Position numbers and translations under genes: made by a program. 54,515 bases of DNA from Acidimicrobiia bacterium. GTDB lineage: Bacteria; Actinomycetota; Acidimicrobiia; Spongiisociales; UBA5794. A model generated the notes under the pieces. It ran no database searches, had not been told where the DNA came from, and worked only from the letters and a program-made list of their open reading frames with translations. The DNA is taken from assembly GCA_026985095.1 (NCBI GenBank), contig JALSQW010000009.1, positions 1 through 54,515 on the forward strand. Direction: 5' to 3'. The stretch's first letter is position 1; each line of letters starts with the position of its first letter. Below, in pieces: positions 1 through 54,515 of this stretch.

Positions 1-1
1 C

Positions 2-670
2 AACTCCCCGCCGCAGATGACGGCCCAGGCGGTCATCGCCCAGGACGACTCGGCTGCCTTGCAGTTCCAGACGAACAAGGTGCGGGGTGGCTACGGGGCG
101 GCTACGGCGAACCCGTCCTTCGAGGAAGGGACCCGCTGGTGGGGGTTCCAGAACGTCTCGAGCCGGTCGATCCGATGGGGCGGCCAGGACGAGTCGGTCC
201 GCTACCTGCGGTTCAGCGGCCCGAGCAGTTCGACGGCGATCTACTCCACCACCAGGATCTCCGACATCACCGCCCCGTTCTCGGACAACTCGGTGAGTTG
301 GACGGTGGTCAAAGGCCGCGCCAACTACAAGAAGTGGAACAGCTCGTCGTATGGGCACGTCAAGGTCGTCCAACGCATCCGGGCCCGAGAGTACCCGAGC
401 GCCGGCTATCGGGATCTCACCTGCCAGAACTGGACCGATTCCAACGACGCGGCGACGATCGGACCATGGGTGAGCATGACCCGGTACTGTTATCCCACCA
501 CGTCGTGGGGTTACTGCACGACCGACACCTATTCGGTGCCCGCCAACATCGGCGGCACCACGACGGAGTCCATCGATGTGCGCATCGTCGTCTACAACCG
601 GATGAAGTTCGGCGGCCACTACCTCGGCGTCGACGTCGACCGGGTCCGGGCCTTGGTGAAGCTGCCATGA
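2..670 (+). CDS. Secreted carbohydrate-binding-like protein, 5' truncated by window edge
   Basis: The frame is open from the first bases, so the true start lies outside the window; the first visible ATG is at 17. The visible 222 residues are rich in Trp, Tyr, Ser and Thr. They contain an NPSFEEG...W stretch followed by alternating beta-strand-like segments, as in CBM4/9-type jelly-roll modules of secreted proteins. Four Cys lie in the middle third. A binding rather than enzymatic role is inferred from fold-like features only. Its stop codon overlaps the ATG of the next lipoprotein gene (ATGA), so the two are probably cotranslated and both act outside the membrane. Confidence 0.6.
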   Translation, partial: NSPPQMTAQAVIAQDDSAALQFQTNKVRGGYGAATANPSFEEGTRWWGFQNVSSRSIRWGGQDESVRYLRFSGPSSSTAIYSTTRISDITAPFSDNSVSWTVVKGRANYKKWNSSSYGHVKVVQRIRAREYPSAGYRDLTCQNWTDSNDAATIGPWVSMTRYCYPTTSWGYCTTDTYSVPANIGGTTTESIDVRIVVYNRMKFGGHYLGVDVDRVRALVKLP

Positions 671-1863
671 CCGGTCCCCGTTCCGCCCTGGCGATGGCCG
701 CCACCATGATCGCCCTCCTGACCGCCGCCTGCACCCCCGGAGCCGGCGCAAGCGCAGCCCCGCAACCCGGCGAGGGGGTCGACTGGGTCTCGCAGGCGGC
801 GGGCGCCAACGCCATCGTCGAAGCCCGTGTCGTCACCGTCGGGGAGGCGCCCGATGGGGAGATCTTCGCAGGAGCACCACTGGTGCGGCTGGCGATCACC
901 AAACCCCTCTGGCAAGCCGAGCTGGTCCCCGAAGCCCGCAACGAACGGTTCCCCGCCGAGCTGCTGCATCCCGCCGAAACGATCGACGTGATCGAGGACT
1001 TCCCGACCGGTGCACTGGATCAGTTGGTGCCGGGTGAGACGTACGTGTTCTTCCTCTCCTACGCCTATCACGCCAAGACCGACCCGTTCTGGACCCTGTC
1101 CCTGGTCGTCCACCCCGACGGGACCCTGCTGCCGGCCTACGACACGGAGGTCTCGCGCAACGTCCTCGCCGCCGTGCTCGCACCCGGCGAGACCCGCAGC
1201 GACGTCATCGATGCCCTCATCGAGTACACCGAGCAAACGCGCGCCGAACTGACCGGACACCGTCCACCGGCGACCTCCAGCCGAACCTCGAGAGTGGCAG
1301 CGCTCTACCAGAAAGCCGCCGAGGAACGCACCGCCCCCACCGCCGTCCCGCCGCCACCCGACGAGGCGTGGAAAGCCCTGCCACCCGAACGACGCTACCT
1401 CCCGGCGGACCCGGTCGACACCCCCCCGTGGATCGAGGACGCCGTCGGCGCCCCCCTCGTCCCCTATGAGATCCTCGTCATCCACGACGACACCCTCCCC
1501 ACCGGCGTGGAATCCCTCAGCCTCCTCTTCGACGATGTCGGCCTCCTCGGACGCCACGTCGTCGACCACGCCACCGGAATCACCGCCATCTCCGGCATGG
1601 CGCCCGCCGACACCCCCGCTCGCCTCGTCGCCTGGACCGCCGGGGCCCTCGACGCGGCCCCCGACCGCACCCTCGCGCCACTCTCCCCGCTGCGGCTCCT
1701 CGGCCCCGACGGCACCGAGATCACCGCCATCATCGACCTCCGCGGCGACACACCGTGGATACGAACACTGACTCGAGACGCGTTCGACACCGAGATCCTC
1801 CGCCTCCAAGACCGCCTCTCCCGCCAAACCGGCGACCCCAACGACCCCGAACCAGGAAGCTGA
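667..1863 (+). CDS. Lipoprotein of unknown function
   Basis: 398 residues beginning MTGPRSALAMAATMIALLTA with a lipobox-like TAAC at about residues 19-22, so it is probably a lipid-anchored exported protein. I see no recognisable enzyme motif. The middle has a mixed alpha/beta character with a YVFFLSY strand, and a Pro-rich segment lies around residues 220-245. The start is fixed by the ATGA overlap with the upstream secreted protein; an in-frame upstream ATG at 139 would run antisense-like through the neighbour and was not used. The gene converges on the EtfD-like gene with only 3 bases between stops. Confidence 0.7.
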   Translation: MTGPRSALAMAATMIALLTAACTPGAGASAAPQPGEGVDWVSQAAGANAIVEARVVTVGEAPDGEIFAGAPLVRLAITKPLWQAELVPEARNERFPAELLHPAETIDVIEDFPTGALDQLVPGETYVFFLSYAYHAKTDPFWTLSLVVHPDGTLLPAYDTEVSRNVLAAVLAPGETRSDVIDALIEYTEQTRAELTGHRPPATSSRTSRVAALYQKAAEERTAPTAVPPPPDEAWKALPPERRYLPADPVDTPPWIEDAVGAPLVPYEILVIHDDTLPTGVESLSLLFDDVGLLGRHVVDHATGITAISGMAPADTPARLVAWTAGALDAAPDRTLAPLSPLRLLGPDGTEITAIIDLRGDTPWIRTLTRDAFDTEILRLQDRLSRQTGDPNDPEPGS

Positions 1864-1866
1864 GAC

Positions 1867-4047
1867 CTACCCCTCCAACGTCCGATCCGCCAGCAGCATC
1901 GCGATGTCCTCGACGATCACCGTCTCGTCCCGGCCCAGCTCCTTGACGCCGTCGTCCAACATGATGTAACAGAACGGGCAGCCCGTGGCGATGATGTCGG
2001 TCCCGCAGCCGAGAGCCTCCTCGGTCCGCTCGATGTTGATCTTCTTGCCCGTGCGCTCCTCGAACCACATCTTGCCGCCGCCGGCGCCGCAGCAGAACGA
2101 GCCGGTTCCGTTCCGTGGCATCTCCACCCGGGTGCCGACGGCATCGACGACCTCCCGGGGTGCCAGGAACACGTCGTTGTGGCGCCCCAGGTAGCACGGG
2201 TCGTGGAACACGACGGTCTCGTTCCCCTCCTTGGGTGTCAGCCTTCCCTCGTCGACGAGGGTCATGAGCAGCTCGGAATGGTGGATGACCTCGTAGTCAC
2301 CACCGAACTGCGGGTACTCGCTACCCAGGGTGTTGAAACAATGGGGACACTGGGTCACGATCTTGGTGACGCCGAGGTCGTTGAGCGTGGCGATGTTCTG
2401 GAGCGCCAAGCCCTGGAACACGTACTCGTTGCCCGTGCGGCGGGCCGGATCGCCGGTGCACAGTTCCTGAGGCCCCAGGATCGCGAAATCGACACCCGCC
2501 TCGTGGAGGAGTCGGGCGGTGGCGATCGTGACCTTCTTGTTCCGATCGTCGAAGGAACCCGAGCAACCCACCCAGTATAGGTACTCGGCGGTCACCCCGG
2601 GCTCCCCCAGCACCTTCACCTCGAAGTCGACCGTCGACGTCCAATCCGCCCGCGCCGCCTGGGACATTCCGTAGATGTTGGAGGAGTTCTCCAGGGACAC
2701 GTAGGCCTTGCCCAACTCGGAAGGGAAGTCGGATTCCATCAGGCTCAGGTAGCGGCGCATGTCGAGGATCTTGTCGAGGATCTCGATGTCGACGGGACAG
2801 ATCTCGTCGCAGGCCCGGCACGTCGTGCATGCCCACAGCTCCTCGGCGGTGATCCGCTCGAAGACCCGGTCCGACGTCACGGTGATGGCGCCGTCGACCC
2901 CGACGGGAGGCGACACCGGATCGGCAGCGGTGGCGGCGGCGACCTCACCGAGCTTGAGGACGATCTCGCGAGGATCGAGCGGCTTGCCGGTCGTGTTGGC
3001 CGGACAGACCGACGTGCAACGGCCACAGATCGTGCAGGCATCGGTGTCGAAGAGCTGCTTCCAGGTGAACTCGGCGACGGTCGCCGCCCCGACCGTCTCG
3101 ATGTCGGTCGCTTCCATCAGGTTCGGCATCTCCCGCATGGCCCCGACGGGCCGCTCCCGAGGGCCGAGCGCCAGGTTCACCGGCGACGTGATCATGTGCC
3201 GCAGCTTGGTGGCGGGGAGGGTCACGAGGAACGCCAGGAACGCCGCGGCGTGAACCACCCACAGGACCTGGTGGGTACCGGCGGCGGTCGACTCGGGGAC
3301 CACCGCGCTCAGTGGATACCCGACGAAGGACCACACCTCGAAGGTGGGGCGCCCGACGACCGCGATCCGCGCCGCCTCGGTGGCCAGCCCCGACACGCCG
3401 ATGAGGGCGAGGAGGAAGAGGATCCACGCGTCCTCCGGCTTGGTCTTCATCCGGAGCCGAAGCGGCGCAGCGACGTAGCGGCGAACCGCCGCCCAGGCGA
3501 CGCCGACGAGGAACACGACCGCAGCCAGGTCCAAGATGGCCGAATAGCCCTGGTAGACGACCCCGGTGAGGAACTTGAGGCCGGCCGGGGCGAGATGGTC
3601 GATCTCGAGGGTGACCGTGCCGAGGAACAGCACGATGAAGCCGTAGTAGATCATGGCATGCATCATCCCGGCCGAGCGATCCTCCATGACGGTCCGCATC
3701 GCGAGCCCGTCACGGAGACGGATCAGGCGCTGCTTGAGACGGTCGGGGCGCCACTCCCACGCGCCTCGCTCCCAGTTCCTCGCCCGCAACGCGAACAGGT
3801 ACACCGACACGCCGAGGAACGTGGCCACCGCGACGTAGAACACGGCGACGATCGGAGGGGGAACGTTGCCGAAGACCACGCGCCGAACCTCGGCCTCGGG
3901 CTCACCCGGGAGCGTCCCGAGCCACCACAGCAGGAGCGTCGAGGCGACCGCGACCCATGCCAGCGCGAACAGGACCCGGCTGGGACGCACCCGCCACCCC
4001 GGAACCGAGTCCTGCGTCGTTGGAGTATCGGCCTCGGTCGTCGTCAC
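1867..4047 (-). CDS. EtfD-like membrane Fe-S oxidoreductase (NarI-like membrane part, two 4Fe-4S, two CCG domains)
   Basis: About 726 residues. Six hydrophobic segments fill roughly residues 20-290. Next come two 4Fe-4S motifs (CTICGRCTSVCP and CTTCRACDEICP) and two cysteine-rich CCG modules (ending CPHCFNTLG and CPFCYIML, with CCGAGGGKMW). This order is that of actinobacterial EtfD/FadF-type heterodisulfide-reductase-related proteins, which pass electrons from electron-transfer flavoprotein to menaquinone during beta-oxidation; that role is inferred here. The GTG start at 4047 has a GAGGAGGG Shine-Dalgarno 6 bases upstream; the longer ATG frame adds only an Arg-rich stretch. It lies 93 bp downstream of fhs on the same strand. 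Confidence 0.8.
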   Translation of the reverse strand: MTTTEADTPTTQDSVPGWRVRPSRVLFALAWVAVASTLLLWWLGTLPGEPEAEVRRVVFGNVPPPIVAVFYVAVATFLGVSVYLFALRARNWERGAWEWRPDRLKQRLIRLRDGLAMRTVMEDRSAGMMHAMIYYGFIVLFLGTVTLEIDHLAPAGLKFLTGVVYQGYSAILDLAAVVFLVGVAWAAVRRYVAAPLRLRMKTKPEDAWILFLLALIGVSGLATEAARIAVVGRPTFEVWSFVGYPLSAVVPESTAAGTHQVLWVVHAAAFLAFLVTLPATKLRHMITSPVNLALGPRERPVGAMREMPNLMEATDIETVGAATVAEFTWKQLFDTDACTICGRCTSVCPANTTGKPLDPREIVLKLGEVAAATAADPVSPPVGVDGAITVTSDRVFERITAEELWACTTCRACDEICPVDIEILDKILDMRRYLSLMESDFPSELGKAYVSLENSSNIYGMSQAARADWTSTVDFEVKVLGEPGVTAEYLYWVGCSGSFDDRNKKVTIATARLLHEAGVDFAILGPQELCTGDPARRTGNEYVFQGLALQNIATLNDLGVTKIVTQCPHCFNTLGSEYPQFGGDYEVIHHSELLMTLVDEGRLTPKEGNETVVFHDPCYLGRHNDVFLAPREVVDAVGTRVEMPRNGTGSFCCGAGGGKMWFEERTGKKINIERTEEALGCGTDIIATGCPFCYIMLDDGVKELGRDETVIVEDIAMLLADRTLEG

Positions 4048-4140
4048 GAGATGCCCTCCTCGTCGTCGGCGTCGCTCGATTCTACGTCGCGACGACACGG
4101 CGTCCGGTCGGGGCGCCTCGGCACCGACGTTCCGGCTCGG

Positions 4141-5844
4141 TCAACTCAGGCCGACGACGTTCCCGTCCTCGTCGATGTCGATGGAATGGGCCGCCGGATG
4201 GGCGCCGAGACCCGGCATCCGCCGGATCGTGCCCGTCAGCGGCAACACGAATCCCGCCCCGATCGACGCCTGGACCTCGCGAACCGGGAGGGTCCATCCC
4301 TTCGGTTCACCGAGCAGGCTGGGATCGTGGCTCAACGAGTACTGGGTCTTGGCCATACAGATCGGCAGGTGTCCCCATCCGAGTCTCTCGTAGCGGGCGA
4401 GCTGCTTCTCGGCGCGGGAGTCGAACTTCACCGCGGCCGCCCCGTAGACCTCGGTGGCGATCGTCTCGATCTTGGCATGCAGGGACAGATCGTCGGGGTA
4501 CAGAAGCCGGAACTGCGACCCGTCGGAGGCGGCCTCCTCGACGACTCGAGCCAGGTCGGTCATCCCCGCGCCCCCTCTCGTGTACGGCTCGGCGATCGCC
4601 CACCGAACGCCCTCCTCCTCGGCGACCTCGGCGATGACCCGATGCTCGGACGGATGGTCCGACGGGAAGGCGTTGATGGCCACCACCGGCGTGACGCCGT
4701 GGCGTCTGACGATGCCGATGTGGTGACGCAGGTTGGCGGCGCCCGCTCGGACGTCGTCGGGGTTCTCCTCCAACAGCGCAGCCGGCAGCGGCCGTCCCGC
4801 CTTGATCGCGTACTTACCCGAATGCACCTTCATCGCCCGGACGGTGGTGACGACGACCGCCGCGTCGGGTTCCAGGCCCGAGGCCCGACATTTGAGGTTG
4901 AAGAACTTCTCGGCGCCGATGTCGGCCCCGAACCCCGCTTCGGTGATCAGGTAGTCCCCGCCTCGGATCCCGACGTAGTCGGCGACGATCGACGAGTTCC
5001 CGTGGGCGATGTTGGCGAAGGGTCCGGTGTGCACCAGGGCGGGGGTGCCCTCGAGGGTCTGGAGGAGGTTCGGAGCCAGCGCGTCTTTGAGCAGCACCGC
5101 CATGGCGCCTGCCCCTTGGATCTGCTCGGCGGTCACGGGGCGTCGATGGCGGTCGTAGCCGACAACGGTCCTCCCGAGGCGTTCTCGCAGATCGCGCAGG
5201 TCCCCTGCCAGCCCCAGGATCGCCATCAGCTCACTGGCGGCGGTGATGTCCCAACCGGTCTCGCGGGGGATGCCGTCGGTGGCGGTGCCCAATCCGATGA
5301 CGTTGTCCCTGAGCGACCGGTCGTTGACGTCGATGACCCGTCGCCAGGTGATGCCATGGAGCCGTAGGGAGAGCTGATTGCCTTGGTACAGGTGGTTGTC
5401 GATGAGGGCGGCGAGCAGGTTGTTGGCGGCGGTGACGGCATGGAAGTCGCCGGTGAGATGGAGGTTCATCTCCTCCATCGGGATCACCTGGGAGTACCCC
5501 CCGCCGGCCGCTCCACCCTTGATCCCGAACGTCGGGCCCAACGAGGGTTGACGCAGGGTGACCACCGACCGCCGGCCGATGTGCGTGAACCCTTGGGCGA
5601 GCCCGACGGCGGTCGTGGTCTTGCCTTCACCGAGCGGCGTCGGGTTGGTGGCGGTCACCAGGATGTACTTCGCCCGCGGCGGGCCCATCGCGTCGAGGGC
5701 ACCGAGGGACACCTTCCCCACCTGACGGCCGAAGTGCTCGACGAACTCGGGAGGTACCCCCATGTCGGCGGCGACATCCTCGATGGGTCGCGGGGTCGCG
5801 GCGCGCGCGATCTCGAGGTCCGTGGGCATCTCGGTTGGGTTCAC
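4141..5844 (-). CDS. fhs: Formate-tetrahydrofolate ligase
   Basis: ATP-dependent formation of 10-formyl-THF from formate and THF in cytosolic one-carbon metabolism. 567 residues, normal for the family (about 555-560). The nucleotide-binding signature TPLGEGKTTTAVGL is near residue 65, and LRQPSLGPTFGIKGGAAGGG and TGDFHAVTAANNLLAA follow as in characterised FTHFS. The GTG at 5844 has GAGGAG 7 bases upstream, preferred over ATG 5829. It sits 10 bp behind the DHOD-like gene, so it is probably part of the PFOR operon. Context suggests formate/C1 handling next to pyruvate oxidation, but no other Wood-Ljungdahl gene is visible. Confidence 0.96.
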   Translation of the reverse strand: MNPTEMPTDLEIARAATPRPIEDVAADMGVPPEFVEHFGRQVGKVSLGALDAMGPPRAKYILVTATNPTPLGEGKTTTAVGLAQGFTHIGRRSVVTLRQPSLGPTFGIKGGAAGGGYSQVIPMEEMNLHLTGDFHAVTAANNLLAALIDNHLYQGNQLSLRLHGITWRRVIDVNDRSLRDNVIGLGTATDGIPRETGWDITAASELMAILGLAGDLRDLRERLGRTVVGYDRHRRPVTAEQIQGAGAMAVLLKDALAPNLLQTLEGTPALVHTGPFANIAHGNSSIVADYVGIRGGDYLITEAGFGADIGAEKFFNLKCRASGLEPDAAVVVTTVRAMKVHSGKYAIKAGRPLPAALLEENPDDVRAGAANLRHHIGIVRRHGVTPVVAINAFPSDHPSEHRVIAEVAEEEGVRWAIAEPYTRGGAGMTDLARVVEEAASDGSQFRLLYPDDLSLHAKIETIATEVYGAAAVKFDSRAEKQLARYERLGWGHLPICMAKTQYSLSHDPSLLGEPKGWTLPVREVQASIGAGFVLPLTGTIRRMPGLGAHPAAHSIDIDEDGNVVGLS

Positions 5845-5854
5845 AGGCTGCTCC

Positions 5855-6868
5855 TCAGGTTCCCGATGGTGCGGTGTACGTGACGAGCATCTCCATGTAG
5901 TTGGCCCGGATGAACGCCTCGGGGTTCGGGGCGGACCCGAAGCACATCGACCCTCGGAGCTGGGATACCGACTCGTACTCGTGTTCGTCGAGCCATTCTG
6001 ACACTCCACGCAGGACGTCGGCGGCATATCCGGGGCCGTGACGCAGCAACGCCGAGGCCATCATCGCCACGTCGGCGCCGACGAGCAGCGCCTTCAGGAC
6101 GTCCTCGGAGGACCACACCCCCGAGGTGACCGCGAGCGAGCCGCGCACCTTGCCGCAGAGCAGCGCCACCCACCGCAGCGGCAGCCGGACCTCCCCCGGG
6201 TCCGAGAGGGTCAGGTTGGGGACCACCTTGAGTTCCTCGAGATCGATGTCGGGTTGGAAGAACCGGTTGAACAGGGACAGACCCGCTGCTCCGGCGTCGA
6301 CGAGTTCCCTGGCGGTGTGGGTCAGGTTCGAGAAGAACGGCCCCAGCTTGACGTTGACCGGGATCGTGATGTCCTCGGCGACGGCCGAGACGAGGTCGAG
6401 GTACCGCCGTTCCGTCTCCTCGCAGGTCGCGTACGGATCGGTCGGGACGAGGAACACGTTCAGCTCGATGGCGTCGGCGCCGGCGTCCTGGAGCTTGCGG
6501 GCGTACTTGACCCACCCCCCGCGGGTCGTCCCGTTGAGCGACGCGACCACCGGGATGGACAGGGCTCGCGTGGCGTCGGCGACGAGCGTCAGGTACCGCT
6601 CGGAGGTCGTCACGTACCGGTCCATCTCCGGGAAGTAGCCCTCCAGGGCCTCGGCGAAGGAACCGGCTCCGTATTCGACGAGACGCTGCATCTCGAGCGC
6701 CTCGTGCTCGATCTGCTCCTCGAACAGGGACGGCAGCACGACGGCGGCGACACCGGCCTCCTCGAGGGCCCGCAACCGGTCGAGGTCCCCGGTCATCGGT
6801 GACGACGATGCGACCAACGGGTTGGCCAGGTCGAGGCCGAGCCAGGTCGTTCCGAGATGCGCGCTCAT
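5855..6868 (-). CDS. Dihydroorotate dehydrogenase-like flavoprotein
   Basis: 337-residue TIM-barrel protein of the DHOD-like group often found beside pyruvate:ferredoxin oxidoreductase. Visible features are the N-terminal LANPLVASSSPMTGDLDRLRALEEAGVAA, the barrel strands SIPVVASLNG and DAIELNVF, the strand IPVNVKLGPFF, and a C-terminal FMN-phosphate-type region LAVTSGVWSSEDVLKALLVGADVAMMASALLRHGP. Its substrate is unknown and it should not be read as the pyrimidine PyrD. The ATG at 6868 has a GGAGGAGGA Shine-Dalgarno and overlaps the PFOR stop (ATGA), indicating translational coupling. Confidence 0.88.
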   Translation of the reverse strand: MSAHLGTTWLGLDLANPLVASSSPMTGDLDRLRALEEAGVAAVVLPSLFEEQIEHEALEMQRLVEYGAGSFAEALEGYFPEMDRYVTTSERYLTLVADATRALSIPVVASLNGTTRGGWVKYARKLQDAGADAIELNVFLVPTDPYATCEETERRYLDLVSAVAEDITIPVNVKLGPFFSNLTHTARELVDAGAAGLSLFNRFFQPDIDLEELKVVPNLTLSDPGEVRLPLRWVALLCGKVRGSLAVTSGVWSSEDVLKALLVGADVAMMASALLRHGPGYAADVLRGVSEWLDEHEYESVSQLRGSMCFGSAPNPEAFIRANYMEMLVTYTAPSGT

Positions 6869-9800
6869 TCCTCCTCCTCCCCGTGATCGTGGTGGTGGTG
6901 TTCGATCTCGGCGAACTGCTCGTACAGCTCCCACCGCTCGTCGATGTCGTCTTGGGCCAGCTCGAGGAGCACCTCTGCTCGTTCAGGGTCGCTGCGTCTC
7001 AACATCGCGTACCGCGCCTCCTTGGCGGCGACCTCGGCGAAGGGGATCTTCGGTTTGCGCGAATCGAGGTGGAACGGATGCTGATCCACGTCGATCCGCC
7101 GTGGGTCGAACCGGTACAGCGGCCAGTAGCCCGAGTCGACCAGCTCCTTCTGGTGGCTCAAGGACTTGGACATGTCGATGCCGTGTGCGATGCAGGTGCT
7201 GTAGGCGATGACGATCGACGGCCCTTCGTACGATTCGGCTTCGGCGAACGCCTTGACGGTCTGCATGTTGTTGGCTCCCAGGGCGACGTGGGCCACGTAG
7301 ACGTTCTCGTAGGCCATCGCGATCTGTCCCAGGTCCTTCTTGGGTGTGGGCTTGCCACCGGCGGCGAACTTGGCGACCGCTCCACGCGGGGTCGCCTTCG
7401 ACGCCTGACCGCCGGTGTTGGAGTACACCTCGGTGTCGAGGACGAGGATGTTGATGTCCAGACCCGACGCCAGGGCGTGGTCGAGGCCTCCGAACCCGAT
7501 GTCGTACGCCCACCCGTCTCCTCCGATGATCCAGACCGACTTCCGCACGAGCGCCCCGGAGATCGACGCCAACCGGCGGGCCTCCGGCGACTCCATCGAG
7601 GCGAGCCGCTCGTCGAGCTCGGCCACGTGCTTGCGTTGGAGCTGGATCCCCTCGTAGGTGGACTGGTCGGCTTCGAGAAGCGCGGTGACGAGCCCCTCCC
7701 CGAGCTGGGGCAACAGTTCGCCGACGAGCCGGCGGGCTTCTGCGATCTCCTGGTCGAGAGCGAGCCGCATCCCGAGCCCGTACTCGGCGTTGTCCTCGAA
7801 CAGCGAGTTCGCCCACGCCGGGCCACGACCTTCGTCGTTGGCGCGCCACGGCGTGGTCGGCAGGTTCCCTCCGTAGATCGACGAACATCCCGTGGCGTTG
7901 GCGACGAGCATCCGGTCGCCGAGCATCTGGGTGAGGAGCTTCAGGTACGGGGTCTCGCCGCATCCGGCGCACGCGCCGGAGAACTCGAACAGGGGCTCCA
8001 TCATCTGGCTGCCCTTGACGGTGTCGAGACGTACCTCGGCGGGGTCGGGGTCGGGGATGGTGAGGAAGTAGTCCCAGTTGGCTCGCTCGACTGCCAGGTG
8101 CGGATCCTTGGGCTCCATGTTGATGGCCTTGTGCTTGACCTGCTCCTTGGACTTGGCGGGACACACATCGACGCACACGCCGCATCCCGTGCAGTCGTCG
8201 GGAGCCACCTGGATCGTCATGAAGAAGCCTTCGAGCTCTCGTGACTTGAACGGCTTGGATCTGAAGGTCTCGGGAGCGCCCTCGAGCGCGGTCGGCTCGA
8301 AGACCTTCATCCTGATCGCCGCGTGGGGACACGAGATGGCGCACCGTGCACAATCGATGCAGATCTCCGGGTCGAAGATCGGGATCTCGCGGGCGATGCT
8401 CCGCTTCTCGTACTGGGTGGTGCCGGTGGGGAACGTGCCGTCGACGGGCATCGCCGAGACCGGAAGCAGATCGCCTCTGCCTTCGAGCATCATCGCGGTG
8501 ACGCGTTTGACGAAGTCCGGGGCGTACGCCGGTACGGGCTGGCGGAGGTGGACCGTCGAGGTGGCTTCGGCGGGCACCGTCACCTCGGTCAGTCCGGCCA
8601 GGGCGCCGTCGACGGCCTGGTAGTTCTTCTCGAGGACCACGTCGCCGAACTTCCCGTAGGACTTGGCGATCGCCGTCTTGATCGCGTCGATGGCTCGATC
8701 CACCGGCAGGACCTCGGAGAGGGCGAAGAAGCAGGTCTGCATGACGGTGTTGATCCGGACCCCGAGCCCTGCTGCCTTGGCGACGTCGTAGGCGTCGACG
8801 ACGAAGAACCGGAGCTTCTTGTCGATGATCTGTCGCTGCGCCTCGACGGGAAGGCGATCCCAGACCTCGTCGGCCGGGTAGGGGCTGTTGAGCAGGAACG
8901 TGGCGCCCTCGGTAGCGAGACGGAGCACGTCCATCTTCGACATGAACTCGAACTGGTGGCATGCCACGAAGTTGGCGTCGGTGATGAGGTAGGTCGCCGA
9001 GATCGGCCGGTCGTCGAAGCGGAGATGCGAGACGGTGACCGAGCCGGCCTTGCGGGAGTCGTAGACGAAGTACCCCTGGGCGTACATGTCCGTGTGCTCA
9101 CCGACGATCTTGACGGAGTTCTTGTTGGCGCCGACGGTGCCGTCGGACCCGAGCCCGTAGAAGACGGCCCGGTGCTTGGCGCGCAGTCCCGTGTCGAAGT
9201 CGGGATCGACGGCGAGACTCCGGTGGGTGACGTCGTCGATGATGCCGACGGTGAACCGGCGCTTGGGGTCGTCCTTGGCCGCTTCGTCGAACACGGCGGC
9301 GGCCATGGCGGGAGTGAACTCCTTCGACGATAGGCCGTATCGGCCGCCGATGACCCGCGGGGGAACCGGCCACGAGGTGCGCCCCGCCTGGGTCTCCTCG
9401 ACCACGGCGGTGGCGACGTCCTGGAAGAGCGGCTCGCCGAGCGCGCCGGGTTCCTTGGTCCTGTCGAGCACGGCGACGGTCTCGACGGTGGCAGGCAGGG
9501 CGGCGACGAACGCCTCGGCCGAGTACGGTCGGTAGAGGCGGACCTTCACGAGCCCGACCTTCCGGCCCCGGGCGTTGAGGGCGGCCACGGTCTCCTCGGC
9601 GGCGCCGGTGCCCGAGCCCATCATGACGATCACCTCGGTGGCGTCGGGCGCCCCGACGTAGTCGAAGAGGTGGTAGCGCCGACCGACGCGGCTGTGGAAG
9701 CGGTCCATGGCGCCGAGGACGATGTCGGGGAGACGGTCGTAGAAGGGGTTGACGGCTTCCCGAGCCTGGAAGAACACGTCGGGGTTCTGTGCCGAGCCGC

Positions 9801-10458
9801 GGAGCACCGGACGATCCGGGTCGAGGCGACGGAGGCGATGCTCGATGATGCCTTGCTGGGGGATCAGCGCCCGGATGTCCTCGTCGGCCAGGATCTCGAT
9901 CTTGTTGACCTCGTGGGAGGTACGGAACCCGTCGAAGAAGTGGAGGAACGGGACGCGGCTCTCCAGGGTGGCCATCTCGGCGATCAGCGCCAGATCATGA
10001 GCCTCCTGGACGGAACCGCTGGCGAGCATGGCGAAGCCGGTGGTGCGGGTGGCCATGACGTCGCTGTGGTCGCCGAAGATCGACAGGGCGTGGGTGGCGA
10101 CGGTCCGTGCCGCGACGTGGAAGACGGTCGGCAGGAGCTCGCCGGCGATCTTGAACATGTTGGGGATCATCAGGAGGAGGCCCTGAGAGGCGGTGAACGT
10201 CGTGGTGAGGGCTCCACCCTGGAGGGAACCGTGGACGGTGCCGGCGGCGCCGGCCTCCGACTGCATCTCGATGACCTTGGGGACGGTGCCCCACACGTTG
10301 GTGGCTCCGGCGTTGGCCCACGAGTCGGCGAGTTCGCCCATCGGTGAGGCCGGGGTGATGGGGTAGATGGAGATGACCTCGTTGGTGCGGAACGCGACCG
10401 ACGCGGCAGCCTCGTTGCCGTCGATCGTCACCATCTTCCGCGGGCCGTCGTCGCTCAT
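6865..10458 (-). CDS. nifJ: Pyruvate:ferredoxin (flavodoxin) oxidoreductase
   Basis: Single-chain 1197-residue enzyme, normal for the fused PFOR family, converting pyruvate and CoA to acetyl-CoA, CO2 and reduced ferredoxin. Domain order: N-terminal pyrimidine/TPP domain (IYPITPASPMGE), gamma domain, ferredoxin domain with CIDCARCAISCP and CTGCGVCVDVCP, then the C-terminal TPP domain with CAGCGETPYLKLL, ATGCSSIYGGNLPTTPW and GGDGWAYDIGFGGLDH. The last residues are an unusual His/Glu tail (EHHHHDHGEEEE). The ATG at 10458 has AAGGAGG about 8 bases upstream. It is the first gene of a likely PFOR, DHOD-like, fhs operon and lies 77 bp from a 37-bp repeat array. Confidence 0.97.
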   Translation of the reverse strand: MSDDGPRKMVTIDGNEAAASVAFRTNEVISIYPITPASPMGELADSWANAGATNVWGTVPKVIEMQSEAGAAGTVHGSLQGGALTTTFTASQGLLLMIPNMFKIAGELLPTVFHVAARTVATHALSIFGDHSDVMATRTTGFAMLASGSVQEAHDLALIAEMATLESRVPFLHFFDGFRTSHEVNKIEILADEDIRALIPQQGIIEHRLRRLDPDRPVLRGSAQNPDVFFQAREAVNPFYDRLPDIVLGAMDRFHSRVGRRYHLFDYVGAPDATEVIVMMGSGTGAAEETVAALNARGRKVGLVKVRLYRPYSAEAFVAALPATVETVAVLDRTKEPGALGEPLFQDVATAVVEETQAGRTSWPVPPRVIGGRYGLSSKEFTPAMAAAVFDEAAKDDPKRRFTVGIIDDVTHRSLAVDPDFDTGLRAKHRAVFYGLGSDGTVGANKNSVKIVGEHTDMYAQGYFVYDSRKAGSVTVSHLRFDDRPISATYLITDANFVACHQFEFMSKMDVLRLATEGATFLLNSPYPADEVWDRLPVEAQRQIIDKKLRFFVVDAYDVAKAAGLGVRINTVMQTCFFALSEVLPVDRAIDAIKTAIAKSYGKFGDVVLEKNYQAVDGALAGLTEVTVPAEATSTVHLRQPVPAYAPDFVKRVTAMMLEGRGDLLPVSAMPVDGTFPTGTTQYEKRSIAREIPIFDPEICIDCARCAISCPHAAIRMKVFEPTALEGAPETFRSKPFKSRELEGFFMTIQVAPDDCTGCGVCVDVCPAKSKEQVKHKAINMEPKDPHLAVERANWDYFLTIPDPDPAEVRLDTVKGSQMMEPLFEFSGACAGCGETPYLKLLTQMLGDRMLVANATGCSSIYGGNLPTTPWRANDEGRGPAWANSLFEDNAEYGLGMRLALDQEIAEARRLVGELLPQLGEGLVTALLEADQSTYEGIQLQRKHVAELDERLASMESPEARRLASISGALVRKSVWIIGGDGWAYDIGFGGLDHALASGLDINILVLDTEVYSNTGGQASKATPRGAVAKFAAGGKPTPKKDLGQIAMAYENVYVAHVALGANNMQTVKAFAEAESYEGPSIVIAYSTCIAHGIDMSKSLSHQKELVDSGYWPLYRFDPRRIDVDQHPFHLDSRKPKIPFAEVAAKEARYAMLRRSDPERAEVLLELAQDDIDERWELYEQFAEIEHHHHDHGEEEE

Positions 10459-10535
10459 GGTGGGGACCTCCTTCGGGAGCCTCCATCGTACGACGTGCAC
10501 CACCCGCCGGGTACAGGACCATCGGCCCTTCGTCG

Positions 10536-10666
10536 AACCCAGGGTTCACCACCCCCCAAAAGGGGGTTCCCCAACCCAGGGTTCACCACCCCCCAAAAGG
10601 GGCATCCCCAACCCAGGGTTCACCACCCCCCAAAAGGGGGTTCCCCAACCCAGGGTTCACCACACC
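10536..10666 (+). repeat. 37-bp tandem repeat array A (AAAA-loop subtype), 3.5 copies
   Basis: Three full units at 10536, 10573 and 10610 and a 20-bp partial unit at 10647, at an exact 37-bp period with no spacers. Each unit begins AACCCAGGGTTCACCAC, then has a CCCC-AAAA-GGGG hairpin core and ends in CCCC. The middle unit differs by only two or three bases. It lies between the pspA stop and the PFOR start, both minus strand, and would be in any PFOR leader transcribed from further upstream. I see no coding function in it. Confidence 0.93.
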
Positions 10667-10698
10667 ATGCCGAGGTCGAGACCCGGCAGGGAGGCGGC

Positions 10699-11457
10699 TC
10701 AGGCCTCGGTGGCTTCCGCTTCGCCGGTGGACGTGTCGGTCGATCCGCCGAGACCGAGCTCCCGCTTGAGCTCCTCGAGCTTGGCGTCGGCCTGCGCGAC
10801 GTTGATGGCTTCGCGCAACTCGGCCTCGGCGCCCTCGGGCGTCGCCTCGTGCAACTCGGCACGGGCCATGGCTTCGGACTTCCGCTGCTCGATCTTCTCC
10901 TCGACCTTGTCGAGCGACGGGAGTTGGTCCTCCATCGTCGAGGACATCGACTGCACCGCCTGGTTGACGGCCTCCTGCATCTTCGCCTGCTGCAACGAGC
11001 CGAGAAGCTCCATCCGCTTGGCCGACAGCTCCTGCAGCCGCATGGCGTTGGACTGGACCGCCTCCTTCGCCTGCTCCGCCTGATCGGTGGCGACCTCGTA
11101 CTGCTGCTTGAGTGAGTTCAGGTTGTTCTCCGCGGCCTGGAGCTTCATGGCGATCGCCTGCGCGGCCTTCGTCCACTTCTCCTGGGCCGCCACGTCGCCG
11201 GCGGCTTTCGCGTCCTCCGCCTTCAGCAACGCCTGCTTTGCCATCTCCCTCGCCTCACCGACGTCTTCGGCCGCCTTCTCGATCTTCGCTTCGAGTTGGG
11301 TGCGATGAGCGATCACCTTGGCGGCCTGGTTGCGGAGCTGTTGGTCGCGCTTCTTCGCTTCGTCGATCGCCGCCTGGATCTCGATCTCGGGATCCATGGC
11401 CTTCTCGGCGGACGACTTGAACAGGGCCTTGAGGTACGCCCAGATACGCTTGAACAT
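10699..11457 (-). CDS. pspA: PspA/IM30 (ESCRT-III-like) family protein
   Basis: 252 residues, almost entirely Ala/Glu/Lys/Gln-rich heptad helix: MFKRIWAYLKALFKSSAEKAMDPE at the amphipathic N-terminus, followed by a coiled coil to about residue 225 and a short acidic Ser/Thr tail. This is the plan of PspA/IM30/Vipp1 membrane-remodelling proteins that protect the cytoplasmic membrane under stress. The downstream position behind a TPM-like membrane protein on the same strand (78 bp gap) suggests a membrane-stress module. The length is typical for the family. Confidence 0.88.
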   Translation of the reverse strand: MFKRIWAYLKALFKSSAEKAMDPEIEIQAAIDEAKKRDQQLRNQAAKVIAHRTQLEAKIEKAAEDVGEAREMAKQALLKAEDAKAAGDVAAQEKWTKAAQAIAMKLQAAENNLNSLKQQYEVATDQAEQAKEAVQSNAMRLQELSAKRMELLGSLQQAKMQEAVNQAVQSMSSTMEDQLPSLDKVEEKIEQRKSEAMARAELHEATPEGAEAELREAINVAQADAKLEELKRELGLGGSTDTSTGEAEATEA

Positions 11458-11535
11458 GGCGGAGATTCCCCTCCTCGACGATGCGTTGACCCTCGATTGT
11501 AGAGGCCGCCATCGGAGACGACGATCGCCGGGGCA

Positions 11536-12636
11536 TCAACGGCGGCGGCGACCTCCTCCGCGCATCCGGGTCGACGACCGCGTCCTGGTGCGCGTCGTGC
11601 TGCGGGATCGACCCACCCGACCGCCGGAACGCATCCCGGGGAACCGCGAACGCCGCCCGCCGCCCATCATCATCCCGGCCGCGCCGATCAAGATGTTCAT
11701 CAGGTCCGGGCTCGTGTACGAGCTGCGACGGGCCGGACGACGGTACGGTGCCGGCCGCGCTCGGGTGCCGGCCGGCACGGCGGGGGCGACCACAGGCTCG
11801 GGCTCCGGTGGCTCCGGCTTCGGCGGGATCGGTTGCCCGTCGAGGACGGCGTCGGCAGCGTCGAGTTCCCAGATCGCCTCGTCGAGACGGGTCGACAGCT
11901 CGAGGAGACGCTGAGGTGTCGAGACCTCTCCGAGCGCGGCGTTCACCTCGGTGTAGGTGGCACTGGCGCGTTCGTAGAACTCGCGGGCCTGCTCGTTCCC
12001 AGACAGGGAGATCTCGGCATCGAGGTCGATGATGTCGTTGGCGACGGCGTCGAGCTGCTCCTGCACCTTCCGTTTCGCCTCGTCGAGACGGGTCGCGGCG
12101 GCCTCGGCGGTTCTTCTGCTCCCGCGCCAGACGACGAACGCGACCACGGCGATGAGGCCGACGATCACCACCGCGAGCACGCCGATCCCTGATCCTCCCG
12201 ACGACGTCGGCTGCACCGCACCGACCGGGGCGCCGATGAGGGTGGCAACGAACCGTTCGACCACCTCGGTATCCGACCGGCCGTCGAGTGCGGCATCGGT
12301 GGCGGAGTCGAGCTGCTCGTTCGTGTACACGTCGCCGTCGGACGCCCAACCTACGGTGTCGGGGGCGACGACGAAGATGGTGCCGGCGCCGATGCGATCG
12401 AGGACCGCATCGGCGAAGGTCGTGGCCCCGCCCGGCGGTTCGTCGGCGAGCACGACGACACCGAGCCTGCCTCCCGCCGCCCGTGCGTCGGCGACGGCGG
12501 CGCCCACGGCTCCGACATCGACCGAGGCGCCGGGCTCCACGTAGAACCCCTGGTCGGCGACATCGGAGGCGACCTGGTCGGGCGAGGCAGCCGCCAACAG
12601 CAGGACGGCAACGAGAGCGACGATGGTGATGCGCAT
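11536..12636 (-). CDS. TPM-like domain membrane protein
   Basis: 366 residues. An N-terminal signal/anchor (MRITIVALVAVLLLAAA) precedes a mature domain of about 110 residues (QGFYVEPG...LGVVVLADEP...GTIFVVAPDTVG) resembling TPM-type domains. A second membrane segment (GIGVLAVVIVGLIAVVAFVVW) lies near residue 160, followed by a coiled-coil helical region, a Pro/Glu-rich linker and an Arg/Gly/Ser-rich tail ending GGGRRRR. The domain assignment is moderate. The ATG at 12636 lies 11 bp after the proline dehydrogenase stop with little Shine-Dalgarno, and a TAACCT box lies 8 bases upstream. Its neighbour pspA supports a membrane-associated role. Confidence 0.72.
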   Translation of the reverse strand: MRITIVALVAVLLLAAASPDQVASDVADQGFYVEPGASVDVGAVGAAVADARAAGGRLGVVVLADEPPGGATTFADAVLDRIGAGTIFVVAPDTVGWASDGDVYTNEQLDSATDAALDGRSDTEVVERFVATLIGAPVGAVQPTSSGGSGIGVLAVVIVGLIAVVAFVVWRGSRRTAEAAATRLDEAKRKVQEQLDAVANDIIDLDAEISLSGNEQAREFYERASATYTEVNAALGEVSTPQRLLELSTRLDEAIWELDAADAVLDGQPIPPKPEPPEPEPVVAPAVPAGTRARPAPYRRPARRSSYTSPDLMNILIGAAGMMMGGGRRSRFPGMRSGGRVGRSRSTTRTRTRSSTRMRGGGRRRR

Positions 12637-12647
12637 CAGGGACAAGG

Positions 12648-13562
12648 TTACCGACCCACCGCCGCCCGCAGGAAGAACACGAGGTTGGCCGGCCGTTCGG
12701 CGAGCCGACGGGTCAGATACGGGTACCAGGCCGAACCGTACGGCACGTACACCCGCAGGTGGTGGTCCCGGCGAACCAACCGGTCCTGAAGGTCCCGCCG
12801 GACCCCGTACAGCATCTGGAACTCCCATGGCTCCTCACGTTCGGCGGCCAGTTCGATCGCCAACGCGATCCGGTCGTCGTCGTGGGTGGCGATCGCAGGT
12901 CGCACCTGCGGGCTGGCCATGAGGACTCGCAGGAGCCGATCGAAGGCGGCATCGACGTCTTCTCTGCGCTGGTAGGCCACGTCCGGCGATTCGGCATAGG
13001 CGCCTTTGCAGAGCCGGATGTGGCCGCCGAGGGGGATGAGCCGATCCAGGTCGGCCCGGCTGCGATGCAGATATGCCTGCACGGCGATGCCGAGATTGCC
13101 GAGCTCGCTCTGGACCGTCTCGTAGGCCACGATGGTCGCTTCGGTATAGCGACTCTCCTCCATGTCCACCGTCACCGTGGTGTCCGTCGCTGCAGCCCGC
13201 TTGGCGAGCTCACGCAGCGAGTCCGTCGCGAGCCCGTCGTCGAGACCGAGGCCGAGTTGGGTGAGCTTGACCGAGATGTTGGCGTCGAGACCCTCGGCGG
13301 CGATCCGATCGAGACAGGAGAGGTAATCGTCCTTGGCGGCGAGCGCTTCGGCCCGGTCGGACACATGTTCACCGAGGTGGTCGAGGGAGACGAGCCGACC
13401 TTCGCGGTTGAGCCTGGCAGCGACGGCGGCTGCCTGGTCGAGGGTCTCTCCGGCGACGAAGCGATGCGACAGCCGACGTCCGGCGCCGGTGTCGGTGAGG
13501 AGCTTGCGCACCGGCGCACGGTCGGTCACCGCCAGCAGCGCCCTGCCGACCGCGGAGCTCAT
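12648..13562 (-). CDS. Proline dehydrogenase, monofunctional
   Basis: FAD-dependent oxidation of L-proline to pyrroline-5-carboxylate. 304 residues, the normal size of the short monofunctional PRODH. Typical barrel and active-site elements are ISVKLTQLGLGLD, TVDMEESRYTE, VQAYLHRSRADLDRL, RLCKGAYAES, FQMLYGVRRDLQDRLV and the C-terminal YPYLTRRLAERPANLVFF, which carries the substrate-binding Arg residues. No P5C dehydrogenase domain is fused and none is in the window. Its ATG overlaps the proC stop (ATGA), so the oxidising and reducing enzymes of the proline/P5C pair are translationally coupled. Confidence 0.94.
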   Translation of the reverse strand: MSSAVGRALLAVTDRAPVRKLLTDTGAGRRLSHRFVAGETLDQAAAVAARLNREGRLVSLDHLGEHVSDRAEALAAKDDYLSCLDRIAAEGLDANISVKLTQLGLGLDDGLATDSLRELAKRAAATDTTVTVDMEESRYTEATIVAYETVQSELGNLGIAVQAYLHRSRADLDRLIPLGGHIRLCKGAYAESPDVAYQRREDVDAAFDRLLRVLMASPQVRPAIATHDDDRIALAIELAAEREEPWEFQMLYGVRRDLQDRLVRRDHHLRVYVPYGSAWYPYLTRRLAERPANLVFFLRAAVGR

Positions 13563-14386
13563 CGCGGGCGCTCCTCGCCTCGGGCGATGGCACCGAGCTC
13601 ACGGGAGCGGGCGGCGGCAGCCCGGATGGCATCCTCCATCAAGGCCCGGAACCCCCCTTCCTCGAGGACGTGCATGGCTGCGGCGGTGGTCCCCCCCGGT
13701 GACGTGACCTCGCCTCGAAGGCGGAACGCCGACTTGCCGGACTCGGACAACAGCCGCCCCGCACCACGCAGCGTCTGGTGGACCAGCATCTCCGCGGCGT
13801 GGTGCGGGAGTCCTTCGCGGATGGCTGCTTCGGTCATCGCCTCTGCGAGGAGGAACACGTAGGCGGGACCGGTCCCCGATACGGCGGTGACGGCGTCGAG
13901 GAGATCCTCCGACAGGCCGATGGTGCGACCCACCGCCCCGAGGACGGCTTCGGCCTTCTCGCGGGCGTCGTCGGTGGCGTGGGTCCCACTGCAGTAGGCG
14001 GTCATGCCCTCGTCGACGGCCGACGGAGTGTTCGGCATCGCCCGGATGATGGGCACGTGAGGCATGGCGGCCTCGAAGACCGCCAACGGGACTCCGGCGG
14101 CGAGCGAGACGACGACCTGTTCGGGAGTGACGACACCGGCGACCTGATCGAGGAGGGCAGCGACGTCCTTGGGCTTGACGGCAACGACGACGACGTCCCG
14201 CCCGGTGGCGGCCTCCGCCGCGTCGAGGACGGTGCGGATACCGGTGAGGTGCTCGGCGTGCTCTGCTTGTTCGGCACGACGTGCGGCCATCACGATGTCG
14301 TCTGGCCGCCATCCCGCCCGGAGCAGGCCCCCGGCGAGGATGGTCCCCATCGCTCCGGATCCCAGGATCGCAACGGTCGGTTCCAT
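13559..14386 (-). CDS. proC: Pyrroline-5-carboxylate reductase
   Basis: NAD(P)H-dependent last step of proline synthesis. 275 residues, usual length. The Rossmann motif is VAILGSGAMGTILAGGLL, the central strands are VVVVAVKP and IIRAMPNTPSAV, and the dimerisation/active region SGTGPAYVFLLAEAMTEAA precedes LRGEVTSPGGTTAAAM. The start ATG lies 6 bases after a TAACCT -10 box with no Shine-Dalgarno, so the message is probably leaderless. It is followed directly by proline dehydrogenase. Confidence 0.96.
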   Translation of the reverse strand: MEPTVAILGSGAMGTILAGGLLRAGWRPDDIVMAARRAEQAEHAEHLTGIRTVLDAAEAATGRDVVVVAVKPKDVAALLDQVAGVVTPEQVVVSLAAGVPLAVFEAAMPHVPIIRAMPNTPSAVDEGMTAYCSGTHATDDAREKAEAVLGAVGRTIGLSEDLLDAVTAVSGTGPAYVFLLAEAMTEAAIREGLPHHAAEMLVHQTLRGAGRLLSESGKSAFRLRGEVTSPGGTTAAAMHVLEEGGFRALMEDAIRAAAARSRELGAIARGEERPR

Positions 14387-14392
14387 CGGCTC

Positions 14393-14398
14393 AGGTTA
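14393..14398 (-). promoter_or_regulatory. -10 box (TAACCT) of proC, leaderless layout
   Basis: TAACCT on the minus strand ends 6 bases before the proC ATG. That spacing puts transcription start at or next to the A of the start codon. No ribosome-binding site is present between them. Confidence 0.55.
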
Positions 14399-14516
14399 TC
14401 GCGGAACGGGCATGCATCCCCTGGGCGCTCGGACGCTCGGTGTCCACATCGGGGCTGGGTCCGGTTCCTGTCGGAGGCTCGAGGCATGGTGTGACCCATG
14501 ACCGACCACGGGGAGC

Positions 14517-15071
14517 TCAGCCGTCATGGCGCGCCAACGCCGCGGCGAACGAGCGAGAAGCCTCCGGTGCGTAGGCGACGAGGAGGACCTCCTCGAGGGC
14601 GCCGGGATGTCCGACGGCCCAGTCGACGACGGCGTCGACGATGACGGCGGTCGCCTCGCGGAGCGGATACCCGAAGATGCCCGCCGAGATGGCCGGCAGC
14701 GCGACGCGGGAAGCGCCGATCCTCGCCGACGCGTCGAGGGCGGCGTGGACCGCGGCTCGGAGCCGAGCGGCGTTGTCGGCACCGGATCGGTAGCGGGGGC
14801 CCACGACGTGGATCACGTGGCCTGCCGCGAGCTCGCCGCCGGTGGTGATCGCCGCCTCCCCGGGGTGGAGGGGGCCGTGCTGGGCGACCCACCGGCGGGA
14901 AGCCTCGACGAGCTCCTGTCCGGCCGCGCGGGCGATGGCGGCCGCGACCCCGCCGCCATGGGCGAGATGTTCGTTGGCGGCGTTGACGATCACGTCGACG
15001 TCGAGGGCGGTGATGTCGCCGTCGACGACGGCGACCGTCGTTCCGCCAACCCGTACAACGGCGTCCGTCAT
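14517..15071 (-). CDS. Macro-domain protein, O-acetyl-ADP-ribose deacetylase type
   Basis: 184 residues forming one complete macro domain: GDITALDVDVIVNAANEHLAHGGGVAAAIARAAG at the N-terminus, then GEAAITTGGELAAGHVIHVVGPRY, then ALPAISAGIFGYPLREA, the ADP-ribose-binding loops. Proteins of this group remove acetyl or ADP-ribosyl groups from ADP-ribose adducts; the precise substrate is unknown. It overlaps the murI stop by the ATGA arrangement. The 130 bp between this gene and proC hold nothing I can identify besides the proC -10 box. Confidence 0.9.
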   Translation of the reverse strand: MTDAVVRVGGTTVAVVDGDITALDVDVIVNAANEHLAHGGGVAAAIARAAGQELVEASRRWVAQHGPLHPGEAAITTGGELAAGHVIHVVGPRYRSGADNAARLRAAVHAALDASARIGASRVALPAISAGIFGYPLREATAVIVDAVVDWAVGHPGALEEVLLVAYAPEASRSFAAALARHDG

Positions 15072-15835
15072 GAGGCGGTCACCTTCGCGGCGCCGGCGAA
15101 CTGGGGCGTCAACCGGCGGAGCTGCTGGGCGAACCGCTCAGGATCCCCGGTGGTCACGAACCGGAGTGGGCCCGCCGGGGCCGCCGGCAGGAGCATGGCG
15201 ACCCTGCGAGCCACCGCGGCGGCGGGATCGACGATGGTGACGCCGTCCCCCGCGACGGCGGCGATGTCGGTGGCGAGGAACGAGTAGTGGGTGCAGCCGA
15301 GCACGATGGTGTCGACGCCGCGGTCCACCAACGGCCCCACGTAGGCGGAGACGAGCTGCCGCGCCCGAAGATCGTCGCCGTCCTCGACGGCGGTCGCCAG
15401 ACCGGGACAGGCGCGGGCGACGACGGCGACCGTCGACGCGTGCCGATCCACGACCGAGGCGAACAGGGTGCCCTGGAAGGTGGCTTCGGTGGCGAGGACC
15501 CCGATCGCTCGGGTGCGGGTGGAGGCAGCGGCGGGCTTCACCGCAGGTTCCATACCGACGAAGGCGATCTCCGGGAACCGCCTCCGTAGGTGGTGGAGCG
15601 CGGCCGCCGAGGCGCTGTTGCAGGCAACGACGACGAGCGCGGCTCCCGCGTCGACGAGGAGCGCCGTCACCGCCTCGGCACGCCGTCGCACGTCGACGAG
15701 CGAGCGTTCACCGTACGGGGCGTGAGCCTGATCGGCGACGTACGTGATGGCGGCGTCGGGGAGGAGCCGTCTGATCTCTGCGAGCACCGACAGTCCGCCG
15801 ACTCCCGAGTCGAAGACGCCGATGGAACCGATCAT
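15068..15835 (-). CDS. murI: Glutamate racemase
   Basis: Supplies D-glutamate for peptidoglycan. 255 residues, family-typical. The N-terminal IGVFDSGVGGLSVLAEIRRLLP contains the Asp-Ser pair. The two catalytic cysteines lie in VVACNSASA (about residue 72) and VLGCTHYSFLA (about residue 180). It lies one base downstream of the metX stop and overlaps the macro-domain gene, so metX, murI and the macro-domain gene form a tight run. Confidence 0.96.
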   Translation of the reverse strand: MIGSIGVFDSGVGGLSVLAEIRRLLPDAAITYVADQAHAPYGERSLVDVRRRAEAVTALLVDAGAALVVVACNSASAAALHHLRRRFPEIAFVGMEPAVKPAAASTRTRAIGVLATEATFQGTLFASVVDRHASTVAVVARACPGLATAVEDGDDLRARQLVSAYVGPLVDRGVDTIVLGCTHYSFLATDIAAVAGDGVTIVDPAAAVARRVAMLLPAAPAGPLRFVTTGDPERFAQQLRRLTPQFAGAAKVTAS

Positions 15836-15836
15836 G

Positions 15837-17000
15837 TCACCCGTGCCAGGGTCGGGTCAGCGTGTCGACGAGATGGGGGGAGAACAACTCGGGTTCGAGG
15901 AGGAACGAGTCGTGGCCCTTCTCCGAGTGCACGGTGATCCGACGGTGCGGGACCCCGGCGGCCTTCAGTTTGCGAGCCAGGTCCTCCTGCTCGTCGGGGT
16001 AGTAGCAGACGTCCGAATCGATCGAGAACAGCATGTACCGCTGCGCCTTGCAGGCGATGAACGCCTCGACGACGTCATCCACCTCAGCCTCGTCGACGAG
16101 GTCGTAGGTCTGCCAGGCCTCCATGATCCGCAGGTAACTGTTGGCGTCGAAGCGCCGAACGAACTTGTTGCCTTGGTGCCACATGTAGGACTCCAGGGGC
16201 GTCCGCACCCCGTAGGTCCCGGGACCTTCCCCGGGCGCAGGAACCTCGGCCCGGGCACGCTCCTCCATCGCAGCGAGCGACACGAAGGTCTTGTGGCCGA
16301 TCATGCGAGCGAGCCGGAGCCCGGCGACGGGCCCTTCGGTGCCGTAGTAGTCGCCTCCGGCGAATGCGGGGTCGTTCTGGATCGCGACGATCTGCTCGAA
16401 GTTGTGGATCTGATGGAGGGCCGTCGTGCGGTATCCCGATGCGATGGGGATGACCAAGCGCACGCGGTGTGGGTAGCGGGTGGCCAGGGAGAGGGCGAGC
16501 ATGCCGCCGGTGGATGCGCCGACGACGGCGTGGAGGCGTTCGATGCCGAGATGATCGAGGAGCCGCATCTGCACGTCCACCATGTCGGCGAAGGTGACCG
16601 ACGGGAACGCGGACCCGTATGGTCGGCCGGTGACGGGATCGAGTGAGGAGGGTCCGGTGCTCCCGTAGCACCCGCCCAGGTAGTTGGCCGACACGACGAA
16701 GAAGCGATCGGTGTCGAGAGCCTCGCCCGGCCCGATGAACCGATCCCACCATCCGCGTTGGCATTCGTCGGTCCATTCGACGCCCAGTCCGGGAACGGCC
16801 TGGTTGTAGCCGGCGGCGTGTTGACTGCCGGTGAGGGCGTGGAACACCAAGATGGCGTTCGAGGCTTCGGCGTCGAGTTCGCCGTAGGTCTCGTAGGCGA
16901 CGGTCACCTCCGAGAGGGTCTGGCCCGACCGGAGCACGAACGGCTCGTCGTCCGAACCGAACGTGAAGAACCTGGTTTCTACGGGTCCGATGCCGGACAT
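15837..17000 (-). CDS. metX: Homoserine O-acetyltransferase
   Basis: Acyl transfer to homoserine in methionine synthesis. 387 residues, usual for MetX. The alpha/beta-hydrolase core shows VFHALTGSQHAAG, SANYLGGCYGSTGPSSLDP, the nucleophile elbow VVGASTGGMLAL (Ser near 147), Asp in SIDSDVCYYPDEQ and His in EKGHDSFLLEPE. The elbow reads GASTGG where many MetX have GGSMGG. The product could be the acetyl or succinyl ester; the acetyl form is expected from the overall family. The next enzyme, MetY, is not in the window. Confidence 0.92.
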   Translation of the reverse strand: MSGIGPVETRFFTFGSDDEPFVLRSGQTLSEVTVAYETYGELDAEASNAILVFHALTGSQHAAGYNQAVPGLGVEWTDECQRGWWDRFIGPGEALDTDRFFVVSANYLGGCYGSTGPSSLDPVTGRPYGSAFPSVTFADMVDVQMRLLDHLGIERLHAVVGASTGGMLALSLATRYPHRVRLVIPIASGYRTTALHQIHNFEQIVAIQNDPAFAGGDYYGTEGPVAGLRLARMIGHKTFVSLAAMEERARAEVPAPGEGPGTYGVRTPLESYMWHQGNKFVRRFDANSYLRIMEAWQTYDLVDEAEVDDVVEAFIACKAQRYMLFSIDSDVCYYPDEQEDLARKLKAAGVPHRRITVHSEKGHDSFLLEPELFSPHLVDTLTRPWHG

Positions 17001-17027
17001 CGGTGTGCCTCCGTTCGCCGAGCGGCC

Positions 17028-17033
17028 AGGCTA
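17028..17033 (-). promoter_or_regulatory. Candidate -10 box (TAGCCT) of metX
   Basis: TAGCCT on the minus strand, 27 bases before the metX ATG, leaving a short leader that contains GGAGG at a normal distance. This is a led promoter, unlike several leaderless ones in the window. Confidence 0.4.
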
Positions 17034-17067
17034 GCGAGGTGACGCGGCCGATCCCCGCAGGCCGGGG

Positions 17068-17583
17068 TCACCGCAGGTACGGAACCCCGTAGCGGTCGCG
17101 GTGGGCGATCTCGCTCAGCGGTTTCCTGCCACCCCATCGAGCGGGGCGAGCGTCCGGCGCGGGGTAACCGAGCGCGACGGCGTAGCGGCACCGGCTCCCG
17201 GCCGGGAGCTCCAGGACGTGGTGGGCCTGGTTCTCCCGATGGAGCGTGATCGGACACGATCCGACGCCGATCGAGGCTGCGGCGAGCATGATGTTCTGGG
17301 CCATCCGTCCGGTGTCGAACTCGTATCCGTCCGGCTCTTGAACGAGGGCGACGGTGACCGGCGCGTGGCGGATCGGATCGGTGTAGTCCCCGCAGGCAGC
17401 GAGGCGCTGCCGTTGATCGGGATCGGCGACGACGACGATCGCCCAGTTCTGACGGTTCTTCGAGCTTCCCGTCCACCTCGCGGCCTCGAGGATCTGCTCG
17501 AGGTCGCCGGCCGCCAGCGGCTCGTCCCGGTAGTTGCGGATGGCCCGCAGATGGAGGATGTGCTCGTAGCAGTCGTCGTGCAT
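17068..17583 (-). CDS. Nitroreductase family protein
   Basis: 171 residues with nitroreductase FMN-binding features: the N-terminal LRAIRNYRDEPL, ILEAARWTGSSKNRQNWAIVVV, a central GRMAQNIMLAAASIGVGSCPITL and the C-terminal VALGYPAP. The physiological substrate is unknown. The ATG at 17583 was chosen because any further in-frame extension would run into the 37-bp repeat array B and give repeat-derived residues. A TACGCT box ends 8 bases before the ATG, so the leader would be very short. Confidence 0.87.
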   Translation of the reverse strand: MHDDCYEHILHLRAIRNYRDEPLAAGDLEQILEAARWTGSSKNRQNWAIVVVADPDQRQRLAACGDYTDPIRHAPVTVALVQEPDGYEFDTGRMAQNIMLAAASIGVGSCPITLHRENQAHHVLELPAGSRCRYAVALGYPAPDARPARWGGRKPLSEIAHRDRYGVPYLR

Positions 17584-17616
17584 GATCGCCCAGCGTACCG
17601 CCTCCCCGGACCGCCC

Positions 17617-17705
17617 AACCCAGGGTTCGCCACACCCCTCCAGGGGGCTCCACAACCCAGGGTTCGCCACACCCCTCCAGGGGGTTCACCAACCCTGGGT
17701 TCGCC
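17617..17705 (+). repeat. 37-bp tandem repeat array B (TCCA-loop subtype), 2.4 copies
   Basis: Units at 17617 and 17654 plus a 15-bp partial at 17691, with the same exact 37-bp period as arrays A and C. Units begin AACCCAGGGTTCGCCACA and carry a CCCC-TCCA-GGGG hairpin core. In the final partial unit the first block reads AACCCTGGGTT, one base from the others. It fills most of the gap between the nitroreductase start and the DUF559 stop. Confidence 0.9.
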
Positions 17706-17744
17706 GTACATGGGGAGGACGGGGGTGCGGACAGGTTGGACCGG

Positions 17745-18668
17745 CTACCGACCGACACCGACGCGGGAAGCTGCCGTCAGCACCGAGTCGATCTCGCTCG
17801 CGACCTGGGGGCGTCGACGTTCCAGATCGAGCCAGGTCACGCGCAGCACCGTCCATCCGTGGACGGCCGCGAGTCGATCCCTGCGCCGATCGTGCTCGAA
17901 GTCGGCGACTCGAGTGTGCCATCGGCGGGAGTCCCATTCGATCGCCACGCGTCGTTCAGGGTACGCGGCGTCGAACCGTTCACCGCTGGTCCACGGCACC
18001 GGGAACTGCGTCAGTGGAGCCGGGAGCCCGTGATCGGAGAGCATCGCCAGGCCCCGCCGCTCCAGCTCGGTCGCCGTCGCCCACGACGGGTCGGTGCGTT
18101 CTGTGAGCACCTCGCGCAGGGACGCCGAACCGGGCTTGCCCCGCCGGGCCACCTCATCGACGAGCTCCGCCAGGGTCTCGATGCTCATCCTCGAGCCCAC
18201 CACCAGTTCGTCGACGATGCGGCCGAGATGCCCGCACGACACATGCGCGGCGAGATCGACCACGGTACGCGGGAGCGTCGTCACCGGCAGCCCGTCGATC
18301 TCCTCGACGTGATGGGGCGCCAGATCGAAGCAACGGCGGACCACGACGCTGACGAACCGATGGGTCGTCGACGAGTGCACCATCACGGTCGCGGGAGCGC
18401 GCGGCACCGTGTCGATGCCGTGGAGTCGCGCCGCAGAGTGGTGCGAGACCGTCGCGTTCGGCAGGGTGGCCACCGCACCATGGAGGAGTTCGCGGAAGTC
18501 TCGGGCGTCGAGCAACCGGTAGACCCCACGCGCAGCGACGGTCCAACGACCCGACGAGAGGCGTGATTGGATCATCTTGGCCGTCAGGCCGGCGTCGAGG
18601 GCCTGCGTGCGGCGGATGACTCCGCCCTGTCGGGCGGCGATCTGGAGGCATTCACGTTCTCTGGACAT
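17745..18668 (-). CDS. AbiEi-type N-terminal domain plus DUF559 nuclease-like protein
   Basis: 307 residues. The N-terminal 60 residues (MSRERECLQIAARQGGVIRRTQALDAGLTAKMIQ...GVYRLL) resemble the winged-helix AbiEi antitoxin-type domain. The C-terminal 100 residues carry the DUF559 / Vsr-like fold signature (RRVAIEWDSRRWH...FEHDRRRDRLAAVHGWTVLRVTW). Such fusions are common in actinobacteria and their role is unsettled; no partner AbiEii toxin is adjacent. A CACCCT box lies 6 bases before the ATG, a weak leaderless candidate. The gene is bracketed by repeat arrays B (3' side) and C (5' side) of the same subtype. Confidence 0.82.
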   Translation of the reverse strand: MSRERECLQIAARQGGVIRRTQALDAGLTAKMIQSRLSSGRWTVAARGVYRLLDARDFRELLHGAVATLPNATVSHHSAARLHGIDTVPRAPATVMVHSSTTHRFVSVVVRRCFDLAPHHVEEIDGLPVTTLPRTVVDLAAHVSCGHLGRIVDELVVGSRMSIETLAELVDEVARRGKPGSASLREVLTERTDPSWATATELERRGLAMLSDHGLPAPLTQFPVPWTSGERFDAAYPERRVAIEWDSRRWHTRVADFEHDRRRDRLAAVHGWTVLRVTWLDLERRRPQVASEIDSVLTAASRVGVGR

Positions 18669-18736
18669 GTCCCAAGGGTGGACGACGGGTGCGACAGACT
18701 CCGCCGATCCGCACTGCGGCTACCTCCCCCACCACG

Positions 18737-18847
18737 AACCGTGGGCTGGAGACACCCCTCCAGGGGGCTCCCCAACCCAGGGTTCACCACACCCCTCCAG
18801 GGGGCTCCCCAACCCAGGGTTCACCACACCCCTCCAGGGGGTGTGGC
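18737..18847 (+). repeat. 37-bp tandem repeat array C (TCCA-loop subtype), about 3 copies
   Basis: Units start at 18737, 18774 and 18811, again exactly 37 bp apart. The first unit is degenerate in its first block (AACCGTGGGCTGGAGAC) and the last is degenerate after the hairpin. The core is CCCC-TCCA-GGGG as in array B. It lies in the 273-bp divergent gap between the DUF559 gene and the spondin-domain lipoprotein; I see nothing else clear in that gap. Confidence 0.9.
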
Positions 18848-18941
18848 GAGCCGGGGCGAGTTCATGGAACGGCCAGATGTGCGTAAGGGTCTGGCAAGAA
18901 CCATGTCGCACGATGGCATCCAGCGACAGAAAGGGAATCCG

Positions 18942-20300
18942 ATGCGACGAGCGATCATCGCCGCGAGCGCGCTCGCGGTCCTTCTCGCCGCCTGCGGCGG
19001 GTCCGGATCCTCCAGCACCTCGACTCCAGAGGCCGGGGCGACCACGACCACCACGGCGACGACCACCACCGCGAGCGACACCGACGAGATGATGGGTACC
19101 GAGTTCACGGTGTCCATCCAGAACATGACCGACGCCTTCCCGATCTCGGCCAGTGGCGTCTTCGCCGTCCCCGACGGCGCATCCGATCCCGGTCCGGCGT
19201 TGCCGGGCAGCGGCTACACGTTCGACGTCTACGCGATGCCGGGCGACCGTCTGTCGTTCGCCACCATGTTCGTGCAATCGAACGACCTCGTGATCGCCAC
19301 GCCACCGGAGGGGATCGCGTTGTACGACGGTGACGAACCGGTCTCAGGCGACGTCACCGACCAGATCGGCGTGTGGGACGCCGGCACCGAGATCGACCAG
19401 CCTCTCGGCGGGGGAGCCGATCAGGCGCCTCGCCAGGCCGGGCCCAACACCGGAGCCCCCGACGAGATCGGCACCGTCCGGCGGGTCGTTCCGGGTGAGC
19501 GAGAGATCGACCCCATCGACCAGATCGTGACCGTGACGGTCACCCCCGGGCCCGACGGCAGGTTCACCATCGCGATCGCCAACGTGTCCGACGGATCGAT
19601 GTACGCCACGCCGCTGGCTCCCGGCGTCTTCGCGGTGCACCGTGACGGGATGCCGCTGTTCACCGAAGGGGAGCCCGACAGGGGCCTCGGCCTCGAAGCC
19701 CTCGCAGAGGACGGCGACCCCAGCGGCTTGGCCGGGGCGTTGGCAGCCGAGACCGGGATCGCCACACCGCTGGCACCCGGGGTGTATGCGATCCACCGGG
19801 ACCCGGGTGTGCTCTTCACCGACGGCGAACCCGACAAGGGTCAGGGCCTCGAAGCCCTCGCAGAGGATGGCGATCCCAGCGTGCTCGCCGACGCCTTGAA
19901 CGGCAACGAGATGGTGGGACACTTCGGGACCTTCGCCGTTCCCGACGGCGCATCCGATCCCGGTCCGGCGTTCCCGGGCGGCGGCTACACGTTCACGTTC
20001 ATGGCCGAGCCGGGCGACCGCCTCTCGTTCGCCACCATGTTCGTCCAATCCAACGACTGGTTCTTCGCCACATCGGATCAGGGCATCGCCCTGTTCGACG
20101 GCGAGGAGCCCATCGGGGGTGACATCACCGCGATGATCGGCCTGTGGGACGCGGGCACCGAGATCGACCAGCCCCTCGGGTTCGGTCCCGACCAGGCACC
20201 TCGCCAGGCCGGCCCGAACACCGGAGCGCCCGACGCCGTCGGTACCGTCCGCATGGTGGCGGGCGGCGGCATCGTCGTGACCATCACGGCAGCCGGCTGA
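18942..20300 (+). CDS. Spondin-domain lipoprotein with nested internal duplications
   Basis: 452 residues. The start MRRAIIAASALAVLLAAC gives a lipobox with Cys at 18, then a Ser/Thr-rich linker with Thr runs. The body is built from Spondin_N-type modules. A block with FATMFVQSND, a VWDAGTEIDQPLG-type stretch and APRQAGPNTGAPD occurs twice (about residues 70-180 and 330-440). Between them a block of about 45 residues (ATPLAPGV...LEALAEDGDPS) is tandemly duplicated. Copies are close even at DNA level, so duplication looks recent. It is probably a surface-anchored adhesion or matrix protein. The ATG has AAGGGA about 7 bases upstream. Confidence 0.85.
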   Translation: MRRAIIAASALAVLLAACGGSGSSSTSTPEAGATTTTTATTTTASDTDEMMGTEFTVSIQNMTDAFPISASGVFAVPDGASDPGPALPGSGYTFDVYAMPGDRLSFATMFVQSNDLVIATPPEGIALYDGDEPVSGDVTDQIGVWDAGTEIDQPLGGGADQAPRQAGPNTGAPDEIGTVRRVVPGEREIDPIDQIVTVTVTPGPDGRFTIAIANVSDGSMYATPLAPGVFAVHRDGMPLFTEGEPDRGLGLEALAEDGDPSGLAGALAAETGIATPLAPGVYAIHRDPGVLFTDGEPDKGQGLEALAEDGDPSVLADALNGNEMVGHFGTFAVPDGASDPGPAFPGGGYTFTFMAEPGDRLSFATMFVQSNDWFFATSDQGIALFDGEEPIGGDITAMIGLWDAGTEIDQPLGFGPDQAPRQAGPNTGAPDAVGTVRMVAGGGIVVTITAAG

Positions 20301-20323
20301 ACCACGCGACCCGAGCATGCAGC

Positions 20324-20349
20324 GGGGGCGGGCCTGAGGGCCCGCCCCC
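20324..20349. terminator. Hairpin terminator between convergent genes
   Basis: GGGGGCGGGC pairs with GCCCGCCCCC around a 6-base loop, followed on the plus strand by TTCCT. It sits 24 bp after the spondin-lipoprotein stop and 34 bp from the acyl-CoA dehydrogenase stop, and could serve both strands. Confidence 0.7.
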
Positions 20350-20382
20350 TTCCTGCTGTCCGACCGGGCGTCCGGCGCGCGG

Positions 20383-22185
20383 CTAGAAGCGATCGATCCC
20401 GAGCTCCATGAGCGCAGCGTCCTCGCTCTCGGCGAGCTCGCGGCGGAGTCTCGCCTGCGGCAGCACGTTGCGGACGAAGAACCGAGCCGACGCGATCTTT
20501 CCCTCGTAGAAGGCACGGTCCGTCTCGGAGGCTCCATCGAGCGCCGCCAAGGCGATCTCCGCATGGCGAACGAGCAGCCAGGCGATCACGACCTCCGAGA
20601 GACTGAACAGGAGATGGGTCGTGTGGAAGCCCGCCTTGTAGATCTCGGTCGGATCCTGCCGAGAAGCCATGGCATAGCCGACGAGGGTTCCGACCTCGGC
20701 CTGCACGTCGTCGAGGGCCTCACCGAGAGCCTGACGTTCTTCCGCCAGTTCTTCGGGTCCGCCCTTGACGGTGGCCAGGATGTCCTGACCGAGCTTCATC
20801 AGCGTGAGTCCCTGGTCACGAACGATCTTCCGGAAGAACAGGTCGAGCCCCTGGATGGCGGTCGTCCCCTCGTAGATCGTGTCGATCTTGGCGTCGCGGA
20901 TGTACTGCTCCATCGGGTAGTCCATCGTGTAGCCGTTGCCTCCGAGCGTCTGCAGCGACAGGGCCAGCATCTCGTAGCCCTTCTCCGACGAGTAGCCCTT
21001 CACCATCGGCAACAGCAGATCGTTGAGTCGAGCCCAATGGTCGTTGTCGGGCTCCAGCACCGCCTTGTCGAGCAGCATCGCCGCGTAGTGGACCAGCGCC
21101 CGCATCCCCTCGGCGTAGGACTTCTGCAGCATCAGCATCCGGCGAACGTCGGGATGCTGGATGATGGGCACTCGCGGTGCGGTCTTGTCCCGCATCTGGG
21201 TCATGTCGGGCCCCTGCTTGCGTTCCTTCGCGTACTCGAGAGCGTTGAGGTACCCCGTCGACAGGGTCGATGCCGACTTCACGCCGATGAGCATGCGGGC
21301 GTCCTCGATGACCTTGAACATCTGGCGGATCCCGTCGTGGACGTTGCCGACGAGGTAGCCGACACACGGCCGGTCCATGCCGAGGGTCAGTTCGCAGGTG
21401 GTCGAGCCCTTGATCCCCATCTTGTGTTCGATGTTGGTGGCGACGATGCCGTTGCGCGCTCCGAGGGTGCCGTCGTCGTTGACGAGGTACTTGGGCACGA
21501 TGAACATCGACAGTCCCTTGGTGCCCGGTCCGGCGCCTTCGGGTCGGGCGAGGACGAGATGGACGATGTTCTCGAAGTAGTCGGCCTCCCCCGAGGTGAT
21601 GAAGCGTTTGACCCCTTCGAGATGCCACATGTCGCCTTCGACGTGGACGGCCTTGGTCTTGCCTGCACCGACGTCCGATCCGGCGTCGGGCTCGGTGAGG
21701 ACCATGGTCGCTCCCCAGCGGCGTTCGACCATGGGCTTGGCGAACCGCTCCGCCTGCTCGGGGGTGCCTTCCTCGGCGATGATCCCCGCCATGAGCCCGC
21801 CGGAGGCGTACAGGAAGATGGCCGGGTTGGCGCCGACGAGCAGCTCGGTGGCCGCCCAACGCAACGCGTTGGGAGCGCCGAACCCGCCGAGCTCCTGGGG
21901 GACGCCGAGGAGATGCCACCCACCGTCGTAGAGGGCGTCGAGGCTCTTCTTGACGCCGTCGGGGAGGCGCACGGTGCCGTCTACGAGCCTCAACGGCGTC
22001 CGGTCGGCCTCGACGAAGCTGGCGGCGAAGTCCTCCCTGGCGAGGCGGTCGACCTCACGGAGGGCGTCCCTGGCGGTGTCCGCGTCGAACGAATCGAAGG
22101 GGGCTTTGCCGAAGTACTCGTGGACCCGGTTGACCTCGAAGAGGTTGAACTCCAGATCCCGCATGTTGCTCTTGAAATGGTCCAT
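20383..22185 (-). CDS. Acyl-CoA dehydrogenase, FadE5-like long form
   Basis: FAD-dependent first step of fatty acid beta-oxidation. 600 residues, the long form with a C-terminal extension like mycobacterial FadE5. Key parts: WGATMVLTEPDAGSDVGAGKT (FAD/substrate), MGIKGSTTCELTL, LQTLGGNGYTMDYPMEQYIRD, and the catalytic Glu in IYEGTTAIQGLDL (E439). The ATG at 22185 is chosen from the family start MDHFKSNMRDLEFNLFEV. It is divergent from a TetR gene whose product probably controls it through the 167-bp shared promoter region. Confidence 0.94.
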   Translation of the reverse strand: MDHFKSNMRDLEFNLFEVNRVHEYFGKAPFDSFDADTARDALREVDRLAREDFAASFVEADRTPLRLVDGTVRLPDGVKKSLDALYDGGWHLLGVPQELGGFGAPNALRWAATELLVGANPAIFLYASGGLMAGIIAEEGTPEQAERFAKPMVERRWGATMVLTEPDAGSDVGAGKTKAVHVEGDMWHLEGVKRFITSGEADYFENIVHLVLARPEGAGPGTKGLSMFIVPKYLVNDDGTLGARNGIVATNIEHKMGIKGSTTCELTLGMDRPCVGYLVGNVHDGIRQMFKVIEDARMLIGVKSASTLSTGYLNALEYAKERKQGPDMTQMRDKTAPRVPIIQHPDVRRMLMLQKSYAEGMRALVHYAAMLLDKAVLEPDNDHWARLNDLLLPMVKGYSSEKGYEMLALSLQTLGGNGYTMDYPMEQYIRDAKIDTIYEGTTAIQGLDLFFRKIVRDQGLTLMKLGQDILATVKGGPEELAEERQALGEALDDVQAEVGTLVGYAMASRQDPTEIYKAGFHTTHLLFSLSEVVIAWLLVRHAEIALAALDGASETDRAFYEGKIASARFFVRNVLPQARLRRELAESEDAALMELGIDRF

Positions 22186-22279
22186 GACATCCTCTCGCTC
22201 GTCCGGCGGCTCGGCACGACAGGCAACGCCCGAAGGTCCGCGGCCGCTCCCCGATCATCGGCACGACGACGGTTTTGAG

Positions 22280-22309
22280 TTTATACCCAATTCTTGAGCG
22301 TTCTCCCAA
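22280..22309 (-). promoter_or_regulatory. Promoter of acyl-CoA dehydrogenase (TTGGGA - 18 bp - TATAAA)
   Basis: On the minus strand TTGGGA (22309-22304) and TATAAA (22285-22280) are 18 bp apart, in the only AT-rich patch of the divergent gap. It overlaps the candidate TetR promoter on the other strand, so one bound regulator could block both. Confidence 0.55.
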
Positions 22310-22323
22310 ACGAGCGGTAGGGT
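22294..22323 (+). promoter_or_regulatory. Promoter of tetR-type gene (TTGAGC - 18 bp - TAGGGT)
   Basis: TTGAGC at 22294-22299 and TAGGGT at 22318-22323 are 18 bp apart; the GTG start follows 29 bp later with GGGAGG in between. The elements overlap the divergent promoter, consistent with autoregulation. Confidence 0.5.
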
Positions 22324-22352
22324 AGGTCGGCTCGTTCTCACCGGGAGGTGCC

Positions 22353-22919
22353 GTGGCACGCAATCAGGTCGGCATCCGCACCGAGGAGCGGATCGTCGAC
22401 GCGACGCGCGAGCTGCTCGCCGAGGCAGGGCTGGAAGGCACCACGCTGCAGGCGATCTGCGACCGGGCAGGGATCCGCTCGGGGAGCTTCTACAACCTGT
22501 TCCCTACCAAGGAGGACGTCATCCTCCGAGTGGTCGGCGAAGCCATCGCCGCGGTCGATCCCGATCCCGCGGGTGCCGGGTCGGACACCGTCGCCGACCT
22601 CGTCGACGCCTACATCCGCTTCCTCGTCGACCGGCCCGAGCTGGCCCGCATCTACGTGCAGGTCGCCGTCAACGGCGGACTGCGCAGCGCCGAGCCTCGC
22701 GAGCACTTCCTGCGGCATCATCGCCGCCGCATCGACCGGTTCGCCGACGCCATCGCCCGCTCGGCCGCAGGCGACACCGCCGACCCGGTCGCCGACGCCG
22801 AGGTGCTACTCGGCGCCCTCGACGGGCTCGCGTTCCGCTGGGCCCTCGATCCGAGGTTCGATTTCCCCCGTCACGCCTGGCTCGCCGCCGACCACTGCTG
22901 TGGGGTCCGTGCCCCGTAG
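22353..22919 (+). CDS. TetR family transcriptional regulator
   Basis: 188 residues. The N-terminal HTH is textbook: TEERIVDATRELLAEAGLEGTTLQAICDRAGIRSGSFYNLFPTKEDVI, with the recognition helix around residues 36-48. The C-terminal ligand domain ends with a GALDGLAFRWALDPRFD helix. The GTG start at 22353 has GGGAGG 4 bases upstream. It is divergent from acyl-CoA dehydrogenase, so a fatty-acyl-CoA-responsive repressor is a reasonable inference. Its last 38 codons overlap the opposite-strand nucleotidyltransferase gene. Confidence 0.93.
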   Translation: MARNQVGIRTEERIVDATRELLAEAGLEGTTLQAICDRAGIRSGSFYNLFPTKEDVILRVVGEAIAAVDPDPAGAGSDTVADLVDAYIRFLVDRPELARIYVQVAVNGGLRSAEPREHFLRHHRRRIDRFADAIARSAAGDTADPVADAEVLLGALDGLAFRWALDPRFDFPRHAWLAADHCCGVRAP

Positions 22920-23486
22920 CCGGGCGTAGTCCGCGGGGGTGTCGACGTCGGCAGGGAGTTCCCGATCGAACGGTGCCACCACCACGACCTCGGGAGCCTC
23001 CCGACCGAGGTAGCGCCACAGCGGCTTGGAGCCCGAGAGGCCCTCGATGCCGGCAACGGCTGCCGCCGACAGCACGAACGGATGCGCCCGCCGTCCTCGA
23101 TACTCCGCCACCATGGCCCAACAACGCTCGTCGCGCCATCGCCGCACCATGGCGTCGATCACCTCGACACCCACGTCCGGCATGTCTCCGAGCAGCAAGG
23201 CGATCGCGTCGGCGGATCCGGCTGCCGCGATGCCGACCCGCAGCGACGACAGGTTGCCTCGTGCAGGATCGGGGTTCCGGGTCACGGTCACCGGGAGTCC
23301 TGCGAGCGTCGCTTCGACGGCGTCGGCGTGGTACCCGGTGACGACGATGACCTCGTCGAGGTCCGCCGACAGGGCATCTGCGGCGACCCGAGCCACCATC
23401 GACGTGCCTCCCACGGGCAACAGTTGCTTCGGACGACCCATGCGGCTTCCCGAGCCGGCTGCGAGCACGATCCCGACGATCCTCAT
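22806..23486 (-). CDS. MobA/MocA-like nucleotidyltransferase
   Basis: 226 residues. The signature MRIVGIVLAAGSGSRMGRPKQLLPVGG is at the N-terminus, with ALLLGDMPDV carrying the metal-binding Asp region, and SGSKPLWRYLGR and DVDTPADYARL near the end, as in molybdenum-cofactor cytidylyl/guanylyltransferase-like proteins. The cofactor substrate is not certain. The family usually stops soon after the DTPxDY motif; here about 34 further residues (Gly/Glu/Pro-rich) follow, and these lie antisense to the 3' end of the TetR gene. Confidence 0.86.
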   Translation of the reverse strand: MRIVGIVLAAGSGSRMGRPKQLLPVGGTSMVARVAADALSADLDEVIVVTGYHADAVEATLAGLPVTVTRNPDPARGNLSSLRVGIAAAGSADAIALLLGDMPDVGVEVIDAMVRRWRDERCWAMVAEYRGRRAHPFVLSAAAVAGIEGLSGSKPLWRYLGREAPEVVVVAPFDRELPADVDTPADYARLRGTDPTAVVGGEPGVTGEIEPRIEGPAEREPVEGAE

Positions 23487-23493
23487 CGCAGGG

Positions 23494-23499
23494 ACGATA
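23494..23499 (-). promoter_or_regulatory. -10 box (TATCGT) of nucleotidyltransferase gene, leaderless layout
   Basis: TATCGT on the minus strand ends 7 bases before the ATG at 23486, with no Shine-Dalgarno. It lies 9 bp from the -10 box of the divergent MDMPI gene. Confidence 0.55.
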
Positions 23500-23508
23500 G
23501 GACGACGC

Positions 23509-23514
23509 TACGGT
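23509..23514 (+). promoter_or_regulatory. -10 box (TACGGT) of MDMPI gene, leaderless layout
   Basis: TACGGT ends 7 bases before the GTG at 23522. The two divergent start codons are only 35 bp apart, leaving room for little besides the two -10 boxes. Confidence 0.5.
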
Positions 23515-23521
23515 CAGGCCC

Positions 23522-24193
23522 GTGACCGACTACGCAGTCGTCTATCGAGCGGCCAGAGCCGACCTCGTGGCCGTCGCCGCCACGCTCGGCGCCGACGAAC
23601 TCGCCCGGGTCGTCCCGGCCACTCCGGCGTGGACCGTCAAGGACGTCTACGCCCACGTCACCGGAGTCGCCGCCGACACCGTCGCCGGCAACCGCCAGGG
23701 AGCTCCCGGCGAAGAATGGACGGCCGCCCAGGTGGAGGCTCGCCACACCATGTCGCTGACCGAGATCCTCGCCGAGTGGGATGTCGTCGGGGCGGCGTTG
23801 GAGGAGCTCCTCACCCGAGAAGGAGGACGATGGCGCGCGGCGGTGATCGACGCCTGGACGCACGGCCAGGACGTGCGCAACGCCGTGGGACGTCCGGGCA
23901 ACCGCGACGGCGAGGGACTCCGGCTGGCCGCGGGGGCCGCCCGGGTCGCCGGGCCCCGCCTGTCGGGAACCGGCCTCGGTGCCCTGCGGATCGTCGCGGA
24001 ACCCTTCGAGTTCACCGTCGGCGACGGGGAGCCGGCGGTCACCGTCGACGTGGACGCCTACGAACTGGCCCGAGCCGCACTGGGGCGCCGGAGCCATGAG
24101 CAGATGGCAGCATGGAACTGGACCGCCGACCCCACCCCGTACCTGCCCCACCTGACCGTCTTCCCCGCCCGGGAGACGCCGCTGTACGAGTAG
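23522..24193 (+). CDS. Mycothiol-dependent maleylpyruvate isomerase family (DinB-like) protein
   Basis: 223 residues. The N-terminal four-helix DinB/MDMPI domain shows TPAWTVKDVYAHVTGVAAD and AAVIDAWTHGQDVRNAVGRPG, whose two His are typical metal ligands. A C-terminal domain (FEFTVGDGEPAVTVDVDAYELARAALGRRS) is the MDMPI C-terminal type. These proteins usually act on thiol or xenobiotic substrates with mycothiol; the actual reaction is unknown. The GTG start at 23522 is supported by the -10 spacing. It is followed 28 bp later by the LLM oxidoreductase. Confidence 0.82.
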   Translation: MTDYAVVYRAARADLVAVAATLGADELARVVPATPAWTVKDVYAHVTGVAADTVAGNRQGAPGEEWTAAQVEARHTMSLTEILAEWDVVGAALEELLTREGGRWRAAVIDAWTHGQDVRNAVGRPGNRDGEGLRLAAGAARVAGPRLSGTGLGALRIVAEPFEFTVGDGEPAVTVDVDAYELARAALGRRSHEQMAAWNWTADPTPYLPHLTVFPARETPLYE

Positions 24194-24221
24194 CGTGAGC
24201 CGACGCACACCAGAGGATCCC

Positions 24222-25136
24222 ATGGAGTTCGCCATCCAAGCCGTCGGGGACTACGACGCCCTCCTCGAGGTGACCCGCTTCAGCCAGGAACGGAACCTCC
24301 CGGCCTTCGCCGTGCCCGACCACTACCTGTACGCCACCGACCCGGAGCATGCCGCGACGTCGCCGGCGCCCGACGTGTTCGCACAGCTCTCCGCCTTGGC
24401 TCGCGACACCGCCGATCTCCGGCTCGTCGTCCTGGTGTCCCCCATCACGTTCCGTCATCCCGCGGTGCTGCTCAAGATGGGCATCGAGATCGATCGACTC
24501 TCGGGAGGTCGGTTCACCCTCGGGGTCGGCACCGGCTGGATGGTCCAAGAGCACGAGGTGTTCGGATTCCCCTTCCCCTCCCTCACCGAGCGGTTCGCGA
24601 TGCTCGAGGAGGCCCTCGGCTACCTCCGGGCCGGCCTCGCCCCCGAGCCGGTGGGGTTCTCGGGTGAGCGCTATCGCCTGGAGGCGTGGCCGATCGTGCC
24701 CCGACCGGTCGACCTCCGTCTCCTCGTCGGCGGGGTCGGCCCGAGACGCACTCCCGATCTGGCAGGGCGGTACGCCGACGAGTTCAACGCCTTCTACGGG
24801 CCCGGTCTCGACGAACGGATCGCACGGGCCCGGCGGGCCGCCGCCGAGGCGGGACGCGACCCCGACGGGTTGTTCGTGTCCACCGTGACGTGGGTCGTCG
24901 GCGCGGAGACATCGGCGGACATCGACACCCAGATGGACCGCATCGCCCAGCGCCGACATCTCGACCGTGCGCAGCTCGACGAGCAGCTCCGGCGCCGCAA
25001 CGCGTTGGTGGGAACCTACGACGAGCTGCGTCGGGAGATGGCCCGCCTCACCGGGCTCGGGATCGGCCGCTTCTACCTCCAGGGAGGGTTCGATCCCGAG
25101 GCGACGCCGCGACTGCTGGACGCGCTCGCCGACTGA
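24222..25136 (+). CDS. LLM-class (luciferase-like) F420-dependent oxidoreductase
   Basis: 304 residues. TIM-barrel features of the bacterial-luciferase superfamily: FAVPDHYLYATDPE, LVVLVSPITFRHPAVLLKMGIEIDRLSGGRFTLGVGTGWMVQEHEVFGFPF, and a C-terminal GIGRFYLQGGFDPEATPRLLDAL. The long-known subgroup uses reduced F420, but the flavin could also be FMN; the substrate is unknown. The ATG at 24222 has GAGG just upstream; a GTG at 24195 would add nine residues (MSRRTPEDP) that look like leader. Confidence 0.88.
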   Translation: MEFAIQAVGDYDALLEVTRFSQERNLPAFAVPDHYLYATDPEHAATSPAPDVFAQLSALARDTADLRLVVLVSPITFRHPAVLLKMGIEIDRLSGGRFTLGVGTGWMVQEHEVFGFPFPSLTERFAMLEEALGYLRAGLAPEPVGFSGERYRLEAWPIVPRPVDLRLLVGGVGPRRTPDLAGRYADEFNAFYGPGLDERIARARRAAAEAGRDPDGLFVSTVTWVVGAETSADIDTQMDRIAQRRHLDRAQLDEQLRRRNALVGTYDELRREMARLTGLGIGRFYLQGGFDPEATPRLLDALAD

Positions 25137-25145
25137 CGGGGCCGG

Positions 25146-25151
25146 TACCCT
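25146..25151 (+). promoter_or_regulatory. -10 box (TACCCT) of alpha/beta hydrolase gene, leaderless layout
   Basis: TACCCT ends 6 bases before the ATG at 25158, just after the upstream gene's stop, and no Shine-Dalgarno is visible. Confidence 0.5.
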
Positions 25152-25157
25152 GCGTCC

Positions 25158-26033
25158 ATGACCGAAGCACTCGTCGTCGATCTCGGAACGCCCGTCCATG
25201 TCGTCGACCACGGCGGGGACGGTCCCCTCGTGATGCTCATCCATGGTCTCGGCGGTTCCGCCGCCAACTGGATCACCGTCGCCGACCGGATCGCCGCCGC
25301 CGGCTACCGGGTGATCGCCCCCGACCTCGCCGGGTTCGGGATCACGCCGCCGGGCAACCGAGGAGCTTCCGTCGATGCGAACGCCATCCTGGTGACCGAT
25401 CTCATCGACCATTTCGACGCCGGGCCGGCAGCACTCATCGGCAACTCGATGGGAGGGCTGGTGTCGATCCTCGCCGCGACCCGGCGCCCCGAAGCCGTCT
25501 CCGCCTTGGTGCTCGTCGACCCGGCACTCCCGCTGCCGTCGGCCCGCCCTCCCGATCCGGAGGTCGCCCTGAAGCTCATCGGACCCCTCGTCCCCGCCCT
25601 GGGCGGCCCGGCCATGCGGGTCTACCGGGCGACGCACTCTCCCGAGTCGGAGACCACCGAGACGCTCGCCATGTGCACGGCCGACCCGACCTCGGTCGCT
25701 CCCGAGGCGAAAGCCGCGATGATCGAGATGAACAGGATCCGCCGGACCCTCGACTGGACCGTGCCTGCGTTCCTCGACGCCGACCGGTCCATCGCCCGGT
25801 ACGTGTTCAACAAGCGGCGCTTCCGCAAGATGCTCCACGCCGTCAGCCAGCCGACCTTGCTCATCGAAGGGGAAGAGGATCGACTCGTGCCCCTCGACGC
25901 GGCCCGGTGGGCGGCCGGCGAGCGACCCGACTGGACGTTCGTCACGCTCGACGGCGTCGGTCATCTCCCCATGCTCGAGGATCCTGATCGCTTCCTCGAG
26001 GTCGTCGTCCCTTGGCTCCGGGAGCATCCCTGA
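25158..26033 (+). CDS. Alpha/beta hydrolase
   Basis: 291 residues. HGLGGSAANW forms the oxyanion-hole region, AALIGNSMGGLVSILAA holds the nucleophile Ser near residue 97, EGEEDRLVPLDAARW provides the likely Asp, and GVGHLPMLEDPDRF the His. A lid domain lies between residues 130 and 210. The substrate cannot be read from sequence. Its neighbours (LLM oxidoreductase upstream, CapA downstream) do not form an obvious pathway. Confidence 0.9.
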   Translation: MTEALVVDLGTPVHVVDHGGDGPLVMLIHGLGGSAANWITVADRIAAAGYRVIAPDLAGFGITPPGNRGASVDANAILVTDLIDHFDAGPAALIGNSMGGLVSILAATRRPEAVSALVLVDPALPLPSARPPDPEVALKLIGPLVPALGGPAMRVYRATHSPESETTETLAMCTADPTSVAPEAKAAMIEMNRIRRTLDWTVPAFLDADRSIARYVFNKRRFRKMLHAVSQPTLLIEGEEDRLVPLDAARWAAGERPDWTFVTLDGVGHLPMLEDPDRFLEVVVPWLREHP

Positions 26034-26042
26034 TCGCCGCCG

Positions 26043-26048
26043 TATCCT
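26043..26048 (+). promoter_or_regulatory. -10 box (TATCCT) of capA-1, leaderless layout
   Basis: TATCCT ends 6 bases before the ATG at 26055, without a Shine-Dalgarno. Confidence 0.5.
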
Positions 26049-26054
26049 TCGGGT

Positions 26055-27014
26055 ATGCGGATCGCGCTCGCCGGCGACACGATGCTCGGCCGCACGGTCG
26101 CGGACCGGCTCCTCGACGTGGGACCGGCGGGACTGTTCGCCCCCGAGATCGTCGAGATCACCCGCGACGCCGACGCCTTCGTGCTCAACCTCGAGTGCTG
26201 CATCTCCGAGCGCGGCGAGCCGTGGCCCGACCCGAACAAGCCCTTCTTCTTCCGGGCCCCCCCGATCGCCGTCGACGTGCTCACGCTCCTCGGGGTCGAC
26301 GTCGTCACCCTCGCCAACAACCATGCCCTCGACTTCGGCTACGACGCCCTCGCCGACACCGTCGAGATCGTCCGCAGTGCGGGCATCCGCACGGTCGGCG
26401 CCGGCCGTGACCTGACCGAGGCCCGCTCGTCGACGGTCGTGGACATCGACGGGACCAGCTTCGAGGTCATCGGCGTCGCCGACCACCCCGCCGACTTCGC
26501 CGCCACCGACGACCGGCCGGGGATCGCCTACGCCGACCTGTGGAGCGGTGCGGTGCCCACCTGGCTGACCGACGCCGTGGCTGCCGCCCATGCCCGATCC
26601 GACGTCGCCCTCGTCACTCCCCATTGGGGCCCGAACATGGTGCCTCGCCCACTCCCCCACGTGAGGACCGCGGCGCGGGCGTTCGTCGACGCCGGCGCCG
26701 ACCTCGTCGCCGGGCACTCCGCCCACGTGTTCCACGGGCTCGCCCGGCCCGTACTGTTCGACATGGGAGACTTCATCGACGACTACGCCGTCGACCCGGT
26801 CCTGCGCAACGATCTCGGCGTCTTCTTCGTCGTCGACGTCGACGCCGACGGCCTCCACCGTGTGGAGGCCATCCCCATCTTCCTCGACTACTGCTTCACG
26901 CGACTCGCCGTCGCCGATGAGTGGTCGTGGATCGCGCGTCGTTACGTCGAAGCCTGCGCCGAGTTCGGCACCGAAGTGACCGTCGAGGACGGCCGTCTCG
27001 TCACGACCTGGTGA
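26055..27014 (+). CDS. CapA family metallophosphatase-like protein (cytoplasmic form)
   Basis: 319 residues of the CapA/PgsA calcineurin-like fold: RIALAGDTMLGRTVAD, VLNLECCISERGEP, VVTLANNHALDFGYDAL, LVTPHWGPNM, LVAGHSAHVFHGLARPVLFDMGDFIDDY. These give the metal-binding Asp, Glu, Asn and His of the family. No signal peptide precedes the domain, unlike secreted CapA and the second copy 3 kb downstream. The substrate is unknown; poly-gamma-glutamate synthesis should not be assumed, as no pgsBC genes are here. Confidence 0.87.
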   Translation: MRIALAGDTMLGRTVADRLLDVGPAGLFAPEIVEITRDADAFVLNLECCISERGEPWPDPNKPFFFRAPPIAVDVLTLLGVDVVTLANNHALDFGYDALADTVEIVRSAGIRTVGAGRDLTEARSSTVVDIDGTSFEVIGVADHPADFAATDDRPGIAYADLWSGAVPTWLTDAVAAAHARSDVALVTPHWGPNMVPRPLPHVRTAARAFVDAGADLVAGHSAHVFHGLARPVLFDMGDFIDDYAVDPVLRNDLGVFFVVDVDADGLHRVEAIPIFLDYCFTRLAVADEWSWIARRYVEACAEFGTEVTVEDGRLVTTW

Positions 27015-27036
27015 GTCTCGACGTGTCCGCGACGCC

Positions 27037-29817
27037 CTATGCGCCGTCGGCCATGATGCCTTCGGCCTCCTCGGGCTCTGGGAGCTCCGAGGAGGCCCGA
27101 TCGGATTCGATGGCCGCCTGGGCGGCGGCGAGGCGGGCGATCGGCACCCGGAACGGCGAGCACGACACGTAGTCGAGACCGAGACGATGACACAGCGCGA
27201 TGGAACGCGGTTCCCCGCCGTGTTCACCGCAGATGCCCGCCTCCAGGTCGGGGCGAGCCTCGCGTCCCCGTTCGAGCGCGATCTGCATGAGCCTCCCCAC
27301 GCCGTCGGGGTCGATCGTGAAGAACGGGTTGTCGGCGAGGATCCCCTGCGTCAGGTACTCGATGAGGAATCCGCCTTCCGCATCGTCGCGGGAGATGCCG
27401 TAGGTCATCTGGGTGAGGTCGTTGGTCCCGAACGAGATGAACTCGGCGAACTCGACGATCTGGTCGGCGGTCAGGGCCGCCCGGGGAACCTCGATCATCG
27501 TCCCGAACTTGTAGTCGATCTCGATCCCATGCTCCTGCATGACGGTCCGTGCTTCCTCTTCCAGCACGCCGCGTTGTCGCTCCAGCTCGGCGGCATCGGA
27601 CGTGAGCGGGATCATCACCTCGGGCTTGGCGACGACGCCTTCCTTGGTGACCTCACAGGCGGCTTCGATGATGGCCCGCACCTGCATCCGAGTGAGGGCC
27701 GGACGCAGGATCCCGAGCCGGACCCCCCGCAACCCCAGCATGGGGTTCACCTCCCGCAGCGCCTCGACCCGTTCGAGGAGCCGATCCTTCTCCTCGATCT
27801 CGGTCAGGAGGTCGTCCATCTCCTTGAGCGTGCCCGCATTGCGAAGTCGGATCTTCAGGTCGGCGAGCTCTTTGGTGAGCTGGCCCCACCCGGGGAGGAA
27901 CTCGTGCAGCGGCGGGTCGATGAGTCGGATGATCACCGGATAGCCATCCATCGCCCGGAACAGGCCGGCGAAGTCCTCACGCTGGAACGGCAACAACGCC
28001 TTCAGCGCGTCGCGGCGCTCGGCCGTCGTCTCGGCGGTGATCATCCGCTGCATGTGGGGGAGACGATCCGGTTCGAAGAACATGTGCTCGGTCCGACACA
28101 GGCCGATCCCGTGGGCACCGTATCGCCGAGCGCGTTCGGCGTCGACCGGATAGTCGGCGTTGGCCCACACGTCGAGCGTTCGGATCTCGTCGGCCCACTC
28201 GAGCAGTGTGGTCAGCCAGCGATCGGCGATGTCGGGGACCTTCGTCTCCAGCTTGCCGACGTACACGTCGCCCTCGGTGCCATCCACCGAGATCCATTCG
28301 CCCTCGTGGATCACCCGGTCGCCGACGGTCATCGTCCGCTCCGTCAGATCGATGTCGAGGTCCGACGCCCCCACCACCGCCGGCTTGCCGAACTGGCGAG
28401 CGACCAGGGCCGCGTGGCTCGTCCGCCCGCCACGACTGGTCACCACGCCCTCGGCGGCGAGCATCCCATGCACGTCGTCGGGTTTGGTCTCGGGGCGGGC
28501 CAGGACCACCGGTTTGCCCTCCGCCGCCCACTTGACGGCCTGCTCCGGATCGAACGCCACCATGCCGACGGCGGCCCCGGGCGACACGTTGAGTCCGCCG
28601 GTCAGCCGGCGCCCGGTGCGGACCGCATCCTCCTTCGACGACGCCGCGAACTGGGGATGCATGAAGAAATCGACGTGCTCGGGCCGGACCCGCACGAGCG
28701 CTTCCCGCTTCGAGATGAGGCCCTCGTCGACCATGTCGACCGCGACCCGGACCGCGGCCTGCGCCGTACGCTTGGCGTCGCGGGTCTGGAGGAGCCACAG
28801 GGTCCCCTGCTCGATCGTGAACTCCATGTCCTGCATGTCCCGGTAGTGCCGTTCGAGGGTCTCGGCGTAGCCGGCCAGCTCCTGATAGGCCTCCGGCATC
28901 TCCCTGGAGAGCTCCTCGATCGGCTTGGTCTGCCGGATCCCCGCAACGACGTCCTCGCCCTGGGCCTTGGTGAGGTAGTCGCCTTCGAGTCTCGGTTCCC
29001 CGGTGGTGGCGTTGCGAGACATGGCGACCCCGGTCGCCGACCGTTCGTCGCGGTTGCCGAACACCATCGTCTGGACGGTCACGGCGGTACCCAGGTCGTG
29101 CGGGATCCCGGACGCGTTGCGGTAATCGACGGCACGTCGGCCGTTCCACGACCGGAAGACCGCATCGATCGCCAGGCGGAGCTGTTCGTTCGGGTCGGTG
29201 GGGAAAGGACGACCCGTGCGCCGAGCGACGATGTCCTCGAACCGACCGACCGCCTCGACGAGGTCGTCGACGCCGAGCTCCGCGTCGGTCGCCACGCCTC
29301 GACTCTCGCGCAGTTCGGCGAGTACCTCTTCGAACGGCTCGCTGTCCACGCCGAGGACCACCGACGCGAACATCTGGATGAGCCGCCGATACGAGTCGTA
29401 GGCGAACCGGGCATCGCCGAAGAGGTCAGCCATCGATGCAGCCACCTCGTCGTTCATCCCGATGTTGAGGACGGTGTCCATCATGCCCGGCATCGAGAAC
29501 TTGGCTCCCGAACGGCACGACACGAGCAGGGGTTCGGACGGATCACCGAACCGTTTCCCCGTCGCCTCCTCGACGCGGGCGAGGGCGGCGGCGATCTGCT
29601 CGTCGGCGCCGGCGGGCATCCGACCGTCGTGCGCCAGGAAGGTGTTGCAGGCCTCGGTCGTGATCGTGAACCCGGGGGGCACGGGGATCCCGATCCTGGT
29701 CATCTCGGCGAGGTTCGCCCCCTTGCCGCCGAGGAGACCCCGCACCGATTCCCAGTCACCTCCGACCGCCTTCTCGGCCAGATCGACCTCATCGAAGGCG
29801 TACACCCACTTCGTCAT
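27037..29817 (-). CDS. ppdK: Pyruvate, phosphate dikinase
   Basis: Reversible conversion of pyruvate, ATP and Pi to PEP, AMP and PPi. 926 residues. N-terminal ATP-grasp domain with VRGLLGGKGANLAEMTRIGIPVPPGF and VSCRSGAKFSMPGMMDTVLN; central phosphohistidine in VVTSRGGRTSHAALVARQF (about H468); C-terminal PEP-binding barrel with HGIGLCRTEHMFF, ISFGTNDLTQMTYG and GICGEHGGEP. The ATG at 29817 has GAGGAG 8 bases upstream, preferred to the GTG three codons earlier that overlaps the Shine-Dalgarno. The likely role is gluconeogenic PEP supply from pyruvate, complementing PFOR. Confidence 0.97.
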   Translation of the reverse strand: MTKWVYAFDEVDLAEKAVGGDWESVRGLLGGKGANLAEMTRIGIPVPPGFTITTEACNTFLAHDGRMPAGADEQIAAALARVEEATGKRFGDPSEPLLVSCRSGAKFSMPGMMDTVLNIGMNDEVAASMADLFGDARFAYDSYRRLIQMFASVVLGVDSEPFEEVLAELRESRGVATDAELGVDDLVEAVGRFEDIVARRTGRPFPTDPNEQLRLAIDAVFRSWNGRRAVDYRNASGIPHDLGTAVTVQTMVFGNRDERSATGVAMSRNATTGEPRLEGDYLTKAQGEDVVAGIRQTKPIEELSREMPEAYQELAGYAETLERHYRDMQDMEFTIEQGTLWLLQTRDAKRTAQAAVRVAVDMVDEGLISKREALVRVRPEHVDFFMHPQFAASSKEDAVRTGRRLTGGLNVSPGAAVGMVAFDPEQAVKWAAEGKPVVLARPETKPDDVHGMLAAEGVVTSRGGRTSHAALVARQFGKPAVVGASDLDIDLTERTMTVGDRVIHEGEWISVDGTEGDVYVGKLETKVPDIADRWLTTLLEWADEIRTLDVWANADYPVDAERARRYGAHGIGLCRTEHMFFEPDRLPHMQRMITAETTAERRDALKALLPFQREDFAGLFRAMDGYPVIIRLIDPPLHEFLPGWGQLTKELADLKIRLRNAGTLKEMDDLLTEIEEKDRLLERVEALREVNPMLGLRGVRLGILRPALTRMQVRAIIEAACEVTKEGVVAKPEVMIPLTSDAAELERQRGVLEEEARTVMQEHGIEIDYKFGTMIEVPRAALTADQIVEFAEFISFGTNDLTQMTYGISRDDAEGGFLIEYLTQGILADNPFFTIDPDGVGRLMQIALERGREARPDLEAGICGEHGGEPRSIALCHRLGLDYVSCSPFRVPIARLAAAQAAIESDRASSELPEPEEAEGIMADGA

Positions 29818-29948
29818 CGCCGTCACTCCTCACCGGGAACAGATCACCTCTGGTGTCGGCAGTGTGGTCGACGGCGCGTCGCCCGTCCAGAGGAATCCGG
29901 CCCGAGTTCCGTCTCTATGGGCTTCTCGGCGGTACATTGCTCACGATC

Positions 29949-31037
<1,089 letters not shown>

Positions 31038-31048
31038 CATCACCGGTG

Positions 31049-31555
31049 ATGCGAGGAAGGACCCTGGTCATCTGGGTGGCGGCGATGGTCGTCGTCGCGG
31101 CCTGCTCACCGTCGGGCCCGGTCTCCCAGTCCCCGCCGACGATCTACCTGGTGCCGCGTTCGGTGCCCGATGGGTGGTCGCCGGTCTCGGTGGCGATGCC
31201 GTCGCCGTCGAGCACGACGCAGACCTACCTGCCGCCGAACGTGACGGGATTCGCCCTCCCGGCGTCCGGGATGGAGCTGACGATCATGGCGAACTCGACC
31301 TTCGATGCGGCGGTCGCTGCCGCCGAGCAGGCCTACGGCGGGCCCTTCGAGGTCGCCTCCGGCAAGATCCGCGGCCGGCCGGCGGAGATCCTGGCCTGGG
31401 GGGACCATGGTCCGGTGGCGGTGGTCGTCGACGAAGGCGGCGGCATCGCCTCGACCCTCCTCAGCGGCGGTCTCACGTCCCAGCAGTCCGTCGCGATCGA
31501 CGAGAGCCTGGCCCCCGTGACCGCCGACGAGTTCGCGCGGTTCAGCGGCCGGTGA
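31049..31555 (+). CDS. Small lipoprotein of unknown function
   Basis: 168 residues. MRGRTLVIWVAAMVVVAAC is a signal peptide with lipobox Cys at 19. The mature part has a Pro/Ser-rich start, then a mixed alpha/beta domain (MELTIMANSTFDAAVAAAEQ...ILAWGDHGPVAVVVDEGG). I do not recognise a family. A TAGCAT box ends 8 bases before the ATG (5 before an in-frame GTG at 31046), so the leader is minimal. It follows CapA-2 by 11 bp and may be cotranscribed with it. Confidence 0.75.
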   Translation: MRGRTLVIWVAAMVVVAACSPSGPVSQSPPTIYLVPRSVPDGWSPVSVAMPSPSSTTQTYLPPNVTGFALPASGMELTIMANSTFDAAVAAAEQAYGGPFEVASGKIRGRPAEILAWGDHGPVAVVVDEGGGIASTLLSGGLTSQQSVAIDESLAPVTADEFARFSGR

Positions 31556-31583
31556 TCCCCCGGCCCCAGCGGAGGCCGTCCGG

Positions 31584-31589
31584 TAGACT
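31584..31589 (+). promoter_or_regulatory. Candidate -10 box (TAGACT) of parA-type gene
   Basis: TAGACT lies 20 bases before the ATG at 31610, leaving a short leader with a G-rich AAGGGGG ribosome-binding site. Confidence 0.4.
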
Positions 31590-31609
31590 CGACGCCGAAG
31601 GGGGCCTCC

Positions 31610-32365
31610 ATGGGTGCCATCGTCGCCGTCGCCAACCAGAAGGGCGGAGTGGCCAAGACCACGACCGTCCACAGCCTCGGTGCTGCACTGGCCGAACGCG
31701 GACGTCGAGTGCTCCTGGTCGATCTCGACCCCCAGGCGTGCCTGACCTACGCCGTCGGAGCAGATCCGGACGACCTGGGGATCACGATCCACGACGTCAT
31801 GGTCGGTCGCGCCAAGGCCGACGAGGCGATCATCGACGTCGGGGACCTCCGTGTGCTGCCGTCGTCGATCGACCTCGCAGGCGCCGAGATCCATCTGCTC
31901 ACCAAGACGGGTCGCGAGTTCGTCCTGCGGCGGGCGCTGAGGCCGGTCGTCGGCGACTACGACCTCGCGTTCGTCGACTGCGGTCCGTCGTTGGGGATCC
32001 TGACGATCAACGGCCTGACCGCAGCGACCCATGTGCTCGTCCCGTTCCAAGCCGAGACGTTGAGCCACCGCGGCGTCGGTCAGCTGCTCGAGACCATCGC
32101 CGACGTGCGGGCCTACACCAACGAGGACCTGCGTGTGGTCGGGGCGGTCGCCACGATGTTCGACGCCCGAACCCGGCTATCTCGACAGGTCCTCGAGGAT
32201 GTCGAACAGATCCATGGCCTCGACGTTCTCGAACCCCCGATCCCCCGTTCGGTTCGGGTGGCCGAGGCGCCCGGCCGCGGCCGGTCGGTCCTCGACCATG
32301 CCCGCCACTCGAAGCCGGCCGAGGCGTACCGGGAGCTGGCCGCGACGATCGAGGCGAGGTTGTGA
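31610..32365 (+). CDS. ParA/Soj family ATPase
   Basis: 251 residues. Deviant Walker A NQKGGVAKTTTVHSL with the signature Lys (about residues 9-17), VLLVDLDPQACLTYAVG, DLAFVDCGPSLGILTING (Walker B region), and LVPFQAETLSHRGVGQL. Proteins of this type position DNA, membranes or large complexes by ATP-dependent dimerisation. No ParB or parS-like repeats are next to it. Its stop overlaps the GTG of a zinc-ribbon protein (GTGA), which is the obvious candidate partner. Confidence 0.93.
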   Translation: MGAIVAVANQKGGVAKTTTVHSLGAALAERGRRVLLVDLDPQACLTYAVGADPDDLGITIHDVMVGRAKADEAIIDVGDLRVLPSSIDLAGAEIHLLTKTGREFVLRRALRPVVGDYDLAFVDCGPSLGILTINGLTAATHVLVPFQAETLSHRGVGQLLETIADVRAYTNEDLRVVGAVATMFDARTRLSRQVLEDVEQIHGLDVLEPPIPRSVRVAEAPGRGRSVLDHARHSKPAEAYRELAATIEARL

Positions 32366-32700
32366 GCGGCGGTCCGGCACGGAGGGACGATCCGCTGGGC
32401 AAGCGGGCCCTGTTCGAGACGCCGCCGGTGAGGCCCGATGATCCCCTGGACGACGATCCGCTGATCGTCGCCGAGCATCCAGATGGGCGCGATGCCCTCT
32501 TCTCGACGGGACCGCATCAGCCCGGCACGGTGGTGGTGGGGTGCTCCCACTGTGGGGTGCGAAGCCGCATCTCGCTGGTGGAGGCGGCGGTGCGGATCTT
32601 CGCCATCTCCCTGTGGTTCCCGGGCAAGACGCACAGCCGGTGGATCCAGTGCCCGAGCTGTCAACGCCGGGCCTGGTGCAAGATCGAGTGGTTCGGCTGA
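32362..32700 (+). CDS. Small zinc-ribbon protein coupled to ParA
   Basis: 112 residues. The N-terminal half is charged and low in hydrophobics, with two related short motifs (GKRALFETPP and GRDALFSTGP). The C-terminal half has CSHC and CPSC pairs about 40 residues apart plus a third Cys in RRAWC, suggesting a zinc ribbon. Between them lies a hydrophobic LVEAAVRIFAISLWF helix that could touch membrane or protein. The GTG start is set by the GTGA overlap with parA. I do not know a named family. The Arg/Lys-flanked ALF motifs recall N-terminal ParA-stimulating peptides of ParB-type partners (inference). Confidence 0.78.
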   Translation: MSGGPARRDDPLGKRALFETPPVRPDDPLDDDPLIVAEHPDGRDALFSTGPHQPGTVVVGCSHCGVRSRISLVEAAVRIFAISLWFPGKTHSRWIQCPSCQRRAWCKIEWFG

Positions 32701-32701
32701 G

Positions 32702-32733
32702 GATCCGGTCCCTGGGGCGGCGCGGGACCGATC
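32702..32733. terminator. Bidirectional hairpin between convergent genes
   Basis: GGTCCC (32707-32712) pairs with GGGACC (32724-32729), extended by GATC on either side with one bulge. It spans the gap between the zinc-ribbon stop and the FlK-like stop. There is no clear T-tract. Confidence 0.5.
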
Positions 32734-33106
32734 AGCCGAGCCGGTCGACGAAGCGACGCCGATCGACGACGACCCGGGTGTGGGTGCCGGAAGCAACGAC
32801 CGTGTCGTCCTGGCGGACCTCGACCCGGAACCGCACGGAACGACCCTCCATGCCGACCACCGTCGCCGAGGCGACGACGACCGCCCCGACGGGGCTGGGA
32901 GCGATGTGGCGGAGGTCGATCTCGGTTCCGACCGACGTCGACGCCTCGTCCATCTCGTCGGAGATGGCGGCGACGGCGGCGGCCTCGACCAGAGCGACCA
33001 CCCTCGGAGTGGCGAGCACGGGGACGTCGCCGCTGCCGAGGGCGACGGCGGTGTCCTCGTCACCGACGACCGCCTGGATGGCGGCATGCTGTCCGATCTC
33101 GACCAT
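32732..33106 (-). CDS. FlK-like hotdog thioesterase
   Basis: 124 residues. A single hotdog domain of the fluoroacetyl-CoA-thioesterase-like group. A Thr (in VLATPRVVALVE), a Glu eight residues later and a His a further 26 residues on (in DLRHIAP) have the spacing of the FlK catalytic triad (T42, E50, H76). The actual acyl-CoA substrate is unknown and need not be fluorinated. The ATG at 33106 lies 6 bases after TACGCT with no Shine-Dalgarno; longer in-frame extensions were rejected. Confidence 0.82.
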   Translation of the reverse strand: MVEIGQHAAIQAVVGDEDTAVALGSGDVPVLATPRVVALVEAAAVAAISDEMDEASTSVGTEIDLRHIAPSPVGAVVVASATVVGMEGRSVRFRVEVRQDDTVVASGTHTRVVVDRRRFVDRLG

Positions 33107-33112
33107 GCGGGC

Positions 33113-33118
33113 AGCGTA
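33113..33118 (-). promoter_or_regulatory. -10 box (TACGCT) of FlK-like gene, leaderless layout
   Basis: TACGCT on the minus strand ends 6 bases before the ATG at 33106. Confidence 0.5.
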
Positions 33119-33157
33119 GTTGCACCGGACGCGGTAGGTTCGCCCGCGGAGGTACCC

Positions 33158-33814
33158 ATGCAGACACGTCGGGAAGGCAACGTCCACGTCGTCGACTTCG
33201 GCGACGGAGAGAACCGCGTGGATGCGGCGTTCATCGCCGGGTTGTCCCAGGCGATCGACGCCGTCGAGTCGAGCCCTCGACCGCGGGCGCTCGTCACGAC
33301 CGGATCGGGGCGCTTCTACTCGAACGGTCTCGACCTGGACCAGATCCGAGCGCTTCCGCCCGTCGAGGCGGCCCGAACGCTCTCGAGGTTCGACCAGCTT
33401 CTCGGCCGCCTCCTCGCCGCCCCGTTCGTGACGGTCGCCGCCGTCAACGGGCACTGCTACGCCGCCGGGGCGCTGGTCGCCCTCGCCCACGACTTCCGGG
33501 TCATGCGTGTCGATCGCGGCTACTTCTGCCTCCCGTCGGTCGACGTGGGGATCCCGTTCACCACGGGCATGACCCGCCTGGTGACGGCCAAGATCCCGCC
33601 ACCGTTGTCACAGACGTTGGTGGTGTCGGGCTCTCGGATCAGTGGCGCCGAGGCGCAACGGGGCGGCGCCGTCCACGAAGCGGTCGCCGCCTCGGACGTG
33701 CTCCCGCGAGCGATCGCGCTCGCCGAGGAGCTCTCCGACAAGGATCCCGAGACGCTCGGCACGATCAAGCGGCGCATGTACCAGCCTGTCCTCGAGCACA
33801 TCGAGACGTCCTGA
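33158..33814 (+). CDS. Enoyl-CoA hydratase/isomerase family protein
   Basis: 218 residues of the crotonase fold, somewhat short for bacterial enoyl-CoA hydratases (about 255-270). GSGRFYSNGLDLDQI provides the first oxyanion-hole segment, and AAVNGHCYAAGALVALAHDFRVMR the second. The catalytic Glu pair of true hydratases is not obvious, so an isomerase such as a delta3,delta2-enoyl-CoA isomerase is as likely. The ATG has GCGGAGGT 6-7 bases upstream. The next gene starts 4 bp after its stop. Confidence 0.85.
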   Translation: MQTRREGNVHVVDFGDGENRVDAAFIAGLSQAIDAVESSPRPRALVTTGSGRFYSNGLDLDQIRALPPVEAARTLSRFDQLLGRLLAAPFVTVAAVNGHCYAAGALVALAHDFRVMRVDRGYFCLPSVDVGIPFTTGMTRLVTAKIPPPLSQTLVVSGSRISGAEAQRGGAVHEAVAASDVLPRAIALAEELSDKDPETLGTIKRRMYQPVLEHIETS

Positions 33815-33818
33815 GCCG

Positions 33819-34808
33819 GTGCGTCACCCGATCGATCTCGTCGGGGGTCTGATCGTCTCGCACGGTCCTCGCAGCCTTCGGTTCTTCCACGACGGATGGG
33901 GAGATCCATCGGCGCTCGTCGACGTGTCGCTGCCGTCGGAGGCGCCGGCCCCGGTGGAGCTCGTCGTGGCCGAGGTGCGCGAACACGACGGGCTGGTGCA
34001 CACGACCGCCACCTTCACGTCGCCTCATGCCGTGCACCTCGGGGACCGCTCGGGCCCTGGAGCCGTCCACCGGATCGAGCCCGCAGGGGGCTGCGACCGC
34101 ATCGTCGTCTTGATGGCCGCGTGGAACGAGCACGACCCCAAGGCCCGGGTGGCGATCGCGGAGATCCTCGCCAGGCGCCATGGGATCGGGTCGTGGATCT
34201 TGGTGAATCCGTTCTACGGCGCGCGGCGACGGGGTTCCGGCCAGCCCATCGCCACCGTGTCGGACTTCTTCGTGATGGGTGCCGCGGCCGTGGCCGAAGG
34301 CCGGGCCCTGCTGGCCACGATCCGTGCCGCGGGGCACTGCCCCGGCGTCTCGGGGTACTCGATGGGCGGCAACGTCGCCGCGCTGATCGGGGCGACGACG
34401 CCGTTCCCAGTGGCGGTGGCTCCCCTGGCCGCCTCGTACTCTCCGGCGCCGGTCTACCTCGACGGTGTGCTCCGGGGCGGAATCGCCTGGGAGGCGCTCG
34501 GCGGCGAGGCCGCGGCAGCCGGGCGGCTCCGCGAGTTGATGCTCCAGGCTTCGGTGCTCCGGCTGGAGCCGTCGCCTCACACGGCGACCGCGGTGATGGT
34601 GGCGGCTCGCTCCGACGGGTACGTGCCGGTGGACGCGACACGGGCCTTGCATCGGCACTGGTCGGGGTCGGAGCTGCGGGTGGTCCCAGGCGGCCACGCC
34701 ACCTTGGTGTGGTTCCACAAGGTGCTGCTGGCCGAAGCGATCGCGGAGGCCTTCCGGCGGACGTTCGGGACCCGAGGGTGCGCGATCGGCCGCGACCGGC
34801 AGCGATGA
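33819..34808 (+). CDS. Alpha/beta hydrolase, ABHD18-like (DUF2048)
   Basis: 329 residues. LLATIRAAGHCPGVSGYSMGGNVAAL holds the nucleophile elbow (Ser in GYSMGG, near 182), and VVPGGHATLVWFHK the His near the end. The N-terminal part with WNEHDPKARVAIAEILARRHGIGSWILVNPFYGARR matches the ABHD18-type family. Function is unknown. The GTG start at 33819 follows the hydratase-like stop by 4 bp, so the two are likely coexpressed. Confidence 0.8.
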   Translation: MRHPIDLVGGLIVSHGPRSLRFFHDGWGDPSALVDVSLPSEAPAPVELVVAEVREHDGLVHTTATFTSPHAVHLGDRSGPGAVHRIEPAGGCDRIVVLMAAWNEHDPKARVAIAEILARRHGIGSWILVNPFYGARRRGSGQPIATVSDFFVMGAAAVAEGRALLATIRAAGHCPGVSGYSMGGNVAALIGATTPFPVAVAPLAASYSPAPVYLDGVLRGGIAWEALGGEAAAAGRLRELMLQASVLRLEPSPHTATAVMVAARSDGYVPVDATRALHRHWSGSELRVVPGGHATLVWFHKVLLAEAIAEAFRRTFGTRGCAIGRDRQR

Positions 34809-34939
34809 GGAGCCGGTCCCGGAGGCGTCGTGGTGCCGCCGACGCCGGCGGCGGGGGGCCGGACGGTCGCCCGGGCGGTGCGGCCCAGATCGCGGGGCCC
34901 GATCGAAGCGACGGCCCGGCGGATGCGGGCACCGTCGGG

Positions 34940-34945
34940 TACAAT
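34940..34945 (+). promoter_or_regulatory. Candidate -10 box (TACAAT) of small membrane-protein gene
   Basis: TACAAT stands out in a GC-rich 228-bp gap. No -35 consensus is visible at 17 bp. Transcription would give a leader of about 85 nt containing two hairpins. Confidence 0.45.
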
Positions 34946-35008
34946 GACGACGTACACGAGGTGCGCCGGTCCACGATGACCGGACCTCCGGTCGTCGTTT
35001 TCGACCGG

Positions 35009-35030
35009 CCTTGCGGGACACGCAAGGAGG
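35009..35030 (+). promoter_or_regulatory. Hairpin overlapping the Shine-Dalgarno of the small membrane-protein gene
   Basis: CCTTGCG (35009-35015) pairs with CGCAAGG (35021-35027) around GGACA. The Shine-Dalgarno AAGGAGG occupies 35024-35030, so its first half is inside the stem. A second hairpin, GACCGGA-CC-TCCGGTC, lies about 25 nt upstream. Confidence 0.5.
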
Positions 35031-35036
35031 CGTGAC

Positions 35037-35372
35037 ATGTACGTGTTCGCAACCGTTGGGTTGTTGGGCCTCGCCGTGTGGGCGGTCGCGATGATCGTCG
35101 AGCGCTGGCTGTCGATCGCTCCCGAGATCTGGGCGATCGTGTTCGTCGGCCTCGGCGTCGGAGCGGCCTGGCTGGCGAACTTCGATGTCTTCTCGCTTTG
35201 GGGCATCGGTGTCCGGTCGGCATGGATCGGCACGACCCTGACCGGCCTGGCCATCGCCGGGACCGCCTACTTCTGGCGGGAGTCGATCGGGGTCTTGGCC
35301 GGGCTCTTCCGCAAGTACAGCGACGAGGCCGCCGAGATCGAATCGAAGCACGGTCTGCGTCGCGTCGCGTGA
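35037..35372 (+). CDS. Small membrane protein of unknown function
   Basis: 111 residues with three hydrophobic segments (about 1-22, 27-50, 58-82) and a charged C-terminus (FRKYSDEAAEIESKHGLRRVA) likely cytoplasmic. I recognise no family. AAGGAGG 6 bases upstream of ATG 35037 fixes the start. The 247 bp after it hold a GC-rich stretch without a gene and then the hsp20 promoter. Confidence 0.75.
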   Translation: MYVFATVGLLGLAVWAVAMIVERWLSIAPEIWAIVFVGLGVGAAWLANFDVFSLWGIGVRSAWIGTTLTGLAIAGTAYFWRESIGVLAGLFRKYSDEAAEIESKHGLRRVA

Positions 35373-35534
35373 GGCGACCCACCTCTCGACTCGACGCAAG
35401 CCCGGCCCGGGGCCGGCGCCCGCCGCGGCCCGGCCCCGGATCCCTCGACGAACTCCCGTCGACGGACCACCACCTGGTACCCCCGACGGTCGGCGGCCCT
35501 CCCCTCTCCTCGCCTTGATCTCACGCGTCCGTGC

Positions 35535-35572
35535 TTGACAAAACTGAGTGGACTACGCTAAGGTTCTCTTAG
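35535..35572 (+). promoter_or_regulatory. hsp20 promoter with overlapping inverted repeat
   Basis: TTGACA at 35535-35540 is a perfect -35. CTAAGG at 35558-35563 (17-bp spacing) is the likely -10. It overlaps the perfect inverted repeat CTAAG-GTTCT-CTTAG (35558-35572), and AGGTTCT is also directly repeated there. A repressor bound on this element would cover the -10, the usual way of heat-shock control. No canonical HspR (HAIR) palindrome is complete. Confidence 0.6.
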
Positions 35573-35619
35573 GTTCTACGAGATAGAAACAACCGTTTCG
35601 GGTGAGGAGGTGAGTTCAG

Positions 35620-36033
35620 ATGCAGATGGTTCGATTCGATCCGTTCGGGATGCTCCGCGAGTTCGATCGGATGCTCGAAGGCGAGGCACAGGTGGAGCGC
35701 ACCTGGGTGCCACGCATCGACGCGTTCAGCGAGGACGGCAAGCTCGTCGTCCGGGCCGAGGTCCCTGGGGTCAAGCCGGAGGACATCGACGTCACCGTCG
35801 AGGACGGCAAGCTCGTCATCTCCGGCAAGCGGCACTTCGAGACCGAGACCGATCAGGCCGGTTGGCATCGCAAGGAGATCTTCGAAGGCGAGTTCACGAG
35901 GACGCTGTTCCTCCCCGACTCCGCCGATCTCGACAAGATCGAGGCGAAGACCCGCAACGGGATCCTCGAGGTGGTCATCCCGATGATGGCCGAGGCGCTC
36001 CCGAAGAAGGTCTCCGTCAAGGTCGAAGAGTGA
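35620..36033 (+). CDS. Hsp20/alpha-crystallin family small heat-shock protein
   Basis: ATP-independent holdase chaperone. 137 residues, typical bacterial sHsp. The alpha-crystallin domain runs from about residue 29 to 130, with WVPRIDAFSEDGKLVVRAEVPGVKPEDIDVTVEDGKLVISGKR and a C-terminal ARTxNGILEVVIP-like strand (AKTRNGILEVVIPMM); the final IPMM/KVSVKV region replaces the classical IxI motif. GAGGAGGTGA about 9 bases upstream supports the ATG. It is monocistronic, with its own strong promoter and terminator. Confidence 0.95.
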   Translation: MQMVRFDPFGMLREFDRMLEGEAQVERTWVPRIDAFSEDGKLVVRAEVPGVKPEDIDVTVEDGKLVISGKRHFETETDQAGWHRKEIFEGEFTRTLFLPDSADLDKIEAKTRNGILEVVIPMMAEALPKKVSVKVEE

Positions 36034-36054
36034 TCCCGACCGCGATCTGAACCC

Positions 36055-36090
36055 GAAGCCCGGTCCTCCTCCCTCCCGGGACCGGGCTTC
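36055..36090 (+). terminator. Hairpin terminator of hsp20
   Basis: GAAGCCCGGTCC (36055-36066) pairs perfectly with GGACCGGGCTTC (36079-36090) around a 12-base loop, 22 bp after the hsp20 stop. There is no T-tract. Confidence 0.7.
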
Positions 36091-36139
36091 GCCGCGTCGT
36101 CACCCGGCGACGGGCATACTGGAACCCCTGAGGAGGACC

Positions 36140-37138
36140 ATGGCGTCCGAAGCGATCCACATCGACACCGCCGACGGACCGGTCCGCCTGTCCAACCCCG
36201 ACCGGATCGTGTTCCCCGATCGGGGCTGGACCAAACGCGACGTGGCCGAGCACTTCGCCCGCTGCGGCCCCGGGGTCCTGCGCGGTGTCCGGGATCGCCC
36301 GACGATGCTGAAACGCTGGCCGCAGGGGATCGCAGGGGACCCCTTCTATGTCAAGCGCGCCCCGAAGAACGCCCCTCGCACCGTGGACGTCCGCTTCCCC
36401 TCGGCACGTCCCGGCACGATGCTCCTGCCCGGTTCCGTCGCCGACGTCGTGTGGATGGCCCAGATGAGCGCCCTCGACCTGCATCCGTGGAACGCCCGCG
36501 TCCCAGACCTCGCCCACCCCGACGAACTCCGCATCGACATCGATCCGACCGACGGCTTCGGGTTCGCACACGCCCGCGAGGTGGCGGCCACGATCCGCGA
36601 TCTCCTCGCCGAACTGGAACTGGTCGGATGGCCCAAGACCAGCGGCAACCGCGGGATCCACATCTACGTGCGGATCCAGACCGAGTGGGATTTCTTCGAG
36701 GTCCGCCGAGCCGGACTGGCCCTCGCCCGCGAGGTCGAACGCCGGAACCCGCTGGCAACGACCTCCTGGTGGAAGGAGCAACGCCGCGGGGTCTTCATCG
36801 ACTACAACCAGAACGCCAGGGACAAGACCGTCGCCTCGGCCTACTCGGTGCGGCACACCGGCCTCGTGTCGACACCGTTCCGATGGGATGAACTGGCAAC
36901 GATCGAGCCCGACGCGTTCGACATGATGGCTTTCCGGGACCGCTGGGACGACGTCGGTGATCTCACCGCGGGCATCGACGCCGCCGCCGGACGGCTCGAC
37001 CGGCTGCTGGAGATGGTCGCTGCCGACGAAGAGCGAGGCCTCGGCGACGCACCCTGGCCGCCCCACTATCCCAAGCAGCCCGGCGAGCCGCCACGGGTGC
37101 CGCCGTCTCGGCGCCGTCGCGACGTCGACGGCAGGTGA
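36140..37138 (+). CDS. LigD-type DNA polymerase domain protein (NHEJ primase/polymerase)
   Basis: 332 residues corresponding to the stand-alone PolDom of LigD. TIGR02778-like features: LSNPDRIVFPDRGWTKRDVAEHF, RWPQGIAGDPFYVKRAPKN, LRIDIDPTDGFGF (metal-binding Asp-x-Asp), KTSGNRGIHIYVRI, and DYNQNARDKTVASAYSVR. It adds a few nucleotides to DNA ends during non-homologous end joining. No ligase or nuclease domain is attached. The ATG has GAGGAGG 3 bases upstream. It converges on the separate ligase gene; Ku is not in the window. Confidence 0.93.
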   Translation: MASEAIHIDTADGPVRLSNPDRIVFPDRGWTKRDVAEHFARCGPGVLRGVRDRPTMLKRWPQGIAGDPFYVKRAPKNAPRTVDVRFPSARPGTMLLPGSVADVVWMAQMSALDLHPWNARVPDLAHPDELRIDIDPTDGFGFAHAREVAATIRDLLAELELVGWPKTSGNRGIHIYVRIQTEWDFFEVRRAGLALAREVERRNPLATTSWWKEQRRGVFIDYNQNARDKTVASAYSVRHTGLVSTPFRWDELATIEPDAFDMMAFRDRWDDVGDLTAGIDAAAGRLDRLLEMVAADEERGLGDAPWPPHYPKQPGEPPRVPPSRRRRDVDGR

Positions 37139-37304
37139 AGGCGACCCGACGGAAACCGAGACGCCGGCGGGCTCCTGCAGACGCCGAGCGACGACCTCGT
37201 CATCGGGGTCCGTGGAGGAACCCGTGAGGTCGGGCCCGGTCGACGGCGCGATCCCAGCCGCGTCGGGCGGCCGCGGCCCGAACGTGGAGGTGAACGACGG
37301 GTGC

Positions 37305-38336
37305 TCACCCACCCGCCGGCGTGAACATCTGGTCGAAACCTGGCCCGTCGAGCGGTTCGATCTGGTCCATCGTGCACTCGGCGGCATCCTTGTCCGGACG
37401 CCAGCGCTCGAAGCGCGTGGCATGACGGAATCGCCCGGAGGTGATCTGGTCGTAGCTCACCTGGATCACCACCCCAGGGCGCACCGGCACCCACGACAGA
37501 TCCTTGTCGCCGCTCCATCGCGACTCGCCGCCCGGCCTGCGAGCGTTCTGTCCGAAGGCATCGTCGGAGCGGAGCTCCTCGAACAGCCGCAACATCTCGA
37601 TGCGATCGTGGTTGGCGAAGCCGGAGCAATGACCGACGAAATGCAGTTCGCCGGCAGCGTCGTAGAGGCCGAGGAGGAGCGAGCCGATCCTGTCGCCGTC
37701 CTTGTGGACCCGGTAGCCGCCGACGACGCAATCGACGCTACGGCGGTGCTTGATCTTGACCATCTCGCGCGTGCCCTCGACGTAACGCCCGTCGAGGCGT
37801 TTGGCCACGATCCCATCACAACCGGCAGCCTCGAAGGCGACGAACCATCGTCGAGCCACGGCGACATCGGTGGTCGATGGCGTCAGGTACCACGGGACGG
37901 GCAGGGTCACCGCGAGCCGCTCGAGCCGGCTCCGACGTTCGCGGAACGGGACGTCCCGGAGGTCCTCGCCGCGATCGGCGATGAGGTCGAAGGCGATCAA
38001 CCGTGCCGGCGTCTCGACGGCGAGTCGATCGATCCGGCTCTGGGCCGGATGGATCCGGTTCTGGAGGGCATCGAAGTCGAGACGGTCGCCGACGACGACC
38101 ACCACTTCCCCATCGACGACGGTCCCGTCGGGCAGCCCGGCGACGGCCTCGACGAGCTCGGGGAAGTACTGGAGGAGCGGCTTCGCCTTGCGGGAGTCGA
38201 GCCGGGCCGGGGCGTTCCACGCGAGCGTCCGGTACCCGTCCCATTTCGGCTCGTAGGACCATCGTGGGCCCTCGGGCCAGGTGGTCCGGACGCGTGCCTC
38301 CATCGGGGCGATGGGCGGAGGGAAGGGGTGACTCAC
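37305..38336 (-). CDS. ATP-dependent DNA ligase (LigD ligase-domain/LigC type)
   Basis: 343 residues. The adenylation motif EPKWDGYRTL carries the nucleotide-accepting Lys near residue 31. Further motifs are VVDGEVVVVVGDRLDFDALQ, RLIAFDLIADRGEDLRD, DGIVAKRLDGRYVEGTREMVKIKHRR, and an OB-fold end with PVRPGVVIQVSYDQITSGRFRHATRFERWRPDKDAAECT. It seals strand breaks in NHEJ or repair. The GTG start lies 6 bases after TAAGGT, with no Shine-Dalgarno. The 166-bp convergent gap to the polymerase gene holds nothing clear. Confidence 0.93.
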   Translation of the reverse strand: MSHPFPPPIAPMEARVRTTWPEGPRWSYEPKWDGYRTLAWNAPARLDSRKAKPLLQYFPELVEAVAGLPDGTVVDGEVVVVVGDRLDFDALQNRIHPAQSRIDRLAVETPARLIAFDLIADRGEDLRDVPFRERRSRLERLAVTLPVPWYLTPSTTDVAVARRWFVAFEAAGCDGIVAKRLDGRYVEGTREMVKIKHRRSVDCVVGGYRVHKDGDRIGSLLLGLYDAAGELHFVGHCSGFANHDRIEMLRLFEELRSDDAFGQNARRPGGESRWSGDKDLSWVPVRPGVVIQVSYDQITSGRFRHATRFERWRPDKDAAECTMDQIEPLDGPGFDQMFTPAGG

Positions 38337-38342
38337 GCTTCG

Positions 38343-38348
38343 ACCTTA
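38343..38348 (-). promoter_or_regulatory. -10 box (TAAGGT) of DNA ligase gene, leaderless layout
   Basis: TAAGGT on the minus strand ends 6 bases before the GTG at 38336. Confidence 0.5.
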
Positions 38349-38373
38349 TCGCCCTTCCCGCGGCGTCGGTCCG

Positions 38374-38883
38374 TCAGGGCGGGGTCATCTCCCCGGCGAC
38401 GATCGGCACATCCAGCCAGTTGTCGTACGGAGGCAGCGCGCACGAGTAGGCCTCGTTGTAGGCGCAGAACGGGTTGTAGGCGAGGTTGAAGTCGACGACG
38501 ACGGTGCCGTCCCCCTCGGGCTCGATGTCGAGGTACCGACCGGCACCGTAGGTCTCCTCGCCGGAGGTGGCGTCTCGGAACGGCAGGAACAGCCCTGGGT
38601 GACCGGTCGAGAAGACGGTCAGGCGGACCTCCTTGCCGCCGAGGGGAAGGGCGATCTCCCCGACCTTGTGATAGACGCGTTCCTGGCCGTCGGTGGTGCC
38701 GATCGTGACCGGTTCGACGTCGACGGGCTCGACAGGCACACGGAAGACGTACGCAGGGTCGGGAGCGAAGTAGCGCAGGCCGGTGAAGGTCGCCTTGGCC
38801 GCCTCCGGCAACGGCGAGCGGGGATCGCTCCTGAAGAACTCGTCCTTGGCGCGGCGCCGGGCCACGAGCGTTTCGGTGTCCAT
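38374..38883 (-). CDS. DUF1684 domain-containing protein
   Basis: 169 residues matching the DUF1684 pattern: a charged N-terminal RRAKDEFFRSDPRSPLP, then LRYFAPDPAYVFRVPVEPV, and the diagnostic C-terminal VVVDFNLAYNPFCAYNEAYSCALPPYDNWLDVPI with two Cys. No signal peptide. Its function is unestablished. It is divergent from the amidohydrolase gene, with 58 bp between start codons. Confidence 0.88.
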   Translation of the reverse strand: MDTETLVARRRAKDEFFRSDPRSPLPEAAKATFTGLRYFAPDPAYVFRVPVEPVDVEPVTIGTTDGQERVYHKVGEIALPLGGKEVRLTVFSTGHPGLFLPFRDATSGEETYGAGRYLDIEPEGDGTVVVDFNLAYNPFCAYNEAYSCALPPYDNWLDVPIVAGEMTPP

Positions 38884-38941
38884 GGCCGATGCAACCCGGC
38901 GGGCCCTCGGCTATTCCCCTCGGCGAGCCCGATAGGCTGCG

Positions 38942-40042
38942 ATGCCCATGGCCGTCCTCGTGTACATCCGGGAACCCGGATCGATCTCGTCGGTGCCGCT
39001 GGCGATCGACGGCGATCGCTTCGTCGATCCTGCCACGGCGACCATCGAGCGCGAACTCGACACGTCCACGTGGTGGGCGATCCCCGGTCTGTCCGACTGC
39101 CACGCCCATCTCGGGATGGAGCGGATGGGCGACGCCGGCCGCCTCACCGACGCCGACATGGAGGCGAACGCGGCTCGACACGCGGTCATGCAGATCGAAG
39201 GCGGCGTCCTGCTCGTGCTCGACAAGGGATCCAGCTCCGAGGTCACGCTGCGGGTCCTCGATGCACCCGCCGATCGACGTCCCGAGCTGCAGATGGCGGG
39301 GAGGATCATCGCCGGTCCGGGCGGCTACTACCCGTTCTACGCCTTGGAGGTCGACGAGGAAGGTCTGGCCGACGCCGTCACCGAGGCGGCGGCGACCGCG
39401 GCCGGGTGGGTCAAGATCATCGGCGACTGGCCGCGACGAGGAGAGGGGCCACGGGCGAACTACACGCTCGCAGGTCTGCGTCGGGCCGTCTCGGCGGCCC
39501 ACGCCGCCGGCGCACGCGTGGCAATCCATACGATGGCGCCCGCCGTCGCGAGCGTCGCCGTCGACGCCGGCGTCGATTCGATCGAACACGGCACGTTCCT
39601 CACCGAAGCCGACCTGCAGGCCCTCGCGGCACGGGGCGGGGCCTGGGTTCCGACGGTGACGAACACGGCGTCCATCGTCGAGTTCCTCGGCACCGACAGC
39701 TCCGGAGGACGGCTCCTCACCGAAGGGCTCGCCAACATCTCCTCGCTGCTGCCGGTGGCCGAGCGCTTGGGCGTGACCGTGCTGGCGGGAACCGACCTGG
39801 CCGTCCCGCACGGTCGGGTGGCGGTGGAAGCGGTGGCGTTGCGCGACGCCGGGCTGTCGACTGCGGCGGCCCTCGCCGCCGTATCGACATCGGCGTATGC
39901 CTATGCAGGGGTCGATCGCGGGTTCCGCCCCAGAGCGGTCGCCGACGTGGTGTTCGTCGACGCCGATCCGATGGAGGAGCTCGAGACGCTGCTCACACCG
40001 CGGTTGGTGATCCGGGCCGGGCGGGTGGTGCACCGGTCGTGA
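38942..40042 (+). CDS. Amidohydrolase family protein
   Basis: 366 residues of the metal-dependent amidohydrolase superfamily. PGLSDCHAHLGM gives the first metal-binding His pair, GWVKIIGDW the bridging Lys region, VAIHTMA and SIEHGTFL further His ligands, and LAGTDLAVPHG the catalytic Asp; the C-terminal composite sheet is ADVVFVDADPMEE. The exact substrate is unknown. Two in-frame ATGs (38942 and 38948) are equally plausible. Its stop overlaps the next gene's GTG. Confidence 0.88.
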   Translation: MPMAVLVYIREPGSISSVPLAIDGDRFVDPATATIERELDTSTWWAIPGLSDCHAHLGMERMGDAGRLTDADMEANAARHAVMQIEGGVLLVLDKGSSSEVTLRVLDAPADRRPELQMAGRIIAGPGGYYPFYALEVDEEGLADAVTEAAATAAGWVKIIGDWPRRGEGPRANYTLAGLRRAVSAAHAAGARVAIHTMAPAVASVAVDAGVDSIEHGTFLTEADLQALAARGGAWVPTVTNTASIVEFLGTDSSGGRLLTEGLANISSLLPVAERLGVTVLAGTDLAVPHGRVAVEAVALRDAGLSTAAALAAVSTSAYAYAGVDRGFRPRAVADVVFVDADPMEELETLLTPRLVIRAGRVVHRS

Positions 40043-40851
40043 ACGGCGAGGCCCTCTACCTGGCCGACGGAGATCTGATGATGCCGTCGAGACTCGTCAC
40101 GTCGCCGTGGTCGCAGACGACCAGCCACGGCGGGCCGCCGTCGGGCCTCCTCGCGCGGGCGATCCAGGCGGTCACGAGAGACGACCTCCGTCTCGCCCGT
40201 CTCACCGTCGAGTTCCTCCGGCCCGTTCCGATGGCCCCGCTGGCGGTCACCGCCACGGTGATCCGGCCCGGCACCAGGGTCGCCCTCGCGGAAGCCGAGA
40301 TCCGGGACACCTCGGGCAATGTGCTGGTCCTGGCACGGGGCTGGTCGCTGCGCGAACGCGCCGATCTGCCCATGTACGGCACCGACGCCCCACCACTCCC
40401 GATGCCGCATCCCGACACACTGCCCGAACCCGACTTCCTCATCTCGGAGTGGGCGCATTTCCCCGTCGACGCCGAGGACCTGCGTCTCGCCGGCGGGGAC
40501 CTGGGAGCCACCGGACGAGCCGCGGTGTGGTTCCGGCTTCGGGTGCCCCTCGTCGCCGGAGAGGTGACGACCCCCGAGCAGCAGGTGGCCATCGCGGCCG
40601 ATTCCGCCAACGGCCTCTCCCGGCACGCGGAGACCAGCGAGATGCTGTTCGTCAATACGGATCTGACGGTGCACCTCGCGCGCCGACCCATCGGCTCGTG
40701 GGTCGGGATCGACGCCACGTCCCACTGGTTCCCCTCCGGCCGGGGCCTCTCGGACACGACCATCCACGATCTCGACGGGTACGTCGGACGCTCGAACCAG
40801 ACGCTGTTCATCGACGAGGCCCTCGGCGCCGCCGGTGGCGGGAAGGGATGA
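40039..40851 (+). CDS. TesB-like acyl-CoA thioesterase (double hotdog)
   Basis: 270 residues. The first hotdog has WSQTTSHGGPPSGLLARAIQ and LARLTVEFLRPVPMAPLAV; the second has QQVAIAADSANGLSRHAE and LTVHLARRPIGSWVGIDATSHWFPSGRGLSDTTIHDLDGYVGRSNQTLFI, as in the TesB-like acyl-CoA thioesterases of actinobacteria. The acyl chain length is unknown. The GTG start follows from the GTGA overlap with the amidohydrolase, which places the two in one operon. Confidence 0.85.
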   Translation: MNGEALYLADGDLMMPSRLVTSPWSQTTSHGGPPSGLLARAIQAVTRDDLRLARLTVEFLRPVPMAPLAVTATVIRPGTRVALAEAEIRDTSGNVLVLARGWSLRERADLPMYGTDAPPLPMPHPDTLPEPDFLISEWAHFPVDAEDLRLAGGDLGATGRAAVWFRLRVPLVAGEVTTPEQQVAIAADSANGLSRHAETSEMLFVNTDLTVHLARRPIGSWVGIDATSHWFPSGRGLSDTTIHDLDGYVGRSNQTLFIDEALGAAGGGKG

Positions 40852-40872
40852 CGGAGCCGCGAGGGACGGGCA

Positions 40873-41334
40873 TCAGCCGACGATGTAGGTGCCGGTGCCG
40901 ACCGCGATCTGGCGGCCCCGATCGTCGGTCATCTCCATCCTCGTGACGGCGACCCTCCGGCCGGCGCGCAGGACCGTCGCCGTCGCCTCGAAGCCGCTTC
41001 CGGTGCCGGGCCGGAGGTAGTCGACCCGCAGGTCGATGGTGCCCATGTTGGCGAAGATCTCCAGGCCTTCGTCCACCGTCTCGGGGATCCGTTTGCCGGC
41101 GGCTCCGAAGAGCGCGGCGATGCCGCCGACGAGGTCCAAGGTGGCGGAGACGACGCCGCCGTGGAGGGTACGGCGGGTGAAGTTGCCGATGAGCTCCTCG
41201 CGCATGGGCACATGGACCGACACGATCCCGTCGTCGGACACCGCGAACCGTTCGAGGCCGAGCACCCGGTTGAACGGGACCTTCGCCTCGACCGCTTCGA
41301 CGAGCGCCGCCAGGGTCTCGGGGGGCGGTTCCAT
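40873..41334 (-). CDS. PaaI/YigI-type hotdog thioesterase
   Basis: 153 residues. A single hotdog domain with [51 protein letters not shown], the HGG region carrying the active-site Asp/Gly elements, and [32 protein letters not shown]. It hydrolyses acyl-CoA thioesters of undefined chain length. The ATG at 41334 has AGGAGG 9 bases upstream; longer in-frame starts give Arg/Ala-rich antisense-like sequence. Confidence 0.88.
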
Positions 41335-41561
41335 GTTCCGAAGCCTCCTGGGTGTGCCGCGGCGCCCGGCCGTGCGCCGCGCCGGAGTGTACGCCGGCGC
41401 GGCCGTGGAACATCTCGGCATCGGGTGGTGTTGTGATGAATGTCGGATTCTCGTCGATCGGCGGGAACCCGAGACGCCTTTCGGACGTTCAAGTAACGGA
41501 GACCGAAGGGGGTCGCCCGTCCACCCGAGTGTTCGGCTGGGCGCAGCATATGAGATACCAT

Positions 41562-41575
41562 GTGAAATCTTTCAC
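41562..41575. promoter_or_regulatory. Perfect palindrome upstream of sigma-factor gene
   Basis: GTGAAA-TC-TTTCAC lies 25 bp before the sigma-factor ATG, in an unusually AT-rich island of a 266-bp gap. It could be an operator or a leader hairpin. Elsewhere in the gap only a GC-rich hairpin is seen. Confidence 0.45.
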
Positions 41576-41600
41576 GAATAAGCCGGAGGAGTCGAAGGAC

Positions 41601-42536
41601 ATGAGGACGAGTGCCGCCACCCCACTGGAAGTGGGTGACAGCCTCAGCAGGTACCTGGCGGAGATCGCCGACCATGCGCTGCTGACCGCCGATGAGGAGG
41701 TCGAGCTGGCGCAGGCGATCGAGGCAGGCCGAGAGGCAGAGGAACAGCTCGCCAAGGTCTCCGTTCGCGGAGCCCAGCGGGTCAAGTTGGAACGCGCCGT
41801 ACGACGCGGCAAGGAAGCGCGCGACCGGTTCATCCGCGCCAACCTGCGCCTCGTCGTCTCCCAGGCCAAGCGTTACCGCAGTCAATACGGGATCGAGTTC
41901 ATCGATCTGATCCAGGAAGGGAACCTGGGGCTCATCCGCGCGGTCGAGAAGTTCGACTGGCGCAAGGGGTTCAAGTTCTCGACCTATGCCACCTGGTGGA
42001 TCCGCCAGGCGATGCAGCGAGCGGTGGCGGAGAAGTCCCGCACCGTCCGGCTCCCCAACTCGCTGCACGACACCTTGCTCACCCTGAACGGCACCCGCAA
42101 CCGGCTCCTGTCGGAGCTCGGCCGCGAGCCGACGCCCGAAGAGCTGTCGGCAGAGTCGGGACTGACCCTCGATCAGGTCATCGAAGCTCAGCTCGTCGCC
42201 GACTCGGTGTCGTTGGAGGCTCCCGTCGGTGAGGACGGCGCCACGCTGGGCGACTTCGTCGCCCAGGACGACGAGGACAACCCGGTCCTCGAGGCGGAGC
42301 GCAACGCGGTGATCGACATGCTCCGCAAGGCGATCCATCGGCTCCCCGAACGAGAGGCGTACATCCTGTCGAGGCGGGTCGGGTTCGAGGACGGCATCCC
42401 CCGTACGCACGAGGAGATCGGCAAGCACCTGGATCTGGGACCGACCCGGGTCCGGAGCTTGGAGAAGCGGGCGCTGGCGCGGCTTCGTCACCCGAGCTTC
42501 GGTCTCCAAGAAGAGGCGATGGTCCTCGACGGATGA
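41601..42536 (+). CDS. RNA polymerase sigma factor, sigma-70 group 1/2-like
   Basis: 311 residues. Region 1.2 ([29 protein letters not shown]), regions 2.1-2.4 ([20 protein letters not shown]...[40 protein letters not shown]), region 3 and region 4 with the [31 protein letters not shown]. The region 4.2 core differs from the usual TRERIRQIE motif of primary sigma factors, which argues for a group 2 (non-essential) sigma factor. The ATG at 41601 is preferred over 41550, which has no Shine-Dalgarno. It is followed by a strong hairpin. Confidence 0.9.
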
Positions 42537-42552
42537 CCCGCCGGGGAACACC

Positions 42553-42585
42553 GGAAGAGGGACGGCTCGACGCCGTCCCTCTTCC
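42553..42585 (+). terminator. Hairpin terminator of sigma-factor gene
   Basis: A 14-bp perfect stem, GGAAGAGGGACGGC with GCCGTCCCTCTTCC, around a TCGAC loop, starts 16 bp after the stop. There is no T-tract, as is common in high-GC actinobacteria. Confidence 0.75.
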
Positions 42586-42661
42586 GCGTCGGGGCCGGAA
42601 CGGATCGACGCCGACGCGAACGCGCGAGACTACGTGTGCCGAGACCCCCTGAGGAGGACCC

Positions 42662-43969
42662 ATGGCAGCCAGGCACCCCGGAGTCGTCTACGGGCGACGC
42701 GTCGCCATCGTCGACGGGCTCCGCACCCCGTTCCTGAAGGCAGGGACCGATTTCAAGGACGTCCCGACCCTCGATCTGGCCTCTGAGCTCGTCACCGAGC
42801 TCCTCCAGCGTTCGGGCATCGAGGGGACGCAGGTGGATCGGGTCGTGTACGGCTCGGTGATCCAGGACGTCCGGGCCCCCAACATCGCCAGGGAGGTCGT
42901 CCTCACCTGCGACATGCCCGAGTCCGTCGACGCCTACTCGGTGACGAGAGCGTGCGCGACGAGTACCCAGACCTTCGTCGACGGAGCCCAGGCGATCCTC
43001 CTCGGCGAGGCCGACATCGTCATCACCGGTGGCGCCGACACCCTCTCCAAGCCCCCGGTCCTGTACTCGGACCGCTTCGTCGACGTGCTCTTGGAGGCGA
43101 ACACGGCCCGCGATCTGCCCTCCAAGCTGAAGGCCTTCTCCTCGTTACGTCCCAAGGACCTGGCGCCGCAGCCGCCGGCGATCGCCGAACGCTCCACCGA
43201 CGAGACGATGGGCGAGTCGGCCGAGAAGATGGCCAAGGAGAACCGCATCTCAAGGGAGGCGCAGGACGAGTTCGCTCTCCGGTCGCACCGCAAAGCCGTC
43301 GAAGCGTGGGAGAAGGGGATCTTCGACGACGAGGTGATGCACTTCCACGTCCCGCCCCGCTACGCGAAGACCGTCACCCGCGACAACATCCCTCGACCCG
43401 ACACGAGCCTGGAGAAGCTGGCGAGCCTGAAGCCGGTGTTCGACCGCAAGTACGGGTCGGTGACGGCCGGCAATTCGAGCCCGTTGACCGACGGCGCCTC
43501 GGCGTTGGTGTTGATGGAGGAGAAGACCGCCGAACGGCTCGGCCTCGAGCCGTTGGCGTTCCTTCGCTCGTGGGGTTTCGCCGCCATCGACCCCAACTGG
43601 CAACTCCTGATGGGCCCGTACTTCGCCACCCCGAAGGCCCTCGATCGAGGCGGCCTGACGATGGCCGACATCGACATCGTCGACATGCACGAGGCGTTCG
43701 CTGCGCAGGTGCTGTCGAACCTGCAGGCGTTCGCCTCCGAGGCGTGGGCCCGGAAGTACCTGGGTCGGGACGAACCGCTCGGCGAGATCCCCGACGAGAA
43801 GCTGAACATCTACGGAGGATCGATCAGCCTGGGACATCCCTTCGCGGCCACCGGCGCCCGTCAGCTCCTGACGATGGCTCGGGAACTGGCACGCCGGGAC
43901 CGAGGCACCGCGTTGATCACCCAATGCGCGGCAGGCGGGCTCGGCGCCGCGGTCGTGCTGGAACGCTGA
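42662..43969 (+). CDS. fadI: Acetyl-CoA C-acyltransferase (beta-oxidation thiolase, FadI-like)
   Basis: 435 residues. Thiolytic cleavage of 3-ketoacyl-CoA. The nucleophile Cys is in VTRACATSTQ (C98), His in IVDMHEAFAAQV, a second His in SLGHPFAATGARQ, and the second Cys in ITQCAAGGLGAAV (near 422). The length and insertions match the trifunctional-protein beta subunit (FadI) rather than short FadA. The ATG has GAGGAGG 3 bases upstream. It lies 9 bp ahead of the fadJ-type gene, as in a two-subunit complex. Confidence 0.94.
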   Translation: MAARHPGVVYGRRVAIVDGLRTPFLKAGTDFKDVPTLDLASELVTELLQRSGIEGTQVDRVVYGSVIQDVRAPNIAREVVLTCDMPESVDAYSVTRACATSTQTFVDGAQAILLGEADIVITGGADTLSKPPVLYSDRFVDVLLEANTARDLPSKLKAFSSLRPKDLAPQPPAIAERSTDETMGESAEKMAKENRISREAQDEFALRSHRKAVEAWEKGIFDDEVMHFHVPPRYAKTVTRDNIPRPDTSLEKLASLKPVFDRKYGSVTAGNSSPLTDGASALVLMEEKTAERLGLEPLAFLRSWGFAAIDPNWQLLMGPYFATPKALDRGGLTMADIDIVDMHEAFAAQVLSNLQAFASEAWARKYLGRDEPLGEIPDEKLNIYGGSISLGHPFAATGARQLLTMARELARRDRGTALITQCAAGGLGAAVVLER

Positions 43970-43978
43970 GGAGCAACC

Positions 43979-46141
43979 ATGGATCTGACCCATTTCACCT
44001 TCGAGGTCGACGGAGCCGGCGTCGCCACCGTCTTGATGGATCGTCGAGACGAACGGATGAACACCCTCGGCCCGGTGCTGTTCGAGGACATGACCGCGAT
44101 CCTCGACCGCCTCGAACACGACGACGAGATCATCGCCGTCGTGTGGGGCTCGGCCAAGGCCGACAACTTCCTGGCCGGAGCCGACATCCGCTTCTTCCAG
44201 ACCCTCACCGACGCCAAGACGGCCGAGGACGCCATCGCAGCGACCCATGCGATGTTCGCCAGGATCGAGGCGCTGCACACCGAGCGGGGCAAGCCGGTCG
44301 TCGCCGCCATCCACGGAGCCTGCCTCGGGGGCGGCAACGAGCTGGCGTTGACGGCGTCGATGCGGATCGCCACCGACGACCCGAAGACCCAGCTCGGTCA
44401 ACCGGAGGTCAAACTGGGGGTCATCCCCGCCGGCGGCGGGACACAGCGGCTACCGGAGCTGATCGGTATCGCCGCGGCGCTCGATCTGATCCTGACCGGC
44501 CGGTCGTTACGTCCCCACAAGGCGCACAAGATCGGCCTCGTCGACGAGGTCGTCCCACCCCAGGTGCTCCTCGACGTCGCCCGAACACGGGCGTTGGAGG
44601 CGACGACCAGCAAGCCCGACGGTTCCTCGATCAAGAGCTTCCTGTCGCCCGATCATCTCCAGCAGCTCGCGTTGGAGCAGAACCCGATGGGGCGCCGGGT
44701 CCTGTTCAAGAAGGCCGAGGAGCGGATGCTCTCCGAGACCCACGGCAACTACCCGGCGCCGCAACGGGCCCTGGAGGCGGTCAAGATCGGCGTCGAACAG
44801 GGCCACGAGGCGGGCTACGCAGCCGAGGCGCGGTTCTTCGGTGAGCTGGTCGTGTCCCCCGAATCGAAGGCATTGCGGTCGATCTTCTTCGCCACTCAGG
44901 AACTGAAGAAGGACCCGGGCGTCGACCGAGAGGTGGAACCGAAGGAGATCCGCAAGGTCGGGATCCTCGGCGGCGGCCTGATGGGGTCCGGGATCGCCAC
45001 CGTATCGGCGCTGAAGGCGGGTTCGACGGTCCGGATCAAGGAGATCGACGACGCCGGTATCGATCGTGCGTTGGCGTACGTGCATCGCAACGTCGAGCGA
45101 CAGCGCAAACGCCGCCGCCTGCGCGACTTCGAGGCGGAACGGCTCATGCACAAGGTGACCGGCACGACCGACTGGTCGGGGTTCGGGAACGTCGACCTCG
45201 TCGTCGAGGCGGTCTTCGAAGATCTGGGTCTCAAACGCAAGCTGCTCGCCGAGGCCGAAGGCGTCGTGCCCGACGGCACCATCTTCGCCTCCAACACGTC
45301 GTCGCTGCCGATCTCCGCGATCGCCGAAGGGGCGCAACGACCCGAGCTGGTGCTCGGCATGCACTACTTCTCCCCGGTCGAGAAGATGCCGCTGCTGGAG
45401 GTGATCCGGGCGGAGCGGACCTCCGACGCAGCGGTGGCCACGGCGGTCGCGTACGGGAAACGGCAAGGCAAGACCGTCATCGTCGTGGGCGACGGGACGG
45501 GCTTCTACACGACGCGGATCCTGGGACCGTACTCGACCGAGGCGGCGTTCCTCCTCGAGGAAGGCGCATCGGTCGAGGCGATCGACCGAGCGATGGTGCA
45601 GTGGGGGTTCCCGGTCGGTCCCATGCTGCTGATGGATGAGGTCGGGATCGACGTCGGCGCCAAGATCGCCAAGATCATGGTCGAGGCGTACGGCGAGCGG
45701 ATGGCCGGACCGGCGATGATGGAGCGACTGATCGACGCCGACCGGCGAGGCCGCAAGAACCGGAAGGGCTTCTACCGCTACGACGACACGGGCGGGCGCG
45801 ACGGGGTGGACGAATCGGTGTACGAGGTACTCGGCCTCGGGCCTCGCCGGGACATCCCGGCGGCGGAGATCCAAGAGCGTCTGTCGTTGGCGATGATCAA
45901 CGAGGCGGCGTTGTGTCTGGAAGAGGGCATCCTCCGCTCGGCGCGGGATGGGGATATCGGGGCGGTCATGGGTCTCGGATTCCCGCCGTTCCGCGGGGGA
46001 CCGTTCTGGTACGTCGACGAGGTCGGCGCCGCCGAGATCGTCCGACGTCTCGACGTCCTGGCGGAACGCTTCGGCGAGCGCTTCGCCGCCGCCCAGGTCC
46101 TGCGTGATCACGCGACCTCGGGAGGGCGTTTCCGCTCGTGA
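43979..46141 (+). CDS. fadJ: Fatty oxidation complex alpha subunit (enoyl-CoA hydratase / 3-hydroxyacyl-CoA dehydrogenase)
   Basis: 720 residues. An N-terminal crotonase domain (LAGADIRFFQTL; AAIHGACLGGGNELALTASMRIA; PEVKLGVIPAGGGTQRLPELIG) with the hydratase Glu region intact is followed by the NAD-binding HAD domain (KVGILGGGLMGSGIATVSALKAG; LVVEAVFEDLGLKRKLL; ASNTSSLPIS; LGMHYFSPVEKMPLLEV). The C-terminal helical HAD domains occupy the rest. It acts with the adjacent thiolase. A cytochrome c gene overlaps its stop by 4 bases. Confidence 0.96.
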   Translation: MDLTHFTFEVDGAGVATVLMDRRDERMNTLGPVLFEDMTAILDRLEHDDEIIAVVWGSAKADNFLAGADIRFFQTLTDAKTAEDAIAATHAMFARIEALHTERGKPVVAAIHGACLGGGNELALTASMRIATDDPKTQLGQPEVKLGVIPAGGGTQRLPELIGIAAALDLILTGRSLRPHKAHKIGLVDEVVPPQVLLDVARTRALEATTSKPDGSSIKSFLSPDHLQQLALEQNPMGRRVLFKKAEERMLSETHGNYPAPQRALEAVKIGVEQGHEAGYAAEARFFGELVVSPESKALRSIFFATQELKKDPGVDREVEPKEIRKVGILGGGLMGSGIATVSALKAGSTVRIKEIDDAGIDRALAYVHRNVERQRKRRRLRDFEAERLMHKVTGTTDWSGFGNVDLVVEAVFEDLGLKRKLLAEAEGVVPDGTIFASNTSSLPISAIAEGAQRPELVLGMHYFSPVEKMPLLEVIRAERTSDAAVATAVAYGKRQGKTVIVVGDGTGFYTTRILGPYSTEAAFLLEEGASVEAIDRAMVQWGFPVGPMLLMDEVGIDVGAKIAKIMVEAYGERMAGPAMMERLIDADRRGRKNRKGFYRYDDTGGRDGVDESVYEVLGLGPRRDIPAAEIQERLSLAMINEAALCLEEGILRSARDGDIGAVMGLGFPPFRGGPFWYVDEVGAAEIVRRLDVLAERFGERFAAAQVLRDHATSGGRFRS

Positions 46142-46656
46142 GGACCCGGTCGGCCCGGACGGCGGCATGGCTCACGGTGGGCATGCTGACGGTCGCCGGG
46201 TGCGCGCCCGCCGCCTCGGGTCCGGATCGGGACGCCACGCCCTCGACGATCGTTCGCTCCGAGCCGCGAGGTCCCGGCGGGATGGGACCCGGCATGGACC
46301 GAGGCATGGGCCCGGGGATGGGCATGGGAGGCCGCCACATGACCCCCGTTCCCGATGAGTACGCCGGGGTGGAGGGTCCCCCCGACGCCGATGCGGAGCG
46401 GGGCCGGGCGATCTACGAGGCCTCGTGCGCGTCCTGTCACGGAACGACCGGATCGGGCGACGGTCCCGCCGCGGCCGCGCTCGATCCGCCGCCCGCTCCG
46501 GTGGCGATGACCGCGCCCCGCCTCCCCGACGACTACCTGTTCTGGCGTATCGCCGAGGGCGGCGCGCCCTTCGGCACGCAGATGCCCGCCTGGAAGGATG
46601 CCCTCGACGATCGGCAGATCTGGGACGTGATCGCCTACCTGCGTGCCATGGCCTGA
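46138..46656 (+). CDS. Lipoprotein cytochrome c with Met/Gly-rich linker
   Basis: 172 residues. A signal peptide with lipobox (MLTVAGC) is followed by a Met/Gly-rich segment (GMGPGMDRGMGPGMGMGGRHM, about residues 48-68). The cytochrome c domain has haem-binding CASCH near residue 100, a DGP-type loop, and an axial Met in GTQMPAWKDALDDRQIWDVIAYLR. It is the small class I/SoxX-like type. The Met-rich part might bind copper (speculative). The GTG start is dictated by the overlap with fadJ; the reason a cytochrome is coupled to beta-oxidation is not clear. Confidence 0.88.
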   Translation: MRTRSARTAAWLTVGMLTVAGCAPAASGPDRDATPSTIVRSEPRGPGGMGPGMDRGMGPGMGMGGRHMTPVPDEYAGVEGPPDADAERGRAIYEASCASCHGTTGSGDGPAAAALDPPPAPVAMTAPRLPDDYLFWRIAEGGAPFGTQMPAWKDALDDRQIWDVIAYLRAMA

Positions 46657-46685
46657 CCGCGACGGTCGCCGGCGTCCCGGAGACC

Positions 46686-48296
46686 TCACCGGTCGCGCAG
46701 CACGCGGCGCATGATCTTGCCCGTGGTGGTCCGGGGCAGATCGTCGAGGAACTCGACCTCCCGCGGGACCTCGTGCGCGGCGAGGCGGGTCCGGACGTGG
46801 TCGGCCAACTCGGCGGCCAACGCGTCGGACGGCTCGTGGCCGTCGCGGAGGACGACGAAGGCCTTGGGAACCTGACCCCGGACGTCGTCGGGCACCCCGA
46901 CGACGGCGCACATCGCCACCGCCGGATGCCCCATCAGGGATTCCTCGATCTCGCCGGGTCCGATCCGGTAGCCCCGCGAGTTGATGACGTCGTCCTTGCG
47001 GGAGACGAACCACAGGTAGCCGTCGTCGTCCTCGACACCGAGGTCGCCGGTGAGCAGCCACTCGCCCCGGTACTTGTCGGCGGTGGCGTCGGGGCGGTTC
47101 CAGTACCGCAGCATGAACACCGGGTCGGGTGCCCGCACGGCGATCTCCCCCTCTTCACCGACGACGGGACGGCCGTCGTCGTCGAGAACACGGACGTCGT
47201 GGCCGGGAAGCGCCCGACCCATCGATCCGGGCCGCACCGGCCACACCGAGGCGCAGTTCCCCACCACGAGGTTGGCCTCCGTCTGGCCGTAGCCCTCGTT
47301 GACCGTGATGCCCAGGACGTCCCGGCCCCACTGCAGCATCTCCTCGCCGAGGGGCTCACCGCCGGTGAACACGGCGCGGAGGGCGAGGTCGTCGCCCGTC
47401 GCCCCTGCGGCCCGCATCATCTTGAGGGCCGTTGGCGGCAGGAACGAGCAGGTGATCCGCTGTTCGGCCATCAGGTCGAGGGCCCACTGCGGGTCGAAGT
47501 CGTGGTCGGCGGTGACGACGGGCAGCCCGTGGTACCAGGAGGGGATGAGCGAGTCCATGAGGCCGCCGATCCACGCCCAGTCGGCCGGTGTCCAATGGAC
47601 GTCACCGGGGCGGGGCGAGAACTCGTAGTAGGCCTCGAACCCGGGCAGGTGCCCGATCAGGGAACGATGCGCGTGCAGGGCCCCTTTGGGGGGTCCGGTG
47701 GTGCCCGACGTGTAGATGAGGAACGCCGGGTCGTCGGCCGCGGTCGGGGCGGGCTCGAAGGTCGGCGACCCCGTCAGCAGCTCATCGAAGCGGCGGTGGC
47801 CGGGTGCACCGTCGCCGGTGACGACGATGGCCGCACCGGTGCCGGCGGCGGCGACGGCCTCGACGACCTTGTCGACGTTGGCGGGGTCGGTGACGACGAC
47901 CTTGGCGTCGGAGTCGCCGAGCCGGTAGGCGAGGGCGTCGGGCCCGAACAGCGCCGCGAGGGGCAGCGCCACGGCCCCGAGCTTGTAGATGGCGAGATGG
48001 ATCAGGCCGGTCTCGAGCGACTGGGGGACGACGATCCCCACACGATCGCCGCGCCGGACACCCATCGCGGCCAGACCGTTGGCGAGCCGGTTGGACATCG
48101 TGGACAGGGCTCCGAAGGTGACGGTCCGCCCCTCACCCGCCCGGTCGACGACGACGAGCCCGGGCGCGGCGGGAGGATGGACGTCGGCGCAGACGACACC
48201 GATGTTGATCTCGGCGGGCACCTGCCATCGGAATCGCCGCCGCAGCGTCTCGTAGGTCGCTCCGGGGAACGGCTCGAGCGCTCTCGGGTTGGCCAT
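46686..48296 (-). CDS. Acyl-CoA synthetase (AMP-binding)
   Basis: 536 residues of the ANL superfamily. The P-loop FLIYTSGTTGPPKGALHAHRS, then WTPADWAWIGGL, GYGQTEANLVVGN, WLLTGDLGVEDDDGYLWFVSRKDDVINSRGYRIGPGEIEESLMGHPAV, and the terminal catalytic Lys in PRTTTGKIMRRVLR. It resembles acetate or medium-chain acyl-CoA synthetases; chain preference is open. The ATG at 48296 lies 6 bases after TATCCT and has no Shine-Dalgarno. It is divergent from the E2 gene. Confidence 0.93.
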   Translation of the reverse strand: MANPRALEPFPGATYETLRRRFRWQVPAEINIGVVCADVHPPAAPGLVVVDRAGEGRTVTFGALSTMSNRLANGLAAMGVRRGDRVGIVVPQSLETGLIHLAIYKLGAVALPLAALFGPDALAYRLGDSDAKVVVTDPANVDKVVEAVAAAGTGAAIVVTGDGAPGHRRFDELLTGSPTFEPAPTAADDPAFLIYTSGTTGPPKGALHAHRSLIGHLPGFEAYYEFSPRPGDVHWTPADWAWIGGLMDSLIPSWYHGLPVVTADHDFDPQWALDLMAEQRITCSFLPPTALKMMRAAGATGDDLALRAVFTGGEPLGEEMLQWGRDVLGITVNEGYGQTEANLVVGNCASVWPVRPGSMGRALPGHDVRVLDDDGRPVVGEEGEIAVRAPDPVFMLRYWNRPDATADKYRGEWLLTGDLGVEDDDGYLWFVSRKDDVINSRGYRIGPGEIEESLMGHPAVAMCAVVGVPDDVRGQVPKAFVVLRDGHEPSDALAAELADHVRTRLAAHEVPREVEFLDDLPRTTTGKIMRRVLRDR

Positions 48297-48302
48297 GAGC
48301 GG

Positions 48303-48308
48303 AGGATA
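48303..48308 (-). promoter_or_regulatory. -10 box (TATCCT) of acyl-CoA synthetase gene, leaderless layout
   Basis: TATCCT on the minus strand ends 6 bases before the ATG at 48296. Confidence 0.55.
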
Positions 48309-48369
48309 CCGACCGTGTGCGGACGCGACCGAAGGTAGCCTGGTGGGTCCCCTCCGAAAGGTTGCGACG

Positions 48370-49515
48370 GTGCACGAGTTCCGGCTTCCCGACATCGGCG
48401 AGGGCCTCACCGACGCCGAGATCGTCCGCTGGCACGTTCGGGTCGGCGATTTGGTCGACGTCGACCAGCTCCTCGTCGAGGTGGAGACGGCCAAGGCGGT
48501 GGTGGAGATCACCTCGCCGTATGCGGGGACGGTCCTGCATCTCGGTGGCGTCGAGGGGGACACCATCGCCGTCGGGGAGATCCTGATCGTCGTCGGCGAG
48601 CCGGGCGAACGCTGGAAGCCGGACCGGCCCGTCGAAGCCGCAGACGTCCCGGCGAGCGTCGAGACGTCCGCGCCGAGTCCACCGGTGACGGCCGCCGGTC
48701 GGGTGAAGGCGATGCCGATCGTCCGCAAGCTGGCGAGGGAACATGGCGTCGACCTGGCGACGATCGCAGGTTCCGGACCGGGAGGCGCGATCACCCGCGC
48801 CGACGTGGAGCGGGCGATCACCTCGACGGCACCGGGGGACGGCGACCAGCGGGTGACGATGAGTCGCCTCCGTCGCACGATCGCCGAGAACATGACCCGT
48901 TCCTGGAGGGAGATCCCGCACGTCACGGTGCACGCCGACGTCGACGCCACCGCCCTGCTGACGGCACATCGGGCCCTCCGAGAGGCCACGACCGGCCCCG
49001 TCCCGCTGGAGGCGCTGATCGCGACCGCGGTGCTCCCGGCGTTGCGGCGTTTCCCCGAGTTCAACGCGACCGTCGACGGCGACGAGGTGATCCTGCACCG
49101 CCGCTACGACCTGGGGTTCGCCGTCGACACGCCCGACGGTCTCATGGTGGTGGTGGTTCGCGACGCCGATGCGGCGGTCCCGACCGAGCTGGCCCGCCGG
49201 ATCACGGACCTGGCGGAGGCGGCCCGGAGCCGAACCGCGACGCCCGACCAGCTGACGGGCCAGACGTTCACGGTCTCCAACATCGGCGCCCTCGGAGGCG
49301 GAGCAGGCACGCCGATCATCCCGTGGGGGACGACGGCGATCCTGTCGATCGGACGGGCCACGGACACCCCGGTCGCCCGCGACGGCGGGATCTTCGTGGC
49401 CCCGGTGGCTCCGCTGAACCTGTCCTACGATCACCGGCTGATCGACGGGGCGTTGGGGCAGCGGTTCCTGTCGATGGTCGTCGAACATCTCGAGACCATG
49501 ACTCCGCCCGTCTGA
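48370..49515 (+). CDS. 2-oxoacid dehydrogenase complex E2 (dihydrolipoamide acyltransferase)
   Basis: 381 residues. One N-terminal lipoyl domain with the lipoylated Lys in VETAKAVVEI (K42), a peripheral-subunit-binding domain (AMPIVRKLAREHGVDLATIAGSGPGGAITRADVERA), and the catalytic domain ending YDHRLIDGALGQRFL (His near 355, Asp near 359). No E1 or E3 gene is adjacent. A branched-chain type is plausible given the single lipoyl domain and short length. The GTG at 48370 precedes the conserved HEFRLPDIGEG; earlier in-frame ATGs overlap the divergent gene. Confidence 0.93.
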   Translation: MHEFRLPDIGEGLTDAEIVRWHVRVGDLVDVDQLLVEVETAKAVVEITSPYAGTVLHLGGVEGDTIAVGEILIVVGEPGERWKPDRPVEAADVPASVETSAPSPPVTAAGRVKAMPIVRKLAREHGVDLATIAGSGPGGAITRADVERAITSTAPGDGDQRVTMSRLRRTIAENMTRSWREIPHVTVHADVDATALLTAHRALREATTGPVPLEALIATAVLPALRRFPEFNATVDGDEVILHRRYDLGFAVDTPDGLMVVVVRDADAAVPTELARRITDLAEAARSRTATPDQLTGQTFTVSNIGALGGGAGTPIIPWGTTAILSIGRATDTPVARDGGIFVAPVAPLNLSYDHRLIDGALGQRFLSMVVEHLETMTPPV

Positions 49516-49533
49516 GCGGCGCGGCGGGGACCA

Positions 49534-49539
49534 TAGACT
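49534..49539 (+). promoter_or_regulatory. -10 box (TAGACT) of MFS gene, leaderless layout
   Basis: TAGACT ends 6 bases before the ATG at 49546, in the 30-bp gap after the E2 gene. Confidence 0.55.
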
Positions 49540-49545
49540 CCGGCG

Positions 49546-50718
49546 ATGCCCGACCGCATCTTGACCCGCGAGTTCGTTTTCGTCTTCGCCGCCAACCTCG
49601 CCAACGGGATCTCGTTCGCCCTCTTCCTCCACCTGCCGGGCTACCTGGCGCAGCTCGGCGCGGGCGAGGCGGAGATCGGCCTCATCTTCGGGCTGGCCGC
49701 GGTGGCGTCGATCGCCCTCCGCCCGGCGGTGGGAACGGCCATGGATCGTTTCGGCCGCCGACCGGTCATCCTGGTCGGGAACCTCCTCAACATCGTGTTC
49801 GTGGCCCTGTACCTGACCGTCTCGACACTCGGGGTGTGGGTCTACGTGGTCCGGATCGGCCAGGGCGTCGCCGAGGCGATGCTGTTCAGCGCCCTGTTCA
49901 CCTACGGCGCCGACGTCGTTCCGGCGTCGCGCCGCACCGAAGGCCTGGCGCTCTTCGGGGTCTCCGGTCTGCTCCCGATCGCCATCGCCGGCATCGTGGG
50001 GGACGTGATCTTGTCGCTGGCCGGGTTCCGGGAGCTCTTCTGGACCGCGACGGGCCTGGCGGCCTCGACGCTGATCCTGTCGTTGCCGCTGCCCGAACGC
50101 AAGCCCCCGGCGACGGCGGAGAACGTGCCGCTGGGGTTCTGGTCGACCGTCCGCGATCGGCGGCTGCTGCCCATCTGGTGGATGATCGGCATGTTCTCGT
50201 TCGTGTTGACCGGCTACTTCGTGTTCATCCGCACCTACGTGGACGTGACCGGGGTCGGATCGGTGGGCCTGTTCTTCGGGTTCTACGCGGGCACCGCGAT
50301 CGCCGTGCGGATCCTGTTCGCCCGCCTCCCGGACCGGGTCGGGCCGAAACGGGTGCTGTTCCCGTCGGTGGGGATCTTCGCCGCCGGGTTCGGGGTACTG
50401 GCCGCCGCCGGCTCCGCGCCGATGGTGGCGCTGGCCGGCGCGCTGTGCGGCGTCGGACACGGCTTCATCTTCCCGATCCTGTCGGCGATCATGGTCGATC
50501 GAGCCCCGGAGGGTGATCGAGGTTCGGCGATGGCGGTGTTCACGTCCCTGTTCGATGTCGGCACCCTGGTGGGCGGTCCGGTGCTGGGCACGATCATCGC
50601 CCTGGCCGGCTACTCGACGATGTTCGTCGCCGCCGGCGTGATGATCGCCGCCGCCGGCATCGTCTTCGCCCTGTGGGACCGGGGCCTCCACCCGGCCCCG
50701 ACCCCCACCCCGACGTAG
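49546..50718 (+). CDS. MFS transporter
   Basis: 390 residues with 12 hydrophobic segments. The loop 2-3 motif GTAMDRFGRRPVILVGN, with its basic RxGRR, is diagnostic of the major facilitator superfamily. A second DRxGPKR-like motif (LPDRVGPKRVLF) lies in the C-terminal half, as in drug-efflux-type carriers. The substrate is unknown. It may be independently transcribed, given its own -10 box. Confidence 0.92.
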   Translation: MPDRILTREFVFVFAANLANGISFALFLHLPGYLAQLGAGEAEIGLIFGLAAVASIALRPAVGTAMDRFGRRPVILVGNLLNIVFVALYLTVSTLGVWVYVVRIGQGVAEAMLFSALFTYGADVVPASRRTEGLALFGVSGLLPIAIAGIVGDVILSLAGFRELFWTATGLAASTLILSLPLPERKPPATAENVPLGFWSTVRDRRLLPIWWMIGMFSFVLTGYFVFIRTYVDVTGVGSVGLFFGFYAGTAIAVRILFARLPDRVGPKRVLFPSVGIFAAGFGVLAAAGSAPMVALAGALCGVGHGFIFPILSAIMVDRAPEGDRGSAMAVFTSLFDVGTLVGGPVLGTIIALAGYSTMFVAAGVMIAAAGIVFALWDRGLHPAPTPTPT

Positions 50719-50756
50719 GTTCGACTCGACCCGCCGTAGGCAGCTCGCGGTGGGGA

Positions 50757-51231
50757 TCAACCCTCGAACCGGAACGCCACCATCACCATGTCGTCCGCAA
50801 GGCGCCGGCGTCGCTCGTCGCTGAAGTCGTAGCCCGGGTCGCGGCGGGTGAAGAACACCTTGGCGGCCCGCCGGTGGCGCCGTTCGTATCCGGTCAGGAT
50901 CTCTTCGCGCTCGTCGGCGTCTGGGAACCGCCAGGTGGCCGGAAGCCTTCGCCGCCCGTCCCAGACCTCCTCCAACCCGCCGGCCTCGAGGTTGCGAACC
51001 CAGTCGGCCCGTCGACCCCAGGCCGACACCACGAACACCTCACCTCCCCGGCGACCGACCACCTCCAGCGGCGTCTCGTACCGACGGCCGCTCTTTCGGC
51101 CCCGATGCACCACGACGATGAACCGACCGCGGGTGAACCGACCCAACCCGAGCCGGAAGAGCCACGCCGGGGCCTTCATCAGCCACCGTATCAGCCCTGC
51201 CGGACGCCTCCCGCGACGTCGGACCTCACGA

Positions 51232-51251
<20 letters not shown>
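50757..51251 (-). CDS. Deazaflavin-dependent nitroreductase family protein (DUF385)
   Basis: 164 residues. A basic N-terminus is followed by the DUF385/PF04075 split-barrel pattern: [47 protein letters not shown]. Members use reduced F420. The substrate is unknown. The ATG at 51251 lies 20 bases inside the gcvP end and has GGAGG upstream. It follows gcvP on the same strand, so it is probably cotranscribed. Confidence 0.84.
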
Positions 51252-54114
<2,863 letters not shown>

Positions 54115-54148
54115 CGGGTCGGCTCCTCGCTCGCGGGTGAGCTGTTCG

Positions 54149-54185
54149 GCCCCGCCGGATGTCGAACCGGCGGGGCGTGAGCCCC
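54149..54185 (-). promoter_or_regulatory. Mutually exclusive hairpins, candidate glycine riboswitch expression platform
   Basis: GCCCCGCCGG and CCGGCGGGGC (54149-54158 and 54167-54176) form a 10-bp hairpin. The 5-base GGGGC at 54172-54176 can alternatively pair with GCCCC at 54181-54185 (loop GTGA). The two structures cannot coexist and lie between the aptamers and gcvP. Confidence 0.6.
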
Positions 54186-54363
54186 GTCTGTCATGCGACC
54201 TGAGAGATTCACCGCGGACGGCTTTCCCCTTCGGTGAGGGACCGTGACCGTGCGGTCGCGTCCCTGCTTTCCAGATTCGCCTCGTCCCTGCGGTCCTGGT
54301 GCCTGAGAGTTTCCCGGGGGTCGCTTGCTCCTTCGGCGCCGGTCGACCGGCTCTCCCGCAGGA
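54186..54363 (-). promoter_or_regulatory. Tandem glycine riboswitch upstream of gcvP
   Basis: Read on the minus strand, two aptamers show the glycine-riboswitch conserved elements. The first starts near GCGGGAGAG with GCGCCGAAGGAGCAA and ACTCTCAGGCACC. The second has a GCGAATCTGGAAAG junction, CACCGAAGGGGAAAGCC and AATCTCTCAGGTC. They are joined by a short linker as in classical cooperative tandem forms. Glycine binding would switch on glycine cleavage via gcvP. Confidence 0.92.
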
Positions 54364-54477
54364 CGTCGATGGCGAACCGCAGGCTACCAGAAGGCACGCC
54401 GGCGCACCGCGGCCGAAGGACCCTTCCCGCCCGGGCGACGACCGTGGCACACTGGTGGCGGACAAGGAGAGGACGAC

Positions 54478-54515
54478 ATGGTTGCGCGCATCCTGGTGGC
54501 GGTCGACGGTTCGGA
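54478..54515 (+). CDS. Universal stress protein, 3' truncated by window edge
   Basis: The last 38 bases encode [12 protein letters not shown], the typical opening beta-strand and ATP-binding start of UspA-fold proteins. AAGGAGAGG lies about 6 bases upstream. Only 12 codons are visible, so subfamily and function cannot be judged. Confidence 0.65.

Follow-up and report, generated by a model that had tools for sequence, protein, structure and literature searches.

A nuclease gene between two palindromic repeat arrays in an Acidimicrobiia bacterium: a candidate REP/RAYT-like system with an AbiEi/Vsr-like enzyme

REP-like palindromes are common in bacteria, and the locus described here raises the question whether a nuclease gene can be linked to such repeats in the way that RAYT genes are linked to REPs. 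The locus lies on contig JALSQW010000009.1 of an Acidimicrobiia bacterium (host genome G000, 2.93 Mb in 70 contigs); the contig was analysed as a stretch of 54,515 nt, which is called "the window" below. An earlier note on this DNA had described two arrays, B and C, that bracket one AbiEi/DUF559-type gene and nothing else. This layout was confirmed, with a single ORF inside the bracket. The features are as follows:

10536 to 10663, plus strand: array A, a dispersed member with four dyads and AAAA loops.
14387 to 14516, no strand assigned: junction of proC and a macro-domain gene, with no gene and no repeat.
17068 to 17592, minus strand: nitroreductase gene, the neighbour on the array B side.
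17617 to 17705, plus strand: array B, three AACCCWGGGTT dyads with two CCCC-TCCA-GGGG hairpin spacers between them, 37-bp period.
17745 to 18668 (stop codon included), minus strand: gene for a standalone AbiEi_4 plus predicted Vsr-like (MTES_1575/DUF559-type) endonuclease of 307 aa.
18736 to 18747, plus strand: degenerate inner end GAACCGTGGGCT of array C.
18752 to 18841, plus strand: array C, 37-bp period, with two exact dyads next to three hairpin spacers that have TCCA loops.
From 18942, plus strand: lipoprotein-like gene, the neighbour on the array C side.

The last hairpin of array C continues into an inverted, degenerate dyad, and inner ends akin to GAACCGTGGGCT, of the AGCCCACAG / AGCCCGCGG type, are also present in flanking elements of relatives. 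The product of the lipoprotein-like gene (18942-20300) contains a repeated segment (VFAVPDGASDPGPA..., APGVFAVHRD/APGVYAIHRD...) and has a weak match to Spond_N (Pfam, E 0.06). Elsewhere in the window, at 30084-30125, a perfect (ACCACG)7 hexanucleotide repeat was found.

The arrays of the host genome consist of AACCCWGGGTT dyads in alternation with a short CCCC..GGGG hairpin. The majority of the arrays that were read start and finish with a dyad, and they have one to four units at a spacing of exactly 37 bp. With up to three mismatches allowed, AACCCAGGGTTCRCC occurs 17 times in the window (100 shuffles: mean 3.3, maximum 7), and the whole genome contains 159 AACCCWGGGTT dyads versus 0 instances of the reversed control motif. 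In this high-GC DNA even clearly intergenic arrays of the window overlap spurious ORFs, so that a genome-wide intergenic placement of the dispersed copies is not claimed. An Rfam scan of window positions 10000-20500 yielded 0 matches. The z-scores for single-strand folding were clear (−2.5 to −5.5) for arrays A to C and for the hairpins of L106, L118, L124 and G106, and gave no clear signal for the elements of the related loci L074 and L066; a single simple hairpin therefore fails to describe every family.

The earlier note had singled out two traits shared by B and C, the TCCA loop and the direct orientation. Both were verified (for the orientation of the units, the direct score is 69 and the inverted score 33), and neither is special. 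TCCA is the most frequent loop, present in 10 of the 31 units sampled, so its occurrence in both arrays says little, and it was rejected as a signal. In many related loci the repeats around the gene are inverted, and direct orientation is thus no rule of the system. Similarity is higher among the units of one array (0.93) than between units of different arrays (0.82; 0 of 2000 permutations), which points to amplification inside the arrays and not to amplification of the gene. Such homogenising is local and could proceed without the nuclease.

No NCBIfam model names the protein. In Pfam, its N-terminus matches AbiEi_4 above the cut-off (E 3.8e-9), and the matches of its C-terminus to MTES_1575 (E 2.1e-5) and to DUF559 (E 0.04) do not reach their cut-offs. 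In an AlphaFold2 model (mean pLDDT 92.5), the N-terminal two thirds (residues 2-192) have an AbiEi fold (AbiEi antitoxin 6Y8Q, Z 12.4), and residues ~200-302 resemble the catalytic domain of I-Bth0305I (PDB 3R3P, Z 12.6) and Vsr (PDB 1CW0, Z 10.3), i.e. the modelled C-terminal half is Vsr-like. Six residues (D233, E244, D246, W250, H251, and D260) are invariant across 58 homologues, suggesting that the nuclease has been kept active.

To what extent are repeats associated with this gene family? We gathered 76 related loci, mostly from MAGs, and compared 250 bp upstream with 250 bp downstream of each gene, with a score of at least 22 and a z of at least 8 defining a matching repeat. Matching palindromic repeats were found on both sides of 38 of the 56 homologous genes with full flanks, but of only one of 118 neighbouring ORFs on the same contigs (p = 2e-23, with the proviso that loci of the same clade do not count as independent). 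In other Actinomycetota, 15 of 38 standalone homologues have matching repeats on both sides, in comparison to 0 of 23 control ORFs. Together with the motif counts and the genome-specific dispersal described below, these values strongly support the idea, put forward in the earlier note, that the nuclease family is linked to repeats as RAYTs are to REPs. The flanking repeats vary by gene and include AACCCWGGGTT, GCGTACCCAGGGTA, CGAAATTGG..CCAATTTCG, GAGTGTGCAT..ATGCACACTC, GTCTGTTGTGC..GCACAACAGAC, and others. For about one third of the homologues in the main set flanking repeats were not detected. This is also true for all members of one well-supported clade (L088-L092, L094), a lineage that has possibly lost its repeats. 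Two genomes of the same family group, G041 and G054, have few or no AACCCWGGGTT motifs. Numerous standalone AbiEi/DUF559-type paralogues, with up to 14 PF18741 matches per genome, are encoded in G106, G141, G163, G093, and G100, and only some of them have flanking repeats. Downstream of the homologue in G001 (locus L034, 2200-3142), the start of an ORF resembling an insertion-sequence transposase was found at the contig end.

The flank counts bear on two alternative explanations. The first one regards the gene as a passenger between direct repeats, which is excised or amplified by homologous recombination without involvement of the protein. The earlier note had considered such an event between B and C, and no direct support for it was obtained. 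B and C are indeed direct repeats, and some relatives carry a single repeat without the gene at this junction. However, inverted flanks are common and cannot lead to excision by such recombination, and bracketing by unrelated repeats in many genera characterises this gene family and not its neighbour genes. The passenger explanation is therefore strongly disfavoured and hardly credible. The second alternative is phage defence, i.e. a standalone AbiEi/Vsr nuclease that restricts foreign DNA, with the repeats being mere self-marks or hot spots. PADLOC AbiEi models fit the N-terminal part of the protein (best E 1.6e-21), and related proteins have weak matches to anti-phage nucleases. A role in defence is nevertheless very improbable, given that it offers no reason to expect gene-specific repeats at either side of the gene, that no AbiEii toxin gene adjoins the nuclease gene, and that the adjoining genes encode the nitroreductase and the lipoprotein-like protein.

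The number of repeats in a genome also tracks the presence of the gene. We counted AACCCWGGGTT motifs in 60 genomes of the order, 20 with a close homologue (E<1e-50) and 40 without. The medians are 25 and 0, respectively, and the gene is present in each of the 13 genomes that contain 12 motifs or more (by genome, p = 1.5e-8; by genus, p = 1.4e-6). Three genomes (G008, G032, and G034) have the gene and scarce AACCCWGGGTT motifs; they carry a variant, GTACCCAGGGT, at the gene, and among the genomes searched this variant is plentiful (17 to 47 copies) only in these three (G067 in this count is the same genome as G034). Three hairpin families not of the AACCC type were counted in ten genomes and had 8, 6, and 19 copies, each family being confined to its own genome.

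The hairpin elements have arms of ~9-12 bp and spacers of 23-39 bp. All 19 copies of the largest family are 43 bp long, with a mean spacer identity of 52%; the search demanded exact arms, so that these figures do not describe arm conservation. The spacers have diverged, and recent copying is not evident in this family. Constant length and diverged spacers fit a binding site, and a third alternative is that the repeats are operators, at which the AbiEi-like half would act as a repressor of its own gene and of a regulon, and that they are kept for regulation and are not mobile. AbiEi is known to autoregulate through inverted repeats of a similar plan (PMC3985639), and the flank downstream of the gene might serve as a terminator or as another operator. 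What argues against this explanation is that repeats flank the gene on either side, that a genome may contain as many as 159 dyads, arranged in tandem arrays, and that the nuclease residues are invariant. In addition, array A and an element in G106 are located downstream of genes or between convergent genes and are missing in relatives (see below). Taken together, we regard a purely regulatory role as unlikely.

Next, the relationship between elements and protein phylogeny was considered. The tree places the close homologues in a single well-supported clade (24 rows), and most of their flanks contain a dyad of the ACCCWGGGT type. Paralogues of one genome have differing elements, and their orthologues elsewhere have similar elements, i.e. 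an element goes with the clade of its protein and not with the genome in which it lies. The likeness of flanks between orthologues is partly due to shared synteny. Among proteins less than 60% identical, flanks still become more similar as protein identity increases (Spearman 0.33), in contrast to regions 450-650 bp off (−0.06). The Mantel correlation is 0.31 near the gene, but control regions are also positive (0.21), so that this test of co-variation is supportive, not decisive.

Dispersed elements were compared with the orthologous sites of relatives. At the array A site, the locus in G001 has an array built of G001-type units. In contrast, G016, which has two motifs in its genome and no match to the gene, has no array at this site; both sides align at 81-82% identity, with 107 bp between them. 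G106 has a large genome and, from its gene content, probably belongs to Mycobacterium. It carries four copies of a 59-bp hairpin, two flanking the gene homologue and two elsewhere. One of the latter sites lies between convergent genes, and 6 of the 30 loci compared carry the hairpin or a diverged copy, while 15 have no element and no more than 12 bp between the genes. Four further loci from the genus of G106 (L240, L242, L246, and L259) have a different hairpin, ~CCGAGTGTGAA..TTCACACTCGG, with a CGACGGGTTTTCGGCGTGTCGCGTCG-like centre. Recognisable target-site duplications were found neither at the array A site nor at the G106 hairpin site.

The gene itself occupies two positions in the same conserved block. 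In L066, L067, L069, and L075, it is located with its flanking repeats between proC and the macro-domain gene, the junction that is empty in the window, where the gene lies between the nitroreductase and lipoprotein-like genes. The earlier note had proposed a comparison with relatives that have a single array and no gene. Upstream of the nitroreductase gene, these four indeed carry a lone repeat without the gene; their gene resides at the other junction, and at such repeat densities the solitary repeat could be due to chance.

Gene position is stable in several genera (L035/L041, L036/L037), and this, together with the diverged spacers, would agree with a domesticated host function, in which the nuclease would serve chromosome maintenance or recombination by acting at the dispersed palindromes and the dispersal would be ancient. 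But closely related genera, and even paralogues within a genome, have different repeat families, and many relatives do without both gene and repeats, making domestication quite improbable.

Of the systems described previously, REPs and RAYTs (REPtrons, REPINs, and TIRtrons; PMC2817692, PMC3733652, PMC3116915) are most similar in that palindromic repeats flank the gene, often inverted, are dispersed in the same genome in numbers that track gene presence, co-vary with the protein, and form composite arrays. The partner enzymes of REP-like palindromes described in these papers are HUH tyrosine transposases (PMC2817692, PMC3733652, PMC3116915). The enzyme encoded in the window is instead an AbiEi/Vsr-like nuclease and not an HUH Y1 transposase of the IS200/IS605 kind, since Pfam gives AbiEi_4 and MTES_1575/DUF559 alone and the modelled fold is Vsr-like. 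In addition, no GTAG or CGTC tag was noted in the elements, and the hosts are Actinomycetota. The window system is therefore not a member of REP/RAYT, though alike in layout, dispersal, and co-variation.

Vsr and the homing endonuclease I-Bth0305I usually reside beside a cytosine methylase gene or in an intron. The protein shares with Vsr (1CW0) and the EDxHD homing endonuclease I-Bth0305I (3R3P) the predicted C-terminal fold and conserved acidic and histidine residues, but here this domain is joined to an AbiEi-like DNA-binding module, and palindromic repeats surround the gene. The AbiE type IV toxin-antitoxin system has in common with it the AbiEi fold (PDB 6Y8Q) and an operator that resembles the plan of the elements, as Streptococcus AbiEi binds inverted 11-bp arms 27 bp (N27) apart (PMC3985639). 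In contrast to AbiE, there is no adjacent gene for the AbiEii nucleotidyltransferase toxin, a C-terminal nuclease domain is added, and the sites flank the gene on either side and are scattered over the genome.

We consider it fairly probable that the gene and arrays B and C belong to a widespread actinobacterial nuclease/palindrome system that resembles REP/RAYT in its working. The similarity of arm and spacer plan to the AbiEi operator makes it likely, by analogy, that recognition of the element is the task of the N-terminal half and cutting at it that of the Vsr-like half. The AbiEi-like winged-helix half would bind a palindromic element of two inverted arms at fixed spacing, and the Vsr-like half would nick or cut the DNA at the element, possibly at an extruded hairpin. 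The dispersal and replacement of elements suggest that repair or replication may copy them, a route that has also been put forward for RAYTs and their REPs (PMC2817692, PMC3733652). Copying to new sites would leave each genome with its own set of non-autonomous palindromes, of which the copies next to the gene would be those that co-evolve with the protein. Gene and elements would occasionally relocate together. In the genus of the window, a basic element of 48 bp (dyad-hairpin-dyad) would have expanded in place to arrays of 37-bp units with shared dyads.

The open-access literature contained no report that links DUF559/AbiEi/Vsr-like nucleases to REP-like repeats; most subscription papers and all bioRxiv preprints were outside the scope of this search, and a prior description is possible. 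As far as this literature shows, the enzyme family has not been tied to such repeats before. It is a serious possibility, though somewhat short of probable, that we are dealing with an unrecognised class of mobile repeats, whose palindromes are spread around actinobacterial genomes by a Vsr-like nuclease that carries an AbiEi DNA-binding domain, along a route unrelated to HUH and DDE transposases and possibly homing-like. If this is true, the class would account for many of the intergenic palindromes in this phylum that have no assignment. If palindromes have a second, unrelated family of partner enzymes, this would represent convergence, actinobacterial repeats would gain a candidate mobilising enzyme, and the numerous standalone AbiEi_4/DUF559 proteins without an assigned function would gain a role.
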